The notes beneath the pieces are model-generated. The model made no database searches, had not been told where the DNA came from, and worked only from the letters and a program-made list of their open reading frames with translations. Shown here piece by piece: positions 1 through 64,000 of a DNA stretch of 64,000 nucleotides; within the stretch, counting starts at the first letter, position 1, and every line of letters begins with the position of its first letter. The position numbers were made by a program, and so were the translations under genes. Origin of the DNA: Verrucomicrobiales bacterium. GTDB taxonomy: Bacteria; Verrucomicrobiota; Verrucomicrobiia; Verrucomicrobiales; DEV007. The stretch is from contig JANQVJ010000034.1 of assembly GCA_030730365.1 (NCBI GenBank), positions 1-64,000 on the forward strand, in the 5' to 3' direction.

Positions 1-220
1 TTTCACCATTTTTGCGCGGTCTGCCCGATGCCCTCCTTCTCGGCTCAGGCCCGGAGGTTTTTTGTTCGATGGTTCGATGGTTCGGCGACCGTCCTGCTTT
101 TATTCTTGATAGTCTCGCCAACCGGTGCCAAGCGTGGACACGTCCGCTTCGAAGATGGCTCTTTACCTTTCCGCTGGCAAACCAGCGTCCCCTCTTTTTC
201 CCAATCACCCGGAGCTGCAA

Positions 221-2197
221 GTGAGCACAAAAAGCACCATTCCCTACCGGGCCGACGTGGATGGCCTTCGCGCGCTTGCAGTGCTTCCGGTTCTGTTTTT
301 TCACGCGGAACTGGGATTTCCCGGCGGATTTGTGGGGGTCGACATCTTTTTCGTGATCTCCGGATTCCTGATCGGTTCGCTCGTGGTTGCTGAAATCCAG
401 AACGGCACCTTCCACATGATGGATTTCTGGGAGCGCCGCATCCGGCGGATTTTCCCCGCCCTTGCCGTCGTCGTCATCGTGACTTTTCTTGCGGGGGCGA
501 TCTGGATGGTGCCCCAACATTTCGCCGAGCTTGGTCAATCCATCATTTCCCAGCCGCTCCTTGTCGCGAATTTCTATTTCTGGAAACAATCCGGCTATTT
601 CGAGACGGGGGCGGAATTTCAACCGCTTCTCCACACGTGGTCGCTCGCGGTCGAAGAGCAATTCTACCTCTTTTTCCCTCTCGTCATGATCTTCTTCATG
701 CGCTGGGGAATCGCAGTGGTGCGCACGGCGGTGCTTGTGTTTATAGCGGGGTCTCTCGCCTGGAGCATCTACGGATCGGCCCGCTACACCGACATTTCTT
801 TTTTTCTCATCCCCTCACGCATTTGGGAGCTGGATCTGGGTGTGATGCTGGCGCTGCTGCCAAAAAGAAAGGTGGCCTTGCCGGTGCTGGACAATTTACT
901 CGGCTGGACGGGGATCGCCGCGATCGCCTGGTCGGTTTTCTTCTACGATGTGAATACCACGTTCCCCGGTTACGCCGCTCTACTGCCCTGTCTCGGAGCG
1001 ATACTACTGATCTACTCGAATTCCCATTCCCCGAATTCGACGGGCCGTCTCCTCGGGACCAAGCCGCTTGTCTTCGTTGGAAAGATCTCCTATTCGCTCT
1101 ACCTCTGGCACTGGCCTGTCATCGTTTTTCTGAAATACACCCTGATCAATGAGGTTTCGTCACTTCATTTGGCCGGAGCGCTCGTGCTCTCGTTTCTGCT
1201 TGCCTGCCTTTCGTGGAAATACGTGGAAACCCCCTTCCGGAAGAAAGTGCTTTGCGGAAAGCGGAAGCAACTTTTTGCCGTGGCGGGAACAATCAGTATT
1301 CTTTTTATTATTTTCGGGACCGTCCTCTACAAAACGGACGGGATACCTGATCGGTTCCCCGAGGAAGTCTCCAGACACCGGCGAATCCCATCACCATTCG
1401 ACAATATCGCCCAGCTCAAGGAATTCGTCGTAACCGGAAATCTCCCCGCTGTCGGGGGTGATCCCGAATTGGTGGAGAACAAAATGGTTCTGTGGGGGGA
1501 CAGTCATGCGATGTGTCTGCTTCCCACCTTTGACCGGCTCGGCAAAGAGAAAGAGGTCGCGATCCTCGCGGCGGTGGAGCCCGGCGTTTGTCCCATCGCC
1601 GAAACGTATTCAGCGGGTAATGCCCATGACAATGAGGACCCCGGATCCTCGGTCCTGCGTTACGTTGAGGCCAATCAAATCAAGCACGTTCTCATGAGTT
1701 CCCGCTGGGATCTCTATGTTTTCGGGATGCCCGGAGGCGACAAGGGCCGACTCCTCTGTGATGCGAATACCCGTTCCAAAACATCGGAAGAATCCGCCCG
1801 TATTTTTGTGGAGTATCTTCGTAAAAACGTTACCCGCCTGAATGAAATGGGAGTCAAAGTCTGGTTCATGCGGGATGTCGGCATGCAGCCCCGCAGCGTC
1901 CCCGAGACGGTTGCTCAGGCGGCCAGTCGCGGGATGGATCTGAATTCCTTCGCCATTTCCGCTTCGGAGATTCGCGAACGAGTGAAACCGATCAACCTGC
2001 TCATCGATGAAGCGCTCGACGGGCTTGAGGTCACCATTCTCGATCCCATCCCCCACCTCACTGACGATTCCGGTCTTTACCTGATGGCGAAAGATGGAAA
2101 AGCGATTTTCAATGATAGGGATCACCTGTCGCCCTTCGGCTCGACCCTCCTGTCACCGCTCTTTATGCCAGTCATCGAAGCTGCGGCGAACGAGTGA
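221..2197 (+). CDS. Membrane acyltransferase with C-terminal SGNH domain (OafA/OafB type)
   Basis: An integral membrane acyltransferase-3 protein fused to a periplasmic SGNH hydrolase-like domain. This family transfers acetyl or similar groups to O-antigen, peptidoglycan or exopolysaccharide sugars. The N-terminal half shows the family motifs RADVDGLRALAV, GFVGVDIFFVISGFLI and HTWSLAVEEQFYL, with about ten hydrophobic segments. The C-terminal third has the SGNH nucleophile block (LWGDSHAMCL) and a terminal DRDHLSPFGS block carrying the Asp/His pair. The frame is open from an ATG at 125, but the GTG at 221 has a GGAG ribosome site about 8 bases upstream and begins where family similarity begins, so it is chosen. 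FkbM methyltransferases downstream fit a surface polysaccharide role. The exact sugar substrate is not visible. Confidence 0.9.
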   Translation: MSTKSTIPYRADVDGLRALAVLPVLFFHAELGFPGGFVGVDIFFVISGFLIGSLVVAEIQNGTFHMMDFWERRIRRIFPALAVVVIVTFLAGAIWMVPQHFAELGQSIISQPLLVANFYFWKQSGYFETGAEFQPLLHTWSLAVEEQFYLFFPLVMIFFMRWGIAVVRTAVLVFIAGSLAWSIYGSARYTDISFFLIPSRIWELDLGVMLALLPKRKVALPVLDNLLGWTGIAAIAWSVFFYDVNTTFPGYAALLPCLGAILLIYSNSHSPNSTGRLLGTKPLVFVGKISYSLYLWHWPVIVFLKYTLINEVSSLHLAGALVLSFLLACLSWKYVETPFRKKVLCGKRKQLFAVAGTISILFIIFGTVLYKTDGIPDRFPEEVSRHRRIPSPFDNIAQLKEFVVTGNLPAVGGDPELVENKMVLWGDSHAMCLLPTFDRLGKEKEVAILAAVEPGVCPIAETYSAGNAHDNEDPGSSVLRYVEANQIKHVLMSSRWDLYVFGMPGGDKGRLLCDANTRSKTSEESARIFVEYLRKNVTRLNEMGVKVWFMRDVGMQPRSVPETVAQAASRGMDLNSFAISASEIRERVKPINLLIDEALDGLEVTILDPIPHLTDDSGLYLMAKDGKAIFNDRDHLSPFGSTLLSPLFMPVIEAAANE

Positions 2198-2200
2198 GAG

Positions 2201-2217
2201 AGGGCCGTGTAGGCCCT
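2201..2217 (+). terminator. Hairpin just after the acyltransferase stop codon
   Basis: A perfect inverted repeat AGGGCC-GTGTA-GGCCCT begins 3 bases after the stop codon. No T-run follows, so it is either a weak or factor-assisted terminator or a 3' stabilising hairpin. Confidence 0.35.
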
Positions 2218-2255
2218 GGAGGGGTAAGCTCTCGCTTGCCCGCCGAAGGCACTCT

Positions 2256-2795
2256 CTACGGTTTTTCCTCCTTCTCCCGAATCTGCCGACCGATCTCCTT
2301 CAGCGTGGCGATCACTTGAGGGCGAGTTGAGGGCAGGGGTAGCTCGATCTGGAGATTGTTCGTTAGGCCGAATGCCCTTAGGGCGTCCCAGAGTGCCTCG
2401 CGAAGAGAGAGGGCGAGGAGGACGGGCGCTTCGGCGCAGGGGTCTCCCGGCGTGCTGAGGGAATACCCTTTTGGTCGCAGGAGATCCGTAACGACTTGAA
2501 AGGGAGCGGCGGCGAATCCCATGACTCCGTCGGCTTTGTGATAAACGTGCGTCTCTTTCGTTCCGGGAAAGAGTAGGTCCTCCTATATCAGCCAACCCGC
2601 TCCAAGCGTAAAGGCACGCATCAACTGGGCATGGTCTCGGTCGCTCTGATCGGGGGAGGGTGAGTCTTCGTGCGCGATGTCAAGCCGCAGGATTTGTATT
2701 TCCCGATGAAGGCATCGAATCTCCTCCGACCCCGAGCCTTTGGCGGGAAGGGAGCCGAGGAGTTGAAAAAGCAAATTCTTAGCAGCCCCCCTCAA
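2256..2795 (-). pseudogene. Xanthine dehydrogenase molybdopterin subunit, C-terminal remnant
   Basis: One reading frame, broken by a single TAG (2583-2585 on this strand), encodes the tail of a xanthine dehydrogenase/aldehyde oxidase large subunit. Family landmarks appear in order: REIQILRLDIAHE (family pattern GE-x-QILRADI-x-HD), then MRAFTLGAGWL (family IEGAFxQGxGWL), then after the stop CAEAPVLLALSLREALWDAL (family xEPPLMLAxSVREALxDA) and a final ELPLPST (family ELPxPATPE). The 5' three quarters of the gene and any start are missing. An upstream in-frame stop lies close to the TTG at 2795. Known: intact subunits are about 750-800 residues. Inferred: a decayed fragment with no function. Confidence 0.6.
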
Positions 2796-2998
2796 GGCCT
2801 ACGGCCTCGGAAAGACATCGATGAAACGGACCACCAAAAAGCAGTTTCATAAGAGTCGCGATGTTGGCAAACTGGCCCGAGATCTCGCAAAAACTGATCG
2901 CAACGACTCATCTGGACTGACTCAACAATCGTTTTGATGGAGCTTCACGGCTCAAAGTGGACGCTGCTGCGGTGATTTGACTCCCACGAAGAAGCTCC

Positions 2999-3856
2999 TT
3001 AGGAACGAGGGGAACAAAGAATGTCGTAGTGGGAACGCTCGTGCAGATTTGATTCGGTGAGCCGCACGCCCGGGTGAGCCGGCTCCCTGTCTATCATAAA
3101 GACATCGTAGTTCATTCCGGTGAACAGATTCAGTAGCTCGCGGCGATATTCCGTGCTCGTCTTTTTGAAAACCTCCACTTTCATGATGGGTCGGAATTCG
3201 CGGATGATAGGTAGGATTCCCTTCACCACGAAGAGATCATACCCCTCCGTGTCGGTCTTGATGAACTTGAGACGCGGGAGAAATTCGCCGTAGGTCGATC
3301 TGAGTTCTTTGTTCAGATCAAGGCAGAAAACCTCCAGCTTGAAGGCGTGCCCGTGGGCGAGGAGCGGGATATTCTCATGCCGACCTCCGTTGCAGAATCC
3401 GGAATCGGAGTATTCGAACTCAAGAAATCCTTCATGGTCGGAGGCTGCCGCGAGAATCGTGTCGATATTCACCCGTCCGCGATTCGCCCGGACGTTCCGC
3501 TCTAGCACATGGTAGACGTAGGGATTCGGCTCCAGCGCGAGAACGAGACCACTTTGCCCCACCGCAAGCCCGAGGGGCAAAGTGGAATCACCGGTGTGCG
3601 CGCCGATATCGACGCAGAAGTCCCCTTCACTGAGGATCTCCCTGTAGGCATCGACATATCCGGGATCGATGGTCTTCGAGGCCTCGTAGGGATGGGACCA
3701 TCTTGCATAGTTTACTGACTGTCCCTGACTGAGAGCACACTCGTGCTCCTCGTAACCGTAGTGTTTTGCTTTCCCTCGGAATCCCAGAATCTCGAAAACG
3801 TTCTTTAATTTCATGACAAATTTGGAAGTGGTCAGTGTGCTTCTACTCTCCCGCAT
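2999..3856 (-). CDS. FkbM family SAM-dependent methyltransferase
   Basis: A methyltransferase of the FkbM family, which O-methylates sugars or small molecules using SAM. SAM-binding motif I is visible (FCVDIGAHTGDSTLPL), followed by an acidic motif (VLALEPNPYVYHVLERN) and the typical FkbM IKTDTEGYDLFVVKG block. No signal peptide or membrane segment is seen. The start is uncertain. The ATG at 3856 overlaps the preceding FkbM gene by 14 bases; a second ATG at 3814 removes 14 poorly conserved residues (MRESRSTLTTSKFV) and may be the true start. Neither has a clear ribosome site. The tight arrangement with the neighbouring FkbM gene suggests co-transcription and joint modification of a surface glycan. 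Confidence 0.85.
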   Translation of the reverse strand: MRESRSTLTTSKFVMKLKNVFEILGFRGKAKHYGYEEHECALSQGQSVNYARWSHPYEASKTIDPGYVDAYREILSEGDFCVDIGAHTGDSTLPLGLAVGQSGLVLALEPNPYVYHVLERNVRANRGRVNIDTILAAASDHEGFLEFEYSDSGFCNGGRHENIPLLAHGHAFKLEVFCLDLNKELRSTYGEFLPRLKFIKTDTEGYDLFVVKGILPIIREFRPIMKVEVFKKTSTEYRRELLNLFTGMNYDVFMIDREPAHPGVRLTESNLHERSHYDILCSPRS

Positions 3857-4766
3857 CGGGGTTGCCTACCAATTTGGAAGAATGAACCGCAACGACGTTG
3901 AAGTAACCGGGAAGACCGGCGCGATCATTTGCACGAAACGCCTCAAACTCGACCAAGTCTCCTTTGATTGAAGGGAAATGGAGTTGATAACCCTGTCCCT
4001 CAAGGAAAGTCAGGGGGTTGATGGTGTCCTCCCCCTCTCCCACCCCGTTTTCGAAAACCACCATCGGGCGACATCTTTTGAGCGTTTCAACGGCCCCCTC
4101 GAACACCGCCACTTCGAATCCCTCGACATCCACTTTGATGACATCAACCCGCTCCCATTGAAATGAGTCGAGGGTGGTAACGGAAACCTTGAACTTCCCC
4201 GCCCCTTCGGCGTCGATAGAGGCTAGACCGCTGTGCCGCGGAAGGTTCATTGTCACAGCGCCCCCTTCGGCCCCCACTGCCATTTCAAAGGATTGAACCC
4301 AATCTCTCAAGCCCGCCTGCTCGATCACGGAGCGGAGATCCTGATAGGTGGAAGGCACCGGCTCAAACGCGAAAATATTTCCGTGAAACACTTCCTGAGA
4401 AGCCAAAAGAAGAGGGAAATATCCCCAATTGCTTCCGACATCCACGAAGACTCCGTCGCTCGGGAGAAAATGGCGAATACTCCGGGCAACGGTCACCTCA
4501 TAACCGTCCTTGAAGGCATGAAAATAAAAGGGACTGAACTGGCGATTGAAGGGATTGAGCTTCAGGGTCACCGGCCTCCCTCTGACGGTGAGATCGACTT
4601 CGAGTGGCTGCGCCCCCCCGAGTTTTGTGAATTCAAGAGTGTAAAAGAGGAGCCTGTTGATCGCCTGCTTTAATCCCCGGGTTTTTCTCCCATGGCCGGA
4701 ACGCGACGTCCCTTTGTAGCAACGGTTCAAAAGAGGAAGGCGAACCTCGATGAGTGGGAGTTTCAT
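3843..4766 (-). CDS. FkbM family SAM-dependent methyltransferase (upstream copy)
   Basis: A second FkbM-type methyltransferase, 307 residues, on the same strand and overlapping the next gene at its 3' end. SAM-binding motifs are GVFVDVGSNWGYFPLLLA and IFAFEPVPSTYQDL, and the family's IKVDVEGFEVAVFEGA block is present. Its N-terminal extension of about 80 residues is unlike that of its neighbour, so the pair is not a recent duplication. Start ATG at 4766; no obvious Shine-Dalgarno sequence, as for many genes here. Inferred role: methylation of a cell-surface or exported sugar, with the acyltransferase upstream in the window. Confidence 0.85.
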   Translation of the reverse strand: MKLPLIEVRLPLLNRCYKGTSRSGHGRKTRGLKQAINRLLFYTLEFTKLGGAQPLEVDLTVRGRPVTLKLNPFNRQFSPFYFHAFKDGYEVTVARSIRHFLPSDGVFVDVGSNWGYFPLLLASQEVFHGNIFAFEPVPSTYQDLRSVIEQAGLRDWVQSFEMAVGAEGGAVTMNLPRHSGLASIDAEGAGKFKVSVTTLDSFQWERVDVIKVDVEGFEVAVFEGAVETLKRCRPMVVFENGVGEGEDTINPLTFLEGQGYQLHFPSIKGDLVEFEAFRANDRAGLPGYFNVVAVHSSKLVGNPDAGE

Positions 4767-5009
4767 GATGAAAAGGATTCCGAAGGTGAGCGGGAAGGAT
4801 TGTTTTGCGTTCCTAAAATTGCTTGCGCAACGACACCCACATCCGAGGCTCTATAAACCTTCTCCTTTCAACTGCGTCAAGGTGAATCCGCGACACCCGG
4901 TCGGGAGGAACGCGACTTGAGAGGCCCTTTCCCTCCCGCAAACTCACTCTCGATTCTGGGAATCAAGCATATCGTCACGGGACCTTCGTTAATCAGGGCG
5001 ACTTGCATC

Positions 5010-5459
5010 ATGTTTTCAAACTCCCCGATGCGCGATCCTTTTACCCAACCCTTCTCCGAGGGCGGCGATCTCGGTCTCGCGATCCCCGAGAGTGATCACG
5101 GGGTCTCTGTGTGTCTGCCCCGCTGGGCCCATGTGATCGGCTACGAAGAAGGAGATCCTGAGACGGGCTGGAAATGCTGGCAGCACGGGGGTGAGATCGT
5201 GAGTAGCCGTCTCGCGGAGTCGGCCCTGACCGACGAACCGCTTGATCCTGCCGTTATCGCCGCTGGGGCAAAGGCGACCGCGACGCTGCGTGAGCGTATC
5301 GCCTCATTCCACGACGCTGCCTCCGCCGACGATGTCTTCCTTTTCTCTCCAGGCATGGCCGCGATTTTCGCGGTGCACCGCATTCTCACGAAGGGCACGC
5401 CGGACGAGCCGACGATTCAGATTGAATTCCCTTATCTCGACTCTTTTCAGCAGCGGTAA
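5010..5459 (+). pseudogene. Truncated PLP-dependent transsulfuration enzyme (N-terminal part)
   Basis: About 150 residues matching only the start of a cystathionine gamma-synthase-like PLP enzyme. Recognisable pieces are VSVCLPRWAHVIGYEEGDP, CWQHGGEIVSSRLAE, DDVFLFSPGMAAIFAVHR and the first residues of the next core strand (IQIEFPYLDSF). The frame then ends. The large PLP domain with the Schiff-base lysine, several hundred residues in intact relatives, is absent. The ATG at 5010 precedes the recognisable start; 5028 is an alternative. The sequence after about 5440 belongs to an unrelated decayed gene, so this is a deletion or rearrangement joint. It cannot be an active enzyme. Confidence 0.6.
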
Positions 5460-5899
5460 CACTTATTTCCCGGAGAATGGCGACGACGGCGTTTACGAAG
5501 TTGCTGCGACCGCGACAAATCGAACTGGGTTGTATCGAATTGTGGTCGGAAATGAGTTCGAGAGGGTAAATCCCGAGGGCGTGAACAGGTAAGTTCCTTC
5601 TCAGGACCCCTTTGCCGAAGATTTCGAGGTGACAGTTCCGGCTACATTGTCCGGGAATGTGGTCGTTGGTGCGTATGGATCGACTTTCAGTAATTTTTGG
5701 TGAGCGAATGATGGGGGAAGATAAGGCGGAGTTTTATGCGTCGTAGGTGGTAACCCGGTCCGATAAAAAGAACGGGACTCCGTTTCGCTGGAATCAACCG
5801 TGGGCGATAGAGCGTGGCGCTTTCCACGGGAGGGGTTCTCACATTCTAATGCCTGATGGGTCTGTCAGTAATAGTCAGAGTCCGTTCAGCGGGCGTTGA
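5441..5899 (+). pseudogene. Decayed type II secretion-like pseudopilin with H-X9-DG tail
   Basis: Coding-like sequence without an intact frame. From about 5441 one frame reads through GNTYFPENGDDGVYEV and GLYRIVVGNEFERVNPEG, hits TAA (5590-5592), continues as FAEDFEVTVPATLSGNVVVG and GAYGSTFSNFW, then hits TGA (5701-5703). A +1 shift leads into ERMMGEDKAEFYAS, a TAG (5744-5746), then FRWNQPWAIERGAFHGRGSH and ILMPDGSVSN before a final TGA at 5897. The stretch from the first His of FHGRGSH to PDG has exactly nine residues between His and Asp-Gly. This is the H-X9-DG signature at the C terminus of prepilin-type proteins common in PVC bacteria. Assignment of the first half to the same gene is an inference. 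Confidence 0.4.
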
Positions 5900-5912
5900 C
5901 CGGTCTGATGTC

Positions 5913-7178
5913 TTAGAGCACTTTGATCGCCCGGATATACTGCTCCCAATCGTAGTCGGTCACATCGTGTTTCCCGGTGCGAACGTGATATCGCACTGAA
6001 TTACCTACGGGGCTATTGAGCCCGGGCTGATCGTCCACCCCGACTCCCTTTTTCCCGAGGACTTCGTAGACCGGCCCGGCGTGCTTGGCCGCGAGGAACT
6101 CCCCCTTGGGATCGGCCCACTCGTCCTCGACGGCACTGGCGACATAGGCCATGCGCGGGGCGATCAGGGCGATGAGCTGATGCTGATCGACGGGGAGGGC
6201 GGCTTCGTTTTCGTTGTATTGGACGAAAGTGTCCGCGAACCAGTGGGGAAAGGCGGTGTTGATGCGCGCGACACGTTCGCCGAAATGGCGCCGGCTCAGG
6301 GCGGCCCCGCCGCAGCCGGAATTGTTCGAGATGACGAGGGCGAAACGCTCGTCCTGAGCACCCGCCCAGAGCGCGGTTTTGCCGAGACGGGAGTGCCCGA
6401 AGATCGCGACCCGCTTCTGATCGATCGCTTCGTCGGTTTCGAGGTAATCCATCGCCCGGCTCGCGCCCCAGGCCCAGGCACCGATGGAGCCCCATTCGTC
6501 GGGTTTCGGTTTGCCGAAGATCGTGTGGATCCCGTTTTCGAAACCGTCGTCAAAATCGGGATCGATGTCGCCGTAATAGAAGCTGGCGAGAGCGGTGCCG
6601 GCGTCGATCAGTTTTTCGACGGGCCAGCGGGAGACACGTGAGCCCCGCGCTTTTTCGGTGGCGCGATCGTCGTCGACGAGCCCTTGCTCTATATCGTCAG
6701 CGCCGGACCGCATCCAGCTGGTGGAAAGGGTGATCTCTGTTGAGGGGTGGAGCGTGTGGTTGCCGGCGAAGTTGAGCGCCAGAAAAGTGGGGGCACCGCC
6801 CTCGGGGATCCGGTTCGGCTTGATGAGGAGTAGATCGAGATAGGGGCCGCCTTCCCCTTTGCCGAAGTGAATGCGGATCTCCTCCAGAGTGGCTTTGCCG
6901 TCGAGAAAGTCGGTGATCTTTGTGCGGGGTTCGAAGCGCATTCCTTCAGGCCGAGCGATCGGGGTTTTGCCGTAGACGTGGTCCTCGAACAGTCCCAGAA
7001 GTTCAGCGCGGCGTTTTCCCCAGTCTGCAGGGGTGGTCACGAGTGTGCCGTCTTCGAAGCGAAGCGGATCGGGCAGGGTGTAGGTCGGGACTTTCGCCTC
7101 GTCGTAGATGACGTCTTGCGAGGAGCAGGGAAGAGTGGCCATGAGGAAAGTGAGGCTGAGCAGGATTCGAGCGAACAT
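5913..7178 (-). CDS. Secreted glucuronoyl/acetylxylan esterase, CE15-like
   Basis: A 421-residue exported alpha/beta hydrolase resembling carbohydrate esterase family 15 (glucuronoyl esterases, which cut ester bonds between lignin and glucuronoxylan). A signal peptide is visible (MFARILLSLTFLMATLPCSS, then Gln-Asp). The nucleophile motif is GHSRLGKTALW with Ser near residue 263; CE15 enzymes carry G-C/H-S-R-x-G-K here. A histidine in GKHDVTDYDW near residue 404 is the likely catalytic His. It stands alone on this strand, convergent with the preceding pseudogenes. A second polysaccharide esterase lies at 35.6 kb, supporting plant-polymer use. Substrate is inferred from family only. Confidence 0.85.
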   Translation of the reverse strand: MFARILLSLTFLMATLPCSSQDVIYDEAKVPTYTLPDPLRFEDGTLVTTPADWGKRRAELLGLFEDHVYGKTPIARPEGMRFEPRTKITDFLDGKATLEEIRIHFGKGEGGPYLDLLLIKPNRIPEGGAPTFLALNFAGNHTLHPSTEITLSTSWMRSGADDIEQGLVDDDRATEKARGSRVSRWPVEKLIDAGTALASFYYGDIDPDFDDGFENGIHTIFGKPKPDEWGSIGAWAWGASRAMDYLETDEAIDQKRVAIFGHSRLGKTALWAGAQDERFALVISNNSGCGGAALSRRHFGERVARINTAFPHWFADTFVQYNENEAALPVDQHQLIALIAPRMAYVASAVEDEWADPKGEFLAAKHAGPVYEVLGKKGVGVDDQPGLNSPVGNSVRYHVRTGKHDVTDYDWEQYIRAIKVL

Positions 7179-7278
7179 GCCCGAAAGCTACCAGCGATAG
7201 ACAGGTTCAGGCAAACCTCATTCATCCTTGTTCGCTGGCGGGCTTGCGCCGGATTCGGGATCGATTAGTATCCCTCCC

Positions 7279-7998
7279 ATGAAGTGCTCCCACTCTCTCG
7301 CGCTCGGCATCTTGTTCAGCCTTGTGCGGATCTTACACGCGCAGGAGGAAAAATCGATCGGAGCGCTCAAGGCGGAAATCGCTGTCGCGGATCGTGAGCT
7401 GAATCAGGTCTATCAGAAAGCAAAATCAACTTTACCGGAATCGATTTTTGCGGAGCTGCAGGAAGAACAGCGAACCTGGATCGCATACCGCGACACCCGC
7501 TCGGAAGAGTTAGCACGGTTCAACGAGGGCGTGGAAGAGGGAAAGGAGAAACTCTCGAGCACCTACTGGGAGTCCGTCCTCAGCGAGACGGCGAGCCGCA
7601 TTGACACAATCAAGGGCTGGATGGACCGGGACAAGTTCGCCCACGAGTGGGAAGGCGTCTGGTCTGACGGGCAGGGTGGTTGGCTCTTCATCCTGCAGAA
7701 CGAACCGGGGAGGTTCACCTTCCTGATCGATGTCGTGAGAGGGCCAACCTTCCATCTCGGCAGTCTCGACGGTGTGGCTGAATGGAAGGGACGCACGGCC
7801 CGATTTACGATCAGAGACGATGGTGCGGAAGAGGAGACCTGGCTCACCTTCATTAATGGGGATATCAAACTCGAAGTGATCGGAGAGAATACTTCCTATT
7901 ATCACGGAGCTCGTGCTTACTTTGGAGGCAATTATCTGAGACTGCGTGAACTGAATGACGAAGATCGAAAGCGTCTCCTTTCTGCTGAATCGCTCTGA
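7279..7998 (+). CDS. LprI/DUF1311-like secreted protein
   Basis: A 239-residue exported protein. Residues 1-21 form a signal peptide (MKCSHSLALGILFSLVRILH, then Ala-Gln). The N-terminal domain has the pattern of the lysozyme-inhibitor LprI N-terminal/DUF1311 family: ADRELNQVYQKAKSTLP followed by LQEEQRTWIAYRDTRSEE. The C-terminal 120 residues are a beta-rich region of unknown family (WEGVWSDGQGGWLFI). The frame extends back to 7228, but the ATG at 7279 gives a proper signal sequence. The promoter region is shared with the divergent CE15 esterase. The role of the domain here is unknown; lysozyme inhibition is known only for some members. Confidence 0.7.
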   Translation: MKCSHSLALGILFSLVRILHAQEEKSIGALKAEIAVADRELNQVYQKAKSTLPESIFAELQEEQRTWIAYRDTRSEELARFNEGVEEGKEKLSSTYWESVLSETASRIDTIKGWMDRDKFAHEWEGVWSDGQGGWLFILQNEPGRFTFLIDVVRGPTFHLGSLDGVAEWKGRTARFTIRDDGAEEETWLTFINGDIKLEVIGENTSYYHGARAYFGGNYLRLRELNDEDRKRLLSAESL

Positions 7999-8098
7999 AG
8001 TCGTCCTGCCGTGAAGAAAAATTGAAATTCCGGGCTGTGAGACCTCGGAAATGAGCGAAACTCTTATAAAACTGGGGCAGTGCCGTCCTTTTTAATCA

Positions 8099-9547
8099 AT
8101 GCCGAAGATGAGACTGTTTGATACGATGAGCCGCGAGGTGCGGGAGTTGACCCCGCTCGACGGGCGTGTCTTCCGCTTTTACTGCTGCGGACCGACGGTC
8201 TACGGGCCGGCTCACATCGGCAATTTTCGCACCTTTGTTCTTCAGGATGTCTTCCGCCGCACTTTGGAGCTCTCGGGCATGCCGACCTTTCACGTCCGCA
8301 ATCTCACTGACGTCGACGACAAGACGATCCGCGATTCGCAGGCGGGCGGGAGGACGCTTAAAGAATTCACCGACTTCTGGCGCGACCGCTTTCAGGAAGA
8401 TTGCGCGAAGTTGAATCTCCTGACTCCGCACATCGAGCCCAGTGCGGTTGAGCACATCCCGCATCAGGTCGAGATGATTCGTGACCTCATGGAAAAGGGG
8501 CACGCCTATGCGAGCGACGATGGCTCGGTCTATTTCAAGGTTTCCAGCTTCGAAAGTTACGGTCGCCTCTCGCGCCTCGATCAGCGCGAGCTGCGCGAGG
8601 GAGCTTCGGGCTCGGTCTCGGACGATGAGTATGAAAAGGACTCTGTCTGCGATTTTGCGCTTTGGAAAGCGAGACGCGACGAGGACGGGGACAACTACTG
8701 GGACAGTCCCTGGGGTCAGGGGCGTCCCGGCTGGCATCTCGAGTGCTCGGCGATGTGCCGCGAATACCTCGGTGACACCTTCGATCTTCACTCGGGCGGC
8801 GTCGATCTCGTCTTCCCTCATCACGAAAACGAGATCGCCCAGAGCGAGGCCTGCACCGGTCATCGCATGGCCGGTCACTGGTTTCACCTCACCCACCTGC
8901 TCGTCGACGGCGGCAAAATGTCGAAGAGCGCGGGTAACTTCTACACTCTCTCGCAACTGATCGAGGCGGGCTTCTCCCCGGCGGAGCTTCGTTACGCCCT
9001 CATCTCGGCGAACTACCGGCAGCCGCTCAACTTTGTCGCGAAAGACACTGCTGGAAGTGAGACCTTCCCCGCGCTCCTCGCCGCCCGCCAGGCCCTGCAG
9101 CGTCTCGCCAAATTTTCGCAGTCTCTCGTCGATGCGAGCGGCCTGACAGAACCACTCACCTACGACGACGCCCTCGCGGTGACCGGGCAAGGATCCTTCG
9201 GCGGTGCCTTCGAGGCGCTTCTTAACGACCTCAACACGCCCGATGCCCTCGGTCGGGTCTTCAGTGCGATGAAGGCGGTCCAGGTCGAGGCTCTGTCCGC
9301 CGATGTTGCGGCACAGGAATTGAAAGGATTCCATCTCATCATGGAGGCTCTCGGACTCGTGCTCCCCGCGACGGGAGGTCCGGTCGCCGAGGCTCCCGGG
9401 GCGCTCGTGCAACTCGCCGCCGACCGTTGGGCCGCGAAGCAGGCGAAAAACTGGGCCGAGTCAGACCGGCTCCGCGACGAAATTTCCGCCGCCGGCTGGG
9501 AAATCAAAGACACCAAGGAAGGATACGAACTATGTCCGAAAAGCTGA
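8099..9547 (+). CDS. cysS: Cysteinyl-tRNA synthetase
   Basis: A class I aminoacyl-tRNA synthetase, 482 residues, that charges tRNA-Cys in the cytoplasm. It has the HIGH motif as HIGN (residues 39-42), the Zn-site start YCCGPTVYGP, the LECSAMC and FPHHENEIAQSEA Zn/substrate blocks, and the KMSKS loop at 273-277. Length is normal for the family. The 3' end overlaps hemB by 16 bases, so the two are probably translated from one mRNA. ATG at 8099; a second ATG at residue 4 is possible. A long reverse-strand frame lies under this gene and is a codon-bias shadow. Confidence 0.97.
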   Translation: MPKMRLFDTMSREVRELTPLDGRVFRFYCCGPTVYGPAHIGNFRTFVLQDVFRRTLELSGMPTFHVRNLTDVDDKTIRDSQAGGRTLKEFTDFWRDRFQEDCAKLNLLTPHIEPSAVEHIPHQVEMIRDLMEKGHAYASDDGSVYFKVSSFESYGRLSRLDQRELREGASGSVSDDEYEKDSVCDFALWKARRDEDGDNYWDSPWGQGRPGWHLECSAMCREYLGDTFDLHSGGVDLVFPHHENEIAQSEACTGHRMAGHWFHLTHLLVDGGKMSKSAGNFYTLSQLIEAGFSPAELRYALISANYRQPLNFVAKDTAGSETFPALLAARQALQRLAKFSQSLVDASGLTEPLTYDDALAVTGQGSFGGAFEALLNDLNTPDALGRVFSAMKAVQVEALSADVAAQELKGFHLIMEALGLVLPATGGPVAEAPGALVQLAADRWAAKQAKNWAESDRLRDEISAAGWEIKDTKEGYELCPKS

Positions 9548-10533
9548 ACCTGCCCATTCGCCCGCGCCGCAACCGCAAGACCCGCGGAATCCGCGGTCTC
9601 GTGAGAGAGACGATCCTGCATCCGTCGGATCTCATCTATCCGCTCTTCATCCATGACGCCCCGCAAAATGACCCGATCACCTCGATGCCGGGTTGCCACC
9701 GCTGGAGTCTCGAAGGTCTTCTCACCGAAGTCGGCGAGGCCTGGGAGGCCGGGGTGCGCGCTATCGTCTTTTTCCCCAAGATCGAGGATGATCTGAAAAC
9801 ACCACTCGCGGAGGAATGCTTTAATCCCGAAGGACTCGTTCCGCGGGCGATCAGAGCGGTGCGCGCCGTTTACCCTGACATTACCATTATCACCGATGTC
9901 GCCCTCGATCCCTATAACTCCGACGGGCATGACGGTCTTGTCGAAAAGACCGCCGCGGGGGATCTCAAGATTATCAACGACGAAACCGTTGCCGTGCTCT
10001 GCCGTCAGGCGCTCTGCCACGCCGCCGCCGGTGCCGACATCGTCTCGCCGAGCGACATGATGGACGGTCGCGTTGGCGAGATCCGGGCGGCTCTCGACGA
10101 GGCGGGTTACGAAGAGGTCTCCATTCTCAGCTACACCGCGAAGTATGCTTCGGCCTACTACGGGCCCTTCCGCGGGGCGCTCGATTCCGCGCCCAAGGCA
10201 GGGGATAAAAAGACCTACCAGATGGATCCCGCGAACCGCCGCGAAGCGCTCCGCGAAGCTGAACTCGATATCGCCGAAGGCGCCGACATGATCATGGTCA
10301 AGCCGGCTGGGCCCTACCTCGACGTCATCCGCACGCTGCGCGACGCTTTTGACATCCCCATCGCCGCCTACCAGGTGAGTGGCGAATACCTCATGATCAA
10401 ATCCGCCGCCAAAGATGGCTGGATCGATGAAGAGAAAGTGGCCCTCGAGTCACTTATCGGGATCAAGCGCGCCGGCGCTGACATGATCCTGACCTATTTT
10501 GCGAAAGACGTGGCGCGTCGGCTGGGGAGGTAG
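9532..10533 (+). CDS. hemB: Delta-aminolevulinic acid dehydratase (porphobilinogen synthase)
   Basis: Condenses two 5-aminolevulinate molecules to porphobilinogen in tetrapyrrole/heme synthesis. 333 residues, normal length. The two active-site lysines are visible: Lys204 in SYTAKYASAYYGPFR and Lys257 in IMVKPAGPYLD. The metal-site segment reads DVALDPYNSDGHDG: aspartates replace the cysteines of zinc-dependent enzymes, so this is the magnesium-type variant. The ATG at 9532 lies inside the 3' end of cysS behind AAGGAAGG; the frame is open upstream but unconserved. c-type cytochrome-like proteins elsewhere in the window would need heme. Confidence 0.97.
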   Translation: MSEKLNLPIRPRRNRKTRGIRGLVRETILHPSDLIYPLFIHDAPQNDPITSMPGCHRWSLEGLLTEVGEAWEAGVRAIVFFPKIEDDLKTPLAEECFNPEGLVPRAIRAVRAVYPDITIITDVALDPYNSDGHDGLVEKTAAGDLKIINDETVAVLCRQALCHAAAGADIVSPSDMMDGRVGEIRAALDEAGYEEVSILSYTAKYASAYYGPFRGALDSAPKAGDKKTYQMDPANRREALREAELDIAEGADMIMVKPAGPYLDVIRTLRDAFDIPIAAYQVSGEYLMIKSAAKDGWIDEEKVALESLIGIKRAGADMILTYFAKDVARRLGR

Positions 10534-10616
10534 AAGCGGGTTTCCGTCACCAAATTCGGAAAGATGTAAATTCTCATTGGTAAGTGTACGCCATTGGCGT
10601 ATCCTCTTGGGAGGAC

Positions 10617-10937
10617 ATGATCTTCTTTGAGACCAGTGTATTTACGAGCCAAATCGTTTCTCTGCTCGACGATGAATCTTATGCGGAGTTTCAGCAGGTT
10701 TTGGTTGCCGATCCGGAGGCGGGAAACCTCATTCCCCGCAGCGGCGGTCTAAGGAAAATCCGGTGGAAACTTGCCGGGTCGGGAAAAAGCGGAGGAATCT
10801 GAGTCATTTATTATTTGGTTTGTGCGAATGAGATTTTTCTTCTCTTCGCATACACGAAAGGAAAACAGGAAAATCTAACGGAGGATCAGGTTCGAAAACT
10901 TAGGAACTTGGTCGGGAATTACTTGAGCCATGAATGA
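10617..10937 (+). pseudogene. RelE/HigB-like toxin interrupted by an in-frame TGA
   Basis: A type II toxin of the RelE/HigB mRNA-interferase family, 106 codons, on the 5' side of its antitoxin gene and overlapping it by 8 bases. Recognisable parts are FTSQIVSLLDDESYAEFQ, LVADPEAGNLIPRSGGLRKI, RWKLAGSGKSGGI, then after the stop VIYYLVCANEIFLLFAYTKG and LTEDQVRKLRNLV. The TGA at 10800-10802 replaces the arginine of the family's GG-x-RVIYY block. A single C-to-T change of CGA would do this, and the frame is otherwise intact. The truncated 61-residue product would lack the catalytic C-terminal strand. Start ATG at 10617. Either a very recent pseudogene, a sequencing error or readthrough. Confidence 0.7.
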
Positions 10938-11220
10938 AGCCGATTTTGATCAGTTGTGTGAAAGCATTCGCCAAGCAGGTGAGATAAAGAGTGGAGTGCG
11001 AAAGGCGTCCCGCGTGTTTTCTTATCCAGACCCGGACGCCAAGGCGATTCGAGAAAGGTTGGGGATTTCACAGTCCCGTTTTGCTGCGATTATCGGTGTC
11101 AGCGTCCGGACCTTGCAAAACTGGGAGCAGGGGCGCCGCCACCCGGAAGGTCCTGCAAAAGCGCTGCTGCGAGTGGTCGATCGTGATCCCGAAGCCGTGT
11201 TGCACGCACTTCACAACTGA
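10930..11220 (+). CDS. HigA-like XRE antitoxin
   Basis: A 96-residue helix-turn-helix antitoxin/autorepressor. The XRE domain occupies about residues 37-90 (IRERLGISQSRFAAIIGVSV, then RTLQNWEQGRRHPEGPAK). This organisation, toxin first and an antitoxin of NadS/HigA type second, is known from HigBA-like modules, where the antitoxin binds the toxin and represses the shared promoter. Start ATG at 10930 overlaps the toxin's last codons, implying translational coupling. With the toxin broken by a stop, the antitoxin may survive as a solo regulator. Confidence 0.85.
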   Translation: MNEADFDQLCESIRQAGEIKSGVRKASRVFSYPDPDAKAIRERLGISQSRFAAIIGVSVRTLQNWEQGRRHPEGPAKALLRVVDRDPEAVLHALHN

Positions 11221-11227
11221 AGTTCAG

Positions 11228-12526
11228 TCACCCGCCGACCCCGAAAAACATCCCCGCGATCGAGGCGCTAAGGAGGGTCGCGATAGTCCCGGCGATCATG
11301 GCTTTGACCCCGAGCTCGGCGAGGTCACCGCGACGTTCGGGGGCGAGCACGCCGATGCCGCCGATCTGGATGCCGATGGAGCTGAGATTGGCAAAGCCGC
11401 AGAGAGCGAAGGTGGCGAGGAAAATGGACTTGGGTCCCATCGCGGCGGCGGACTTCAGTTCCCCGAGTTGCAGGTAGGCGACGAATTCGTTCGAGACGAG
11501 GCGCGTCCCGAGCAACTGGCCGAGTTGCAGCATGTCACCGCGCTCCGCTCCGATAAGAGCAGCGACGGGAGCGAAAAGAAAGCCGAGAATGGCCTCCATC
11601 GAGAGATTTTCGAAGACCCCGCCACTTGCCTGCGCGACGAGCCCGTTGACCCAGCCGTCGCCGCCGCCGAGGGCGCCAACCCAGCCGAAGATCCCGTTGA
11701 GTAGGGCGATCGCCGCGACAAAGACGATGAGAATAGCGGCCACATTTAGGGCGAGCCGTAGTCCGTCGGTCGTCCCCTGCGCGAGGGCGTCGAGGATGTT
11801 GCGGCCGTGGCTGTCACGCGGCACAAAAAGGTCCTCGCTGATCATCTCGCGCTCGGGCACTAACATTTTCGCCACGTAGAGGGCGGCTGGCGCATTCATC
11901 ATCGAGGCGGTAAGGAGTTGTTTTGCGACCATCGCTTCGACGAGGGGATCGCCTGCGCCGAGGGTGACGACGTAGAGTGCGAAGACACTGCCGGCGATGG
12001 TGGCCATTCCCCCGGTCATCAGGGCCATGAGCTCGGACCTCGTCATTCTCGCAATGTAGGGTTTCACTACAAGCGGAGCCTCGGTTTGGCCGACAAAAAT
12101 ATTGGCGGCGGCGGCGAGACTCTCCGCGCCCGAGAGTTTCATGAGCCGCGACATGACCCAGGCAAAGCCAAAGACGATCCATTGCAGAACCCCGAGATAA
12201 TAAAGCAGCGAGGTCAGGGCCGAGACGAAAATGATGACCGGTAGCACTTTAAAGGCAAAGCCGTAGCGGCTCGCGTCGACGAGTTCACCGAACATGAAGC
12301 GCGCTCCGATATCGCTGTAGCCGAGCAGTTTCACAAAACCACCCGAGGCCCACTCGATTACTCCACTGAAAGGGGTCGCGAGGAGGAGCATCGCCAGAAC
12401 GACCTGCAGGGCGATCCCGCCGCCGATGAGCCGCCAGTTGATCCCGCTCCGATGATTGCTGAGAAGATAGCAGAACCCGAGAAGGATGATGATGCCGAAG
12501 AGGCCTCGTGCGATAGGCTCTATCAT
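11228..12526 (-). CDS. Concentrative nucleoside transporter (CNT/NupC family)
   Basis: A 432-residue inner-membrane Na+- or H+-coupled nucleoside importer. It has about ten hydrophobic segments. Family motifs are AAANIFVGQTEAPLVVKPYI (the GQTEAP substrate/ion site) and the C-terminal SNEFVAYLQL and CGFANLSSIGIQIGG blocks. It is followed by the Gfo/Idh/MocA gene's stop region in the opposite order; the 10-base gap to the upstream oxidoreductase suggests one transcript. Start ATG at 12526. Nucleoside specificity cannot be read from the sequence. Confidence 0.93.
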   Translation of the reverse strand: MIEPIARGLFGIIILLGFCYLLSNHRSGINWRLIGGGIALQVVLAMLLLATPFSGVIEWASGGFVKLLGYSDIGARFMFGELVDASRYGFAFKVLPVIIFVSALTSLLYYLGVLQWIVFGFAWVMSRLMKLSGAESLAAAANIFVGQTEAPLVVKPYIARMTRSELMALMTGGMATIAGSVFALYVVTLGAGDPLVEAMVAKQLLTASMMNAPAALYVAKMLVPEREMISEDLFVPRDSHGRNILDALAQGTTDGLRLALNVAAILIVFVAAIALLNGIFGWVGALGGGDGWVNGLVAQASGGVFENLSMEAILGFLFAPVAALIGAERGDMLQLGQLLGTRLVSNEFVAYLQLGELKSAAAMGPKSIFLATFALCGFANLSSIGIQIGGIGVLAPERRGDLAELGVKAMIAGTIATLLSASIAGMFFGVGG

Positions 12527-12536
12527 GATGCCGCTT

Positions 12537-13619
12537 TTACAGAAAAATTTCCCTGCCGCCCGAGCGAGCCGATTGCAGGCACGCGTCGAGGACGAGCTGG
12601 GTCTTTAGGGTGATGTCAGGCCAGTGCGGATCGGGTTGCCCGCCGAGGACGAGTTCGCCGAAGCGGCGGAAGAGTTTGGTCTCCTGCGCGGTGGGATGGC
12701 TGTCGGAGTATTCGTGGACGGCGACGCGACGGCTGTGACGCTCCATGTGGAACCGGCAGACTTCCGTCTCAAAGCGGGCCTGCTCGATTTCAAAACTGAC
12801 TTCGGGTCCGTGAAAGGGCAATACGAAATCCCGTATCGCGATGTGTCCGGCGGTCCCGCCGATGTTGAACCACTGCTGGTGCTCGGCCTCGAAGCTGCAA
12901 TAGAAACTCGCGGTGACGCCGCCGGCAAAATCCATTTCGGCGGAGAGGGAGATCGGGACAGCGGTCTCGCGTATCATACGGGCACGGACCGCCAGGGGCA
13001 TGGTGTAACCCATCGTCCAGAGCGCCATGCGGATGCAGTACCAGCCGAGATCACCGAGGCTGCCCAGAGGCTCCAGTCCCGCCTGCATGCGGATGTTCTC
13101 CGTGAAAAAACTCTCCGGCGCCATGAAGCTGAATTGCGAGGCGATGCGTTTGATTTCACCGACGGCGTGGCCGGCATCGAGTTCGCGCCGCAAGGCGGTG
13201 AGGCGGTCGCTGTGCATGAACATGACGCCGTCCATGAATTGCACCTTCGCTTCCTCACAGGCCTCGATGATCTCGCGCACCTGGCCCGCATCGACCCCGC
13301 ACGGCTTTTCGCAGAGGACGTGTTTGCCGGCGGCGGCGGCGGCGAGGACATACTCCTTGCGTAGCCCGGTCGGGAGGGGAATGTAAAGGGCGTCGATGTC
13401 GTCGGCGGCGATCATCTCCTCGTATCCCGCGATCGCTCTCGGAGCAGGGTGATGCGGGATCTGTGTCTGATTCTCCGCGATGTAGGCAGCGGCGCGGTCG
13501 GCGGTGCGGCTGGCGACGGCGACGAGTCGTCCGTTCCGGCTGTGGCGTATCGCCTGCCAGTTTTTACGGGCGATCCCGGCGGTGCCGAGAATGCCCCAGC
13601 GACATGGTTTTTCGGTCAT
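12537..13619 (-). CDS. Gfo/Idh/MocA family NAD(P)-dependent oxidoreductase
   Basis: A 360-residue sugar/inositol dehydrogenase-like enzyme. The N-terminal Rossmann fold has GILGTAGIARKNWQAIRHS, and the family signature EKPCGVDAGQVREII follows near residue 105, its Lys being the usual catalytic residue. The C-terminal half carries the GFO_IDH_MocA beta-sheet domain (SLGDLGWYCIRMALWTMGY). Members oxidise sugars, inositols or trans-dihydrodiols; the substrate here is unknown. It lies 10 bases upstream of the nucleoside transporter on the same strand, so a role in using an imported nucleoside-derived sugar is possible but unproven. Confidence 0.92.
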   Translation of the reverse strand: MTEKPCRWGILGTAGIARKNWQAIRHSRNGRLVAVASRTADRAAAYIAENQTQIPHHPAPRAIAGYEEMIAADDIDALYIPLPTGLRKEYVLAAAAAGKHVLCEKPCGVDAGQVREIIEACEEAKVQFMDGVMFMHSDRLTALRRELDAGHAVGEIKRIASQFSFMAPESFFTENIRMQAGLEPLGSLGDLGWYCIRMALWTMGYTMPLAVRARMIRETAVPISLSAEMDFAGGVTASFYCSFEAEHQQWFNIGGTAGHIAIRDFVLPFHGPEVSFEIEQARFETEVCRFHMERHSRRVAVHEYSDSHPTAQETKLFRRFGELVLGGQPDPHWPDITLKTQLVLDACLQSARSGGREIFL

Positions 13620-13634
13620 GAGAGGGTGGAGTCA

Positions 13635-13663
13635 ACAGGGTTTAGTCACTCATTCAACCCTGT
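13635..13663 (-). terminator. Intergenic hairpin between two minus-strand genes
   Basis: Perfect 8-bp arms ACAGGGTT (13635-13642) and AACCCTGT (13656-13663) surround a 13-base loop. It lies 22 bases beyond the stop of the HExxH protein and before the Gfo/Idh gene. No U-tract follows, so terminator function is tentative. Confidence 0.4.
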
Positions 13664-13685
13664 CAGGCGCGCTTGCAACCGGCTC

Positions 13686-14879
13686 TTAGCGGAAGTTGAT
13701 CTTCACCCCGCGCGACCTCCAGCCCTGTGTGATGGCTCCCTCCATTTCGTCCCAGGTGCGTCCGGCGAGGAGCGGCTCGAAGAGTTCGGGTGGTTTCTTA
13801 TCTTCTTTCAGCGCTTTTAGGAATCCCTTCATATTGGCGGCGTCCTTGTCCCCGTCCATGTGGAAGTAGTAGTAAACGAGCAGGGCGGAGAGGCCGTAGC
13901 TGAGCTGGGCGTCGGAGAGGAATGACTCGTAGCTCTGCATGAAAAACTCCTGCAAATCGGGTGCGGTGAACTCCTCGCCGAGGGCGCGTCCGCCCTGGCC
14001 GTTCTCGCCGTAGGCGGTGACCTTGGCAATGAGCTTCTGCATGTCCGCGAGACTGAACTTGCCCGAGCGATAGCCGCTGTTGGCGATGTACTCGGCCATG
14101 CCCTCGGTGAACCACCCGCGGGATCCCTCGGCATAGTATTCGGCGTCGGTGAGCTGGTGGGCGATCTCGTGCGAGAGGGTCGTGTTCTCCTTGTCGTAAT
14201 CGACGCTGTAGTTGCTGCCCACTTTTTTCACTCCGAGACTCGTCAGGGGGATGAGGATATCGCCCTCGCCGCCGCTACTGATGTAGACCCCGGCGGAGTC
14301 GGGCGGGCCGCCCTTGGAAATGTAGGCCTCGCGGGTTTCGAAAAGATGAATCTTGTGCCGCGCCTGGCGGAAGGGCTTGACCATGCCGAGGGGGAGCTCG
14401 CGACAGACCTGATTGGTCGCTTCGAAGAGCAGGGAAAAACGCTTCACGAGTGAGGTGTTGAGTTTCACATCACAGATGAATTCGTAGTGCGGGCTGGCGT
14501 AGATGTATTCATTTGCCGCCTCGTCTTCCTTGAGCACTTCGATCTCCTGATCAATGTCGATGGAGACGAGTTTGGGCCAGGGGCTGTCCCAGTTCGCTTT
14601 GATTTCACCGTCCTTTGACGGATCGGTCATGTCGCTCTTTTTCCAGCCTTTGATGAAGTCCTGATCGGACGGGGAAAGGCTCGCGATGACGACTTCGAAA
14701 TTATTCCCGTTCATCTGCAGGACCGCCTTCTCCCCAACGATCTCGACGAGAGTGGCGACGATCGTTTTTCCTCCGCTGTTGGTCCACGATCGTTCCTCTG
14801 CGAGGAGGGGAAGCGTGGTGACGAGGAAGAGCAGGACCGCGAGGGGCTGGAGGCGCAGGTGCATATGTCGTCGCACCAT
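13686..14879 (-). CDS. Secreted SHD1-domain protein with HExxH peptidase motif
   Basis: A 397-residue exported protein. A signal peptide (LQPLAVLLFLVTTLPLLAEE) is followed by an SLA1-homology-1-like (SHD1) domain, RSWTNSGGKTIVATLVEI to ASLSPSDQDFI, a domain much used by PVC bacteria. The rest carries a gluzincin-type zinc site: SHEIAHQLTD near residues 236-245, with a downstream glutamate in GWFTEGMAEYIAN. It is therefore a probable zinc metallopeptidase of unknown substrate, acting outside the cytoplasm. The frame is open back to a TTG at 14903, but the ATG at 14879 (or 14864) gives a better signal sequence. Divergent from recQ. Peptidase activity is inferred from the motif only. Confidence 0.75.
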   Translation of the reverse strand: MVRRHMHLRLQPLAVLLFLVTTLPLLAEERSWTNSGGKTIVATLVEIVGEKAVLQMNGNNFEVVIASLSPSDQDFIKGWKKSDMTDPSKDGEIKANWDSPWPKLVSIDIDQEIEVLKEDEAANEYIYASPHYEFICDVKLNTSLVKRFSLLFEATNQVCRELPLGMVKPFRQARHKIHLFETREAYISKGGPPDSAGVYISSGGEGDILIPLTSLGVKKVGSNYSVDYDKENTTLSHEIAHQLTDAEYYAEGSRGWFTEGMAEYIANSGYRSGKFSLADMQKLIAKVTAYGENGQGGRALGEEFTAPDLQEFFMQSYESFLSDAQLSYGLSALLVYYYFHMDGDKDAANMKGFLKALKEDKKPPELFEPLLAGRTWDEMEGAITQGWRSRGVKINFR

Positions 14880-14945
14880 AGGGTTCTTTAAAAATTGCTT
14901 CAAGCCTATAGAGCGGCATCTTTCCGCCGTTCAGGAGTACGAAAA

Positions 14946-16862
14946 ATGATGGATAAAGACGCGGCCTTAGATCAATGGTTCGGCCATCGGGCGTTTCGTC
15001 CGGGGCAGGAGGCGGTCATCGACGTGCTCCTCGCGGGTCGCTCGGCCCTGGCGCTTTTCCCGACGGGGGCGGGAAAAAGTCTCTGTTATCAGCTCCCCGC
15101 CTTACTATTCGAGCATCTCACGCTCGTGATCTCGCCGCTCATCGCCCTGATGAAAGATCAGGTCGAGGCGCTCCATCAAAAAGGCGTCGCGGCGGCCCGG
15201 CTCGACTCGACGCTGGAGCGGAGCGAGATCGAAGCCATCTACAGCCGGATGCAGGACGGCTCGCTGAAGATCCTCTACGTCGCCCCCGAACGCCTCGCGA
15301 ACGAGGGCTTCCTGCGCCACCTGCGGGCCTGCCGCATCTCCCTGCTCGCGGTCGACGAGGCCCACTGCATCTCGGAGTGGGGCCACAATTTCCGCCCCGA
15401 TTACCTGAAGCTCGCGGAGATGGCGCGGGAGCTGAAGGTCGAGCGTATCCTCGCCCTGACCGCGACGGCGACGCCGCGGGTCGCGGAACAGATCCGTGAG
15501 CGATTCGGAATCGCGGCGGGCGACCACGTCCAGACCGGATTCGCCCGGGCCAACCTCCATTTTCGCATCCATCCCTGTTCGGAGCGCGAGCGCGATGCCC
15601 GGCTCGTTCAGCTCGTGACGTCGGCGACTCCCGGTCCGGCAATTGTCTACGTGACCCTGCAGCAAACCGCCGAGCGGGTCGCCGGTCTCCTCGCGAGAGC
15701 GGGAGTCGATGCGCGTGCCTACCATGCGGGGATGCGCGACGAGGACCGGGCGGCGGTGCAGGATGGCTTTATGTCAGGCAGCATCAACGTGGTCGTGGCC
15801 ACGATCGCCTTCGGCATGGGCGTGGACAAGGCCGACATCCGGCATGTCTATCATTACAACCTGCCGAAGTCGCTCGAGAACTATGTGCAGGAATCGGGGC
15901 GTGCCGGACGGGATGGAGCGATCTCGACCTGCGAGATCCTCGCCTGTGCCGATGACCTCACCGTGCTGGAAAATTTCATCTACGGCGACACGCCCTCGGC
16001 CACGGCGGTGAAGTCGCTCGTCGAGCATGTCCTGCTGCAGGGGGAAAAGTTTTCCATTTCCCGCTACGACCTTTCCCTCTCGCGCGACATGCGCCCGACC
16101 GTCGTCTCGACCGCGCTGACCTATCTGGAGCTCGACGGCGTGATCATTCCCGAAGGCCCCTTTTACGGCGGGTATCAGGTGCAATTGCTGAGGCCTTTTA
16201 AAACGGTCATTACCGGCCACACGCCGGAGCGGCAGCTTTTTCTCACGCGGCTTTTCGAGACAGGGAAAAAGGCGCGGCTCTGGCATCGCTTCACCATCGC
16301 CGACTCCGCCGCTGAGATGGGCGAGCCCGAGGACCGCGTCCGCCGCGCGATCGGCTACCTCGCGGATCAGGGGGATGCAATTGTGAAACCCGACGGACTG
16401 CGCCACGGCTACCGCCTCGCGCCCGAGGGCGAGCGATCGGTCCCGTCTATCGCAGCGCGAATGATCGAGCGCTTCGAATCCCGCGAGGTCGGGGAGATCG
16501 AGCGGCTCCATCTCGTCGAGACGCTTTGCGAAACGCCGCAGTGCACCCCGCAGCAGCTCATCGCCTACTTCGGTGAAACGATGGAGCCGTGCGGCAGCTG
16601 CGGCGTTTGTCTCGGTGAGACGGCCGGCGGTCCGCTCCCGGCGGCTAAGCGTGAGTCCATCTCGCTCGAGCAGGCCGAGGTCATTCGCACGACCAAGGCC
16701 GAGAATCATCCGGCGCTGCGCCAGCCGAGGCAGCTCGCCCGCTTCCTCTGCGGGCTCTCGAGTCCGGCGACGACGCGGGCGAGGCTGAACCGTGACGACC
16801 GCTTCGGCCTGCTTGCCGAGGTGCCGTTTTTTGACGTGCTCACGCACGTGGAGTCGTTTTGA
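14946..16862 (+). CDS. recQ: ATP-dependent DNA helicase RecQ
   Basis: A 638-residue 3'-5' superfamily 2 DNA helicase for recombination and repair. Walker A is FPTGAGKS (GAGKS 41-45), motif II is DEAH (137-140) followed by the RecQ aromatic loop CISEWGHNFRPDYLKL, and motif VI is QESGRAGRDG. A compact RecQ C-terminal region follows with a cysteine-rich site (CETPQCTPQQL and PCGSCGVCLGE). No classical HRDC domain is evident; the last 60 residues are a separate helical tail. AGGAG lies about 8 bases before the ATG at 14946, deciding the start against an upstream alternative at 14895. Convergent with the sialidase gene 6 bases downstream. Confidence 0.93.
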   Translation: MMDKDAALDQWFGHRAFRPGQEAVIDVLLAGRSALALFPTGAGKSLCYQLPALLFEHLTLVISPLIALMKDQVEALHQKGVAAARLDSTLERSEIEAIYSRMQDGSLKILYVAPERLANEGFLRHLRACRISLLAVDEAHCISEWGHNFRPDYLKLAEMARELKVERILALTATATPRVAEQIRERFGIAAGDHVQTGFARANLHFRIHPCSERERDARLVQLVTSATPGPAIVYVTLQQTAERVAGLLARAGVDARAYHAGMRDEDRAAVQDGFMSGSINVVVATIAFGMGVDKADIRHVYHYNLPKSLENYVQESGRAGRDGAISTCEILACADDLTVLENFIYGDTPSATAVKSLVEHVLLQGEKFSISRYDLSLSRDMRPTVVSTALTYLELDGVIIPEGPFYGGYQVQLLRPFKTVITGHTPERQLFLTRLFETGKKARLWHRFTIADSAAEMGEPEDRVRRAIGYLADQGDAIVKPDGLRHGYRLAPEGERSVPSIAARMIERFESREVGEIERLHLVETLCETPQCTPQQLIAYFGETMEPCGSCGVCLGETAGGPLPAAKRESISLEQAEVIRTTKAENHPALRQPRQLARFLCGLSSPATTRARLNRDDRFGLLAEVPFFDVLTHVESF

Positions 16863-16868
16863 GAGGCG

Positions 16869-18074
16869 TTATTTTTTGTCTTTGTCGTCGGGAGCGAGGT
16901 ATCGCCGGAAATTTTCAATGCGGTGGAAGGTCGTGAGGTTGCTGTCGTGACCGCGCGGGGGTTTGCCGTCGCCGATCGTAAAGGCGGTGCGTGAGGCGAT
17001 GATGAGGTCGTCGCCGTCGATATCGTAACTGAGATACTGAAAGGCTTCGTAATCCACCTGCGGCGTTTCGAGAAAAATTGTGGCCACCCGCCATTCCCGG
17101 AGATCTTGCGAGACGAGGAGGGCGGCGGCGTTGCGTATCATTTCGGGCGGCCAGCCCGAGTCCTCGTAGGCGGGCAGCACGGGGTTCGAGAGCGCGAAGA
17201 ACGAAGCGGTCACGTGGTCGAAACCGGCGGCGAACTTCTTCTCTCCGCCGGGAAAGCTTACCCAGTCTTCGGCCTGGGGGTCGCGGAGTTTGCGCGGATC
17301 CTTTCCCGCCCGCAGCAGGGCGGTGTAGGCCTCTCCCCCGATCTTCGGCATCACGACCACCCCGGTCTCCGGCGAAGCGACGATCTGCGCCTCGGTGATG
17401 ACGGCATTTTTTCCAAAGGGGCCCCGGCTCGTGTCGGCCCGGCTCGAGAGTGTCCACGAGTCCGCCCGCAGGAGGTCTGACTCCACCGGAGCGGACATCA
17501 CCCGCCGACCCGACACGGCCAACCAGATCCGCCCGTCGTGGATCACGGGTCGGTTCGGAGTGCCGCCGAAGGTGCCGCGCCGCAGGAGTCCGTCCGACTC
17601 GTCATGAGGTTCACTCCAGCTCAGGCCTCCGTCACGTGATCGACGGATTAACAGATCGCCGGGTGCCGCGCGATAGCCGAAGAGGTAGACGTCGTCGCCA
17701 TGGACGAAAAGGCTGCCGCGTTTCATGTCGCGCATCACGGTGATCAACTCCCAACTCTGACCGCGATCCCGCGATCGGAAGACCTGTGTGGTCCCCGAGC
17801 GGTCCGCCTCTGACCCCGGGCCGAAAAGATTGTCGGTGATGAGATAGTCCCCCGCGGGCAGGACCGCGATCGAAGGCGATGCCGTGTAGACCGCCCGGCG
17901 CGCCAGACGATCCGCAAGGGAGGGGACCGGCAATCGGTGCACGACCACGCCGGGGACTCTCGGGAGATCGAGCTTCTTCAATTTCGAGTCGTTGAGCGCC
18001 AGAAACCCGGCCGCACCGAGGGAAACTCCCGCGATCACGATCACGACGAAGAGGCGCACATGGGACCGGGTCAT
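16869..18074 (-). CDS. Membrane-anchored sialidase/neuraminidase-like BNR protein
   Basis: A 401-residue six-bladed-propeller protein. An uncleaved or signal anchor segment sits at residues 8-27 (LFVVIVIAGVSLGAAGFLAL). Two Asp-box (BNR) repeats are clear, SRDRGQSWE and SRDGGLSWS, with family-like GTPNRPVIHDGRIWLAVSG around residue 170. The fold is that of sialidases, but the arginine triad cannot be confirmed by eye, so the substrate may not be sialic acid. It starts 13 bases after the stop of the phosphotransferase gene and is probably co-transcribed with it. Confidence 0.75.
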   Translation of the reverse strand: MTRSHVRLFVVIVIAGVSLGAAGFLALNDSKLKKLDLPRVPGVVVHRLPVPSLADRLARRAVYTASPSIAVLPAGDYLITDNLFGPGSEADRSGTTQVFRSRDRGQSWELITVMRDMKRGSLFVHGDDVYLFGYRAAPGDLLIRRSRDGGLSWSEPHDESDGLLRRGTFGGTPNRPVIHDGRIWLAVSGRRVMSAPVESDLLRADSWTLSSRADTSRGPFGKNAVITEAQIVASPETGVVVMPKIGGEAYTALLRAGKDPRKLRDPQAEDWVSFPGGEKKFAAGFDHVTASFFALSNPVLPAYEDSGWPPEMIRNAAALLVSQDLREWRVATIFLETPQVDYEAFQYLSYDIDGDDLIIASRTAFTIGDGKPPRGHDSNLTTFHRIENFRRYLAPDDKDKK

Positions 18075-18087
18075 GTCTCTGCGCCGT

Positions 18088-19071
18088 TCATGCCAGCACC
18101 GCCGCCAATCCCGGAAGCCCGCCTTCCTTCCGCGAGAGCGCGAGGAGTCGTTTCTTCGCGGTCGGGATGTGGGCGAGGAATTCGGTCTTGCCTTTCACCT
18201 CGCTGAGAAATCCGTAAGCCCCGAGGGCCTGCATGAGCCGCTGCATCGCGCATTGGGTGAGGCGTTTTTCAAAAGCGGCGCGGGATTCGGAGTCTCCGGC
18301 TTTTTCTTTGAGGGAAAAATAAAATCCAATGAGGTCGTCCGTCTCCGCCGTCGTGAACTCGCTGTAGGGATCGTAGATCATCGAGGCGAGATCATATTCA
18401 GGCAGACCCCAGCGCAGGCCCTGGTAGTCGATGAGGTAGCTGCCTCCGTCGCGGAGCATCACGTTGGTGCTCTGGAAATCGCGGTGGACGAGGGCTCGCG
18501 GCAGGGTCGCGAGTTCGTCGCGGAGAGCGGCAAAGGCGCGATCGCTGCGGAGCAGAGCGGCTTTTTCGGCCGAGACAAAGCGCTCCACAAAATGAGTGAG
18601 GAAGTAATTTTGCTCCCACTCGTAGAGGGGCGCGTCGAAGGGTTTTTCGAGTTCGGGGAGATCCTCCGGAGCGGTGCTCTCGGAGAGACGGTGCAGTGGG
18701 AAGACGGCCCGCAGGGCGGACTGGTAGGCGGGGAGGCGCGAGCTCGCCCAGTCTGAACCCGCGAGATTGCCGAGATCGAGAGCGCCGAGGTCTTCGACCC
18801 AGAGCAGGTTGAGATCGATGCGGCGCTCGAGGATGCGGGGAGCGGGAATGGCGTGGCGGTTCAGGAAATCGGTGACGCAGGCGAAGCGGGCGTTGTCGGC
18901 GCGGTCGAGGTTGTAATGCATCGCGATGAGGCTTTCGCCCGAGTCTTCGCGAACGACCCTGACAAAGAGGCGACCCGAGCCCCCTTTCTCGATGGTTGTG
19001 AGGGAGAGCCCGCTCTCTTTCCAGCCGGGAAAAACTTCCCGTGTGCGCCATTCTATTTCATCGAGTTCCAT
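18088..19071 (-). CDS. APH-family phosphotransferase (AmgK-like sugar kinase)
   Basis: A 327-residue cytoplasmic kinase with the aminoglycoside phosphotransferase fold. Catalytic loop HRDFQSTN (196-203) and metal-binding DYQGLRWG (215-222) are intact. The overall pattern, including MHYNLDRADNARFACVTDFL near the start, matches AmgK-type cell-wall sugar kinases, which phosphorylate MurNAc/GlcNAc in peptidoglycan recycling; this is an inference from family resemblance, not proof. The frame is open to a TTG at 19095, but the ATG at 19071 is preferred. It is followed 13 bases later by the sialidase-like gene. Confidence 0.8.
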   Translation of the reverse strand: MELDEIEWRTREVFPGWKESGLSLTTIEKGGSGRLFVRVVREDSGESLIAMHYNLDRADNARFACVTDFLNRHAIPAPRILERRIDLNLLWVEDLGALDLGNLAGSDWASSRLPAYQSALRAVFPLHRLSESTAPEDLPELEKPFDAPLYEWEQNYFLTHFVERFVSAEKAALLRSDRAFAALRDELATLPRALVHRDFQSTNVMLRDGGSYLIDYQGLRWGLPEYDLASMIYDPYSEFTTAETDDLIGFYFSLKEKAGDSESRAAFEKRLTQCAMQRLMQALGAYGFLSEVKGKTEFLAHIPTAKKRLLALSRKEGGLPGLAAVLA

Positions 19072-19180
19072 ATCAAATTCCGAGTCCGCCACCAAACCAC
19101 GGATCGGGCGGGGGAAAAGTCCTTTTCACGCGAGCTGGCATTTGCGCGGGGCTGCCGCTAAGCTCCCGCGTGTTGTGATC

Positions 19181-20782
19181 ATGAGAGCGGTTTTCCGAAG
19201 TTTGATTCTCTGCTGTGTTTTTTCCGCCGTCCTCCCGATCGGGTGCAAGAGGGCGGAACCGCTTGTGGAAAATGAGTCGTCCAACCTGCCGCGCCTGCGC
19301 GAGCTGGATTTCGCGCCTTTTGAAAAAGCCCTCGCCGCGATCGGGAAGAGGCGCCTTGCCGCCGTGGATCGCCTTGTTCGCAAAGGGGACGTCGCTTCGG
19401 TGGGAGCGGCGATGGCGAAAGGGGACGTGAGTTCGGAGGAACTCACCGTCTTTTTCCTCGATCGTATCGGGCAATTGGATGGGAATCTGCGCAGCTATCT
19501 CGAGTTGAATCCCCGCGCTCTCGACGAGGCTCGTGCAATGGATAAACTGCGGGCGGCGGGAACGAACCTCGGTCCGCTTCACGGAATTCCGGTAAATCTA
19601 AAGGACAACATTGGCACGACCTCGCCGATGCACACCACGGTCGGGGCCGAGATCCTGCTCGACCATTCGCCGGCGGCCGACGCTGTGCTGGTCAAAAAAC
19701 TCCGCGCGGCGGGAGCGGTTATTCTCGGAAAGGCGAGTCTCTCGGAACTCGCCGGCACTCTCACGACGGAGCCGCCCGGCTACAATGCGATCGGCGGCAT
19801 GGGGGTGAATCCCTACCGTGCCGACCTGCCGGTTTCGGGATCGAGCAGTGGTTCGGCCATCTCGACGAGTGCCTTTCTCTCGATGGTCAGTGTCGGGACC
19901 GAGACCTCCGGATCGCTTATCTCCCCGGGGGCGAGCAATGGCGTTGTCGCGATGATGCCGGGTCCGGGCGTGGTGAGCGGGGAGGGGATCGTGCCGTTGA
20001 TCCGCTTTCAGGACACGGCCGGTCCGATCGCCCGTTCCGTGCGCGATGCGGCCCTGCTCCTCGCGGTGATGGACGAGACGGAGACGGATTACGTGGCGGC
20101 GCTCGATGCGGCGGCGCTCGAGGGTGTCGCTGTGGGAGTTCTGCGAAAGGGAATCCTCGAAAACGAAGGGGAAGACGGGACACTTTTCTGGCTCGGGCGC
20201 ATTGATGAGGGCTTGGAAAAAGCAGGAGCCATTGCGCGGGATCTCGACGAGACCTTCGCGGACAAGCCGGCCCTGCTTCCGGTCCTTTTCATCGGACTCT
20301 CGGTCGATACGGTCGGTTATCTCTCGGCGGCGGGAGCTCCCGTCAAAAGTCTCGCCGATCTCCGTTCTTACCATCTCGCCGACCCGGTGCGGCGCATCCC
20401 TCGCGGGCAGAACATGGTCGATCTCGGCGTCCGGATGCTCGAAGCGATCTCGCAGGACAGCGGTCTCGCCGAGGCTGAGATGGCTCCGCTCTACGAAGAG
20501 GCGGTCCGTGAAGTGCGCGCGACGGCGGCCGCCCTGCTCGCATCGACCTTCGCGAAGCACGAGGTCGAGTTCCTCGTGAGCCTCGCCAACACGCATTCGG
20601 ATGTCTATGCCACGGCCGGCTACCCCGCGATCACCGTGCCCCTCGGTCTCGATGGAGAGGGGGCACCGAACGGAGTGACCTTCGTCGCTAAGCCCGGCGA
20701 AGAGGCCCGTCTGTTCGCCTTTTCCCACGCCTTTGAGCTGGCCACCGGCTACCGCGTGGCCCCGCCCGATCGTGCAGAATGA
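19181..20782 (+). CDS. Amidase-signature lipoprotein
   Basis: A 533-residue amidase-signature enzyme predicted to be exported and lipid-anchored. The signal sequence ends in a lipobox (VLPIG-Cys22). The Ser-cisSer-Lys machinery is visible: Lys141 in PVNLKDNIGT, the Ser-rich loop VSGSSSGSAIS (219-227), and the nucleophile region GTETSGSLISPGASNG with Ser245. Members hydrolyse carboxamides, and extracellular ones act on peptide or acyl amides. The gatA subunit is an alternative reading, but the lipobox and absence of gatB/gatC argue against it. The ATG at 19181 was chosen because it begins the signal peptide; the frame is open upstream to 18926. Confidence 0.88.
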   Translation: MRAVFRSLILCCVFSAVLPIGCKRAEPLVENESSNLPRLRELDFAPFEKALAAIGKRRLAAVDRLVRKGDVASVGAAMAKGDVSSEELTVFFLDRIGQLDGNLRSYLELNPRALDEARAMDKLRAAGTNLGPLHGIPVNLKDNIGTTSPMHTTVGAEILLDHSPAADAVLVKKLRAAGAVILGKASLSELAGTLTTEPPGYNAIGGMGVNPYRADLPVSGSSSGSAISTSAFLSMVSVGTETSGSLISPGASNGVVAMMPGPGVVSGEGIVPLIRFQDTAGPIARSVRDAALLLAVMDETETDYVAALDAAALEGVAVGVLRKGILENEGEDGTLFWLGRIDEGLEKAGAIARDLDETFADKPALLPVLFIGLSVDTVGYLSAAGAPVKSLADLRSYHLADPVRRIPRGQNMVDLGVRMLEAISQDSGLAEAEMAPLYEEAVREVRATAAALLASTFAKHEVEFLVSLANTHSDVYATAGYPAITVPLGLDGEGAPNGVTFVAKPGEEARLFAFSHAFELATGYRVAPPDRAE

Positions 20783-20889
20783 CCACTCATTCCTCCGCCG
20801 GGGACGTGATTTTTTCCGAGTCTCTTATTGCCGCTGCGGGCGAGGCTGCGTAGATTTCTTTTCCTCGCTCTGTCCAAGGGCGTTCTCCT

Positions 20890-21876
20890 ATGGCTGATCC
20901 CGAGACTGACTCATTGCCCCTGAATGGCGCGGCATTTCCTGCAAAAAGATCCCGACTTTTCACCAATGGTCGGACGGTAGGCCTGATGCCCGAAAAGGGG
21001 TGGGCACGCAGGAACTACCGTTTCCTCAGCAGCAGTGTCCTTCCCGCGCTGATGCGAAAGCGCGAGGCGACCGGCAGCATTCACCCGCCCGAATTCCCCG
21101 ATCTCGCGCCCCACGAAGTCGAGGTCGTCTGGATCGGGCACGCCAGCTTTCTCGTGAGAACGGCGGGATTCAACATCCTCATCGATCCGGTTTGGGCAAA
21201 GTGGATGGGGCCGCTGAAGCGCCACCGCGACCCCGGTATCGACATCGAGCATCTCCCGAGGATTGATCTCGTCCTCATTACCCACGCGCACTTTGACCAT
21301 CTCTGCCGCACGACGCTGAAGCGCATCGTCGATGGATCGCAGACCGTGCTGGTGCCACAGGGCGTCGCCGGTGTGCTGCGTAAGCTAAATGTCAATCGGG
21401 TCGAGGAGATGACGGACTGGGACTGCATCCCCTTCCGCGATGCCGAGGTCCATTTCACTCCCGCGCACCACTGGGGCGCCCGATACATTCATGACACGAA
21501 GAAAGGCTTCGGCGGTTTTGTCATCAAATTGCCCGAACACACCGTTTATCATTCGGGCGACTCGGCTTACTTCGACGGCTTCGCCGAGATCGGGGAGCGT
21601 TACGACATTCACACGGCTCTGCTGCCCATCGGTGCCTACGATTGTCCGAGCGGCCGCGAGGTCCACATGAATCCCGAAGAGGCGGTCCAGGCCTTTTTTG
21701 ATCTCAAGGCGCATCGTATGATCCCGATGCACCACGCCACCTTCCCGATCAGCAACGAGCACCCGGCCGAGCCGCTCCGGCGACTTCACGAGGCGGTCTC
21801 GATGAATCACCTTGGCAAACGTGTCCTCTCTCCGCTCGAGGGGCAGCAGGTCATCCTCTCGTCGCGCGACGTGTGA
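20890..21876 (+). CDS. MBL-fold metallohydrolase (NAPE-PLD/UlaG-like)
   Basis: A 328-residue metallo-beta-lactamase-fold hydrolase without signal peptide. Zn ligands: THAHFDHL (131-138), HHWGARY and the Asp in YHSGDSAYF, plus MHHATFP near the C terminus. The N-terminal block PEFPDLAPHEVEVVWIGHAS resembles the NAPE-phospholipase D branch, whose bacterial members include lipid and cyclic ester hydrolases. The substrate is unknown. It converges with the O-antigen ligase gene, leaving only 4 bases between stops. Confidence 0.88.
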   Translation: MADPETDSLPLNGAAFPAKRSRLFTNGRTVGLMPEKGWARRNYRFLSSSVLPALMRKREATGSIHPPEFPDLAPHEVEVVWIGHASFLVRTAGFNILIDPVWAKWMGPLKRHRDPGIDIEHLPRIDLVLITHAHFDHLCRTTLKRIVDGSQTVLVPQGVAGVLRKLNVNRVEEMTDWDCIPFRDAEVHFTPAHHWGARYIHDTKKGFGGFVIKLPEHTVYHSGDSAYFDGFAEIGERYDIHTALLPIGAYDCPSGREVHMNPEEAVQAFFDLKAHRMIPMHHATFPISNEHPAEPLRRLHEAVSMNHLGKRVLSPLEGQQVILSSRDV

Positions 21877-21880
21877 GGGA

Positions 21881-23968
21881 TCACTCCTGCTCCGTCGCTT
21901 TGGGGGCGGGAGTTTCGGCGGGCTCCGCTGCTTCCGGTTCGGCTTTGCCGGTGAGGTTTCTTTCGCTGATACGGACGTCCTGGATGGTGCGGTAGTCGGG
22001 TGGCCGGGCGAGCATTTCTCCGGCCTCGAGCGAGTCGCCGCGCCAGTCGATGCCGTTTTCGTCAGCGATCAGTTTCCACTCTGTAAGCGTCCGCAGACCT
22101 TCCTGCGCAGCAGCGGTATTGCGGAAAGCGCGCGCCTCGAGGGCGGCTTCGAAGGATTTTCCCGCTTCGACGATATTGCCGTGGCGCAGGTGGTGCTCTG
22201 CCTCGGCGAGGATGATGTTCCCGTAGTAAGGGGCCATCTCGCGGGCATCGTGGAGGCGCTGGAGGGCACGACTCTTTTTCCCAAGTTCGTCGAGCACGGA
22301 TGAGTGGCCCACGGCAGCGAAGACATCCTGCGGGTAGAGAGAGCGCGCTTTGCTGAAGTAGTGGTCGGCCTGTTCGAGGGCCTGGCGACGCTCGGGTGCG
22401 GCCATCGCCGTCGTGATCCCCGCGACCTGGGCATGGGCGCTGAGGGCGAAAAGGAAGGGGTTCTTCGAGTCAATCTCGCGAGCCGCTTTGAGGTGGCGAA
22501 AATGTTTGTAGCCACCCGGATCGGATTCGAAGGCGAGGCGTGCCATCTCGTAGTGAAACTCGCTCCGCGAAAAGACGAGACCGAAGCATAACATCGCGAT
22601 ACCGCAGCCGAAGACGACGGCGCGGTTCACGAACATCAGGCTGCCCCCCGGGAGGACAGATACGGTAGTGGGCTTCAGAGCCGACGCCATCGGGTCGGGA
22701 GCGGCGAGGACGGCGAGAAAGACGGCGGCGACGATCACGAAGACAGGCAGATGCATCGTGAAATCGAAAAAGGAGAGCGACCCCATCGCCGAGAGGCTCG
22801 ACATTGCCCCGAGGACGAGGGCGAGATGATCCGACTGTGGGAGGATACTCCTCCTGACGGTCGCGAAACCGGCATAGGATCGTACGAAGCTCAGCCCCAA
22901 ATGCCCGTGCAGAGCGAGCACGGTGAGGAGCAGGGTGAGACCGATGATGCCGTAGTCGGCGAGGATTTGAAGGTATTCGTTGTGGATGAATTCCGGCTCG
23001 GAGGCGGAACTTCCGAGTGCTTCGTCGCGGAAAAGACGTCCGTAGATGTAGGAGGTGCGGCTTCCCGTGCCCAGCGCCGGAGCCTCGGCCGCCTGTTGGA
23101 GGCCTGCCTTCCAAACCAGGGGAAGGCTGACACTCTCACCCCTCGTCAGTAGCGTGCGGTCGATCTGCTGGCCGGGCGGTCCGGCGACAGCAAACCCGAT
23201 CAGGGCGGCGACTAGGGTGAAAGCGGCGACTCCCATGAGAGCCATCTTTTTCGCGCCCGGAGTGATTTCCCGGTAAATGATCGTTCCTGTCAGCAGCGCG
23301 AATGTCCCGAGGCCGCAAAGGAGGCCGAAGAGGCCCGTCGCGCTGCCCGAGTAAAGCGTCGCCGCGAACGAGAGGGCGGCGAGCGCTCCCCAGAGTCGGC
23401 GGATGCCCCCGCTCTGTCGTCCGTAGAGCGCCATGGCCAACCAGACCGGCACGAGTGCCCCGATAAAGCCCGCAAAATGATCCGGATGATTAAAAAGGCC
23501 TCCGACTTGATGAGCAAAGGTCCTTTCGTAGCCCGGGATCAGCCACAGCACGGGCTTGAAAAGCGCCTGGATGAGGGCGAAGACGAGATTCACCACGACG
23601 AGACCGGCGATCGCATAGAGGAGCCGGCGACGCCAGCCTCCCGATGAAGCAAGCGAGAGGAAGAGACAGTAGCAGAGGAACCCGGTTAGGATAAGCGACG
23701 CATCTTCCCGCGCAAAGTAAGATACCTGCGACTCCGAAGCGCGGATGAGGAGATAGGCAGTCAGGGAAAAAACCGCGATCGTGCTCCAGCGTGGCAGGGT
23801 GAAGCCGACCTCTTTAAAAAGAAGGCCGATGGAGAGTATCCCCGCGATTCCGAGAATGGCGTAGGCAGTCCAGATAAAAGTCATCGATGTGGACGTGCCC
23901 ACCAACCCGGTCAGGACAAACCCGGCCAGAAAGAGGACCATCACCACAAATCTCCAACTTATTTTCAT
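21881..23968 (-). CDS. O-antigen ligase family membrane protein with C-terminal helical repeats
   Basis: A 695-residue protein with about twelve membrane segments and the Wzy_C/WaaL signature EPEFIHNEYLQILADYGIIG in the large periplasmic loop near residue 315. This family polymerises or ligates surface polysaccharides, or glycosylates proteins, using undecaprenyl-linked substrates. The last 200 residues are soluble, alanine-rich helices of TPR type (ALQRLHDAREMAPYYG). The first codon of the frame is TTG at 23971; the ATG at 23968 is preferred. A very AT-rich block lies just upstream. Ligase versus polymerase cannot be decided by sequence. Confidence 0.85.
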   Translation of the reverse strand: MKISWRFVVMVLFLAGFVLTGLVGTSTSMTFIWTAYAILGIAGILSIGLLFKEVGFTLPRWSTIAVFSLTAYLLIRASESQVSYFAREDASLILTGFLCYCLFLSLASSGGWRRRLLYAIAGLVVVNLVFALIQALFKPVLWLIPGYERTFAHQVGGLFNHPDHFAGFIGALVPVWLAMALYGRQSGGIRRLWGALAALSFAATLYSGSATGLFGLLCGLGTFALLTGTIIYREITPGAKKMALMGVAAFTLVAALIGFAVAGPPGQQIDRTLLTRGESVSLPLVWKAGLQQAAEAPALGTGSRTSYIYGRLFRDEALGSSASEPEFIHNEYLQILADYGIIGLTLLLTVLALHGHLGLSFVRSYAGFATVRRSILPQSDHLALVLGAMSSLSAMGSLSFFDFTMHLPVFVIVAAVFLAVLAAPDPMASALKPTTVSVLPGGSLMFVNRAVVFGCGIAMLCFGLVFSRSEFHYEMARLAFESDPGGYKHFRHLKAAREIDSKNPFLFALSAHAQVAGITTAMAAPERRQALEQADHYFSKARSLYPQDVFAAVGHSSVLDELGKKSRALQRLHDAREMAPYYGNIILAEAEHHLRHGNIVEAGKSFEAALEARAFRNTAAAQEGLRTLTEWKLIADENGIDWRGDSLEAGEMLARPPDYRTIQDVRISERNLTGKAEPEAAEPAETPAPKATEQE

Positions 23969-23989
23969 CAACTCACTGCCCCTCGATGG

Positions 23990-24060
23990 GGTAGTTTAAA
24001 TTATGAAGTAATTTAAGAAAAACTAAAATCTTAAATTTATTAAATACTTAGTAATTTTAA
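23990..24060. promoter_or_regulatory. AT-rich divergent promoter region
   Basis: About 70 bases of nearly pure A/T in an otherwise GC-rich window, between the divergent O-antigen ligase (starts 23968) and a secreted protein (starts 24205). Several TAAATT/TTAAAT stretches could act as -10 boxes on either strand or as UP elements. No repeat or hairpin explains the composition. Confidence 0.4.
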
Positions 24061-24204
24061 TGGATTGGAAGCCGAATAGCGGTTAGTTCAGGAGATTGAC
24101 ATTGCAATCGCGGGGGATTTCCCTGAAAATACTCACGATGCGGGTTCAGATATTTCCCCGATTCGCCGGAACTCTTGTCTACTCGAGACTCGCCTTTGTC
24201 TGTC

Positions 24205-25098
24205 ATGCGACGCTGCCCCTTTATAACCCTTCTTGCCCTTTTCAGCTTTTTTCTGACCGGGACCGTCTCCGCCCAGATCATCGTCGACCTGAACCTGGAT
24301 CGCACTCTTTACCTCGCCGATGAACCGATTACCGGCGAGTTGTCCATCATCAACCGCGCGGGGCAGGACCTCATCTTCGGTGATTCGGATGGACTTAGCT
24401 GGCTCGATTTCACGGTTACGGATGGGGGCGGTAACTTAATCATCCCGAGCAGGGGAGTCCAGGCTGAGCGCCCCATCGTGCTCGCTTCGGGACAGACCTA
24501 CAAACACAAGGTCACGATCAACCGGCGCTACGCCATGTCCAGCATCGGGACCTACCGGGTCAAGGCCAGCGTGACCTTTCCCCAGATTAATCGAGTCTTC
24601 CAAACGAAGATCATCACCGTGCAGGTGACCCAGGGCCAGGCTATTTGGAGCCAGATCGTCGGTGTCCCCCAGGGGCATCCTGACGCGGGGACCTATCGGG
24701 AGTATGCGCTGATGACCTACTATCACGGCGCGCGTTCAAAGACCCTCTACTTCAGGCTGAAGCAAAGCGACTCAGGCTACGTTTACCGCACCTATCCCCT
24801 CGGTGATTACATGAATCTGCGGCCTCCGACTCACGCGATTGACTCGCAGAATCAGCTCCATGTCCTTCACATGACCGGCCCCCAGGCTCACAAATACACT
24901 GTCATCAACATCGACGGCGAACCGATCAAGCAGCAAAAAATCTTCGAAAAAGGCACCAACCGGCCCGAGCTGAAGAGCACCAGTCACGGTGACGTCACTC
25001 TCGTCGGCGGAATTACGGAAGAAGAGGTCAAGACTCCCTACGAGCAGGTCGAGTTTCACCGCCTCTCCGAGCGTCCTCCCGGGCTGCCGAACTTTTGA
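24205..25098 (+). CDS. Secreted protein of unknown function
   Basis: A 297-residue exported protein. A signal peptide covers residues 1-24 (MRRCPFITLLALFSFFLTGT, then VSAQ). Residues 25-140 look like an immunoglobulin-like beta domain (DLNLDRTLYLADEPITGELS; IGTYRVKASVTFPQI). The second half (YREYALMTYYHGARSKTLYF; PPTHAIDSQNQLHVLHMTGP) has a repeat-like propeller-blade flavour. No catalytic motif was recognised. The frame is open to 24175, but the ATG at 24205 starts a proper signal sequence. It is followed, after a palindrome, by a response regulator on the same strand. Confidence 0.7.
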   Translation: MRRCPFITLLALFSFFLTGTVSAQIIVDLNLDRTLYLADEPITGELSIINRAGQDLIFGDSDGLSWLDFTVTDGGGNLIIPSRGVQAERPIVLASGQTYKHKVTINRRYAMSSIGTYRVKASVTFPQINRVFQTKIITVQVTQGQAIWSQIVGVPQGHPDAGTYREYALMTYYHGARSKTLYFRLKQSDSGYVYRTYPLGDYMNLRPPTHAIDSQNQLHVLHMTGPQAHKYTVINIDGEPIKQQKIFEKGTNRPELKSTSHGDVTLVGGITEEEVKTPYEQVEFHRLSERPPGLPNF

Positions 25099-25195
25099 TC
25101 CCGGGGTGGCGATACGGTCCTGTTCCGAGTTCTTTCAACGGCAGGTCTTCAAAAGTCCCAAAAATGTGATTTTTCATAACTTTCCGAAAAAATAG

Positions 25196-25215
25196 TTTGA
25201 ACAATATTGTTCAAA
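25196..25215. promoter_or_regulatory. Perfect 20-bp palindrome, operator candidate
   Basis: TTTGAACAATATTGTTCAAA is a perfect palindrome 50 bases before the response-regulator start. It is A/T-rich, without loop or U-tract, so it looks like a binding site for a dimeric regulator rather than a terminator. Confidence 0.5.
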
Positions 25216-25265
25216 GTAATACTAATCTCTTAAAGACTTGTCTTCTTTAACTACTCGGCAAAGTT

Positions 25266-25790
25266 ATGAACTCTCGGATGACCCCTCAACCTCACCGCTC
25301 CATTCCGGCGATGGTGCCGCCGGCAAACTGCTTCACGATCCTCGTGATCGATGACATGCTTCCGAATCGGGTGCTGCTCAGGAAAGTGCTCAAGGGGGCA
25401 GGATACGCCATTCTCGAGGCGAGCAACGGAATCGAAGCCCTCGATCTCCTTCGTGATCAGAGCATCAGTCCCGATCTTATCCTCACTGACATCGAAATGC
25501 CGGTGATGGATGGCATCACCATGGTCGGGCAGATCCGTTTACTCGAGAACGCGCTCGCCAGGGTTCCCATCATCGCCGCTTCGGGAAATGCCGACGAAGA
25601 CATGCGCCGCGGCGCGCTCGGGGCGGGATCGGATGTCTTTTTGACGAAGCCGTTCGACCTTGGCGCGCTCCGTCGGGAGATCGCAAGTCTCATCAAGAGC
25701 CGTCGCCAGGTCGTCCCACCCCGTTCGCAGGGGAATCTACTCGCCTCCTCGTTGAATCGCATTGAAGCTCCGCTCAATGAGGCGAATTGA
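25266..25790 (+). CDS. Single-domain response regulator
   Basis: A CheY-like receiver protein of 174 residues with short, unconserved extensions at both ends. The acidic pair is at 29-30 (LVIDDMLPNR), the phosphoacceptor is Asp75 in DLILTDIEMPVMDG, and the conserved Lys lies in FLTKPFDLG. There is no DNA-binding or enzymatic output domain, and no histidine kinase gene is in the window, so the partner is unlinked. Start ATG at 25266; shorter starts at residue 5 or 16 would leave the receiver intact. A perfect palindrome upstream suggests transcriptional control of this gene. Confidence 0.9.
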   Translation: MNSRMTPQPHRSIPAMVPPANCFTILVIDDMLPNRVLLRKVLKGAGYAILEASNGIEALDLLRDQSISPDLILTDIEMPVMDGITMVGQIRLLENALARVPIIAASGNADEDMRRGALGAGSDVFLTKPFDLGALRREIASLIKSRRQVVPPRSQGNLLASSLNRIEAPLNEAN

Positions 25791-25929
25791 TCACTGAGTG
25801 GCTCCTTGTGGCTCCGGCGAAGGTTCCGCTTTCTCTTTGACCATTCGGGCGTATTCTGCCAGTCACCCCGCGCCGTAGAGGTCCATCTTCACGGTTCATG
25901 GCGGGGCGATAAAACTGCCCGTCTTTACT

Positions 25930-27861
<1,932 letters not shown>

Positions 27862-27879
27862 GGAAGTTGGAAAGGGGAT

Positions 27880-27893
27880 GCGGCTTTAGCCGC
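27880..27893. repeat. Short palindrome after the DEAD-box helicase gene
   Basis: GCGGCTTTAGCCGC, arms GCGGCT/AGCCGC, lies 19 bases after the stop codon. Related palindromes follow the alcohol dehydrogenase gene (35613-35624) and the esterase/helicase gap (37815-37824). It could act as a 3' hairpin or be a member of a dispersed REP-like family. Confidence 0.45.
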
Positions 27894-27962
27894 GTGCCCG
27901 ATGACTGCCGGGTGAGGCTATGGGCGCATCCGTTTCGTTGCGGAAGTGGACCCTGTCCCGCT

Positions 27963-29990
27963 TCACTTCCGCTTTTTACGGCGTTTCGCTTTTGCGGGAG
28001 TGGTGCGTTGTTTTTCACCTTTGCCCTGCTGACGCCAGCCGCGGAGAGGGATCTTGAGCGGTGCGCTTTTTACGGGTCCTTCTGCAGCGTCTTCTCCGAC
28101 TGCGCTTGACTCGGGCTCCCACATCGCAGGATCGATCGGATAGGCGAGCTCGAGCTCCCTGACGATCTCCGAGACGACCCGGACCGGACGAGTCTCAGGT
28201 TCGCATCCGGAGGCTTTGAGGGCGGCTTTCCAGGAGGTGAAGACCCTGCGGGCCTTCTCGTAAAGTTCGTTTCCCGCTGTATCCCATTTGATGCCGCGGA
28301 GATGGATTCTTTTCTTATGGCGGTGCCGTTCCCGAATCGCTTCGATCACCGCTTCCTGCTCCTCCTTTCGCGTCGCTCGCAGGAGAGCGTTCTTGCGGGG
28401 CGGCGAGGTTTTCGCTGCTTTTGGTGGCCGCTCTCCTTTCACCCGCGCCGGTTTTCTCTTCCGCGGCGATTCGAGTCCGGCGCGGGACACGGCTCGTTGC
28501 CACGAACCGAATGCGGATTTTGCCCGTCTGTAGAGCTCGAGTCCCGCGGGGGTGAGCTTCATTGCCTCCTCATCAAAAGTATGCCCGCTCCCCGCAAACT
28601 CCCGTATCTCCGCGACCAGTCCTTCCCGGATTACCGCTGATTTATTTGCCAGTTCCTTCGGAAGACCGGCGGCGACGATGGCGTCTTCCCAGGTTCCAAA
28701 GGCATTGCGACAGGCGTTGTAAAACTTCCCGCCGTCGGTCTCCTGCTGTATCTCGCGTCGATCGAGCGACTTTCCGGACTGGTGTCGCAAACGGAGCGTT
28801 TCGAGGAGTGCCAATCGCCTGTTTCGGGCGCGGCCGAGGGCGTGATGTTCGGGGGTCAGCCCGGCGGCATCGAGGAGATCGGGCCATTTTTTGAAATGGT
28901 GGCGCACGGACCTCAGGAGAGCGCGGTCAGCATCTGATCCCCGGTTCATTCCGCGGATCGTGTAGGCCTCGCCCTCAGCCGCCTGTTTTTGAAATGCCGC
29001 GATGACTTCCTCCCTCGTGTGGCGGGGGACGAACGGAGGCGGGGGCGGTTTGGCGATGCCGAGCTTTTCCCGGATCGTCGGGTAGCCTCCCATTTTGGCG
29101 ATGGAATGGTGGAGATCGTGAAGTCCGAGCTTTCGGCGAATGCAGATCTCGGTGATGCGGTGACCGTCGGCAGCGAGTTGCCGCAGCTCGGCAAGGACCG
29201 CGTCGGGTGTAATGACCCGCCGCAGAGGATAAGGGCGATGCGGGAGAGGAAGGCCGGCGGCTTCGAGGGCCTTGTCGTAGCTGCCGAAGTGTCGCTCGAC
29301 TCCGGTCGTGAGAGAGTGGTTCAGCTTCGAGAGCCGCGTGATCGTCGGGGTGGATCCCTCCTTCCGCGCGACCTCTCGCAGACCTTTGCACAATGCTTCA
29401 CGCGTCATGCGGGGCGGGCGCGGGGGTAGATCGTGGGTGTAGGGGATGCCCAGCGCGGTGACGAATGACTCCCACGTCAAGCCTTGGCGATGGACATGCT
29501 GCCAGAGATTGTGATCGTGCTCGCAGACCCAGGTGGTGCGCAGGCCGTGACCCATGCGGTGATAGCGGTAGGCGCGGTCCATCATATACTCGTCCGAGTA
29601 AAGTGGCTCCCAGTGGGGAAGGAGATTTTTTCCTCCCTCGCGTCTCATCCGTGCTCGCCGTAATTCGCTCGAGATCTCGGTGCCGGGAAACTGAGCGCGG
29701 TAGTCGGTCGTTTTCATCCCGTGGCGTGCCGCGAGGTGCGTGTTGAGCTGCAAGCCCTCGTAACCACAGATCCGGCAGGCGACTTTCTCCTCGAGTTCGA
29801 CCTTGAGATCCTCATAGTTCAGGCCGGCATCCGTGACCGCCTGCCACCATCCCCAGAAGGGACGCACGGAGTAGACTCGGGCGAGGAGATCGGGTCGCCG
29901 CCGTTTAACCGCATGGATATTCAACGCGCGCCCGGCCTCGTGCTCGAGGCGAATCCACTCCAGGATCTCGTGCTTTTCTTTATCGGTCAT
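27963..29990 (-). CDS. Zinc-finger protein with eight FGSW...AGL repeats, unknown function
   Basis: A 675-residue, strongly basic protein with no catalytic motif that I recognise. It carries a repeat with core F-G-S/T-W-x5-AGL at about residues 45, 170, 235, 301, 366, 431, 494 and 584, giving a period near 65 except where other sequence is inserted. Examples are FGSYDKALEAAGL, FGTWEDAIVAAGL and FGSWQRAVSRAGL. Each core is preceded by two predicted helices. This resembles the homing-endonuclease-associated repeat (HNH_repeat), but no HNH or other nuclease is present. Between repeats 1 and 2 is a Ros/MucR-like zinc finger (C72-x2-C75-x9-H85-x4-H90). The C terminus is a Lys/Arg tail. Inferred: a modular nucleic-acid-binding protein. 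ATG at 29990. Confidence 0.7.
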   Translation of the reverse strand: MTDKEKHEILEWIRLEHEAGRALNIHAVKRRRPDLLARVYSVRPFWGWWQAVTDAGLNYEDLKVELEEKVACRICGYEGLQLNTHLAARHGMKTTDYRAQFPGTEISSELRRARMRREGGKNLLPHWEPLYSDEYMMDRAYRYHRMGHGLRTTWVCEHDHNLWQHVHRQGLTWESFVTALGIPYTHDLPPRPPRMTREALCKGLREVARKEGSTPTITRLSKLNHSLTTGVERHFGSYDKALEAAGLPLPHRPYPLRRVITPDAVLAELRQLAADGHRITEICIRRKLGLHDLHHSIAKMGGYPTIREKLGIAKPPPPPFVPRHTREEVIAAFQKQAAEGEAYTIRGMNRGSDADRALLRSVRHHFKKWPDLLDAAGLTPEHHALGRARNRRLALLETLRLRHQSGKSLDRREIQQETDGGKFYNACRNAFGTWEDAIVAAGLPKELANKSAVIREGLVAEIREFAGSGHTFDEEAMKLTPAGLELYRRAKSAFGSWQRAVSRAGLESPRKRKPARVKGERPPKAAKTSPPRKNALLRATRKEEQEAVIEAIRERHRHKKRIHLRGIKWDTAGNELYEKARRVFTSWKAALKASGCEPETRPVRVVSEIVRELELAYPIDPAMWEPESSAVGEDAAEGPVKSAPLKIPLRGWRQQGKGEKQRTTPAKAKRRKKRK

Positions 29991-30064
29991 GGTGAGACGA
30001 ATCGAAGACGCATGGTCCCGCCTCGAACCGGTATGAGCAAGCGGGAAAGAACATCCCTATTTGC

Positions 30065-32257
30065 TCACTCCCCGACCGACTCAAGCATCGTTACAACCTC
30101 GTTCGTAGGAACCTTGCAGGCGAAATTACGGCAAACGTAGGCGGTTGCTTTGCCATTGATGCTCAACTGTGTCCCGGTGTAGGGCGCGAGCTTCGCCAGC
30201 GCGTCGGCGTTTTCGGGCGTGCGGAGGAGGATGACTTGATTCGGCCGGAATTCCTTTCGCAGTGCCTCAATCATGGCACGGGTATCCAGGTCGTCTTTCC
30301 CGCCACTGATGACGATTTCGTGAGCCGGCCCAAAGGTGAAGTCGAGCCCGCAGAGGGCGACCGGGTAGACCATGGGCTGCTCCCTGATCTCGCCGGAAAA
30401 AGCGCGAATGAGTTCGTCGTTCCGCTTTGCGTAGTCGGGATTTCCCGTCATGCGGTAAAGCCGCGAAAGGTTGCTCATGGAGACGGCATTGCCGCTCGGA
30501 ATTGCTCCGCCGTAGAGCTTCTTGGCCCGCACGATGAGCTGCTCGGCGTCCTTCGCCACTGTGAAGTAGCCGCCTTTTTCCGAATCGAGGAAGAACTCGT
30601 CGGCGATGGTCTGGAGCGCTATCGCCTCCTCGAGGTAGCGAACCTCGAAGCTTGTCTCGTAGAGGTCGAGGAGCCCCCGAACCATGAAGGCGTAGTCCTC
30701 GATATGCGCCGTCAATCCCGCCTCGCCCTGACGGTAGCGCTTTAGCAGGCGACCGTCCTCGTCGCGCAGTTCGGAAAGGACAAAGTCGGCGGCCTTCGTC
30801 GCGGTCGCGGCATAGGACTCGTCGCCGAGAATCCTCGCCGCTTTGGCAAAGGCGGTGATCATCAGCCCGTTCCAGTCCGTCAGGATCTTGTCGTCTTTGA
30901 AAGGATGGACGCGCGTTTCGCGTTTTTCGTAGAGCTTCAACCGCAGTGCCTCGACCCGCGCGCGTGCTTCATCGAGGAGCTCTTCTTTCAGATGCGGGAT
31001 GTTTGCCCCTGTCCGTACTCGTGTCGCCTCCTCGAGGAAATTACCTTGTTCGGTCAGGTGAAATGTCTCGATGTAAAACTCGCCGTCCTCCTCGCCGAGG
31101 ACCTCGCGGATCTCGGCATTTGTCCAGACGTAGAACTTGCCCTCGACACCCTCGCTATCCGCGTCCTCCGCCGAGTAAAAGCCGCCCGCGGGCGACTTCA
31201 TGTCCCGCTCCACATAGGCGAGAATCTCGCGGGCGGTGCGGGCGTAGAATTCCTTCCCCGTGATCTGATAGGCCTCGAGATACGCGACTGTAACGAGTGC
31301 CTGGTCGTAGAGCATTTTCTCAAAATGCGGGACGAGCCACTCCCGGTCGGTCGAGTAGCGGTGGATCCCGAACCCGACCTGATCATAGATCCCGCCTCGC
31401 CGCATTTCGGTGAGGGTCTTTTCCACCATCTCGAGCGCCTCGGGCTTGCCGCTGCGCAGGTGATAACGCATCAGAAAATTGAGATTCGGCGGCACGGGGA
31501 ACTTCGGTCGCATCGCGAAGCCGCCCATCTTAGCATCGTACTGAGCCACGAACTGCTCGTAGGCCGTGTCGAAAACGGTCACATCGAGATCACCGCCTGG
31601 CGACCCCGCTGTCATGCTCGCGAGCTGCTCCGAGATCGCCGTGGCGGTCGATTCGACTTCGTCCCGCTTTTCGACCCAGGCCTTGTGAAGCTCAGTCACC
31701 AGCATTTTGATGCCGGGACGGCCGGCGAGTGATTCTTTCGGGAAATACGTGCCGGCAAAAAAAGGGTGTTTGTCAGGCGTCATCAGCACCGTCATAGGCC
31801 AGCCGCCGCTGCCCGTCATGGCCTGAGTCACCTGCATGTAGACATCGTCGATGTCGGGGCGCTCTTCGCGGTCCACCTTGATGGCGATGAAGCGCTCGTT
31901 GATGAGCGCGGCGACTTCTTCATCCTCGAAGGATTCGTGCTCCATCACGTGGCACCAGTGACAGGTCGCGTAGCCGACACTGAGAAAGACAGGCTTGTCG
32001 AGACGCTTCGCCTCGGCAAAGGCCTCCTCGCTCCATGGCCACCATTTGATTGGATTGCGGGCGTGCTGAAGCAGGTAGGGGCTTTTTTCAAAGACGAGCC
32101 GGTTGAACTTTTCGCCGCCGTCGGCGGGGAGACCGGTGATCTCTTCAGGGGTGGGGAGGGGCTTGCGGGAGCGCCCTTCTTCAGCGGATCTCATCGGGCT
32201 AGAGTGAATGAAAAAGAGGCCGAAGACGACCGCTATTCTCGAAAAGTGATTTCGCAT
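30065..32257 (-). CDS. DUF255 thioredoxin-domain protein (YyaL/SSP411 type)
   Basis: A 730-residue protein of the YyaL/spermatogenesis-associated-protein-20 family. The N-terminal thioredoxin-like DUF255 domain contains [18 protein letters not shown] with a C99-x2-C102 site. The remainder is an (alpha/alpha)6-barrel like those of N-acylglucosamine epimerases/glycosidases ([30 protein letters not shown]). Function is unknown in bacteria. A hydrophobic N-terminal segment ([20 protein letters not shown]) suggests export here, which is unusual for the family. The frame is open to 32287; ATG at 32257 preferred. Confidence 0.9.
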
Positions 32258-32310
32258 CAGCGATTCTCGCACGGTATGCGACCCCATGCGAGGTGCCTCT
32301 TCAGGCCTTT

Positions 32311-33699
32311 TTACCCGAACATCGCCTTACAAATCACGACTGCGGCCACTACCCCTGCGAGGTCCGCGCAGAGACCTGCGGCGAGGGCGTGGCGAGTGCG
32401 GCGAACCGCGACGGAGCCGAAGTAAACGGCGAGGACGTAGAAAGTCGTCTCGGTCGAGCCAAACATCGTCGCGGCGGTGTATTTGAGTGTTTCCGAAATG
32501 CCCTCGTTCGTGAGGATCTCGACGAGCACGCCCTGACTCCCGCTGCCGCTTAGTGGCCGCATCAGAGCCATCGGGAGCAGTTCGACGGGGAACTTGAGGA
32601 ACTCCAGCACCGGCCGCAGCAGATTCTGGAAGAGCAACAGAGCCCCCGAGTTTCTAAGGATCGCGAGCGCTGCCAGCATCGCCACGATGAAGGGCATGAT
32701 GCGCACCGCGACGGCCCAGCCTTCCTTCGCCCCCTCAACAAACTCTTCGTAAACGGGGATGCGCTTGAGAGCGGCGAAGACGATGAAGAAAACGAGGACA
32801 AAAGGAATCGCAGCCACGGAGAAAGCTGAAATCGTGCGCTGCCACACCGGATCGGCATCCGAGGCCGGTTTCTCTTCAAGAGTTGGTTTTTCCGCCTCCA
32901 TCTGCAGGACCGCTTCGCGCAGGCCAAGCGTCTCCTGAAGGGCGATGCGCTTCTCCGGGAAAGTTTCGAGAAAAACGATCCCGGCGAAGAGAGCGAGAAT
33001 GAGAGCGAGGACGGCCCGACCTCTCCCTGAGATACGGCGCGAGGCAGCCTCCTCAACGACCTGTCCCTCTTCGGCTACTGACTCAAGAGGGTCGACGGTG
33101 CGCCGGTTGAAGATCGGCATGTTCTGAAATACCTTCACCGCGAGGATTGCGACGGCGGTCGAGACGATAGTTGCGCCTATCGTTGTGCCGACGATCGCAT
33201 AGGGCTCGGCGATGCCCTGGGCGGCGAGCAGGCCGATCGCCGTCGCGGGGATGAGGGTGACAGAGCTCGTGTTGATCGCGAGGAAAGTGCACATCGAGTT
33301 CGTCGCGGTGCCTTTGTCAGGATTGAGCTCGTCGAGGTGCTGCATCGCTTTCAGTCCCAGGGGAGTCGCGGCGTTGCCGAGCCCGAGCATGTTCGCTGCC
33401 AGGTTCATGACGATGGCGCTCATCGCTGGGTGATCGGCGGGCACCTCGGGAAAGAGCCGCTGCGTGAGCGGACGGAAGAAGCGGGCGACCCCGTGGATCA
33501 TGCCCGACTTCTCAGCGAGCCGCATGATCCCGAGCCATAGCATCATGATCGCACTGAGCGGGATGACGATGCTGACGACTCCGGTCTTAATCATGGAGAA
33601 CATTCCCTCCACGATCCCGTCGTCACCTTTCATTTGTCCCATCAACGCCGCCACGACGACACCGATGACGATCATTCCCATCCAGATCCAGTTCAGCAT
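32311..33699 (-). CDS. SpmA-SpmB fusion, nucleoside-recognition (Gate) membrane protein
   Basis: A 462-residue membrane protein joining the two spore-maturation-type Gate domains in one chain. The SpmA-like half has [19 protein letters not shown]; the SpmB-like half has [20 protein letters not shown] and a C-terminal [17 protein letters not shown] block. About ten membrane segments are predicted, with a soluble linker (residues about 235-290). In Bacillus the separate proteins are needed for spore-core dehydration; in non-sporulating bacteria the fusion is presumed to be a transporter, substrate unknown. Start ATG at 33699. Located 23 bases upstream of the annotated frame of the DUF255 gene and probably in its operon. 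Confidence 0.88.
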
Positions 33700-33711
33700 G
33701 ACCGGTATCTA

Positions 33712-33907
33712 ACGACGGGAAGGGGGGAGGAGGCAATCAGAAATCTGCGGGATCCCGACCAGAGCAACTCGATGTCGCGCTCAATATGAAGAACATCTTT
33801 TTAACGGTCACTTCACTTTCGAGTATTTCCGTCCGTGGAAGCACTACCCCGAGGCACTCGTTCACCAGACCGGCGACGCGCTTGATCGCATCCTCGGGCG
33901 GATCTGA
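33712..33907 (+). pseudogene. Orphan C-terminal coding fragment
   Basis: No start codon is present, but one frame between a TAA and the TGA ending at 33907 reads like a conserved protein tail: SEICGIPTRATRCRAQYEEH, LFNGHFTFEYFRPWKHYPEA, LVHQTGDALDRILGRI. It has aromatic and proline spacing unlike random shadow frames. I could not identify the family. Probably the leftover 3' end of a deleted gene; chance coding potential is the alternative. Confidence 0.3.
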
Positions 33908-33957
33908 GCGGGGCGACCATTTGACAGACCTGACGGTTGGGCGCAAACATCACTGCG

Positions 33958-34395
33958 ATGACCACTAAACCCGATCCCGCAAGTGTCCCCTGCAGCATCC
34001 TCGATGAAACGGCAGGCTTTAAATACTTTCCCCGCATGCTCGGGAAGATACGGCTCATGGAGCAGGGGATGCTCTGGGTCGAATTGCATGGCAATCTCGG
34101 AAAAGGCGCCGACTCCTGGTGCACGGGATTCCTCCATCTCGACTACGAGGCGCTCCGTGTGCGCGTTCTCGAAGGCGGGAGCGATGAGGAGATCTTTGCC
34201 TGGTGCGAGGCCAAGGGGCGACCCCTCAATGAATCGGACCGTCTCGTCTGGAACGCTTTTGTCTCCAAGCTCGGCTGGAATGACCACCTCTCGCCCATGC
34301 TCGAAAAACGCAAGGCCGAGAGCGGTCTCGCCGGTCGCGACGATATCGTGACGATCCCTCATTACGTCGATGTCGATGAGGGAAGGCTCGAGTAA
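33958..34395 (+). CDS. DUF5069 domain protein
   Basis: A small cytoplasmic protein of 145 residues matching the DUF5069 pattern seen in Verrucomicrobiota and Planctomycetota: FKYFPRMLGKIRLM, NLGKGADSWCTGFLHLDYEA, LVWNAFVSKLGWND and IPHYVDVDEGRLE. Function is unknown. No signal peptide or membrane segment. The frame opens at 33937, but the ATG at 33958 precedes the conserved part. It stands between the SpmA-SpmB gene (divergent) and the alcohol dehydrogenase (same strand, 156 bases downstream). Confidence 0.75.
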   Translation: MTTKPDPASVPCSILDETAGFKYFPRMLGKIRLMEQGMLWVELHGNLGKGADSWCTGFLHLDYEALRVRVLEGGSDEEIFAWCEAKGRPLNESDRLVWNAFVSKLGWNDHLSPMLEKRKAESGLAGRDDIVTIPHYVDVDEGRLE

Positions 34396-34551
34396 GGGTC
34401 ACCATCCCGCGCCTTTTCTTTTCCTCTGCGACCATGACGGCACGCCGCGGATCTTTAATGCAGGCTCCCCCGACGTGTTGAATCACGATGACTCGTAAGC
34501 TTGCTTCCGCCCCGGCGTCCAGCTATTCTCAAACTCTCCCGCATCCCCTCC

Positions 34552-35601
34552 ATGAGCATCAAAGCCTACGCCACCCTCTCCGCCACCGACAACCTCGCTC
34601 CCTTCAGCTTAAGCCGCCGCGAGCCGCTCGCTAAAGATGTCGTCATCGAGATTCTCTACTGCGGGGTCTGTCACTCGGATCTCCATCAGGTCCGCAATGA
34701 ATGGCATAACACGGTTTTCCCCTGTGTGCCGGGGCACGAGATCGTCGGACGCGTCTCGCGGGTCGGCGGCGGGGTCACGAAGTTCAAAGAGGGCGATCTC
34801 GCCGCGGTGGGCTGTCTTGTCGCTTCGTGCGGCTCTTGTTCTAATTGCCACGAGGGCTACGAGCAATACTGCGAAAACGGGCAGACCTTCACCTACAACA
34901 GTCCCGATCCGGTAGGCGCGGGGCATACTTTCGGGGGGTATTCGGAACAGATTGTGGTGACGGAAGACTTCGTCCTGCGGGTGCCCGAAAATCTCGACCC
35001 TGCCGCGGTTGCTCCGCTCCTTTGTGCGGGGATCACGACCTACTCTCCGCTGCGGCACTGGAAAGTGGGACCCGGTCAGAAAGTGGGCATCGTCGGACTC
35101 GGCGGACTCGGGCACATGGGGCTGAAATTTGCCCATGCCTTCGGAGCGCACACAGTTCTCTTCACGACTTCACCAGGAAAGCGGGAGGACGCCCTTCGCC
35201 TCGGCGCCGATGAGGTCATCCTCTCAAAAGACGCCAACGAAATGCAGCGCCATGCGAATAGCTTCGACTTCATCCTCGATGCCGTCTCGGCGGAGCACGA
35301 CATCAACGCCTACCTCAATCTGCTGAAGCGTGACGGAACCCTGACCCTCGTCGGGGCGCCCGAACAACCGCTCCCCGTAGCCGCCTTTGATCTCATCTTC
35401 AAGCGTCGGCAATTCGCCGGTTCCCTTATCGGCGGTATTGCCGAGACGCAGGAAATGCTCGACTACTGCGGGCAGCACGGGATCACCAGCGATATCGAGA
35501 TGATCGCCATCCAGCAGGTCAACGAAGCTTATGAGAGATTGCTCAAAAGCGATGTGAAGTATCGCTTTGTCATCGATATGGCTTCGTTGCGGAACGGGTG
35601 A
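34552..35601 (+). CDS. Zinc-dependent alcohol dehydrogenase (cinnamyl alcohol/YahK type)
   Basis: A 349-residue medium-chain NAD(P)-dependent alcohol/aldehyde reductase. Catalytic zinc ligands are Cys40 (YCGVCHSDLHQ) and His62-Glu63 (PGHEIVGRV); structural zinc cysteines are 93, 96, 99 and 107 (CGSCSNCHEGYEQYC). The NADP-binding GLGGLGHMGLKFA motif follows. The pattern matches the CAD/YahK branch, which reduces broad aldehydes with NADPH. The ATG at 34552 begins the conserved domain; the frame is open to 34501. A CGGCTTCAGCCG palindrome follows the stop codon. Convergent with the esterase gene. Confidence 0.93.
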   Translation: MSIKAYATLSATDNLAPFSLSRREPLAKDVVIEILYCGVCHSDLHQVRNEWHNTVFPCVPGHEIVGRVSRVGGGVTKFKEGDLAAVGCLVASCGSCSNCHEGYEQYCENGQTFTYNSPDPVGAGHTFGGYSEQIVVTEDFVLRVPENLDPAAVAPLLCAGITTYSPLRHWKVGPGQKVGIVGLGGLGHMGLKFAHAFGAHTVLFTTSPGKREDALRLGADEVILSKDANEMQRHANSFDFILDAVSAEHDINAYLNLLKRDGTLTLVGAPEQPLPVAAFDLIFKRRQFAGSLIGGIAETQEMLDYCGQHGITSDIEMIAIQQVNEAYERLLKSDVKYRFVIDMASLRNG

Positions 35602-35612
35602 GAAAGTGGCGG

Positions 35613-35624
35613 CGGCTTCAGCCG
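35613..35624. repeat. Short palindrome between convergent genes
   Basis: CGGCTTCAGCCG lies 12 bases past the alcohol dehydrogenase stop and 7 bases before the end of the opposing esterase gene. It resembles the element at 27880 and may serve as a bidirectional 3' hairpin. Confidence 0.4.
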
Positions 35625-35630
35625 AAGAAT

Positions 35631-37688
35631 TCACTCCCCGAGCCACTCCAGCAGCCCTGTTACGGGGATCTCGCCTTCACCTTCCACCCGCAGTGGCAGG
35701 TCGCCATTGAGAATAATCAATCCCGGTAGATCGAGATATTTTGCTCCGCCGGGGAGGAAGCTAGGATCACGGTAATCGAGTACGTTTCCAAAGCGGAACC
35801 CGCCGGTCTCCACCGCGGCGCGGTCAATCGCTGATCCGGCAAGGGCACGGGCCGCGAGGGTAATCGGACCGGTGTGACCGCGGGCGACGACGGAGACATG
35901 ATCGGGACTCGGGTGCGTGCCGACTTTTGTGTTCCGAAGAAAGGTCACGATCGTCATGACATCGTGAACGCGCTGGGCGAAGAGGGCGTGGTTGTATCCG
36001 TGAGTGTAGCCGGCGAACTCGCGCGGATTTTCGACGACGCGGGTCTGGGTGACGGCCTCGCCGCCCTGAAAGAGGAGATCGGCTCCGATCACGGCGGTGC
36101 CTCCGGCGACGAGCTGACTCACTTCGTCGTTCTGTAACGCACCTTTCCCGGTGTCACCGAGCCAAACGACAACGCGGCCGTTCCAGTTTTTCGGGTAAAG
36201 CCAGAGCACGTCGAGTTCTTCATTGTAAGTCCGGTTGAGAAGCCGTCCGCTCATCTCGATCGATTCACTTCGATCCTGCTTTTCCCCGAGCTCCCACTCG
36301 ATCGTGCCGGCGCCGGCGTAGGGGCGTCCGATGACCGTCTCGACGCCCGGACTCAGTATCTGCTCAACTCCTTCGGGCGTGGTGGCGGCTTCGGATAGTT
36401 GTTTGTTAGCATCGTCGGTGAGCCATTTTAAAAGGCTGCGTTCAAAATCCGGATCGGCCGCTTTGGGAGCGGGATACTCGTCGTTCCAGACGGTGAGTTG
36501 CGCTGGGGCGAGTGGCTCGAAGTCCTGTTCGAGCACGGGGGCGTCGAAGCCGAGTTTGAAGTGTTTGTTCGCGAAAGAGTAGAACGCGCTCCGGGTCACG
36601 GCATTGTAGTTGTGTTTGAAATGCTCGCCGCGCAGCAGAAAGACATTATCTTTTTTCCCGTGCAGCTCATAGAGCGCCTGCAAGTCGGGGAAGCCCTTCG
36701 TGGAAAGTTCGCGGGTCCAGTCGTCGGCGGTGTTCATGCCCTGGGGTTTTGGAGCGAAGAGGCCGGCGAACTCGATGTTGCCCGTGTTGATGCGGAGCAG
36801 GCTGGAGTTCTCACAAGTACAGCCGCCCTGCATCGAGGTGCTCACCATGACGCAGGGGAAGGAGAGCTTGATTCTGTCGTCGATCGCCGCGAGCAGCATC
36901 GTCTGGGTGCCGCCGCCGCTCGCGCCGGTGATGGCGGTGCGCTCGGGATCGACCTCGGGCAGAGTGAGGAGAAAGTCGAGTCCGCGCACCGCGTTGAGCG
37001 TCTGCAGGCCCATGATGGATTGCAGGTGCGACTCGGCCGGGGCGCTGTAGAGGCCCCAGTTTTCGAGGGTGTTCATTTCGGGGCGCTGTTTGGCGAAGCG
37101 GTGCACGACCTGATCGTCGAACTGGATCGAGTCGGAATCGCTCAGCATGTCCCACTGCCAGACGACACAGCCCATTCGTGCGAGCTGGACACAGAGGGAC
37201 TGAAAGATGCTGCGTCCGCCGTTTTCAAACCGCTCCGCCCCGATCGCGATCTCCTGCCGGACTTTACCGGGCTCGTCGATGGAGAGGCGGGCGTCTTTCC
37301 AGTGGCCATGGGCGAACATCACCGCCGGGACTTTGCCTTTCGGGTTGAGAGGACGGTAAAGGTTACCGGTCACATAGAAGCCGGGGACGCTCTCGAAGTA
37401 AACTTTCTCGACCGAGTAGCCCTCGCGTTCGATGCGGCCGTGGATCACCGCATTGAGGGGCGTCTTGGAGGGCATGGGCCAGAGTCCCTGCGAGACGAGG
37501 ATCCGGCGTCGCACCCATTGCTTTCGCTCTTCCCACTCGTCGAGGCTCGCGGGCGGGGTGAAGGGGAAATACCCGTTAAGATCCTTCGGTGGGGCGAGAC
37601 GGCTGTCTTCAGCGACGAGCGGGAGAGTGGCAAGGGCGAGGAGGCAGGTCGACAGAGAAACGCGGAAAGTGGGAAACGCAGGCATCAT
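35631..37688 (-). CDS. Secreted acetylxylan esterase-like alpha/beta hydrolase
   Basis: A 685-residue exported protein with signal peptide (VSLSTCLLALATLPLVAEDS). The central alpha/beta-hydrolase domain resembles acetylxylan esterase/prolyl-oligopeptidase-type hydrolases: VPAVMFAHGHWKDARL forms the oxyanion strand and TAITGASGGGTQTMLLAA holds the nucleophile Ser. A second region (residues about 450-680) is another hydrolase-like fold (GRVVVWLGDTGKGALQNDEV), so this is a double-domain protein. Likely deacetylates plant polysaccharide in the periplasm or outside; the activity is inferred. Its downstream neighbour is convergent. Confidence 0.8.
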   Translation of the reverse strand: MMPAFPTFRVSLSTCLLALATLPLVAEDSRLAPPKDLNGYFPFTPPASLDEWEERKQWVRRRILVSQGLWPMPSKTPLNAVIHGRIEREGYSVEKVYFESVPGFYVTGNLYRPLNPKGKVPAVMFAHGHWKDARLSIDEPGKVRQEIAIGAERFENGGRSIFQSLCVQLARMGCVVWQWDMLSDSDSIQFDDQVVHRFAKQRPEMNTLENWGLYSAPAESHLQSIMGLQTLNAVRGLDFLLTLPEVDPERTAITGASGGGTQTMLLAAIDDRIKLSFPCVMVSTSMQGGCTCENSSLLRINTGNIEFAGLFAPKPQGMNTADDWTRELSTKGFPDLQALYELHGKKDNVFLLRGEHFKHNYNAVTRSAFYSFANKHFKLGFDAPVLEQDFEPLAPAQLTVWNDEYPAPKAADPDFERSLLKWLTDDANKQLSEAATTPEGVEQILSPGVETVIGRPYAGAGTIEWELGEKQDRSESIEMSGRLLNRTYNEELDVLWLYPKNWNGRVVVWLGDTGKGALQNDEVSQLVAGGTAVIGADLLFQGGEAVTQTRVVENPREFAGYTHGYNHALFAQRVHDVMTIVTFLRNTKVGTHPSPDHVSVVARGHTGPITLAARALAGSAIDRAAVETGGFRFGNVLDYRDPSFLPGGAKYLDLPGLIILNGDLPLRVEGEGEIPVTGLLEWLGE

Positions 37689-37814
37689 GGGCGGATCGTG
37701 ATCGTTTTCTCCGTTTCTGTAAAGAACGCCAATGCGCCGTAGCGGGTATTTAAGTTTCAGGAGATGTCGAGTCGATTTTGTCCGTTTCCTCCGGCTTCCT
37801 CCTGCTCGTGAAAT

Positions 37815-37824
37815 GGCTGAAGCC
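37815..37824. repeat. Short palindrome GGCTGAAGCC
   Basis: A 10-base palindrome in the 171-base gap between the esterase start and the helicase stop; its core matches the elements at 27880 and 35613. Nothing else was recognised in this gap except the heptamer repeat at 37844. Confidence 0.3.
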
Positions 37825-37843
37825 CCCGCTCAGTAGCGAGTCG

Positions 37844-37860
37844 ACTAAGCACTAAGCACT
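37844..37860. repeat. Heptanucleotide tandem repeat ACTAAGC
   Basis: ACTAAGC-ACTAAGC-ACT, two and a half 7-base units, abuts the helicase stop codon. On the other strand it reads AGTGCTTAGTGCTTAGT. One of several short heptamer-like intergenic repeats in the window. Confidence 0.5.
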
Positions 37861-38972
37861 CACCGATACTCACTAAAGGAAAGGTGCAGCTCCTTCTCGA
37901 GCTGAGTCACTTTCCACTTCTCTTTCGGCTCGATAAGCGAGAGCGATAGCCCCTTTTTCCCGGCGCGACCGGTGCGGCCGCTGCGGTGGGTGTAGTAGGC
38001 GATCTGTTCGGGGAGCTGGTGCTGTATGACAAAGTGGAGGCCCTCGACGTCGATGCCGCGGGCGGCGACGTCAGTGGCGACGAGGAATTGGAAGCGCTCT
38101 TTCTTGAAGCCTCGCATGACCTTGTCGCGCCCCTTTTGCGTGAGATCTCCGTGAAGGACGTCGATGGCGAATCCGAGTGCGGCGAGCTGGGTCTGCAGAG
38201 TGATGGCCCCGGCCTTGGTGCGGCAAAAGATGAGACCGCGCTCGGCCTTGCGGCGTTTCAAAAAATCGGCGATGAACTCCATCTTCTCGGAGCGGGGGCA
38301 GATCGCAAAACGATGCTCGATATCACGGTTCACGACGTGAGCCTGATCGATCTGAATGGAGTGGGCCTTCGGCGACATGCAGTCCTTGATGAGCAGGTTG
38401 ATCTCGTCGGGGAAGGTCGCGGAAAATAGCCACGTGCTTTTGCGGGCCGCAGTAAGCGCGAGGATTTGGCCGAGTTCTTTTTTAAAGCCCATGCTCAGCA
38501 TCTCGTCGGCCTCGTCGAGGACGAGGTGGCGGACGGTCTTGAGCGAGAGCGCGTCGCGCTTGAGTAGTTCGAGGATACGACCGGGTGTGCACACGACGAT
38601 ATGGGTGGGGCGGCGCAGGGCGGCGACTTGCCGGTCCATCGGGTCGCCGCCACTGACGACTTCGACGAACATCTTCTCGGTGTATTTGGTGAAGCGGAAG
38701 ATCTGTTTGCCGATCTGCTTGGCGAGCTCACGCGTTGGCGCGACGACGAGTCCCTGGATCTCGTTGCGCTGCGGGTCGATCTTGCTCAGAAGGGGAAGAC
38801 CGAAGGCGGCCGTCTTCCCAGTCCCCGTCTGGGCCTGGGCGATGAGATCACCGCCGTCTTTGAGGAGAAAAGGGATCGCCGCCTCCTGAATTTTCGTCGG
38901 GGTATGGATACCCAGTTCTTCGATGCCGCGGATCATGTCGGCGGGGATGCCGAGAGTGGAGAAGGGATGCAT
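37860..38972 (-). CDS. DEAD-box RNA helicase, minimal form
   Basis: A 370-residue helicase core with no C-terminal RNA-binding extension. Motifs in order: Q-motif region (FSTLGIPADMIRGIEELGI), Walker A AQTGTGKTAAFGL, VVAPTRELAKQ, VLDEADEMLSMGF, FSATFPDE, VATDVAARGIDVEGL and HRSGRTGRAGKKG. The first 20 residues have the conserved phenylalanine and PTKIQ of DEAD-box proteins. It is shorter than RhlE or CsdA and probably acts as a general RNA chaperone. Start ATG at 38972; divergent from the membrane-anchored small gene at 39146. It is not a close copy of the longer helicase at 25.9 kb. Confidence 0.93.
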   Translation of the reverse strand: MHPFSTLGIPADMIRGIEELGIHTPTKIQEAAIPFLLKDGGDLIAQAQTGTGKTAAFGLPLLSKIDPQRNEIQGLVVAPTRELAKQIGKQIFRFTKYTEKMFVEVVSGGDPMDRQVAALRRPTHIVVCTPGRILELLKRDALSLKTVRHLVLDEADEMLSMGFKKELGQILALTAARKSTWLFSATFPDEINLLIKDCMSPKAHSIQIDQAHVVNRDIEHRFAICPRSEKMEFIADFLKRRKAERGLIFCRTKAGAITLQTQLAALGFAIDVLHGDLTQKGRDKVMRGFKKERFQFLVATDVAARGIDVEGLHFVIQHQLPEQIAYYTHRSGRTGRAGKKGLSLSLIEPKEKWKVTQLEKELHLSFSEYR

Positions 38973-39145
38973 GGTCAGATAGGGGTGTCCGCCGGAGAAT
39001 GGCGCGAGGGGTTCTGTCCGTCAGAATCGGGCAAAATGCCAGCGGAATGCGCAGCGGGGAGACACGTTTTCCGACCTTGGCGGGGAGAAAAACCGGTGTT
39101 CTTTGGAATCGCCTCGGGCGGGGGAAGGGGAATGAAGGGGGCCTT

Positions 39146-39505
39146 ATGACCAAACGTGGAAAATTTGTCTTCATGCTCCTCGTCCTCGCGCTGGTCGGGT
39201 TCGGTGTCTATGGATGGTTGAATCAGCCTGCCGCGCCGGCTTTCCCGACCGGAGAACCGTCGGCTGTCGAGCCTGCGGAGGAGGGCCCTTCTTTTCGGCA
39301 TGTGGATTCCGGTCTCGCCCCGAAACCGGGAGCTGCGCAACCATACCGCACGATCCGGGGTCGCGTCGGCATGGTCTTTCAGAATCCCGACGACCAGGTT
39401 TTCGCCGCGACGGTATTTGATGATGTGCGTTTCGGAAAAGATCGAGTCAAAATATTCCGCGGCCCGATGACGATCCGCATGACTCCGTCAATTCCCCGGA
39501 GGTGA
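39146..39505 (+). CDS. Chimeric small ORF: membrane anchor plus ABC ATPase Q-loop fragment
   Basis: A 119-residue frame built of two unlike parts. Residues 1-25 are a basic N terminus and membrane segment (KFVFMLLVLALVGFGVYGWL), then a Pro/Ala/Glu linker, as at the start of exported solute-binding proteins. Around residue 72 comes RVGMVFQNPDDQVFAATVFD, the near-exact Q-loop of cobalt/ECF-type ABC transporter ATPases (CbiO/EcfA), without Walker A, signature or Walker B. The tail is arginine-rich. After the stop, another frame continues as coding-like sequence (VKSELAQSGRQFGIAFEAPE, NKISDRLQQGDFFM) up to a TGA at about 39607. I read it as a fusion of gene fragments, possibly not expressed. Confidence 0.4.
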   Translation: MTKRGKFVFMLLVLALVGFGVYGWLNQPAAPAFPTGEPSAVEPAEEGPSFRHVDSGLAPKPGAAQPYRTIRGRVGMVFQNPDDQVFAATVFDDVRFGKDRVKIFRGPMTIRMTPSIPRR

Positions 39506-39623
39506 AGTCAAAAGTGAGCTGGCGCAGTCGGGCAGGCAATTCGGAATCGCATTCGAAGCGCCCGAAAACAAGATCAGTGACAGACTTCAGCAGGGTGATT
39601 TTTTCATGTGAGAGTAGCGGTCG

Positions 39624-40349
39624 TCAAGGCGTTCGCAGCACCACGCGAAAGCGTCCCGGAGCGATTCCCGCGTAGCGGGTGAAATGCCGGGTAAAGGCGC
39701 TCTGGTCGCACCAGCCTGTCTGCAGAGCGATCTCGCCGAGCGACAGGTTCGTCTCGCGCAGCAGTCTCGTCGCCTCGTCGAGCCGAAGCTTGTGGAGCAG
39801 TTGCAGGGGGCTCATCTGGAAGAGGCGGCGAACGCGCTGCTCGAACTGATAGAGGCTCAGTCCCGCATGGCGGGCGATGTCTTCGATGCGGAGACCCGAG
39901 GCGAAGTGATCCTGCATATAATTTAACGCGGCCGCCAGTTCGGCGAAGCCGCCTGCCCGGTCAGTCGGGGCATTAAGATCACGCGAGATCCCGGTGACCC
40001 CAGCGATGCGACCGTCGGCGGATCGGAGCGGATGTTTCGACGTCAGACACCAGCCCGTGATCCGTCCGGGATAGAGGTGAAGCTCGAGTTGGTGCTCGAC
40101 ACATTTTCCCGAAGCGAGGACCGCTTCATCCTGCCTCGTATAGCTCGCTGCGAGCGCGGGGGGGAAGACCTCGGACGGCTTTTTCCCGATCAGATTCGTC
40201 TTGTCACCGCCCGCGCATCGATCAGCGAGTGTCTGATTGACGACAAGATAGCGGCCCTTTGCGTCCTTCACAAAGAACACCACATCGGGCAGCGCATCGA
40301 AGAGTGCTTCGGTGACGGCATGATCGATGGAGAGGTCGGGTGAACGCAT
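39624..40349 (-). CDS. PAS-AraC transcriptional regulator
   Basis: A 241-residue regulator. Residues about 10-125 form a PAS sensor domain (LFDALPDVVFFVKDAKGRYL; GVTGISRDLN), then two AraC-type helix-turn-helix motifs (LRIEDIARHAGLSLYQFEQR and LGEIALQTGWCDQSAFTRHF, ending in GIAPGRFR). Regulators of this layout are often found beside proline/hydroxyproline catabolic genes. It is divergent from the deaminase gene with 134 bases between, and therefore probably controls the hydroxyproline operon and itself. The frame extends to a TTG at 40388; the ATG at 40349 is preferred. Confidence 0.9.
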   Translation of the reverse strand: MRSPDLSIDHAVTEALFDALPDVVFFVKDAKGRYLVVNQTLADRCAGGDKTNLIGKKPSEVFPPALAASYTRQDEAVLASGKCVEHQLELHLYPGRITGWCLTSKHPLRSADGRIAGVTGISRDLNAPTDRAGGFAELAAALNYMQDHFASGLRIEDIARHAGLSLYQFEQRVRRLFQMSPLQLLHKLRLDEATRLLRETNLSLGEIALQTGWCDQSAFTRHFTRYAGIAPGRFRVVLRTP

Positions 40350-40483
40350 GCTTTTGACTGAAATGGCAGGTTTGTGGTCAAAAAGCAATCAAGACTGTTG
40401 CGGGAAAGTAAGGGAAGATCACGAAAGCGCTCCGCAGAGAGTTCCCTCTGTGTCCGCTCCGGTAAACCTGTTACAAGCATCTT

Positions 40484-41398
40484 ATGTCAACCTACCCCCG
40501 ATGGACCGGCGTCTTTCCCGCAGTGGTGACGCAAATGCACGAAGACCAGTCTCTTGACCTCGAGAGCACAGCCCGCCATTTCGAGGCCCTCATCGATTCG
40601 GGAGTTTCCGGGCTGATCGTGTGTGGCTCACTGGGGGAGAATCAATGTCTCGAGCCCGATGAAAAGTGCGCGGTCCTCCGATGCGCGATTGATACCGCGG
40701 CGGGTCGTGTCCCCGTGCTCAGCGGCGTCGCCGAGATGACCACCCGCGCCGCGATCCGATACCTGCAAGATGGCGCACAGCTCGGGGCCGCCGGATTCAT
40801 GATAATGCCGCCCATGGTTTACAAGGCGGACCGCCGTGAGGTCATGCACTGGTTCCGAACCCTCGCTGCCGCAACTCCTTTGCCGTGGATGCTTTATAAT
40901 AATCCCGTCGGCTACCATACCGATGTCACTCCCGAGATGCTCGCCGCGCTTGCCGATGTGGGGAACCTCGTCGCGATCAAAGAGAGCAGCGGTAATACGC
41001 GGCGTATCACTGAGCTACGGAACCTCGTCGGCGATCGCTACCAGCTCTTCACCGGAGTTGACGATCTCATGCTCGAGTGCGCCATTCTCGGGATAGACGG
41101 ATGGGTCGCGGGCAGCGGGATCGCTTTTCCGAAAGAGAATCAGAAACTCTGGGATCTCACCCGCGAAGGGCGGTGGGACGAGGCCCGCGAGCTCTATCGC
41201 TGGACCCAGCCGCTTATGAAGCTCGATACGCACCTCCATTTTGTGCAATACATCAAACTCCTCTGTCAGGAGGCCGGCCTCGGTAAAGAATGGGTTCGCG
41301 AACCCCGCCTTCCCCTCGACGGAGCCGAGCGCGAGGAGGTCTTGACCATCATCCGCACTACCCTGGCGCAACGCCCCGGGGTGAACGGGATGTCTTGA
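40484..41398 (+). CDS. DapA-family lyase, probable pyrroline-4-hydroxy-2-carboxylate deaminase
   Basis: A 304-residue class I aldolase-type enzyme of the dihydrodipicolinate synthase family. Schiff-base Lys166 lies in LVAIKESSGNTRR and the catalytic Tyr in MLYNNPVGY. Instead of the GTTGE of true DapA it has CGSLGENQCLE, as in the DapA relatives of hydroxyproline catabolism, which deaminate 1-pyrroline-4-hydroxy-2-carboxylate to alpha-ketoglutarate semialdehyde. The assignment rests on this motif plus the neighbouring hydroxyproline epimerase and D-amino-acid dehydrogenase. Other family activities (keto-deoxy sugar aldolases) remain possible. Start ATG at 40484. Confidence 0.85.
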   Translation: MSTYPRWTGVFPAVVTQMHEDQSLDLESTARHFEALIDSGVSGLIVCGSLGENQCLEPDEKCAVLRCAIDTAAGRVPVLSGVAEMTTRAAIRYLQDGAQLGAAGFMIMPPMVYKADRREVMHWFRTLAAATPLPWMLYNNPVGYHTDVTPEMLAALADVGNLVAIKESSGNTRRITELRNLVGDRYQLFTGVDDLMLECAILGIDGWVAGSGIAFPKENQKLWDLTREGRWDEARELYRWTQPLMKLDTHLHFVQYIKLLCQEAGLGKEWVREPRLPLDGAEREEVLTIIRTTLAQRPGVNGMS

Positions 41399-41466
41399 CG
41401 GTTTTTCCAGTCATCCCGCCCCAAGTCGATCAAGACAAAGGCGGACCTTTGTGATTGGGTGAGAAA

Positions 41467-42408
41467 ATGTTTTCCCCGCTTCGTCGTCTTTCCGTGATCG
41501 ACTCCCACACCGGAGGCGAGCCCACCCGTGTCATTCCCGGGGGGATGCGTGCTGTCGATCTCGAGCTCTATCGGCGCGCCATTCTCTGCGAACCGCGTGG
41601 CCACGAGGTCATCGTCGGGGCTCTCCTCGAGGAACCGGAGGATAAGGAATGCGTCGCTCGCGCCACCTTTTTCAACAACGCCGGTCTCCTCGGGATGTGC
41701 GGTCACGGCATGATCGGCGTCCTCGCCACCCTGCAGCATCTCGGACGCATCGCACCCGGCGTGCACCGTGTCGAGACACCGGTCGGCGTAGTTACTGCTA
41801 CCCTGCACGATGATGGCCGCGTCAGCGTGCGCAACGTCGTCGCCTATCGCAAGGCTAGTGGAGTCGCTGCCGGGAAAGTCACCGGTGACGTCGCCTGGGG
41901 AGGGAACTGGTTTTACCTTGTCGCGGATCATGGTCTCTTGCTCACCCCGGAGAATCTACCGCAGCTCACGCAAGCGAGTCTGGAAATCCGCGAACAGATC
42001 CGCTCCGCCGGGTATCCCGAAGTCGATCATATCGAGCTCTTCGGTCCCGCCCACGGCCCCGCTAATCACAGTCGTAACTTTGTCCTCTGCCCCGGCGGGG
42101 AATACGATCGCTCCCCCTGCGGCACCGGCACCAGTGCCAAACTCGCCTGCCTCGCCGCCGATGGAAAACTCGCCCCCGGAGAAATCTGGCGGCAGGAGAG
42201 TGTCATCGGTTCGGTTTTTGAAGGACTTTACGAAACCGTGGAGGGAGGGATCGTTCCCACGATCACCGGCCGCGCTTTTGTCGTGGCGGAGACGGTTCTG
42301 TTGTTTGGTGAGGACGATCCTTTTGCGCGGGGGATTGCATTCGCCGCAATCGGAGATGAAGCCGGAGAAGGATTTACCAAAGAGGGCACAGAGAGGCACA
42401 GAGGATGA
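41467..42408 (+). CDS. 4-Hydroxyproline epimerase (proline racemase family)
   Basis: A 313-residue cofactor-independent epimerase that converts trans-4-hydroxy-L-proline to cis-4-hydroxy-D-proline. Both catalytic cysteines are present: Cys78 in [11 protein letters not shown] and Cys218 in [12 protein letters not shown]-terminal [13 protein letters not shown] is the family signature. The Cys/Cys pair separates it from the Thr-containing dehydratase subgroup. The last 13 residues ([13 protein letters not shown]) are encoded by a CACAGAG-type repeat, and the stop overlaps the next ATG as ATGA. The ATG at 41467 is chosen over a TTG at 41455. Placed in the same operon as the deaminase and dehydrogenase. 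Confidence 0.92.
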
Positions 42409-42736
42409 AATCAGATCGGTATTTGGCTTCGTGTTATTCAATTCACTCGTCGAATGATGTCATCGACGAGGCGAATGAGGTTGAAATCGATGATCAGTCC
42501 CACCCGGGTCGGCGCTTTCAAGCCGCGCTTTTGGATTTCGTGCGCAAGGCATGCTTCATAGGCCGATTCCAAAAGCCCCGGTCCGGGCGTGCGATGTCTC
42601 TCTACTGCCGCGGCAATGATTTGAGAAGTGATTTGGGTCATAAATCAAAGAGGTGTTTAAAGTGTGTTCAGATTTACATATCACCATTCAGTCACGCAAT
42701 CCTTTTCCCTCTGTGCCTCTCTGTGCCCTCTTTGGT
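42376..42736. repeat. Inverted-repeat element carrying a truncated GxxExxY gene
   Basis: Identical 29-base inverted repeats at 42376-42404 and 42708-42736 (core GGGCACAGAGAGGCACAGAG) bound a 361-base segment. Inside, on the minus strand, lies an internally deleted GxxExxY gene. The left repeat codes the end of the epimerase; the right repeat codes the region just before the recognisable part of the S9 peptidase. A related CACAGAG sequence is at 44968-44988. Confidence 0.7.
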
Positions 42737-44966
42737 GAACTCTGCCTCCCCGCAAATCAACCCCGTCTGGCTTCCCGGGGACACGACCTTCTGGTATCGA
42801 TCCGAATCCGCTCCCGAGACAGAGCGCTTCGTCCTCATCGATGCAACGACAGGCAAAAGAAATACCGCACTCGACCTCGCCTCCCTCGGTCTACCCGACG
42901 AAGCTCCCGTAAAGTCCTCGTCGATCGAACTCGAACTCCGCTCCACCGCGCGCACCGGCGTCACCTCCGGTCTTCGCCTCGTCAACAACCTCGAGCAGAC
43001 AGTTAACATTTTCTGGATCAGTCAGGACGGGGAGTATCTTCCCTACGGCACGCTCGCGGCAAAGGCTGGGCGCGAGCAGCACAGCTATGAGGGGCACGTC
43101 TGGCTCGTCACCGACGAGCGCGACGAACCGCTCGCCGTTTTTGAGGTCGGGGAGACGCCGCGCACTTTCGTGATCGATGGTAAAGGTGCCGCGCCCGCGG
43201 AGCCTGCTTCTCCGAAGGCCGGCCCCGGGCAGGTCTCCCCCGATGGGAAATGGTCGGCCCGGGTCGAGAGGGGAACCGTCGTCCTGCGTGATCTCGCGGG
43301 AGGGCGGGAGAGCACCCTGACTGCCACCCTCGGGGAGAAAGAAATCTTTCGCGGTGGCATCACCTGGGCTCCGGACTCCTCCACCTTCATCGTCAGCGCC
43401 TCCGCTCCGGTGACGCAGCGGCGCATCACGCTGGTGGAATCGATGCCGAAGGACAGTCTCCAACCGGCTCGTAAAGAGATCGACTACACCAAGCCCGGCG
43501 ACGCGCTTCCGAAGCCAACGCTCGTCCTTTTCCAGCCCGGGAGCGTGACTCAAGAAGGTCGGGTCATCGACTCGACCCTTTTTGCTGAGCCCTTTACCCA
43601 GTCGCATGAGATCAGGGGAGAATGGTCGCCCGATGGAAAAGAGTTCTATTTCAACTACAACGAACGCGGTCACCAGCGCTTCCGCGTCCTCGCGATGAAT
43701 GCCCGCAGCGGATCGGTCCGTGTCGTTGTCGAGGAGAGCGCAAAGACCTTTATCGACTATTCGCAAAAGACCTCGCTTCATTGGTTCCACGGCAGTGGTG
43801 AACTCATCTGGATGAGCGAGCGCGACGGATGGGCTCATCTCTATTTGTATGACATCGCCAGTGGCAAAGTGAAAAATCAGATTACACGCGGCGCCTGGCC
43901 CGTGCGCGAGGTTCTCCATGTTGATGCGGAGGAACGGCAGGTCTGGTTTCTCGCGAGCGGATTGAGAGCGGGGGAGGATCCCTATCATCTCCACCTCTGC
44001 CGGGTGAACTTCGACGGGAGCGATTTCCGGAGACTCAGTGAAGGAGACGGCACGCACCGCTTCGATTTTTCCCCGACGCGGGAGTGGTTCATCGACTCCT
44101 GGTCGCGGGTGGATCAGGCGCCGGTGCATGAGCTGCGTCGCAGTGATGACGGGTCCCTCGTTTGCGAGCTCGAGCGGGACGATCTCTCCTCTCTCGCTGC
44201 GCAAGGATGGGCCGCGCCGGAACCTTTCACGTCCAAAGGGCGTGACGGGGAAACCGACATTTACGGTGTCATCTTCAAGCCGGCATCGTTTGATCCGGCG
44301 AAGAAATACGCGGTCCTTGAGAGCATTTACGCGGGACCGCACTCCGCTTTTGTCCCGAAAGACTTCGGTCCGCACACGGGACTGCACCAGATGGCGGACG
44401 AGGGATTCATCGTCGTGAAAATCGACGGCATGGGGACCAATCATCGTGGCAAAGACTTTCACGACGTCGCCTGGAAGAATCTCAAAGATGCCGGTTTTCC
44501 TGATCGTATTGCGTGGATCAAAGCAGCGGCCTCGTCACGTCCCTGGATGGACCTCTCCCGAGTTGGGATCTACGGCGGCAGTGCCGGCGGGCAGAGCGCG
44601 ATGCGGGCACTCCTCGATCATCACGATTTCTATCATGTCGCCGTGGCTGACTGCGGATGTCACGACAATCGCATGGACAAGATCTGGTGGAACGAGCAGT
44701 GGATGGGCTGGCCTGTGGATGAGAGCTATGCGGCGAGTTCGAATGCCGCCGATGCCGCGAAGCTCGCGGGAAAGCTCCTCCTCATCGTCGGCGAACTCGA
44801 TACGAACGTCGATCCTGCCAGTACCACACAGGTGGTCGCCGCCCTGCAGAAAGCGGGGAAGGAGTTCGACTACATGCCCATCATTGGAGCCGGTCACGGA
44901 GCGGCGGAGACAGAGTACGGGTCACAGGTGCGCATCAAATTTTTGAAGAAACATCTCTTAAAATGA
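42405..44966 (+). CDS. S9 family prolyl-oligopeptidase (DPP IV-like)
   Basis: A serine peptidase cleaving after proline or hydroxyproline. From about residue 115 it matches the DPP IV N-terminal propeller ([33 protein letters not shown]) and then the catalytic domain: [20 protein letters not shown] with Ser near 726, Asp in GELDTNVDP and His in GAGHGAAE. The first ~110 codons run antisense through a repeat element and are unlike any S9 protein; the hydrophobic stretch [19 protein letters not shown] could act as a signal peptide. The ATG at 42405 overlaps the epimerase stop (ATGA), but an internal start such as the ATG at 42594 is possible. In context it would release hydroxyproline-containing peptides, as from collagen. 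Confidence 0.85.
42438..42641 (-). pseudogene. Internally deleted GxxExxY (PD-(D/E)XK-like) protein
   Basis: A 67-residue frame. Its first half is a clear GxxExxY protein N terminus ([19 protein letters not shown], then [20 protein letters not shown] with G-LL-E-SA-Y). Its second half, [19 protein letters not shown], matches the family's C terminus. The middle, which carries the nuclease-like core in the usual 120-130-residue proteins, is missing, the two ends being joined after about residue 48. It is probably non-functional. It lies antisense within the first 80 codons of the S9 peptidase frame. Confidence 0.65.
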
Positions 44967-46291
44967 GTTTCACCACAGAGTTCACAGAGGGCAGCGGAGC
45001 CGGGCAAGAGAGCGAGGAGACGATTCCGGTCCCTTTGTGCTCTTCTGCGGCAAGCTCTTCTGTCCTCATCCTCGGGGCCGGCCTTATCGGTCTCTGCAGC
45101 GCGCTTGAGTGTGCCCGTCGCGGCATGCGGGTGACGATCGTTGATCGCGCTCCTGCCAGGCGGGACGGGTGCTCGTTCGGGAATGCCGGCATGGTCGTGC
45201 CCAGTCATTTCGTCCCGCTTGCGGCTCCGGGAATGATAGCTTCGGGACTTAAGTGGATGTGGAATCCGGCTTCTCCCTTTTACCTGAAACCCCGCCTCAG
45301 CCCCTCTCTTTTTTCCTGGGGATATCACTTCTGGCGGGCCGCGACGGCCGATCGGGTCGCCGCGGCGGCTCCGATCCTGCGCGATCTGGGGCTTCTTAGT
45401 CGCGAACGCTTTGAGACGATGGGTCTCGAGTTCGGGCTCGTGAAAAAGGGACTGCTGCTCCTTTGCAAAAAACAGGAGACCCTCGACGAAGAGGCGCATA
45501 CCGCAGAGATGGCTCGCCCCCTCGGCATCCCCGCCGAGGTTCTCAATGCCGCGGGGACTGCTGCGCTTGATCCAGGAGTGACGATGGACATCATCGGAAG
45601 TGTCTATTATCCAAAAGACTGCCATCTCGCGCCGGCCCGATTCATCGCGGTGCTCGAAGCCGAACTGATCAGGCTGGGAGTGACCTTTCTCTGGGAGACC
45701 GAGGTCCGCGGGTTTGCCTGCGAGTCGGATCGACTGATGGCCGTGCAGACCACGTGCGGGGAGATCGAAGCAGACGAATTTGTTCTCGCCGGCGGGATCT
45801 GGTCGACCGCTCTCGCCAAATCACTGGACCTGCGGCTCCCCATGCAGGCGGGCAAGGGCTACAGTCTCACGATGGAGGGACCGCGGCAACTCCCCTCACT
45901 TTGCAGCATTTGCACCGAGGCTCGCGTCGCGGTCACGCCGATGGACGGACGTCTCCGCTTCGGCGGCACCATGGAGATCACCGGACTCGACGACTCCATC
46001 GCGCGGCGTCGGGTCGAGGGGATCGCGCGAGCCGTGCCGCAGTATTTCCCCGCTTTTTCGGAACACGATTTCGACGAGATCGCGCCGTGGGCGGGACTGC
46101 GGCCCCTTTCGCCTGACGGGTTGCCCTATCTCGGCCGCACCGCCCGCTGGAAAAATCTCGTCGTTGCCACCGGTCACGCCATGATGGGACTTAGCCTCGC
46201 CCCCGCGACCGGAAAAATCGTTGCCGATCTCCTGGAGAAAAAAGAGCAGAACATTGATTTGAGGCTACTCGAACCGGATCGTTTCGGGTGA
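44963..46291 (+). CDS. FAD-dependent D-amino-acid dehydrogenase, probable D-hydroxyproline dehydrogenase
   Basis: A 442-residue DAO/DadA-family flavoprotein. The FAD Rossmann motif is VLILGAGLIGLCSALE (GAGLIG 38-43), the C-terminal DAO blocks are FDEIAPWAGLRPLSPDGLPY and TGHAMMGLSLAPATGKIVAD. After epimerisation, cis-4-hydroxy-D-proline is oxidised to pyrroline-4-hydroxy-2-carboxylate by such an enzyme, so this completes the pathway with the DapA relative. The first ~33 residues ([12 protein letters not shown]...) come from a CACAGAG-type repeat and precede the fold. The ATG at 44963 overlaps the peptidase stop (ATGA). A ketoglutarate-semialdehyde dehydrogenase for the last step is not in the window. 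Confidence 0.9.
   Translation: MSFTTEFTEGSGAGQESEETIPVPLCSSAASSSVLILGAGLIGLCSALECARRGMRVTIVDRAPARRDGCSFGNAGMVVPSHFVPLAAPGMIASGLKWMWNPASPFYLKPRLSPSLFSWGYHFWRAATADRVAAAAPILRDLGLLSRERFETMGLEFGLVKKGLLLLCKKQETLDEEAHTAEMARPLGIPAEVLNAAGTAALDPGVTMDIIGSVYYPKDCHLAPARFIAVLEAELIRLGVTFLWETEVRGFACESDRLMAVQTTCGEIEADEFVLAGGIWSTALAKSLDLRLPMQAGKGYSLTMEGPRQLPSLCSICTEARVAVTPMDGRLRFGGTMEITGLDDSIARRRVEGIARAVPQYFPAFSEHDFDEIAPWAGLRPLSPDGLPYLGRTARWKNLVVATGHAMMGLSLAPATGKIVADLLEKKEQNIDLRLLEPDRFG
44968..44988. repeat. CACAGAG-type repeat at the dehydrogenase start
   Basis: TTTCACCACAGAGTTCACAG and adjoining AGG resemble the inverted repeats of the element at 42376-42736 (TTCACC...CACAGAG). It is translated as part of the dehydrogenase N terminus. 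Confidence 0.45.
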
Positions 46292-46381
46292 ATCTCTTCG
46301 CTGCAGAGACTCACGGGATCGCGGGGGATCGCACGCTTGCTTCACAGGCCCCCTACATGATTCCATCGTCACCATCCCGTC

Positions 46382-47812
46382 ATGATCACCAAACTTCTCG
46401 TCGTCCTCTTTTCGCTCTTCCTTTTTTCCTCTTCGCTCCGTGGCGAGGAAGCTCCCGTCTTCCGCGCCGGAGCCTTCGCTGCGGACGTCACGCCGCAGCA
46501 GTTCCCTCTGAACATGCCGGGTGGATTCTCCGGTAACCTCGCCGAGGGAGCGAACGATGCGCTCCACGCCCGGGCGCTCGTCCTTGACGATGGGAAGACC
46601 TCTTTCGCCCTGGTTCTTGTCGATAATCTAGGACTCTCACCTGCGCTCATCATCGAGGCGAAGCAACTTGCTTCGGAAAAGACCGGCATCCCCGCGGAGA
46701 AGATCCTCATCTCTTCGACCCACACCCACAGCGCGCCGGGCTCCGGCGGTGGAAAGGAAGGCTCACCCGAGGCAGCCTACCGGCAGCGGCTCCTCGATGG
46801 GATCGTCGAGGCCATCGTGAAGGCGCACGAGACCCGACGTCCCGCCGCGGTCGGAGCTGCGGGTCATCCCCTCCCTGAAGAGGTCTTTAATCGCCGCTGG
46901 CATCTCAAGCCCGGAAAGATGATCCCGAATCCCTTTGGGAAAATGGACGAGGTAAAGATGAATCCCGGGACCGATCCGGATACTCTTGATCGTCCCGCCG
47001 GACCGACCGATCCCGATTTCCTCGTTCTCTCGATCCAGAATCATAAGCGCGAGCAGATCGCTCTCTACGCCAGCTACGCGCTGCACTATGTCGGTGCGAC
47101 ACCGCCGAAGCAGGTCTCGGCAGATTATTTTGGTGAGTTTGCCAGGCTCATGCCCAGTCGTCTTCGCGGCGACGGAACGATGGTCGCGATGGTCGCGAAC
47201 GGTGCCTCGGGCGACATCAACAACATCCCTTTCACCATGACGCGTCCGCCGCGCGAGACTTACGAGCAGATTCGCATCGTTGCGCAAAAGGCCGCCGACG
47301 CCGCGTGGTTTGCGCATCGGAAAATAGAGACTCATGACAAAGCTCCCCGGCTCGGCATGATCGAGCGTCAGGTCGAACTCCGCTACCGGCGTCCGGCCGA
47401 GGAGGACATCATCGCCGCCCGCAAGGTGCTCGGCACCAAGGTGAAAGAGGAGATCGATGCGCTACCCCGTCTCGCACAGCACTACGCCGCCAGCGTCATC
47501 GCCGCCGCCGAACGCGCCGAGGAAACGATCACGGTGCCTGTCCAGGCCATCCGCGTCGGCGACCTCGCGATCTGCGGCCTGCCCTTCGAGGTGCTCGTCG
47601 AGATCGGCCTCGAACTCCGGGAGAAGAGCCCGTTTGGTGAGACCATGGTTATCGGACTCGCTAACGGGCGTTACGGTTATTTACCCGATCCCGAACAGCA
47701 CGCCCTCGGCGGGTATGAGACCTGGCTGGGGACGAATACCGTCGAGGTGGATTCGTCGGAGATTTTGACGAAGCACTTGTTGGAGATGCTGGGGGAATTG
47801 AAGGGCGAGTGA
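46382..47812 (+). CDS. Secreted neutral-ceramidase N-terminal domain protein
   Basis: A 476-residue exported protein with signal peptide (LLVVLFSLFLFSSSLRGEEA). It matches the neutral/alkaline non-lysosomal ceramidase N-terminal family: FRAGAFAADVTPQQFPLNMP near the start, ILISSTHTHSAPGSGGG with the zinc-site histidines, and SYALHYVGATPPKQVSADYF. True ceramidases are longer and hydrolyse ceramide; many PVC genomes hold short relatives like this of unknown substrate. It follows the hydroxyproline operon by 90 bases on the same strand, but no functional link is evident. Convergent with the DUF1501 gene. Confidence 0.85.
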   Translation: MITKLLVVLFSLFLFSSSLRGEEAPVFRAGAFAADVTPQQFPLNMPGGFSGNLAEGANDALHARALVLDDGKTSFALVLVDNLGLSPALIIEAKQLASEKTGIPAEKILISSTHTHSAPGSGGGKEGSPEAAYRQRLLDGIVEAIVKAHETRRPAAVGAAGHPLPEEVFNRRWHLKPGKMIPNPFGKMDEVKMNPGTDPDTLDRPAGPTDPDFLVLSIQNHKREQIALYASYALHYVGATPPKQVSADYFGEFARLMPSRLRGDGTMVAMVANGASGDINNIPFTMTRPPRETYEQIRIVAQKAADAAWFAHRKIETHDKAPRLGMIERQVELRYRRPAEEDIIAARKVLGTKVKEEIDALPRLAQHYAASVIAAAERAEETITVPVQAIRVGDLAICGLPFEVLVEIGLELREKSPFGETMVIGLANGRYGYLPDPEQHALGGYETWLGTNTVEVDSSEILTKHLLEMLGELKGE

Positions 47813-47856
47813 GAGGAGGAGGACCCCGGCCCGGGCAATTGGTGGGGCATCCCATC

Positions 47857-49350
47857 TCACCCAATCAACTCATCCCACACCAGTCCGTGCACATCGGTGA
47901 GGCGCACATCCCTTCCCGCGTAGCGAAAAGTGAGGCGCTCGTGATCGATTCCCATGAGATGCAGGACAGTCGCCCAGAGGTCGAAGACACTCGTCTTCTT
48001 ATCGACGACGTGGTAGCCGAACTCGTCGGTCTCGCCGTAGATAGTGCCTCCTTTCATGCCGCCGCCGGCGAGCCAGATGCTGAAGCCGAAGGGATTGTGA
48101 TCGCGTCCGTCACTGCCCTGGGAAAAGGGCGTGCGCCCGAATTCTCCGGCCCAGACGACGAGGGTCTCGTCGAGGAGCCCGCGCTGTTTTAAATCTCTGA
48201 GCAATCCGGCGATGGGCTGATCAACCTGCTCGGCCATGTTGCGGTGGCCTTTTTCCAAACCGCCGTGCTGGTCCCAGGGATTGGCTCCTTGGCCGCCGCC
48301 GGGCGTCTGGGGCAGACAGGTGAGTTCGATAAAACGGACACCGCGCTCGACAAGTCGCCGCGCGAGGAGGGCCTGATGCCCGTAGGCGCGGGTCATCGGA
48401 TTTTTGGCCTCGAAGCCGTAGAGTCGCTTCGTCGCGTCACTTTCCCCGCTGATGTCGCAGAGCTCGGGCACGGCGGATTGCATGCGGTAGGCGGTCTCGT
48501 AATTACGGATCGCGGCTTCGACAGGCGCGGGATGACGTGCTGCGTCGGCGAACTCGCGATCGACGGTGCGAATGAAATCGAGGCGGCTTTGCTGGACGGT
48601 GTCCTGCTCGAGAGGGCGAATGTTAGGAACCGGATCGGGTGCATCGACACGGAGAACAGAGGCTTGGTGCTGGGCGGGGAGGAATCCGCTGCTCCACTGG
48701 CCGACTCCGCCGTGGGGCGTCTCCGCTTCGCCGCTTTTGAGAACGACGTAGCCGGGGAGGTTGCTGTTTTCGGTTCCGAGTCCGTAGCTGGTCCAGGCAC
48801 CGACTCCGGGATGTCCGATGAAGGGAAAGCCGGTGTGGAAAAAGAAATTCCCCTGGGCATGCTCGTTGACCGGACTAGTCATCGAGCGCACCACGGCGAG
48901 ATCGTCGGCGCAGTGGGCGCGCAGGTGAGGAAAGAGATCCGAAATGGGGATGCCACTTTTACCGCCGGGAGCAAAATCAAAGGGGCTGCCGTAGATGTTG
49001 CCGTTGTTGTTGAACTGGGTGCGCTCGACCTTCACTGGCATGGGTTTGCCGTGGAGTTCGCGAAGGCGTGGTTTGGGATCAAAGCTGTCGAGGTGCGAGA
49101 CGCCGCCCGACATGTAGCAGAAGATGACCCGTTTCGCCCGGGGGCGGAAGTGGGGACGCGGAATGCTCTCGGAAGCCCCCGCAAGAAGTCCTGACAAAGC
49201 TACCATACCGAAGCCGGTGGAGGTCCGGCTGAGAACCTCGCGGCGCGACAAGCGCGCCGCGGTAAAAGGTGGGAAAGTAAAAGGTGAAAGGTCTGATCCT
49301 GAATTCGTGTGATCAGGACCAGAGTGAGTGCTACCGGATTCAGATTTCAT
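47857..49350 (-). CDS. DUF1501 family secreted protein (Tat signal)
   Basis: A 497-residue alkaline-phosphatase-superfamily-like protein typical of Planctomycetes and Verrucomicrobia. A twin-arginine signal is present ([20 protein letters not shown]). Family blocks are [40 protein letters not shown] and [20 protein letters not shown]. The first ~35 residues, before the signal, derive partly from a CACCTTTTACTTTC-type repeat, so the true start may be internal (around SRREVL). Function is unproven; DUF1501 and DUF1549/1553 genes are normally paired, as here, and suspected to act in polysaccharide breakdown. Confidence 0.88.
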
Positions 49351-49394
49351 GATTGGTTTCCCCTCTTCTTAAATACTTTTCACCTTTTACTTTC
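49273..49394. repeat. Inverted heptamer-like repeat around the DUF1501 start
   Basis: GAAAGTAAAAGGTGAAA (49273-49289) and its exact complement TTTCACCTTTTACTTTC (49378-49394) face each other across the DUF1501 start codon. The right arm continues as an imperfect array of CCTTTTA/CTTTCCC/ACCTTTCAC units to about 49428. The array occupies most of the 93-base gap between the two minus-strand genes. Confidence 0.6.
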
Positions 49395-49428
49395 ATACCT
49401 TTTACTTTCCCACTTTCCCACCTTTCAC

Positions 49429-49443
49429 GCGGGCGGAGCCCGC
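49429..49443 (-). terminator. Hairpin directly after the DUF1549/1553 stop
   Basis: GCGGGC-GGA-GCCCGC: 6-bp arms, 3-base loop, abutting the stop codon on the minus strand. No U-run, so a strong terminator is not assured. Confidence 0.35.
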
Positions 49444-52400
49444 CTACCGCAGATAGATGAATTCCTTGAGGTTGAAAATGGCGTGGGCGAGGTCCTGCCA
49501 GCGTCGTTCTTCGAGAGGCAGGTCCGCGCCGCGCCGGCGAAGTTCGGCTTCCTCGGATTCGAGCGTGGCGATGCCGGCTTCGAGGGTGGTGACCTGCTCC
49601 CGCTGCATTTCGGAGAGGAGTCGAGTGATGTCCTCGCGGGTCACCGGAACGGGCCCGCCGGTGAAGGCGGACTGGACCTCTGCGGTGCTCAGTTCACGGG
49701 CGTAGAGACGCGCTTCGAGGATGCGGCCCTGCAGGGTTTTGTTTCCGCTCGCGGAGGTGCCATGGCGCAGACCGAGGAGAATTTTGCTCTCACCTTTCTT
49801 ATAATGCTGAAGCCCGGCCTTACGAATCGGGTTGCCCCAGGGCTGGCCGTTACGGTAGGCGCGGATGGTGCCATCCTTCGCGTAGGTGAGGACGAGGTGG
49901 ACGGGTTCGTTGACGGCGGTTTCGGCGTGGGCGCCGAAGTCGAGAGTGCGGACGAAACTGTTGCTGCCCGCGAGCCATTCCTGTTTGCGGCGCTCGGCAA
50001 AGACGATGCTGTCGAAGACGCTGCCGTTCGTGTCCTGTATGGTGAGGGCTCCGCCTCCGGCCTGATCGAGGGTGGCCAGTGCGATGGTGGCTTCGAGGGT
50101 TTTTTCCTCGAGGTCGAAGGGCAGCAGGCTACTCGCGGCAAAGCCTTTTTCATCGACGACTAGCGCGCCGTTTTCGAGACGGGCGGACCCCTCGAGCGTA
50201 AGGGCAAGTCCGGCGACGCGGTCGACCGTATCGCGGTCAAAGTCCCAGTGCGCCACGGGATCGAGGGCTGTCTTCGGCGCGGCGGTTCCTTTTTCTTTTT
50301 CAAAAGCGAGCGCCCGCTCTGTCTCAAGGCGCGTCCGAATCGGGTCGAGCGTGGCCTTGATGACCTCGCGACTTTTTTGCAACTCCTCCGAGATTGCGCT
50401 GAAGCGCTCGCGACTGAGGCCGTGCTCGTAGGTGAGGGCGGCGAGGAAGTCTTTTGCTCCGGTGAGTTCAACGGCGGTGGGCGGCCGGGTCATGGCGCTC
50501 TCGAAGAGAAAACGGATCCGTGCCTCGTCACTCGCGTCGGGCGAGAGGTCGGCTTTCATTTTCGCCGACCATTGCTTCGCTTGCGCGATGAGGAAAGGAT
50601 CGTTCAGGAGGGTGAGCGATTGCGCGGGGACGTTCGTGACATCGCGCCGTCCCACCGAGGAGGCGGGGACGGGGAAGTCAAAGGTCGTGAGGAGCGGGTC
50701 GAGATCGTTCCGTTTTACCCGTAGGTAAAGAGAGCGGCGCGGCGTGCTGCCGCCGACGGGCGGGCCATAGTGATCGCGATCGAGATTACCCGAGACGGTC
50801 AGGATTCCGTCGCGGATCGCCTCGGCCTCAAGCCGGCGCAGTGGGTAGGAGGAGAGCAGCGCATTGGCCGGGTCGAGTTCGAGCGCTTCGGGCGAGGGGC
50901 CGCTCGCCTGTTGCCAGGTTCCGGTGAGGACGAGGTTGCGGATGAGCGACTTGAGGGACCAGTCCTGCTCGTTGCGGAAGCGGTCGGCGAGAAAGTCGAG
51001 CAACTCGGGATGACTCGGCTTTTCTCCGAGGCGACCGAGATTGTCCACCGTCGGGACGAGTCCCTCGCCGAAGAGATGATGCCAGAGCCGGTTCACGATG
51101 ACGCGTGTGGTAAAGGGGTTTTTCGGATCAATGAGATCGCGGGCAAATTCCAGTCGTCCGGTTCCCTGCGTGGCGTAGGGCGTCGCGTCGATCTCTTCGA
51201 GGAAACGGGGCGGAACGGCCGGACCGGGCTGTTTGTGATCGCCGCGGACAAAGAGCGGCTGGGCGATTCCGGGGCGTTCGAAGACTCCGGGAGCGCGTGT
51301 CGGGAGCGGAATCCCAGCCTCGAGTTGGCGATACTGTTCGACGAGGGAACGGAGAGAGTCGGAAAATTCTGACGTAGTGTTAGGGAAAATTCCCTCCTGG
51401 AGGGCCTCGTCGAGAAGGATGGCTCCGGTATCATCGAGGGCAGAGTTGTCAGCACTCCATTCCGAAAGAAGTCGGCGTAGGGTATCGGCATAGAGAGCGC
51501 TCGCTTCCTCGATCCCGCCGGGAGAGCGATCACCGGAGCGGGCGAAGAGGGCGGCAGTGGACTCGCTCGTTAATCCGGTCGGTCCGGGTTCGCCCTTTTT
51601 CACGAGGACGGCTTCGCGAATGCCGAACCAGGAGCGCTCGTCACCTTTCACGAGAATGGGGGCGTCACCGGCGGTGGCCAGTTCGAGATGGAGATTGTCG
51701 CCCTTCCAATAGGTGAGGTCATACTTCACCCAGCGCCAGATTCCTCCGGCGAGTTCTGTCACCGGATAGACTGTGCCGTTGCGAGGGTAATGCTGCACGG
51801 CGTAGCGGACGGAGCTGGCCTCCCCCCTGACGAGGACGTGGAGATCATACTCACTGTCGAGATCAAAGGGTGCCGAGGCGAGCACGCCGCGATGTTTAGT
51901 CGAGAGAAGATGGGAGTAGGCGCCGCCCGGGAGGATGTTGCGGACGACCGCATCACCCTTGCTCTGGAAGTCTGTCAGGGTGAAAGAACCGGCCGGGGCA
52001 GGGGCGGTTTCGAGGAGCCCTTCGCCATAGCGGCTCCACGTTTTGAAATGGGTGGGATCGGAAAGGTTCCATCGTTTTGATACGACAGGTGGTTTCGATG
52101 CTTCGCCCTGCGCCCGCTTTTTCGCGGCGGCCCAGAGGCGGGCGGGGGCGGCGTCATCGTTCTTCGCCGCCAGCATTTCCGAGAGCAGGGCGAAAGCGGG
52201 TCCGTATTCGTTTTTCCCCGCGAGACGGGTTTCCCACTCTGCCGCATTGGCGGGAAGGGAGGCTGCCCAGTGCGTGGCAAGTTGCCTGCGGATCTGCAGT
52301 TTTAAAGCGGCGAGCGGTTCGCGGTTCCGCTCGAGGATGCCCGGTGCATCGACCGCGATCGTCGCGGGCAGGGCCGAGGAGAAAATTCCGAAGAGCGCGT

Positions 52401-53526
52401 AATAATCCGCCTGGCTGATCGCGTCGAACTTGTGGTCGTGGCAGCGCGCGCAGGAAACGGTGAGCCCGAGAAAGGCCTTGGTCACCGTGTTGATCTGGTC
52501 GTCGGTGAAGCGGACCCGTTCGTCGAGGGCGTCGGTAGGGGCGAATCCGTGGAAGACCATGCGCAGATGGCCGAGGCCGAGGGCGCTTTCATTGATTTTT
52601 TTCGCCGCATCGAGTCGGGGTGTCTCGAGGAGATCTCCGGCGAAGTGCTCGAGGAGGAGCTGGTCGTAGGGAACGTCCTCGTTGAGAGCGCGGATGAGGT
52701 AATCGCGATACTGCGAGGCGTGGGGGATGACAGGGTCACCTTCGCTGCCGTGAGTGTCGGCGTAGCGAGTCCAGTCCATCCAGTGACGGGCCCATTTTTC
52801 GCCGAAGGCGGGATCGGCGAGGAGGCGATCAGTGGCTTTTTCGATGGCGGATTGCGGATCGCGGATGGAGTCGGCCTCGAAGGCGGCGGCTTCTTCGGGA
52901 GTGGGTGGTAGACCGATGAGGTTGAAGTAGAGACGACGCACGAGGGTGCGGGGATCAGCTCGATCGGTGGGGGTGAGGTCCTCCTTTGCAAGTCGGTCGC
53001 GGATGAAACGATCAACCGGATGCGTCACCCCGGCGACCTCGGGGACGGGCGGCTTTTGCACCGGCAGAAAGCTCCACCACTGGGCGCGACGGGCGGAGAT
53101 CGCTTTCCAGTCCGTGTCCTTCTCAAGTTCTCCGGATGAGGGCGCCGCATCGCGCGGATCGGGGGCGCCCATCGTGATCCAGGTGCGGAAATCTTCGAGG
53201 ATCTGCGGTTCGAGCTGCGCTCCGTTTTTCGGCATCTGGAGATCCTCGATCTCGTGGGCGATGCTGCGGATGAGGAGCGAGTCGTCGGGCTTTCCCGGGA
53301 CAAGAGCCGGTCCCGAGTCGCCGCCTTTTTCCCAGCCGGGTCGCGAGTCGAGAAGGAGCCCGCCCCTTGCCTTCGTCGCCTCGGAATGACACTCGTAGCA
53401 CTCCTGCGCGAGGATGGGGCGGATGCGCGATTCGAAGAATTCGCGCTGCGAGTCGTTGAGGGGCGCTGCTCTCAGGGACGGAGCCAGACAGGCAAGCGCG
53501 GCGAGGCATAGAAAACGGACTTTCAT
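49444..53526 (-). CDS. Planctomycete-type cytochrome/DUF1549/DUF1553 protein with LamG domain
   Basis: A 1360-residue exported protein. Signal peptide residues 1-20; a PSCyt1 cytochrome-like domain follows with heme motif CYECH (43-47); then PSCyt2/DUF1549 (LYFNLIGLPPTPEEAAAFEA, and a second CARCH in LTVSCARCHDHKFDAIS); then an insertion of about 350 residues including a jelly-roll-like part; then PSD1/DUF1553 (FTTRVIVNRLWHHLFGEGLV; VPAQSLTLLNDPFLIAQAKQ); and a C-terminal LamG/concanavalin-like domain (VAHWDFDRDTVDRVAGLALT). Such proteins are abundant in PVC bacteria and proposed to oxidise polysaccharide units. Starts 4 bases inside the IclR gene's end, hence translationally coupled to its regulator and followed by the DUF1501 partner. 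Confidence 0.9.
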   Translation of the reverse strand: MKVRFLCLAALACLAPSLRAAPLNDSQREFFESRIRPILAQECYECHSEATKARGGLLLDSRPGWEKGGDSGPALVPGKPDDSLLIRSIAHEIEDLQMPKNGAQLEPQILEDFRTWITMGAPDPRDAAPSSGELEKDTDWKAISARRAQWWSFLPVQKPPVPEVAGVTHPVDRFIRDRLAKEDLTPTDRADPRTLVRRLYFNLIGLPPTPEEAAAFEADSIRDPQSAIEKATDRLLADPAFGEKWARHWMDWTRYADTHGSEGDPVIPHASQYRDYLIRALNEDVPYDQLLLEHFAGDLLETPRLDAAKKINESALGLGHLRMVFHGFAPTDALDERVRFTDDQINTVTKAFLGLTVSCARCHDHKFDAISQADYYALFGIFSSALPATIAVDAPGILERNREPLAALKLQIRRQLATHWAASLPANAAEWETRLAGKNEYGPAFALLSEMLAAKNDDAAPARLWAAAKKRAQGEASKPPVVSKRWNLSDPTHFKTWSRYGEGLLETAPAPAGSFTLTDFQSKGDAVVRNILPGGAYSHLLSTKHRGVLASAPFDLDSEYDLHVLVRGEASSVRYAVQHYPRNGTVYPVTELAGGIWRWVKYDLTYWKGDNLHLELATAGDAPILVKGDERSWFGIREAVLVKKGEPGPTGLTSESTAALFARSGDRSPGGIEEASALYADTLRRLLSEWSADNSALDDTGAILLDEALQEGIFPNTTSEFSDSLRSLVEQYRQLEAGIPLPTRAPGVFERPGIAQPLFVRGDHKQPGPAVPPRFLEEIDATPYATQGTGRLEFARDLIDPKNPFTTRVIVNRLWHHLFGEGLVPTVDNLGRLGEKPSHPELLDFLADRFRNEQDWSLKSLIRNLVLTGTWQQASGPSPEALELDPANALLSSYPLRRLEAEAIRDGILTVSGNLDRDHYGPPVGGSTPRRSLYLRVKRNDLDPLLTTFDFPVPASSVGRRDVTNVPAQSLTLLNDPFLIAQAKQWSAKMKADLSPDASDEARIRFLFESAMTRPPTAVELTGAKDFLAALTYEHGLSRERFSAISEELQKSREVIKATLDPIRTRLETERALAFEKEKGTAAPKTALDPVAHWDFDRDTVDRVAGLALTLEGSARLENGALVVDEKGFAASSLLPFDLEEKTLEATIALATLDQAGGGALTIQDTNGSVFDSIVFAERRKQEWLAGSNSFVRTLDFGAHAETAVNEPVHLVLTYAKDGTIRAYRNGQPWGNPIRKAGLQHYKKGESKILLGLRHGTSASGNKTLQGRILEARLYARELSTAEVQSAFTGGPVPVTREDITRLLSEMQREQVTTLEAGIATLESEEAELRRRGADLPLEERRWQDLAHAIFNLKEFIYLR

Positions 53527-54329
53527 TCCCTGAGCTTCCTTTCAATTTGTTCTGCCGCTTTACGGCACATTTCGGCGAGTCGGGCGAAGTCTTCTTCGGG
53601 CAGGCGGGTGAGGGGAGCCATCACGGTGATCGCGGCGATGGGCTGGCGGTATTCGTCAAAGACGGGCACGGCGACGCAGTGGATGCCCTCGACGCCTTCG
53701 GCCCGGTCGGGCGCGTAGCCGCTGATGCGGATCTCCTCGAGCTCGCGGACGAGGTCTTCGCGGCGGGTCACGGTCGTGGCGGTGAAGCGCTTGAGATGTT
53801 TCCCCCGGCCGCGAAACCATTCGGCGAGCTTCGCTTCGCCCCAGTGCGCGAGGATGGCCTTGCCGGGAGCGCAGGAATAGAGGGGCACCCTCATCCCGAC
53901 TTCGCCGCAAACCTGGAGCGCCTGCGTCCCCCGGAACTGCTCGAGGACGAGCGTTTTTCCCTCAGCCTCGATGACGAGTTGGACCGTTTCGCCGGTCTCG
54001 TCGCGGAGGCGGCGCAGGGCCTCATGGGCGCAAAAGACGAGGCTGCGTTCCCCCGTGCGCGGACCGGAGAGCTGGAGGAGGCGATTGGTGAGGACGTAGG
54101 ATTTGTTGTCCTCGCGCTGCGTCGCATACCCCATCTGCACGAGGGTCTTGAGGATGCGGAAAACGAGATTTTGGGTGAAACCGGTCCGTCGCGCGGCCTC
54201 GGCTGCGGTGAGACCCTCGCCATGGCGGGAGAGGAGATCGAGAAGAACGAGCGTCTTGGCCCCGGTCGGGGAAGGCATTTCGTCCATCTTAGCGGCAGCG
54301 GAGGGAAGGGATTCCAGGAGATTAATCAT
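53523..54329 (-). CDS. IclR family transcriptional regulator
   Basis: A 268-residue regulator with N-terminal winged helix (TLVLLDLLSRHGEGLTAAEA, ARRTGFTQNLVFRILKTLV) and C-terminal IclR effector domain (RVPLYSCAPGKAILAHWGEA; GIHCVAVPVFDEYRQPIAAI). It is the first gene of a unit with the DUF1549/1553 and DUF1501 genes, overlapping the former by 4 bases, so it probably controls them according to a small carbon-source ligand. Start ATG at 54329. Divergent from opgG with a 198-base promoter region that includes an inverted repeat CAAAT-N6-ATTTG. Confidence 0.92.
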   Translation of the reverse strand: MINLLESLPSAAAKMDEMPSPTGAKTLVLLDLLSRHGEGLTAAEAARRTGFTQNLVFRILKTLVQMGYATQREDNKSYVLTNRLLQLSGPRTGERSLVFCAHEALRRLRDETGETVQLVIEAEGKTLVLEQFRGTQALQVCGEVGMRVPLYSCAPGKAILAHWGEAKLAEWFRGRGKHLKRFTATTVTRREDLVRELEEIRISGYAPDRAEGVEGIHCVAVPVFDEYRQPIAAITVMAPLTRLPEEDFARLAEMCRKAAEQIERKLRE

Positions 54330-54349
54330 CGTATAAGAGACCTTAGTCG

Positions 54350-54365
54350 CAAATAAGAGGATTTG
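54350..54365. promoter_or_regulatory. Inverted repeat CAAAT-N6-ATTTG upstream of iclR-type gene
   Basis: A short dyad 20 bases upstream of the regulator start in the IclR/opgG divergent promoter region. IclR proteins usually bind such dyads near their own promoters. Short enough to be chance. Confidence 0.25.
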
Positions 54366-54527
54366 TAAATGGCGTCATCACGGGGCCGGACGAACGGCGT
54401 CTTCAAAAGCTCTCGTCAGAAAGTGATCCGCCTGCCGCGATGCTCCGGCACTTGCACTTTGGCCTTTCTCGGCGACGAATGTCCCCACCTGTGATCGCGG
54501 TGAAACTGCCCGCTCACTCTGTCGTCC

Positions 54528-56144
54528 ATGACCTACGCTCCTTCACGCTCCCTCTGTCTCCTCCCGCTCCTCACCGTCTTTTTCCTGACATCTCTTCCGC
54601 TGCGTGCGGCGGATAGTGAGGCGGCTTTCACCGCGATGAAAGAGGAGGCCCGCCGCTTCGCGGCCGCACCCTATGTCCCGGCGCCGGACCTGCTCGCGGA
54701 CTATTGGAAGAATCTCAACTACGACGGGCACCGCGATATCCGCTTTAAGATGGAATCAGGGCTGTGGTGGGAGGAAAAGGGTCCGTTTTCGATCGACTTT
54801 TTTCACCCGGGCTGGACTGCCCGCCAGACCGTTTCCATCAGCGAACTGAGCGGAACAGAGCTGAAGCCGCTCGCCTTTGATCTCTCGCTCTTCGATTACG
54901 GCAAGCAGGTCGTGCCCTCCGGCACCCCTGCCCCTCCCGGTTATGCCGGATGGCGCGCGCGGACGCATCTGAACTCGGCCGACTACATGGACGAGTTCCT
55001 CGTTTTCCTGGGCGCGAGCTACTTTCGCGCGATCCCGGCGAAGGGGAACTACGGTCTCTCGGCTCGCGGGCTCTCGATTGACAGCGGCATTCCCGGAGTG
55101 CCTGAAGAATTCCCGAACTTCACCCGCTTCGTTCTGCAGGAGCCCAAGCCGGACGATAAATCCCTCACCGTCCTCGCCCTGCTCGAGGGTGAGAGTGTCG
55201 CGGGGGCGTATCGTTTTGTTGTCACTCCCGGTGAAGAAACGGTCATGGAAGTCGAAGCCGAGCTGACCCTGCGGCGTCCCATCGGGCAGCTCGGGATCGC
55301 GCCTTTTTCCTCGATGTTCTGGTTCGGTGAGGACACCCATCCGCGCCCCTACGACTTCCGTCCCGAGATCCACGATAGCGACGGGCTCCAGATGGAACTA
55401 GCGGGCGGTGAGCTTCACTATCGGCCGCTCGAGACGACGAAGGATCAGTTCCGCCACACCGTCTTCTCGCTCGAGGCACCGCGCTCATGGTCGCTCCTGC
55501 AGCGGGATCGCTCTTTTTCCTCCTACGAGGACAGCGAGGCGGCCTATCACCTGCGCCCCGGCGTGAAGGTCGAACCTGTCTCCGGTTTTGCAAAAGGACG
55601 GCTTCACCTCATTGAGATTCCCACGCCTGACGAGACTCATGACAACATCAGTTTGCTCTGGGAGCCGCAGCCTGCGCTCGAGGCAGCCAAGCCATACCAC
55701 TTTCATTACCGTCTCCGCTGGCTCCACAATCTGCCGCCCTCGGGCCTCTTCGCGGTGAGGGCGACCCGCTCGGGGACTCCGGTGCAGACGCCGAAGCAGG
55801 TGCTTATGACCGTCGAGTTCGCAAAACCGCTCGTGCCGGAAAAGAAGGTCGGGGATCCGAAGTGGGACGATATCACGGACTTCAAGCCCGTCGTCACGAT
55901 GAGCAATCCCAGGGTGAAGCTCATTCACGTCGGTCTCTCGGACATGAGCATGGCCAAGGTCGATGATCTCCCGGCCGGTCTCGGCCGCAGCCCCGAGATT
56001 CATATGCCGCAGGTCCTGCGCGCTTTCTTCGTCTTTGAGGCGGAGGACGCGGTCAATGACGTGGACTTCACCTGTGAACTTCAGGATGGCGACGGCAAGG
56101 TCGTCTCGGAGCGCTGGGTCTACTTCTGGAAACGGGCGCAGTGA
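54528..56144 (+). CDS. opgG: Periplasmic glucan biosynthesis protein OpgG/MdoG
   Basis: A 538-residue periplasmic protein with signal peptide (LCLLPLLTVFFLTSLPLRAA). It has the MdoG catalytic-fold blocks LNYDGHRDIRFKMESGLWWE, HLNSADYMDEFLVFLGASYF and YGLSARGLSIDSG, then IAPFSSMFWFGEDTHPRPYD, and the C-terminal Ig-like domain. OpgG shapes or branches osmoregulated periplasmic glucans. No opgH glucosyltransferase is in the window, so the partner is elsewhere or this homologue acts on imported beta-glucan. Start ATG at 54528. Confidence 0.93.
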   Translation: MTYAPSRSLCLLPLLTVFFLTSLPLRAADSEAAFTAMKEEARRFAAAPYVPAPDLLADYWKNLNYDGHRDIRFKMESGLWWEEKGPFSIDFFHPGWTARQTVSISELSGTELKPLAFDLSLFDYGKQVVPSGTPAPPGYAGWRARTHLNSADYMDEFLVFLGASYFRAIPAKGNYGLSARGLSIDSGIPGVPEEFPNFTRFVLQEPKPDDKSLTVLALLEGESVAGAYRFVVTPGEETVMEVEAELTLRRPIGQLGIAPFSSMFWFGEDTHPRPYDFRPEIHDSDGLQMELAGGELHYRPLETTKDQFRHTVFSLEAPRSWSLLQRDRSFSSYEDSEAAYHLRPGVKVEPVSGFAKGRLHLIEIPTPDETHDNISLLWEPQPALEAAKPYHFHYRLRWLHNLPPSGLFAVRATRSGTPVQTPKQVLMTVEFAKPLVPEKKVGDPKWDDITDFKPVVTMSNPRVKLIHVGLSDMSMAKVDDLPAGLGRSPEIHMPQVLRAFFVFEAEDAVNDVDFTCELQDGDGKVVSERWVYFWKRAQ

Positions 56145-56267
56145 GCCTGGCCGCAGCGGCGATGGCGCTAACTGCTATGGCCGATTCATCATAGAATGCG
56201 GCGGGTCGATTCAAGACCGTAGTGGACGGGAGAGCGTAGCGTTGCGTAGTATCCCCCATTACTCCCG

Positions 56268-59200
56268 ATGAAACTCCCTCCGCAGCTGCTCGTCATTCTC
56301 TTCCTTCTCGCCGGTATGTTATGCCTGCCGCCGGCGTCGCAGGCCAGACCCAATGAAGGCCCCGTCCGCGTGCTCTTCGTCGGGCACGAGGCGCAGAACC
56401 ATCGTTCGGATCTCTATTACCCTATGCTCATGAATGCACTGGGGCGCGACGCGATCTGGTTCGACTACGTCACGACTCCCGAGGCCGCCTTCGGCGATGC
56501 CGGGTTTCTCGCGAACTACGACGCCGTCCTCCTCTATGCGAATCATGCGAAGATCGATCCGGCCCACTGGGAAAATTTGAAGTCCTTTATCGAAGAGGGC
56601 GGAGGTTTCGTTCCCGTCCATTGCGCGAGCTGGTGTTTTCAGAACATCCCCGAGTTCGATCAGGTCGTGGGGGGACGCTTCGCTCATCACAAGACCGCGA
56701 TCTTCCGCCCGAAGACGATGGCCCCAGACCATGCCGCGATCAAAGACGTGCCGGGATTCGAGGCCTGGGACGAGACTTACGTGCACATCAATCACAACCC
56801 GACCGATCGCATTGTTCTCCAGGTGCGCGAGGTCGGTCCCGAGGACAACATCACCGAGCCCGAGCCCTGGACCTGGATTCGCACGCAGGGAAAAGGCCGG
56901 GTTTTCTACACCGCCTCGGGGCATGACGAGCGGGTCTGGAGTCTCCCCGAGTTCCACCAGCTGTTGAAGCGCGGCATCCTCTGGAGCGTCGGTGAGGCAC
57001 GGCTTGCCAGCTACGAGGCTTTTCTCACGCAGCGCGAGCCCGAGGAGCGAGTCAAAGATCCCAACGTCGCCAATTACGAGAAACGTCCCGAGCCACTCAC
57101 CTTTCAGAAGCCCTATTCGGTGAAAGGTTCGCTCGAGCGCACCCAAGTTGCGGCCGACCTGAAGCTCGAGCTCTTCGCGAGCGATCCTGATATTGGTAAA
57201 CCCATCGCGATGGCCTGGGATGAGCGCGGCCGTTGCTGGGTCGCCGAGACCTACGACTATCCCCACGGAGTGAAACCCGACGGAGTCGGCAGCGATCGCA
57301 TTCGCATCTGTGAAGACACCGATGGCGACGGACGGGCCGACAAGTTCACGACCTTTGCCGATGGGCTCAATATTCCGACCGGGCTTGTCTTTTCCAAGGG
57401 CGGGATCATCGTCTCGCAGCCTCCGCGCTTCTATTTCCTCAAAGACACCGACGGAGACGACGTCGCCGATGTGAAAGAGGAGATCATGACGGGCTGGGGC
57501 ATCGGCGACACTCACGCCCAGGCCAGCAACCTGCACTACGGCTACGACAACTGGCTCCACGGGGCGGTCGGATACTCCGCCTACGAGGGCACCGTCGGCG
57601 GAAAGGAGCTTAGCTTTCGCATGGGCACCTACCGTTTCCGACCCGACGGATCGACGATGGAGTTCCTCCACCAGTTCACGAACAACACCTGGGCGCACAG
57701 CCAGAATGAGGCGGGCGACAACTTCGGCGGCACCGCGAACGGAGCTCCCATTTTCTTCGGAGGCATTCCGCAGACGATCGTGCCTGAGGGCATGCGTGCG
57801 ATGACCGCGAAGAAGATCAATCTCGTCGATGCGGCCCATGCCCTGACCCCGAATTTCCGTCAGGTCGACGTGATGGGCGGATACACTTCCGCCGCGGGAT
57901 CGGCCTTTATTTACTCCGACAACCTGCCCGCCCGGCTTCAGGGAAAGGCGATGGTGACCGAGCCGACGATGAAGATTGTCGCGCTCATGGACGTGCGTCC
58001 CGACGGAGCCGGCTATACCGCTCACGATGGCATGAACCTCCTCGCCAGCACCGACGAGTGGACTTCGCCCGTCTACGCCGAAGTCGGGCCCGACGGAGCG
58101 ATCTGGATCGCGGACTGGCAGAACTTTATCATTCAGCACAATCCCACCCCGAGCATGGACCGCGGCGGATACGACGCGAAGACCGGTGTCGGCGGCGCCC
58201 ATGAAAATCCCCTGCGCGACCATTCGCGGGGACGGATCTACCGCGTCGTCTGGGAGAAGGCGACCGCGCCGGAGGTGAAATCCCTCTCCCCCTCTGACGT
58301 TCCCGCTCTTGTCGCCGCTCTCTCTGCGGGGACCCAACACTGGCGCCTCACCGCGCAGCGTCTCCTCGTTGAGGGCGGTCACCGGACCGCCGCCCCCGCA
58401 CTCGCGGCGCTCGTCACTGCGAACGACGGCAGCATCGCCGCGATCCATGCCCTCTGGGTACTTCACGGGCTCGGCACAATCGATGCCGCAACCCACCAGG
58501 CGGCTCTCCTCGCCAAAGACGCGCGGCTCCGCCGCAATGCCATCCGCGCCCTCGGGTCGGACGAGGCGGCCGCGAAGCTCTTTTTTAGTTCCGGTGTCGT
58601 GACCGATCCCGATCTGAACACCCGCCTCGCTGCCTTTGTGAAACTCGGAGAATTCTCCAGCACCCCCGAGATACAGACGCTCGTGAAGCGTCTCGCCATG
58701 GACGAAGTCACGCGCAAAGACGAGTGGCTCACCGAGGCCGCGAAGGTCCTCTCCGCTGTCCACGATGCCGCTCTCTACACCGAAGGTCCCAACCTGCTCC
58801 CCAATTCCGGATTGGAAGAAGTCGGGAGCGATGGATTTCCTGTTGGTTGGAAGCGTCGCGACTACGGGGGTGAACCCAAGAAGGCGGGCAACGAGAGCGC
58901 CGAGTGGACCATCGTGAGCGGCGAGGGCATGGTTAGGAGCGGTAAAAACGCCTTCCGTTGCATCACCCGCGCTCCCGCCGATACAAGCTTTTTTGCGGAC
59001 GTCGATCTGAAGCCGAACACGGAATACAAACTCAGTGCCTGGGTCAAAGCGCACGGCTTCAAGAACCCGAGCAAGGTTAGTCTCAACGACCATATCGGAC
59101 GGGCCGAGACAGAGAAAGTGACACGTCAGTCGGGCTGGGTTAAAGTCGAGACGACCTTCAACAGCCGGGACAGGCCCAAAGCGAGCATCAATCTGCTCCA

Positions 59201-59564
59201 CGTCGCGTGGGGGGATTCCTACTTTGACGACGTCAGTCTCAACGAGCTCATTCCCGCGGATGAGTCAGAGATTCTTCTCACCGGTGATGCCAAGCGAGGT
59301 GAGGAAATCTACTGGAAACATCCCGTGGCCGGCTGCATGAACTGTCACATGCTCGGGGGCAAAGGCAGCCCCGTCGGACCCGCCCTCGACGGCATCGCCA
59401 CGCGGAAAGACGCCGCCTACATTGCGCAAAGTCTCGTCGAGCCGAACGCGGTCCTCGCCGAAGAATACACGGCCACACCCGTCTCACCCATGCCGCCGAT
59501 GGGACTCATCCTGAAACCGCAGGAGCTCGAGGACATCAAGGCTTTCCTCGCCACGTTAAAGTGA
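56268..59564 (+). CDS. ThuA-PVC dehydrogenase-CBM-cytochrome c multidomain protein
   Basis: A 1098-residue exported protein (signal residues 1-26). Domains in order: ThuA-like (VRVLFVGHEAQNHRSDLYYP; FVPVHCASWCFQNIPEFDQV; about 30-245); PVC-type membrane-bound dehydrogenase propeller (AMAWDERGRCWVAETYDYPH; FGGTANGAPIFFGGIPQT; about 290-660); HEAT-like helices (680-850); a carbohydrate-binding jelly roll (LLPNSGLEEVGSDGFPVGWK; 860-1005); and a C-terminal cytochrome c domain with GCMNCHMLGGKGSPVGPALD, Cys1023-x2-Cys1026-His1027. Such proteins are PVC hallmarks, thought to oxidise sugars with electron transfer through the heme. It follows opgG by 123 bases; the substrate is unknown. Confidence 0.9.
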   Translation: MKLPPQLLVILFLLAGMLCLPPASQARPNEGPVRVLFVGHEAQNHRSDLYYPMLMNALGRDAIWFDYVTTPEAAFGDAGFLANYDAVLLYANHAKIDPAHWENLKSFIEEGGGFVPVHCASWCFQNIPEFDQVVGGRFAHHKTAIFRPKTMAPDHAAIKDVPGFEAWDETYVHINHNPTDRIVLQVREVGPEDNITEPEPWTWIRTQGKGRVFYTASGHDERVWSLPEFHQLLKRGILWSVGEARLASYEAFLTQREPEERVKDPNVANYEKRPEPLTFQKPYSVKGSLERTQVAADLKLELFASDPDIGKPIAMAWDERGRCWVAETYDYPHGVKPDGVGSDRIRICEDTDGDGRADKFTTFADGLNIPTGLVFSKGGIIVSQPPRFYFLKDTDGDDVADVKEEIMTGWGIGDTHAQASNLHYGYDNWLHGAVGYSAYEGTVGGKELSFRMGTYRFRPDGSTMEFLHQFTNNTWAHSQNEAGDNFGGTANGAPIFFGGIPQTIVPEGMRAMTAKKINLVDAAHALTPNFRQVDVMGGYTSAAGSAFIYSDNLPARLQGKAMVTEPTMKIVALMDVRPDGAGYTAHDGMNLLASTDEWTSPVYAEVGPDGAIWIADWQNFIIQHNPTPSMDRGGYDAKTGVGGAHENPLRDHSRGRIYRVVWEKATAPEVKSLSPSDVPALVAALSAGTQHWRLTAQRLLVEGGHRTAAPALAALVTANDGSIAAIHALWVLHGLGTIDAATHQAALLAKDARLRRNAIRALGSDEAAAKLFFSSGVVTDPDLNTRLAAFVKLGEFSSTPEIQTLVKRLAMDEVTRKDEWLTEAAKVLSAVHDAALYTEGPNLLPNSGLEEVGSDGFPVGWKRRDYGGEPKKAGNESAEWTIVSGEGMVRSGKNAFRCITRAPADTSFFADVDLKPNTEYKLSAWVKAHGFKNPSKVSLNDHIGRAETEKVTRQSGWVKVETTFNSRDRPKASINLLHVAWGDSYFDDVSLNELIPADESEILLTGDAKRGEEIYWKHPVAGCMNCHMLGGKGSPVGPALDGIATRKDAAYIAQSLVEPNAVLAEEYTATPVSPMPPMGLILKPQELEDIKAFLATLK

Positions 59565-59638
59565 GGCACTATGCTGCTTCGCTTTAGAATCTCGAGATCT
59601 GACTATTCGGTTCAACCGCGAACGACACGGAAAAATAG

Positions 59639-59749
59639 CATGGGCATCCTGCCCGTGCCCTCGACGGGGTCACCGACCGACTACCTGCAATCGAACATCG
59701 CTTTAACCTCCGCGCCTTTCCCGCCGAATACATGGGCAGGATGCCCATG
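59639..59749. repeat. Inverted-repeat element with two hairpins
   Basis: CATGGGCATCCTGCCCGTG (59639-59657) and CATGGGCAGGATGCCCATG (59731-59749) are inverted copies with one mismatch; each is also a small hairpin. They bound a 111-base element in the 259-base gap between the heme-binding giant and the DUF2007 gene. Nothing else was recognised in the gap. The form is that of REP/BIME elements moved by RAYT transposases. Confidence 0.6.
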
Positions 59750-59823
59750 TTACCTCCCGACAGCCACTTGAACCGACCTGTTTGCTATTTCGGAGATCTA
59801 AAATCGGGACACAGAGGAGGGTA

Positions 59824-60249
59824 TTACCCCTCTTCATCCTCTTCGCGCTCCGCCCGCGCTGCCTTGTATCCTTTGTCGATGCCTCGATTGTAGATCGTGA
59901 TGACGATCAGGCTGATGAGCAGTCCCAGAACCGCGCCGGTGAGGAGTGGTTTGATGAGGAGCAATCCCATCACAGCACCGATGAGCGAAGCGAGGAGATA
60001 GGGGACGAAGGGGGGATCGCCCGCCGCCTCCGCATGTCGGGCCTTCCATTCGTCGAGGACCTCCCTCGCCGCATCGGCCTCAGTCACTGCGATCTTCAAT
60101 TCGATCCCGCTCTTGCGCCCGGTCATGAGAAAAGGCGTGAGAGTGGCCGTGTTTTCATGCTCGATGAGGGAGTTGATGCCGTGGTAGCCCAATTCCATCC
60201 GTGCGCTCTCCGCCTCTCCGAGAGAATAAAACCTGTCGATCACGATCAT
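59824..60249 (-). CDS. DUF2007 domain membrane protein
   Basis: A 141-residue protein. The first 70 residues match DUF2007, a small putative signal-transducing or ligand domain (VIDRFYSLGEAESARMELGY; IELKIAVTEADAAREVLDEW). Two hydrophobic helices follow (PYLLASLIGAVMGLLLIKPL and GAVLGLLISLIVITIYNRG), then a charged tail. It probably sits in the inner membrane with the DUF2007 part cytoplasmic. Function unknown. Start ATG at 60249. Confidence 0.75.
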   Translation of the reverse strand: MIVIDRFYSLGEAESARMELGYHGINSLIEHENTATLTPFLMTGRKSGIELKIAVTEADAAREVLDEWKARHAEAAGDPPFVPYLLASLIGAVMGLLLIKPLLTGAVLGLLISLIVITIYNRGIDKGYKAARAEREEDEEG

Positions 60250-60308
60250 ACGACAGGATCGTGACGGATTCGGCGGGGGGTGTCAATATCGGCGGGGATA
60301 ACGGGCCC

Positions 60309-61115
60309 TTATTCCTGGCACTTCGGACACCAGCAGGTCGTGCGACCTCGCAGGTCTCCTCTCAAGAGTTCGCTTTTGCAGCCGCGACGCGGGCAAATCC
60401 CGCCGTCCCGCCAGCGGTGATTCATCAGCCACGAGTCGGGCAGGTCGCTCCAGTCAGTGCCGATCACTTCCATGGCCTCGCGCGAGACGAACCGCGTCAT
60501 TTTCCAGATTGCATCGAGAAACGCATCGTTGAGCGAGCCGGCCGGAGTCTGAGGAGCGACCTTCAACTGCCAGCAGATCTCGTCGGCCATCCAGTTGCCT
60601 ATCCCGGGAAACCCGCGCTGGTCGAGGAGGAGTGTTTTGAGCGGTGTCTTCGGGAAACGTTTCACAAATTCCCCGACCCGGGATTTGGTGAAGCTCCGCT
60701 CGAGAACCTGCGGCGGAAGATTTCGCCACCAGAGCGGAGCCTCCTCGTCGTCGGTGATTTCGAGCGTCACTTTGCCGAACATGCGGTAGTCGCTGAAGAC
60801 GAGAGCGAGCGATTCGAGCACGATGACGAGGTGCTCGTGTTTCGTCGGGACGTGATCGGCCGGCGCAGTGGTCAGTTCGCCCGACATGCCGAGATGCAGT
60901 CCCAGCCAGGCGCCGCCGGAGAACTCGAACATCATCTGTTTTCCGTGAGCACGGCTCTTGAGAAAGCGCCGATCGGGGAGGCCTCGTTCCATCGCCGCCG
61001 CCGGAGTGTCGCGGAAGATGCGTGCCGCAGGATGGACAAAGACCCGCGAAACCACCTCGTCGAGTCCCGCGTTCCATTGCTTGCGGTAATAGTCCACTTC
61101 AGCGAGTTCCGGCAT
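60309..61115 (-). CDS. Fpg/Nei family DNA glycosylase (MutM-like)
   Basis: A 268-residue base-excision-repair enzyme: glycosylase and AP-lyase on oxidised bases. After Met1 removal the N terminus is PELAEV, keeping the catalytic proline and glutamate. The helix-two-turn-helix motif is FPGIGNWMADEICWQLKV, and a C-terminal zinc finger CPRRGC-x16-CPKC is present. Key intercalation residues cannot be judged by eye, so 8-oxoguanine (Fpg) versus pyrimidine (Nei) specificity is open; PELAE rather than PELPE departs from typical MutM. Probably co-transcribed with lpxA upstream. Confidence 0.9.
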   Translation of the reverse strand: MPELAEVDYYRKQWNAGLDEVVSRVFVHPAARIFRDTPAAAMERGLPDRRFLKSRAHGKQMMFEFSGGAWLGLHLGMSGELTTAPADHVPTKHEHLVIVLESLALVFSDYRMFGKVTLEITDDEEAPLWWRNLPPQVLERSFTKSRVGEFVKRFPKTPLKTLLLDQRGFPGIGNWMADEICWQLKVAPQTPAGSLNDAFLDAIWKMTRFVSREAMEVIGTDWSDLPDSWLMNHRWRDGGICPRRGCKSELLRGDLRGRTTCWCPKCQE

Positions 61116-61200
61116 CGCGAAGGATACGATGAAAGGCGCTTTTCGGGGTGAAAAAATGCTCGGGTTGAGCGCCGGGACACCAGGGGCGGGTGCCCGTCCG

Positions 61201-61974
61201 CTAGCTAATCCCGCGCCCGGTCGTGGCGACGAACTCTATTAGAAGGTCCACCGCAGGATCTCGCTCGTCCCAGCCGCGCAGGATCTCGACGGCCTCGCGG
61301 TAGTTACGCTGCTCCCGATAGAGAACGCGGTGGGCGCGCTTGATCGCCGCGACCGATTCTTCGGTAAAACCACGGCGGCTCAGCCCCACCGAATTGATTG
61401 CCCGCACTCTGGCGGGATTGCCGTCGGCGACCATGTAGGGAGGGATATCCTGCACGATCTTCGAGCAGCCGCCCGTCATGGCGTGCGCGCCGATGCGACA
61501 GAACTGATGCACTGCTGTGAGCCCGCCGATGATGGCGTGGTCACCCACCGTGACATGCCCGGCGAGAGTTCCGTTATTGGAAAAAATGACATGGTCTCCT
61601 ACCGTGCAATCGTGCGCGATGTGGGTGTAGGCCAGAAAGCTCCCGTGGCTGCCGATCGTCGTGTAGGACCCGGGGGCGGTCCCGCGATTCACGGTGCAAA
61701 ACTCGCGGAAGGTGTTTCCTTCGCCCACTTTCAAATAAGTGGGTTCGCCCTCGTATTTCAGGTCCTGAGTCCGCTGCCCGATTGAAGCATAGGGAAAAAA
61801 TTCATTGTTCGCTCCGAACTCGCTGGGACCACCGAGCGTGACATGATTATGGAGCCGGCACCCGTCACCGAGCTTTACCCCCGCGCCGATGACGCAGTAG
61901 GGGCCGATCACGATGCCATCCCCGAGCTCCGCGCCCGGATCAATAATCGCCGTAGAATGAATCTCGTTCGCCAT
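61201..61974 (-). CDS. lpxA: Acyl-ACP--UDP-N-acetylglucosamine O-acyltransferase
   Basis: First enzyme of lipid A synthesis: moves a 3-hydroxyacyl chain from ACP to UDP-GlcNAc. 257 residues of left-handed beta-helix hexapeptide repeats (IIDPGAELGDGIVIGPYCVI), with the catalytic His in LAYTHIAHDCTVGDHV and the C-terminal RRGFTEESVAAIKRAHRVLY helical domain. Length is normal. Lies 23 bases after the lpxC-fabZ stop in one transcription unit. ATG at 61974. Together they show a lipopolysaccharide-bearing outer membrane. Confidence 0.97.
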   Translation of the reverse strand: MANEIHSTAIIDPGAELGDGIVIGPYCVIGAGVKLGDGCRLHNHVTLGGPSEFGANNEFFPYASIGQRTQDLKYEGEPTYLKVGEGNTFREFCTVNRGTAPGSYTTIGSHGSFLAYTHIAHDCTVGDHVIFSNNGTLAGHVTVGDHAIIGGLTAVHQFCRIGAHAMTGGCSKIVQDIPPYMVADGNPARVRAINSVGLSRRGFTEESVAAIKRAHRVLYREQRNYREAVEILRGWDERDPAVDLLIEFVATTGRGIS

Positions 61975-61997
61975 CTCCTAACTCCTTTTCCTCTCCC

Positions 61998-63308
61998 TCA
62001 GTCCATCAGCGCAAACTTCAGTTCGGCTTCGGAGGTCGTGTCTCCATTGACGCTGCAGCGGCACTTCGCGAAGCCGATGTTGCGGCGGATCTTGAGGATT
62101 TCGGTCTCGATGATGAGGGTGTCTCCGGGGAAGACCGGTTTGCGGAATTTGACACTATCCGCGCTCATGAAGTAGCCGATTTTGCCCTGATTCTCCGGCT
62201 GGCGTAGCAGCGAGATACTCGCGACCTGGGCCATCGCCTCGACTTGAAGTACGCCGGGCATGACAGGGTGTCCGGGGAAGTGCCCCTGAAAATACGGCTC
62301 GTTGATCGTGACCTGTTTTAATCCCGTGCACTTGAACTCGCCTTCGAATCCGATGATGCGGTCAACCATGAGGAAGGGGTAGCGGTGTGGCAGCAGCTTT
62401 TGCACCTCGATGTTGTTCATCACGCCCTCGCCGGTAGGGATGTTTACGGCGGGCATCGCGGACATGGTCTGGGCGAAGAGCTTCGCGAGCTTTTCCGCCA
62501 TCTGTGTGTTCGGTCCGTGGCCGGGTTTCACGGCGATGACGTGACCCATGATGCGCTTGCCGCCGAGCATGAGGTCGCCGACGAGGTCGAGGATCTTGTG
62601 GCGGGCGAACTCTTCGGGGTAGCGCAGCGATTCCTTGCTCATGACCGAGTCGCCCTTGATGACGATGGCGTTCTCGAGGCTGCCTCCTTTGATGAGCCCT
62701 TTTTCGAGGAGGGGCTGCACATCCTCATAAAAGACGAAGGTGCGGGCGTCGGCGATTTCCTTTTCGTAGGTCTCGGGCGTGATCTCGGTGGAGAAGAACT
62801 GCGTCATCCGACCGTTCGGTCCCACCTGGGTGCAGGAAATACGGAAACTCTTGTCGGGCACGATCGTGATGAGCGAACCGGTCGCGGTTTCGAGGTGGAT
62901 GGGCTCGCGGATTTCGAAAACGCGGCGGTTGGCGTCCTGCTCGACGATGCCGGCTTTTTTGATGCAGTCGACAAAGGGGCGGGCCGAGCCATCGCCGATG
63001 GGCGGTTCGTTTGCGTCCATCTCGATGATGGCATTGTCCACGCCCATGCCGACGAGGGCGGAGATGACGTGCTCGACGGTGTGCACCTTGACCGAACCCT
63101 CCGCGAGGGTCGTGGCGCGCTCGACGGTCTGCACTTTCGAGACGTGGGCATTGATGAAGGGTTTGTCGGCCAGATCGACGCGGCGGAACTTGATCCCGGT
63201 GTTCGCCGGGGCGGGGGTCATCGTCAGGGTGACGCTCTCGCCGGTGTGCAGAGAGCTCCCGGCTAGGGTGGCGGACGAGGCGAGAGTCTGTTGTTTCGGG
63301 GCCGACAT
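61998..63308 (-). CDS. lpxC: Bifunctional LpxC-FabZ fusion (UDP-acyl-GlcNAc deacetylase / hydroxyacyl-ACP dehydratase)
   Basis: A 436-residue fusion. Residues 1-290 are LpxC, the zinc-dependent deacetylase committing UDP-GlcNAc to lipid A: SLHTGESVTL, zinc ligands His80 (VHTVEHVISAL), His237 and Asp241 (RHKILDLVGDL), and the general acid His264 (KPGHGPN). Residues about 300-436 are FabZ, the fatty-acid-elongation dehydratase (LLPHRYPFLMVDRI; GHFPGHPVMPGVLQ). The fusion is known from Bacteroidetes and PVC members. The ATG at 63308 is chosen; the frame is open to 63416 without conservation. Divergent from the RluA gene. Confidence 0.96.
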   Translation of the reverse strand: MSAPKQQTLASSATLAGSSLHTGESVTLTMTPAPANTGIKFRRVDLADKPFINAHVSKVQTVERATTLAEGSVKVHTVEHVISALVGMGVDNAIIEMDANEPPIGDGSARPFVDCIKKAGIVEQDANRRVFEIREPIHLETATGSLITIVPDKSFRISCTQVGPNGRMTQFFSTEITPETYEKEIADARTFVFYEDVQPLLEKGLIKGGSLENAIVIKGDSVMSKESLRYPEEFARHKILDLVGDLMLGGKRIMGHVIAVKPGHGPNTQMAEKLAKLFAQTMSAMPAVNIPTGEGVMNNIEVQKLLPHRYPFLMVDRIIGFEGEFKCTGLKQVTINEPYFQGHFPGHPVMPGVLQVEAMAQVASISLLRQPENQGKIGYFMSADSVKFRKPVFPGDTLIIETEILKIRRNIGFAKCRCSVNGDTTSEAELKFALMD

Positions 63309-63437
63309 GGGTGTTTTCCAGAAGGATTGAAAGGGGTGAACCTCTAGCGCAATTGCGGGGATAGTCCAGTTTTTATGGGTTTGAGCGAGGGAGCGGGAGG
63401 CTAATCTCCCTTCCAAAATCGTGGAAATGGTTCGTGT

Positions 63438-64000
63438 GTGACCCCGCTTGTGCCCCTATTTTCGAAAAACAGGGGAATTTCCGCCCTTCCGGGAGTATTT
63501 TCGGCACCTATCGACCTGCGTCTCTACACCCCTGATTTCGCCATTGTGGATGAAAACGAGGATTTTCTTCTCGTCGACAAACCGCCGCATCTCATGGTTC
63601 ACCCCTCCGTCCCGGGGAATCCGCGCACCCTCCTCGATGGGCTGCAGGCGCTCTGCCTCTACGAATTGGCCTGCGGCGGGCAGATTTCCCTCATCAATCG
63701 ACTCGACCGCGAAACGAGCGGGATCGTCCTCGTGGCGAAGAACAAAAGTGCCGCCCGGAATCTCAGCAAGGCGATGGAACGCAGAGAGTTTCGCAAATTT
63801 TATCACGCCATCGTGTGGGGTTGGCCCGATGAGGACGGTTTTGTCGTCGACGGGCCTCTCCTGCGGAAAGGCGAGGTCGAGCCGTCACCGATCTGGGTAA
63901 AACAGATGATTCATCCTGCCGGAAAAGAGTCCCGGACCCGCTTCGAGGTCGAGCGCCGCTTCGAGCGCGACACCAGCAACGGCGCTCGTTTTTCCCTGCT
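63438..64000 (+). CDS. RluA family pseudouridine synthase, 5' part
   Basis: The first ~187 codons of an RNA pseudouridine synthase, cut by the window end. It converts uridine to pseudouridine in rRNA or tRNA. The catalytic motif is INRLDRETSGIVLVAKN with the essential Asp; VDENEDFLLVDKPPHLMVHP and FRKFYHAIVWGWP are family blocks. No ATG is available; GTG at 63438, or GTG at 63453, are the possible starts. There is no N-terminal S4 domain. The true reading frame differs from a longer-looking frame at 63448-63900, which is a shadow. Divergent from lpxC-fabZ, 129 bases apart. Confidence 0.88.
   Translation, partial: MTPLVPLFSKNRGISALPGVFSAPIDLRLYTPDFAIVDENEDFLLVDKPPHLMVHPSVPGNPRTLLDGLQALCLYELACGGQISLINRLDRETSGIVLVAKNKSAARNLSKAMERREFRKFYHAIVWGWPDEDGFVVDGPLLRKGEVEPSPIWVKQMIHPAGKESRTRFEVERRFERDTSNGARFSL

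Follow-up and report, generated by a model that had tools for sequence, protein, structure and literature searches.

The window analysed here is a stretch of 64,000 nucleotides from a Verrucomicrobiales bacterium (contig JANQVJ010000034.1). It contains, downstream of a DUF255/thioredoxin (yyaL-like) gene and upstream of a convergent DbpA-type DEAD helicase gene, a minus-strand open reading frame that starts with ATG at 29990 and stops at 27963. The coordinates of this frame had been given correctly in the initial annotation, from which the strand (minus) was missing. The encoded protein is a chain of eight repeats with a zinc finger between the first two of them, and no second copy of the gene was found in the window's genome. 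The features are as follows.

27862..30064, no strand: 2203 bp separating the yyaL/DUF255 stop from the DEAD-box helicase stop; missing in 17 genomes of the same genus
27963..29990, minus: whole gene, 675 aa, one copy in the genome
29814..29975, minus: repeat 1 (residues 6–59), in the conserved head; repeat HMMs, AlphaFold2 model, orthologue conservation
29637..29795, minus: Ros/MucR-like zinc finger (residues 66–118); PF05443 21.5 bits, 2jsp alignment, invariant ligands
29439..29597, minus: repeat 2 (residues 132–184), preceded by a conserved LLPHWEPLYSDEY segment; family HMM, AlphaFold2, conservation
29247..29405, minus: repeat 3 (residues 196–248), the most typical PF18780 unit, 38.7 bits alone
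29055..29210, minus: repeat 4 (residues 261–312); family HMM, AlphaFold2
28851..29018, minus: repeat 5 (residues 325–380); family HMM, AlphaFold2
28659..28811, minus: repeat 6 (residues 394–444); family HMM, AlphaFold2
28470..28628, minus: repeat 7 (residues 455–507); family HMM, AlphaFold2
28197..28355, minus: repeat 8 (residues 546–598); repeat HMMs including the one from other proteins, AlphaFold2
27966..28190, minus: C-terminal tail (residues 601–675); conserved short helix, then a low-confidence Lys/Arg-rich end

The repeat cores lie at the residues where the initial annotation had put them. The protein matches the Pfam family PF18780 (HNH_repeat) over several stretches with E 1e-26 (93.5 bits, gathering score 26), and thus belongs to the family that had been suggested. 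A family-iterated repeat HMM, which has the window's own units among its training sequences, recovers all eight units at 31.7–57.1 bits each. An independent HMM was trained on 32 repeat units. They come from nine other proteins: L020, the most distant member of the window's family, and eight that do not belong to this family. With this HMM the window protein scores 128.5 bits in total over seven stretches, while the maximum among 5,000 shuffles is 7.5 bits, so the repeats clearly align better than shuffled sequence. The independent HMM matches repeats 3 and 4 in part and misses repeat 2, which is detected only once the window's family is part of the HMM. Residues L23, N24, K29, R30, P33, G47 and W48 of repeat 1 are invariant. 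The whole protein has a net charge of +42 and a pI of 10.1; repeats 1–7 are mildly basic (net charge –1 to +4), and residues 601–675 (net +8, low model confidence) form the Lys/Arg-rich tail noticed earlier, in which the short helix has the consensus SKIVxELELAYPID.

A full-chain AlphaFold2 model, for which eight orthologues were used, has a mean pLDDT of 76.6 and shows the same four-helix pattern eight times, in the expected places, as a true structural repeat should; its pTM of 0.32 gives no confidence to the arrangement of the units relative to each other. Every folded segment is either a repeat or the finger, and no globular region is left unassigned. The single-repeat model (81 units used) also has four helices, with a core pLDDT of about 80. 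Among solved structures it comes closest to TetR-family DNA-binding domains, DsrC, LexA and sigma factors (Z 4.9 at best, to 3gzi and 6a4l), and the model of repeat 3 taken alone appears similar to a helix-turn-helix (HTH) domain. The best neighbour of the full model is the TetR-family protein 2hyt (Z 5.3 over 55 residues, window residues 190–247). Foldseek returned no significant match, the best E being 0.63 for the single repeat and 0.03 for the whole chain; the latter belongs to the RNA-binding repeat protein PPR10 (rmsd 32 Å) and may reflect a common helical arrangement. The TetR_N profile did not match up to E 10 in hmmscan, in which HMMER filters drop weak matches, and only two TetR genes are present in the window's genome. 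The scores alone prove nothing, but the agreement of most matches on HTH domains is suggestive of HTH-like units, and we infer this fold from the predicted models together with these weak structural matches. PF18780 is listed by one modelling paper among repeat families without known structure, and the searches made found no solved structure of it.

Searches with Pfam, NCBIfam and PHROGs profiles up to E 10 gave no convincing nuclease match in the window protein. The one exception, a weak match to a PHROG profile named ‘HNH endonuclease’ (E 0.16), falls on repeat residues 252–292. As the model likewise contains no unassigned fold, the absence of a nuclease noted in the initial annotation stands, and no nuclease gene was found beside the window gene. 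Pfam, NCBIfam, PHROGs, PADLOC and PDB sequences assigned no other domain: the matches to Pfam TetR_C_28 (E 0.22) and to NCBIfam profiles (E 0.07 and 0.21) were set aside as chance, PDB sequences gave chance-level matches only, and a known defence system was rejected, with no PADLOC profile matched. A phage origin by direct homology found no support either, P0001 having no match among 50,697 phage records or in short-pattern scans of IMG/VR; the scans test such an origin only weakly because the patterns are short. With PF18780, the homing endonuclease associated repeat, the window protein shares the unit itself; it differs in its eight divergent units, in the interleaved zinc finger and, as compared with HNH homing endonucleases, in having no HNH or other recognised nuclease domain.

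The finger between repeats 1 and 2 has the form C72-x2-C75-x9-H85-x4-H90. Its four ligands are unchanged in 10 of 10 relatives with 30–80% identity in the head, in line with the Ros/MucR-like finger proposed initially; a nine-residue spacer and C2H2 ligands are described for the Ros finger (PMC9779718). PF05443 (ROS_MUCR) matches residues 67–101 with 21.5 bits, short of the 25.4 that the family requires, and only with its finger part (profile positions 62–96 of 123); the N-terminal part of this Pfam profile, where the oligomerisation region of Ros/MucR proteins lies, finds no match in the window protein. Residues 66–118 align to the Ros87 DNA-binding domain (2jsp) over 53 residues at Z 4.4 and 3.6 Å, an alignment of the predicted model that is weak taken alone, yet coincides with the location of the sequence match. 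The likeness to Ros/MucR covers the ligand spacing, conserved residues after the finger and, tentatively, the aligned structure, while the sub-threshold score, the lack of the family's N-terminal part and the setting inside a repeat chain are different. Given the score below the family cut-off and the unmatched N-terminal part, we leave the protein outside Ros/MucR. The finger of one distant relative (G302) resembles one in a protein of Bacillus phage SP-15 that is annotated as an endonuclease (39% over 56 aa). The annotated SP-15 endonuclease L127 1447-2784 has two N-terminal Ros-like fingers, linking this finger type with phage nucleases.

Gene order around the repeat gene is the same in a sister genome (G021). 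Between the two genomes the repeat protein is 65% identical, the yyaL product 89%, the DEAD helicase 95%, and the next protein (nucleoside-recognition Gate domains, spmAB-like) 94%. Comparison of the two repeat genes gives dN/dS of about 0.26 (dN 0.26, dS 1.02), and therefore indicates a real gene under purifying selection; by this sequence comparison it appears to be fast evolving yet constrained. The two flanking housekeeping genes stand tail to tail without the repeat gene in 17 further genomes of this genus, their stops separated by –7 to 121 bp; the closest of these empty-site relatives is G023 (yyaL 86%). The empty junction therefore points to the gain of a single gene (or to repeated loss), and the simplest reading is one gain in the ancestor that the window's species shares with G021, the alternative being many precise losses. 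At the locus of another orthologue (G010) the same comparison finds diverged flanks, and the G003 match ends at a contig end. Since the orthologues in G010, G015/G013, G044 and G033 have other neighbours, an operon shared with yyaL or the DEAD helicase was rejected. A distant member, in G302, adjoins a phage-portal-like gene, whose match to PF04860 (E 3e-7) stays below the cut-off.

Matches to the family were found in 8 of 191 relatives searched, counting the window's genome; two named ones are metagenome-assembled genomes of Akkermansiaceae and Verrucomicrobiales. A profile of the head alone (repeat 1, finger, repeat 2) added three further members from other families of the phylum. Relatives carry from 3 to at least 9 repeats by the family HMM, some of their sequences being partial: eight in the window protein, G021, G010, G015 and G029, nine in G044, six in G302, five in G033, three in G232 and at least nine in G332. 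Identity among five close orthologues is 0.81 in repeat 1 and 0.80 in repeat 2, then 0.53–0.55 in repeats 3–5, 0.43 in repeats 6–7 and 0.58 in repeat 8. This gradient defines a constant head and a variable tail. Beyond the repeat core, only the finger ligands and a WE..EY..DR segment are invariant in the head; this segment contains no recognised nuclease motif. When recognition-helix positions were compared with other variable positions for conservation among orthologues, the difference was not significant, either for all repeats (p 0.26) or for repeats 3–8 (p 0.084). The three-repeat relative (L092 10257-17778, in G232) lies near genes for RadC, an IrrE-type M78 peptidase and a HerA-type ATPase, and a ThiF gene is present in a possible ubiquitin-like set; this neighbourhood is possibly a defence or integrated island.

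Nuclease-free HNH_repeat proteins are widespread. The earlier statement that the repeat accompanies a nuclease does not hold in general, as proteins of this kind are common in the same phylum and present on Bacillus plasmids. Repeat-only proteins of about 276 aa occur in the same class as the window (L048, L073, L074, L077 and L078); four of them, with about 260–285 aa, are:

L073 7973-8797, repeat-only protein
L074 7786-8562, repeat-only protein
L077 7818-8660, repeat-only protein
L078 7479-8279, repeat-only protein

The repeat-only proteins resemble the window protein in their tandem units of about 63–65 residues, the lack of a nuclease and the chromosomal location, but have four tiled units by HMM, no zinc finger and, in some lineages, one fixed locus: the genes in L073, L074 and L077 share the same neighbours (glycosyltransferase-like and cysK-like) and so keep a conserved chromosomal place. 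HNH nucleases do stand beside repeats of this family in L046 and L047, and in L032 an HNH_repeat lies within an SF2-helicase protein. The proteins in L032 and L035 (G010 and G017; about 1240–1270 aa) combine an SF2 helicase, one HNH_repeat and a C-terminal S24 peptidase domain; by eye their start is PLD-like, and they are defence-type in appearance.

Much longer arrays are carried by Bacillus subtilis plasmids:

L125 1300-3774 (NZ_CP103996.1), 14 units
L155 973-3933 (NZ_CP089149.1), 16 units
L156 1144-3762 (NZ_CP061871.1), 14 units

The encoded proteins (824–986 aa, annotated as hypothetical) are, like the window protein, nuclease-free HNH_repeat chains; unlike it, they have near-identical units, no finger, and hypervariable positions in the predicted HTH, and their helix 2–3 loop is shorter than in the window units. 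Whole units vary from plasmid to plasmid. Mean entropy is 1.54 at positions 17–31 (the predicted HTH) and 0.67 elsewhere, with a P-value of 0.0025 that is optimistic because the region was picked after the first array had been seen. The eight most variable positions include 17, 20, 26, 27, 28 and 30, where helix 2 and helix 3 begin in the HTH alignment. Such variation is the pattern that would be expected of a modular reader. On a Brevibacillus plasmid (L124 2542-3921, NZ_CP085875.1) about four HNH_repeat units precede what looks by eye like a C-terminal HTH of the Cro/CI type; the protein is annotated as an HTH transcriptional regulator.

The modular nucleic-acid binding proposed in the initial annotation is judged likely because the units are predicted to be HTH-like and the protein is basic. 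With moderate confidence, we take it to be a nuclease-free, multi-HTH DNA-binding protein built of recognition modules from the world of homing endonucleases and acting by occupancy. DNA binding and this mode of action are what we infer; with no catalytic domain, occupancy of DNA is the most likely way for the protein to act. The head would make the main, conserved DNA contact and give specificity; the six further HTH-like repeats, about 60–90 residues apart on flexible links, would make the footprint longer and stronger, with additional, non-specific affinity coming from the basic tail. A protein bound in this way could serve as a repressor, a roadblock or a local architectural factor. Its gene would spread or relocate alone, and would have been gained at the tail-to-tail junction by the common ancestor from which the window's species and its sister descend. 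Against this reading stand the non-significant Foldseek results, Z scores near 5, the mildly basic charge of the repeats and the non-significant recognition-patch test.

The finger and the charge of the long chain (pI 10.1, net +42) would also suit a nucleoid-structuring, H-NS/MucR-like global silencer that acts with low sequence specificity at numerous AT-rich sites, since silencing in the manner of H-NS is described for Ros/MucR proteins (PMC9779718, PMC10746212). We find this unlikely: the Ros/MucR profile matches in the finger part only and below its cut-off, the head residues are strongly conserved, and the gene is missing from most species of the genus (eight of the 191 relatives searched have it), which would be unusual for a core nucleoid protein. 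Under a selfish or relic origin, the protein would be the DNA-binding half remaining from a homing endonuclease, promoting its own spread together with a nuclease elsewhere, or a decaying passenger. Entry as a single gene into a tight convergent junction, the phage-portal-like neighbour of a distant member and the modules shared with homing-type nucleases fit this idea, which we nevertheless rate as unlikely, given that dN/dS argues against decay, no nuclease gene is adjacent, and another lineage stably maintains repeat-only relatives at a single chromosomal place.

Binding of RNA, in the logic of PPR proteins or in association with the ribosome, is suggested by RNA-bound PPR10 as the top whole-model Foldseek match, by the alignment of some repeats to ribosomal protein chains and by the DEAD helicase next door. 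The PPR10 alignment, however, has an rmsd of 32 Å over the chain, single repeats match mainly HTH proteins, the DEAD gene is not kept beside orthologues elsewhere and the partners of the family are DNA enzymes, which makes RNA binding improbable. Least credible is a cryptic nuclease or other enzyme with an unrecognised active site: although homing-type relatives have nuclease domains, all folded segments of the window protein are accounted for, no nuclease profile matches convincingly, and invariance in the head beyond the repeat core is limited to the finger ligands and a segment with no recognised nuclease motif; we regard it as very improbable.

The DNA-binding reading that we prefer has a broader form, which is possible but doubtful: HNH_repeat arrays may be separately evolved modular DNA readers, in which each HTH-like unit of about 57–65 residues contacts a short step of DNA through variable residues at the starts of helices 2 and 3. 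Nuclease-free arrays would then be free-standing readers, and the window protein a version anchored by a Ros-like finger. TAL effectors and TALE-like proteins (PMC5472282) share the proposed logic of a modular chain with every unit contacting DNA; unit length and sequence differ and no code is known here, so the resemblance is one of logic only.

The modules themselves, HNH_repeat and Ros-like finger, are already known. In the literature searched we found no description of a Ros-like finger inside a nuclease-free HNH_repeat chain of variable repeat number, and no functional or experimental study of the PF18780 repeat. The Bacillus arrays make the idea of a modular reader directly testable. If the units are DNA-reading HTH modules, their chains would join TALE repeats and zinc fingers as a new modular DNA-binding scaffold and illustrate how parts of homing endonucleases turn into ordinary DNA-binding proteins.
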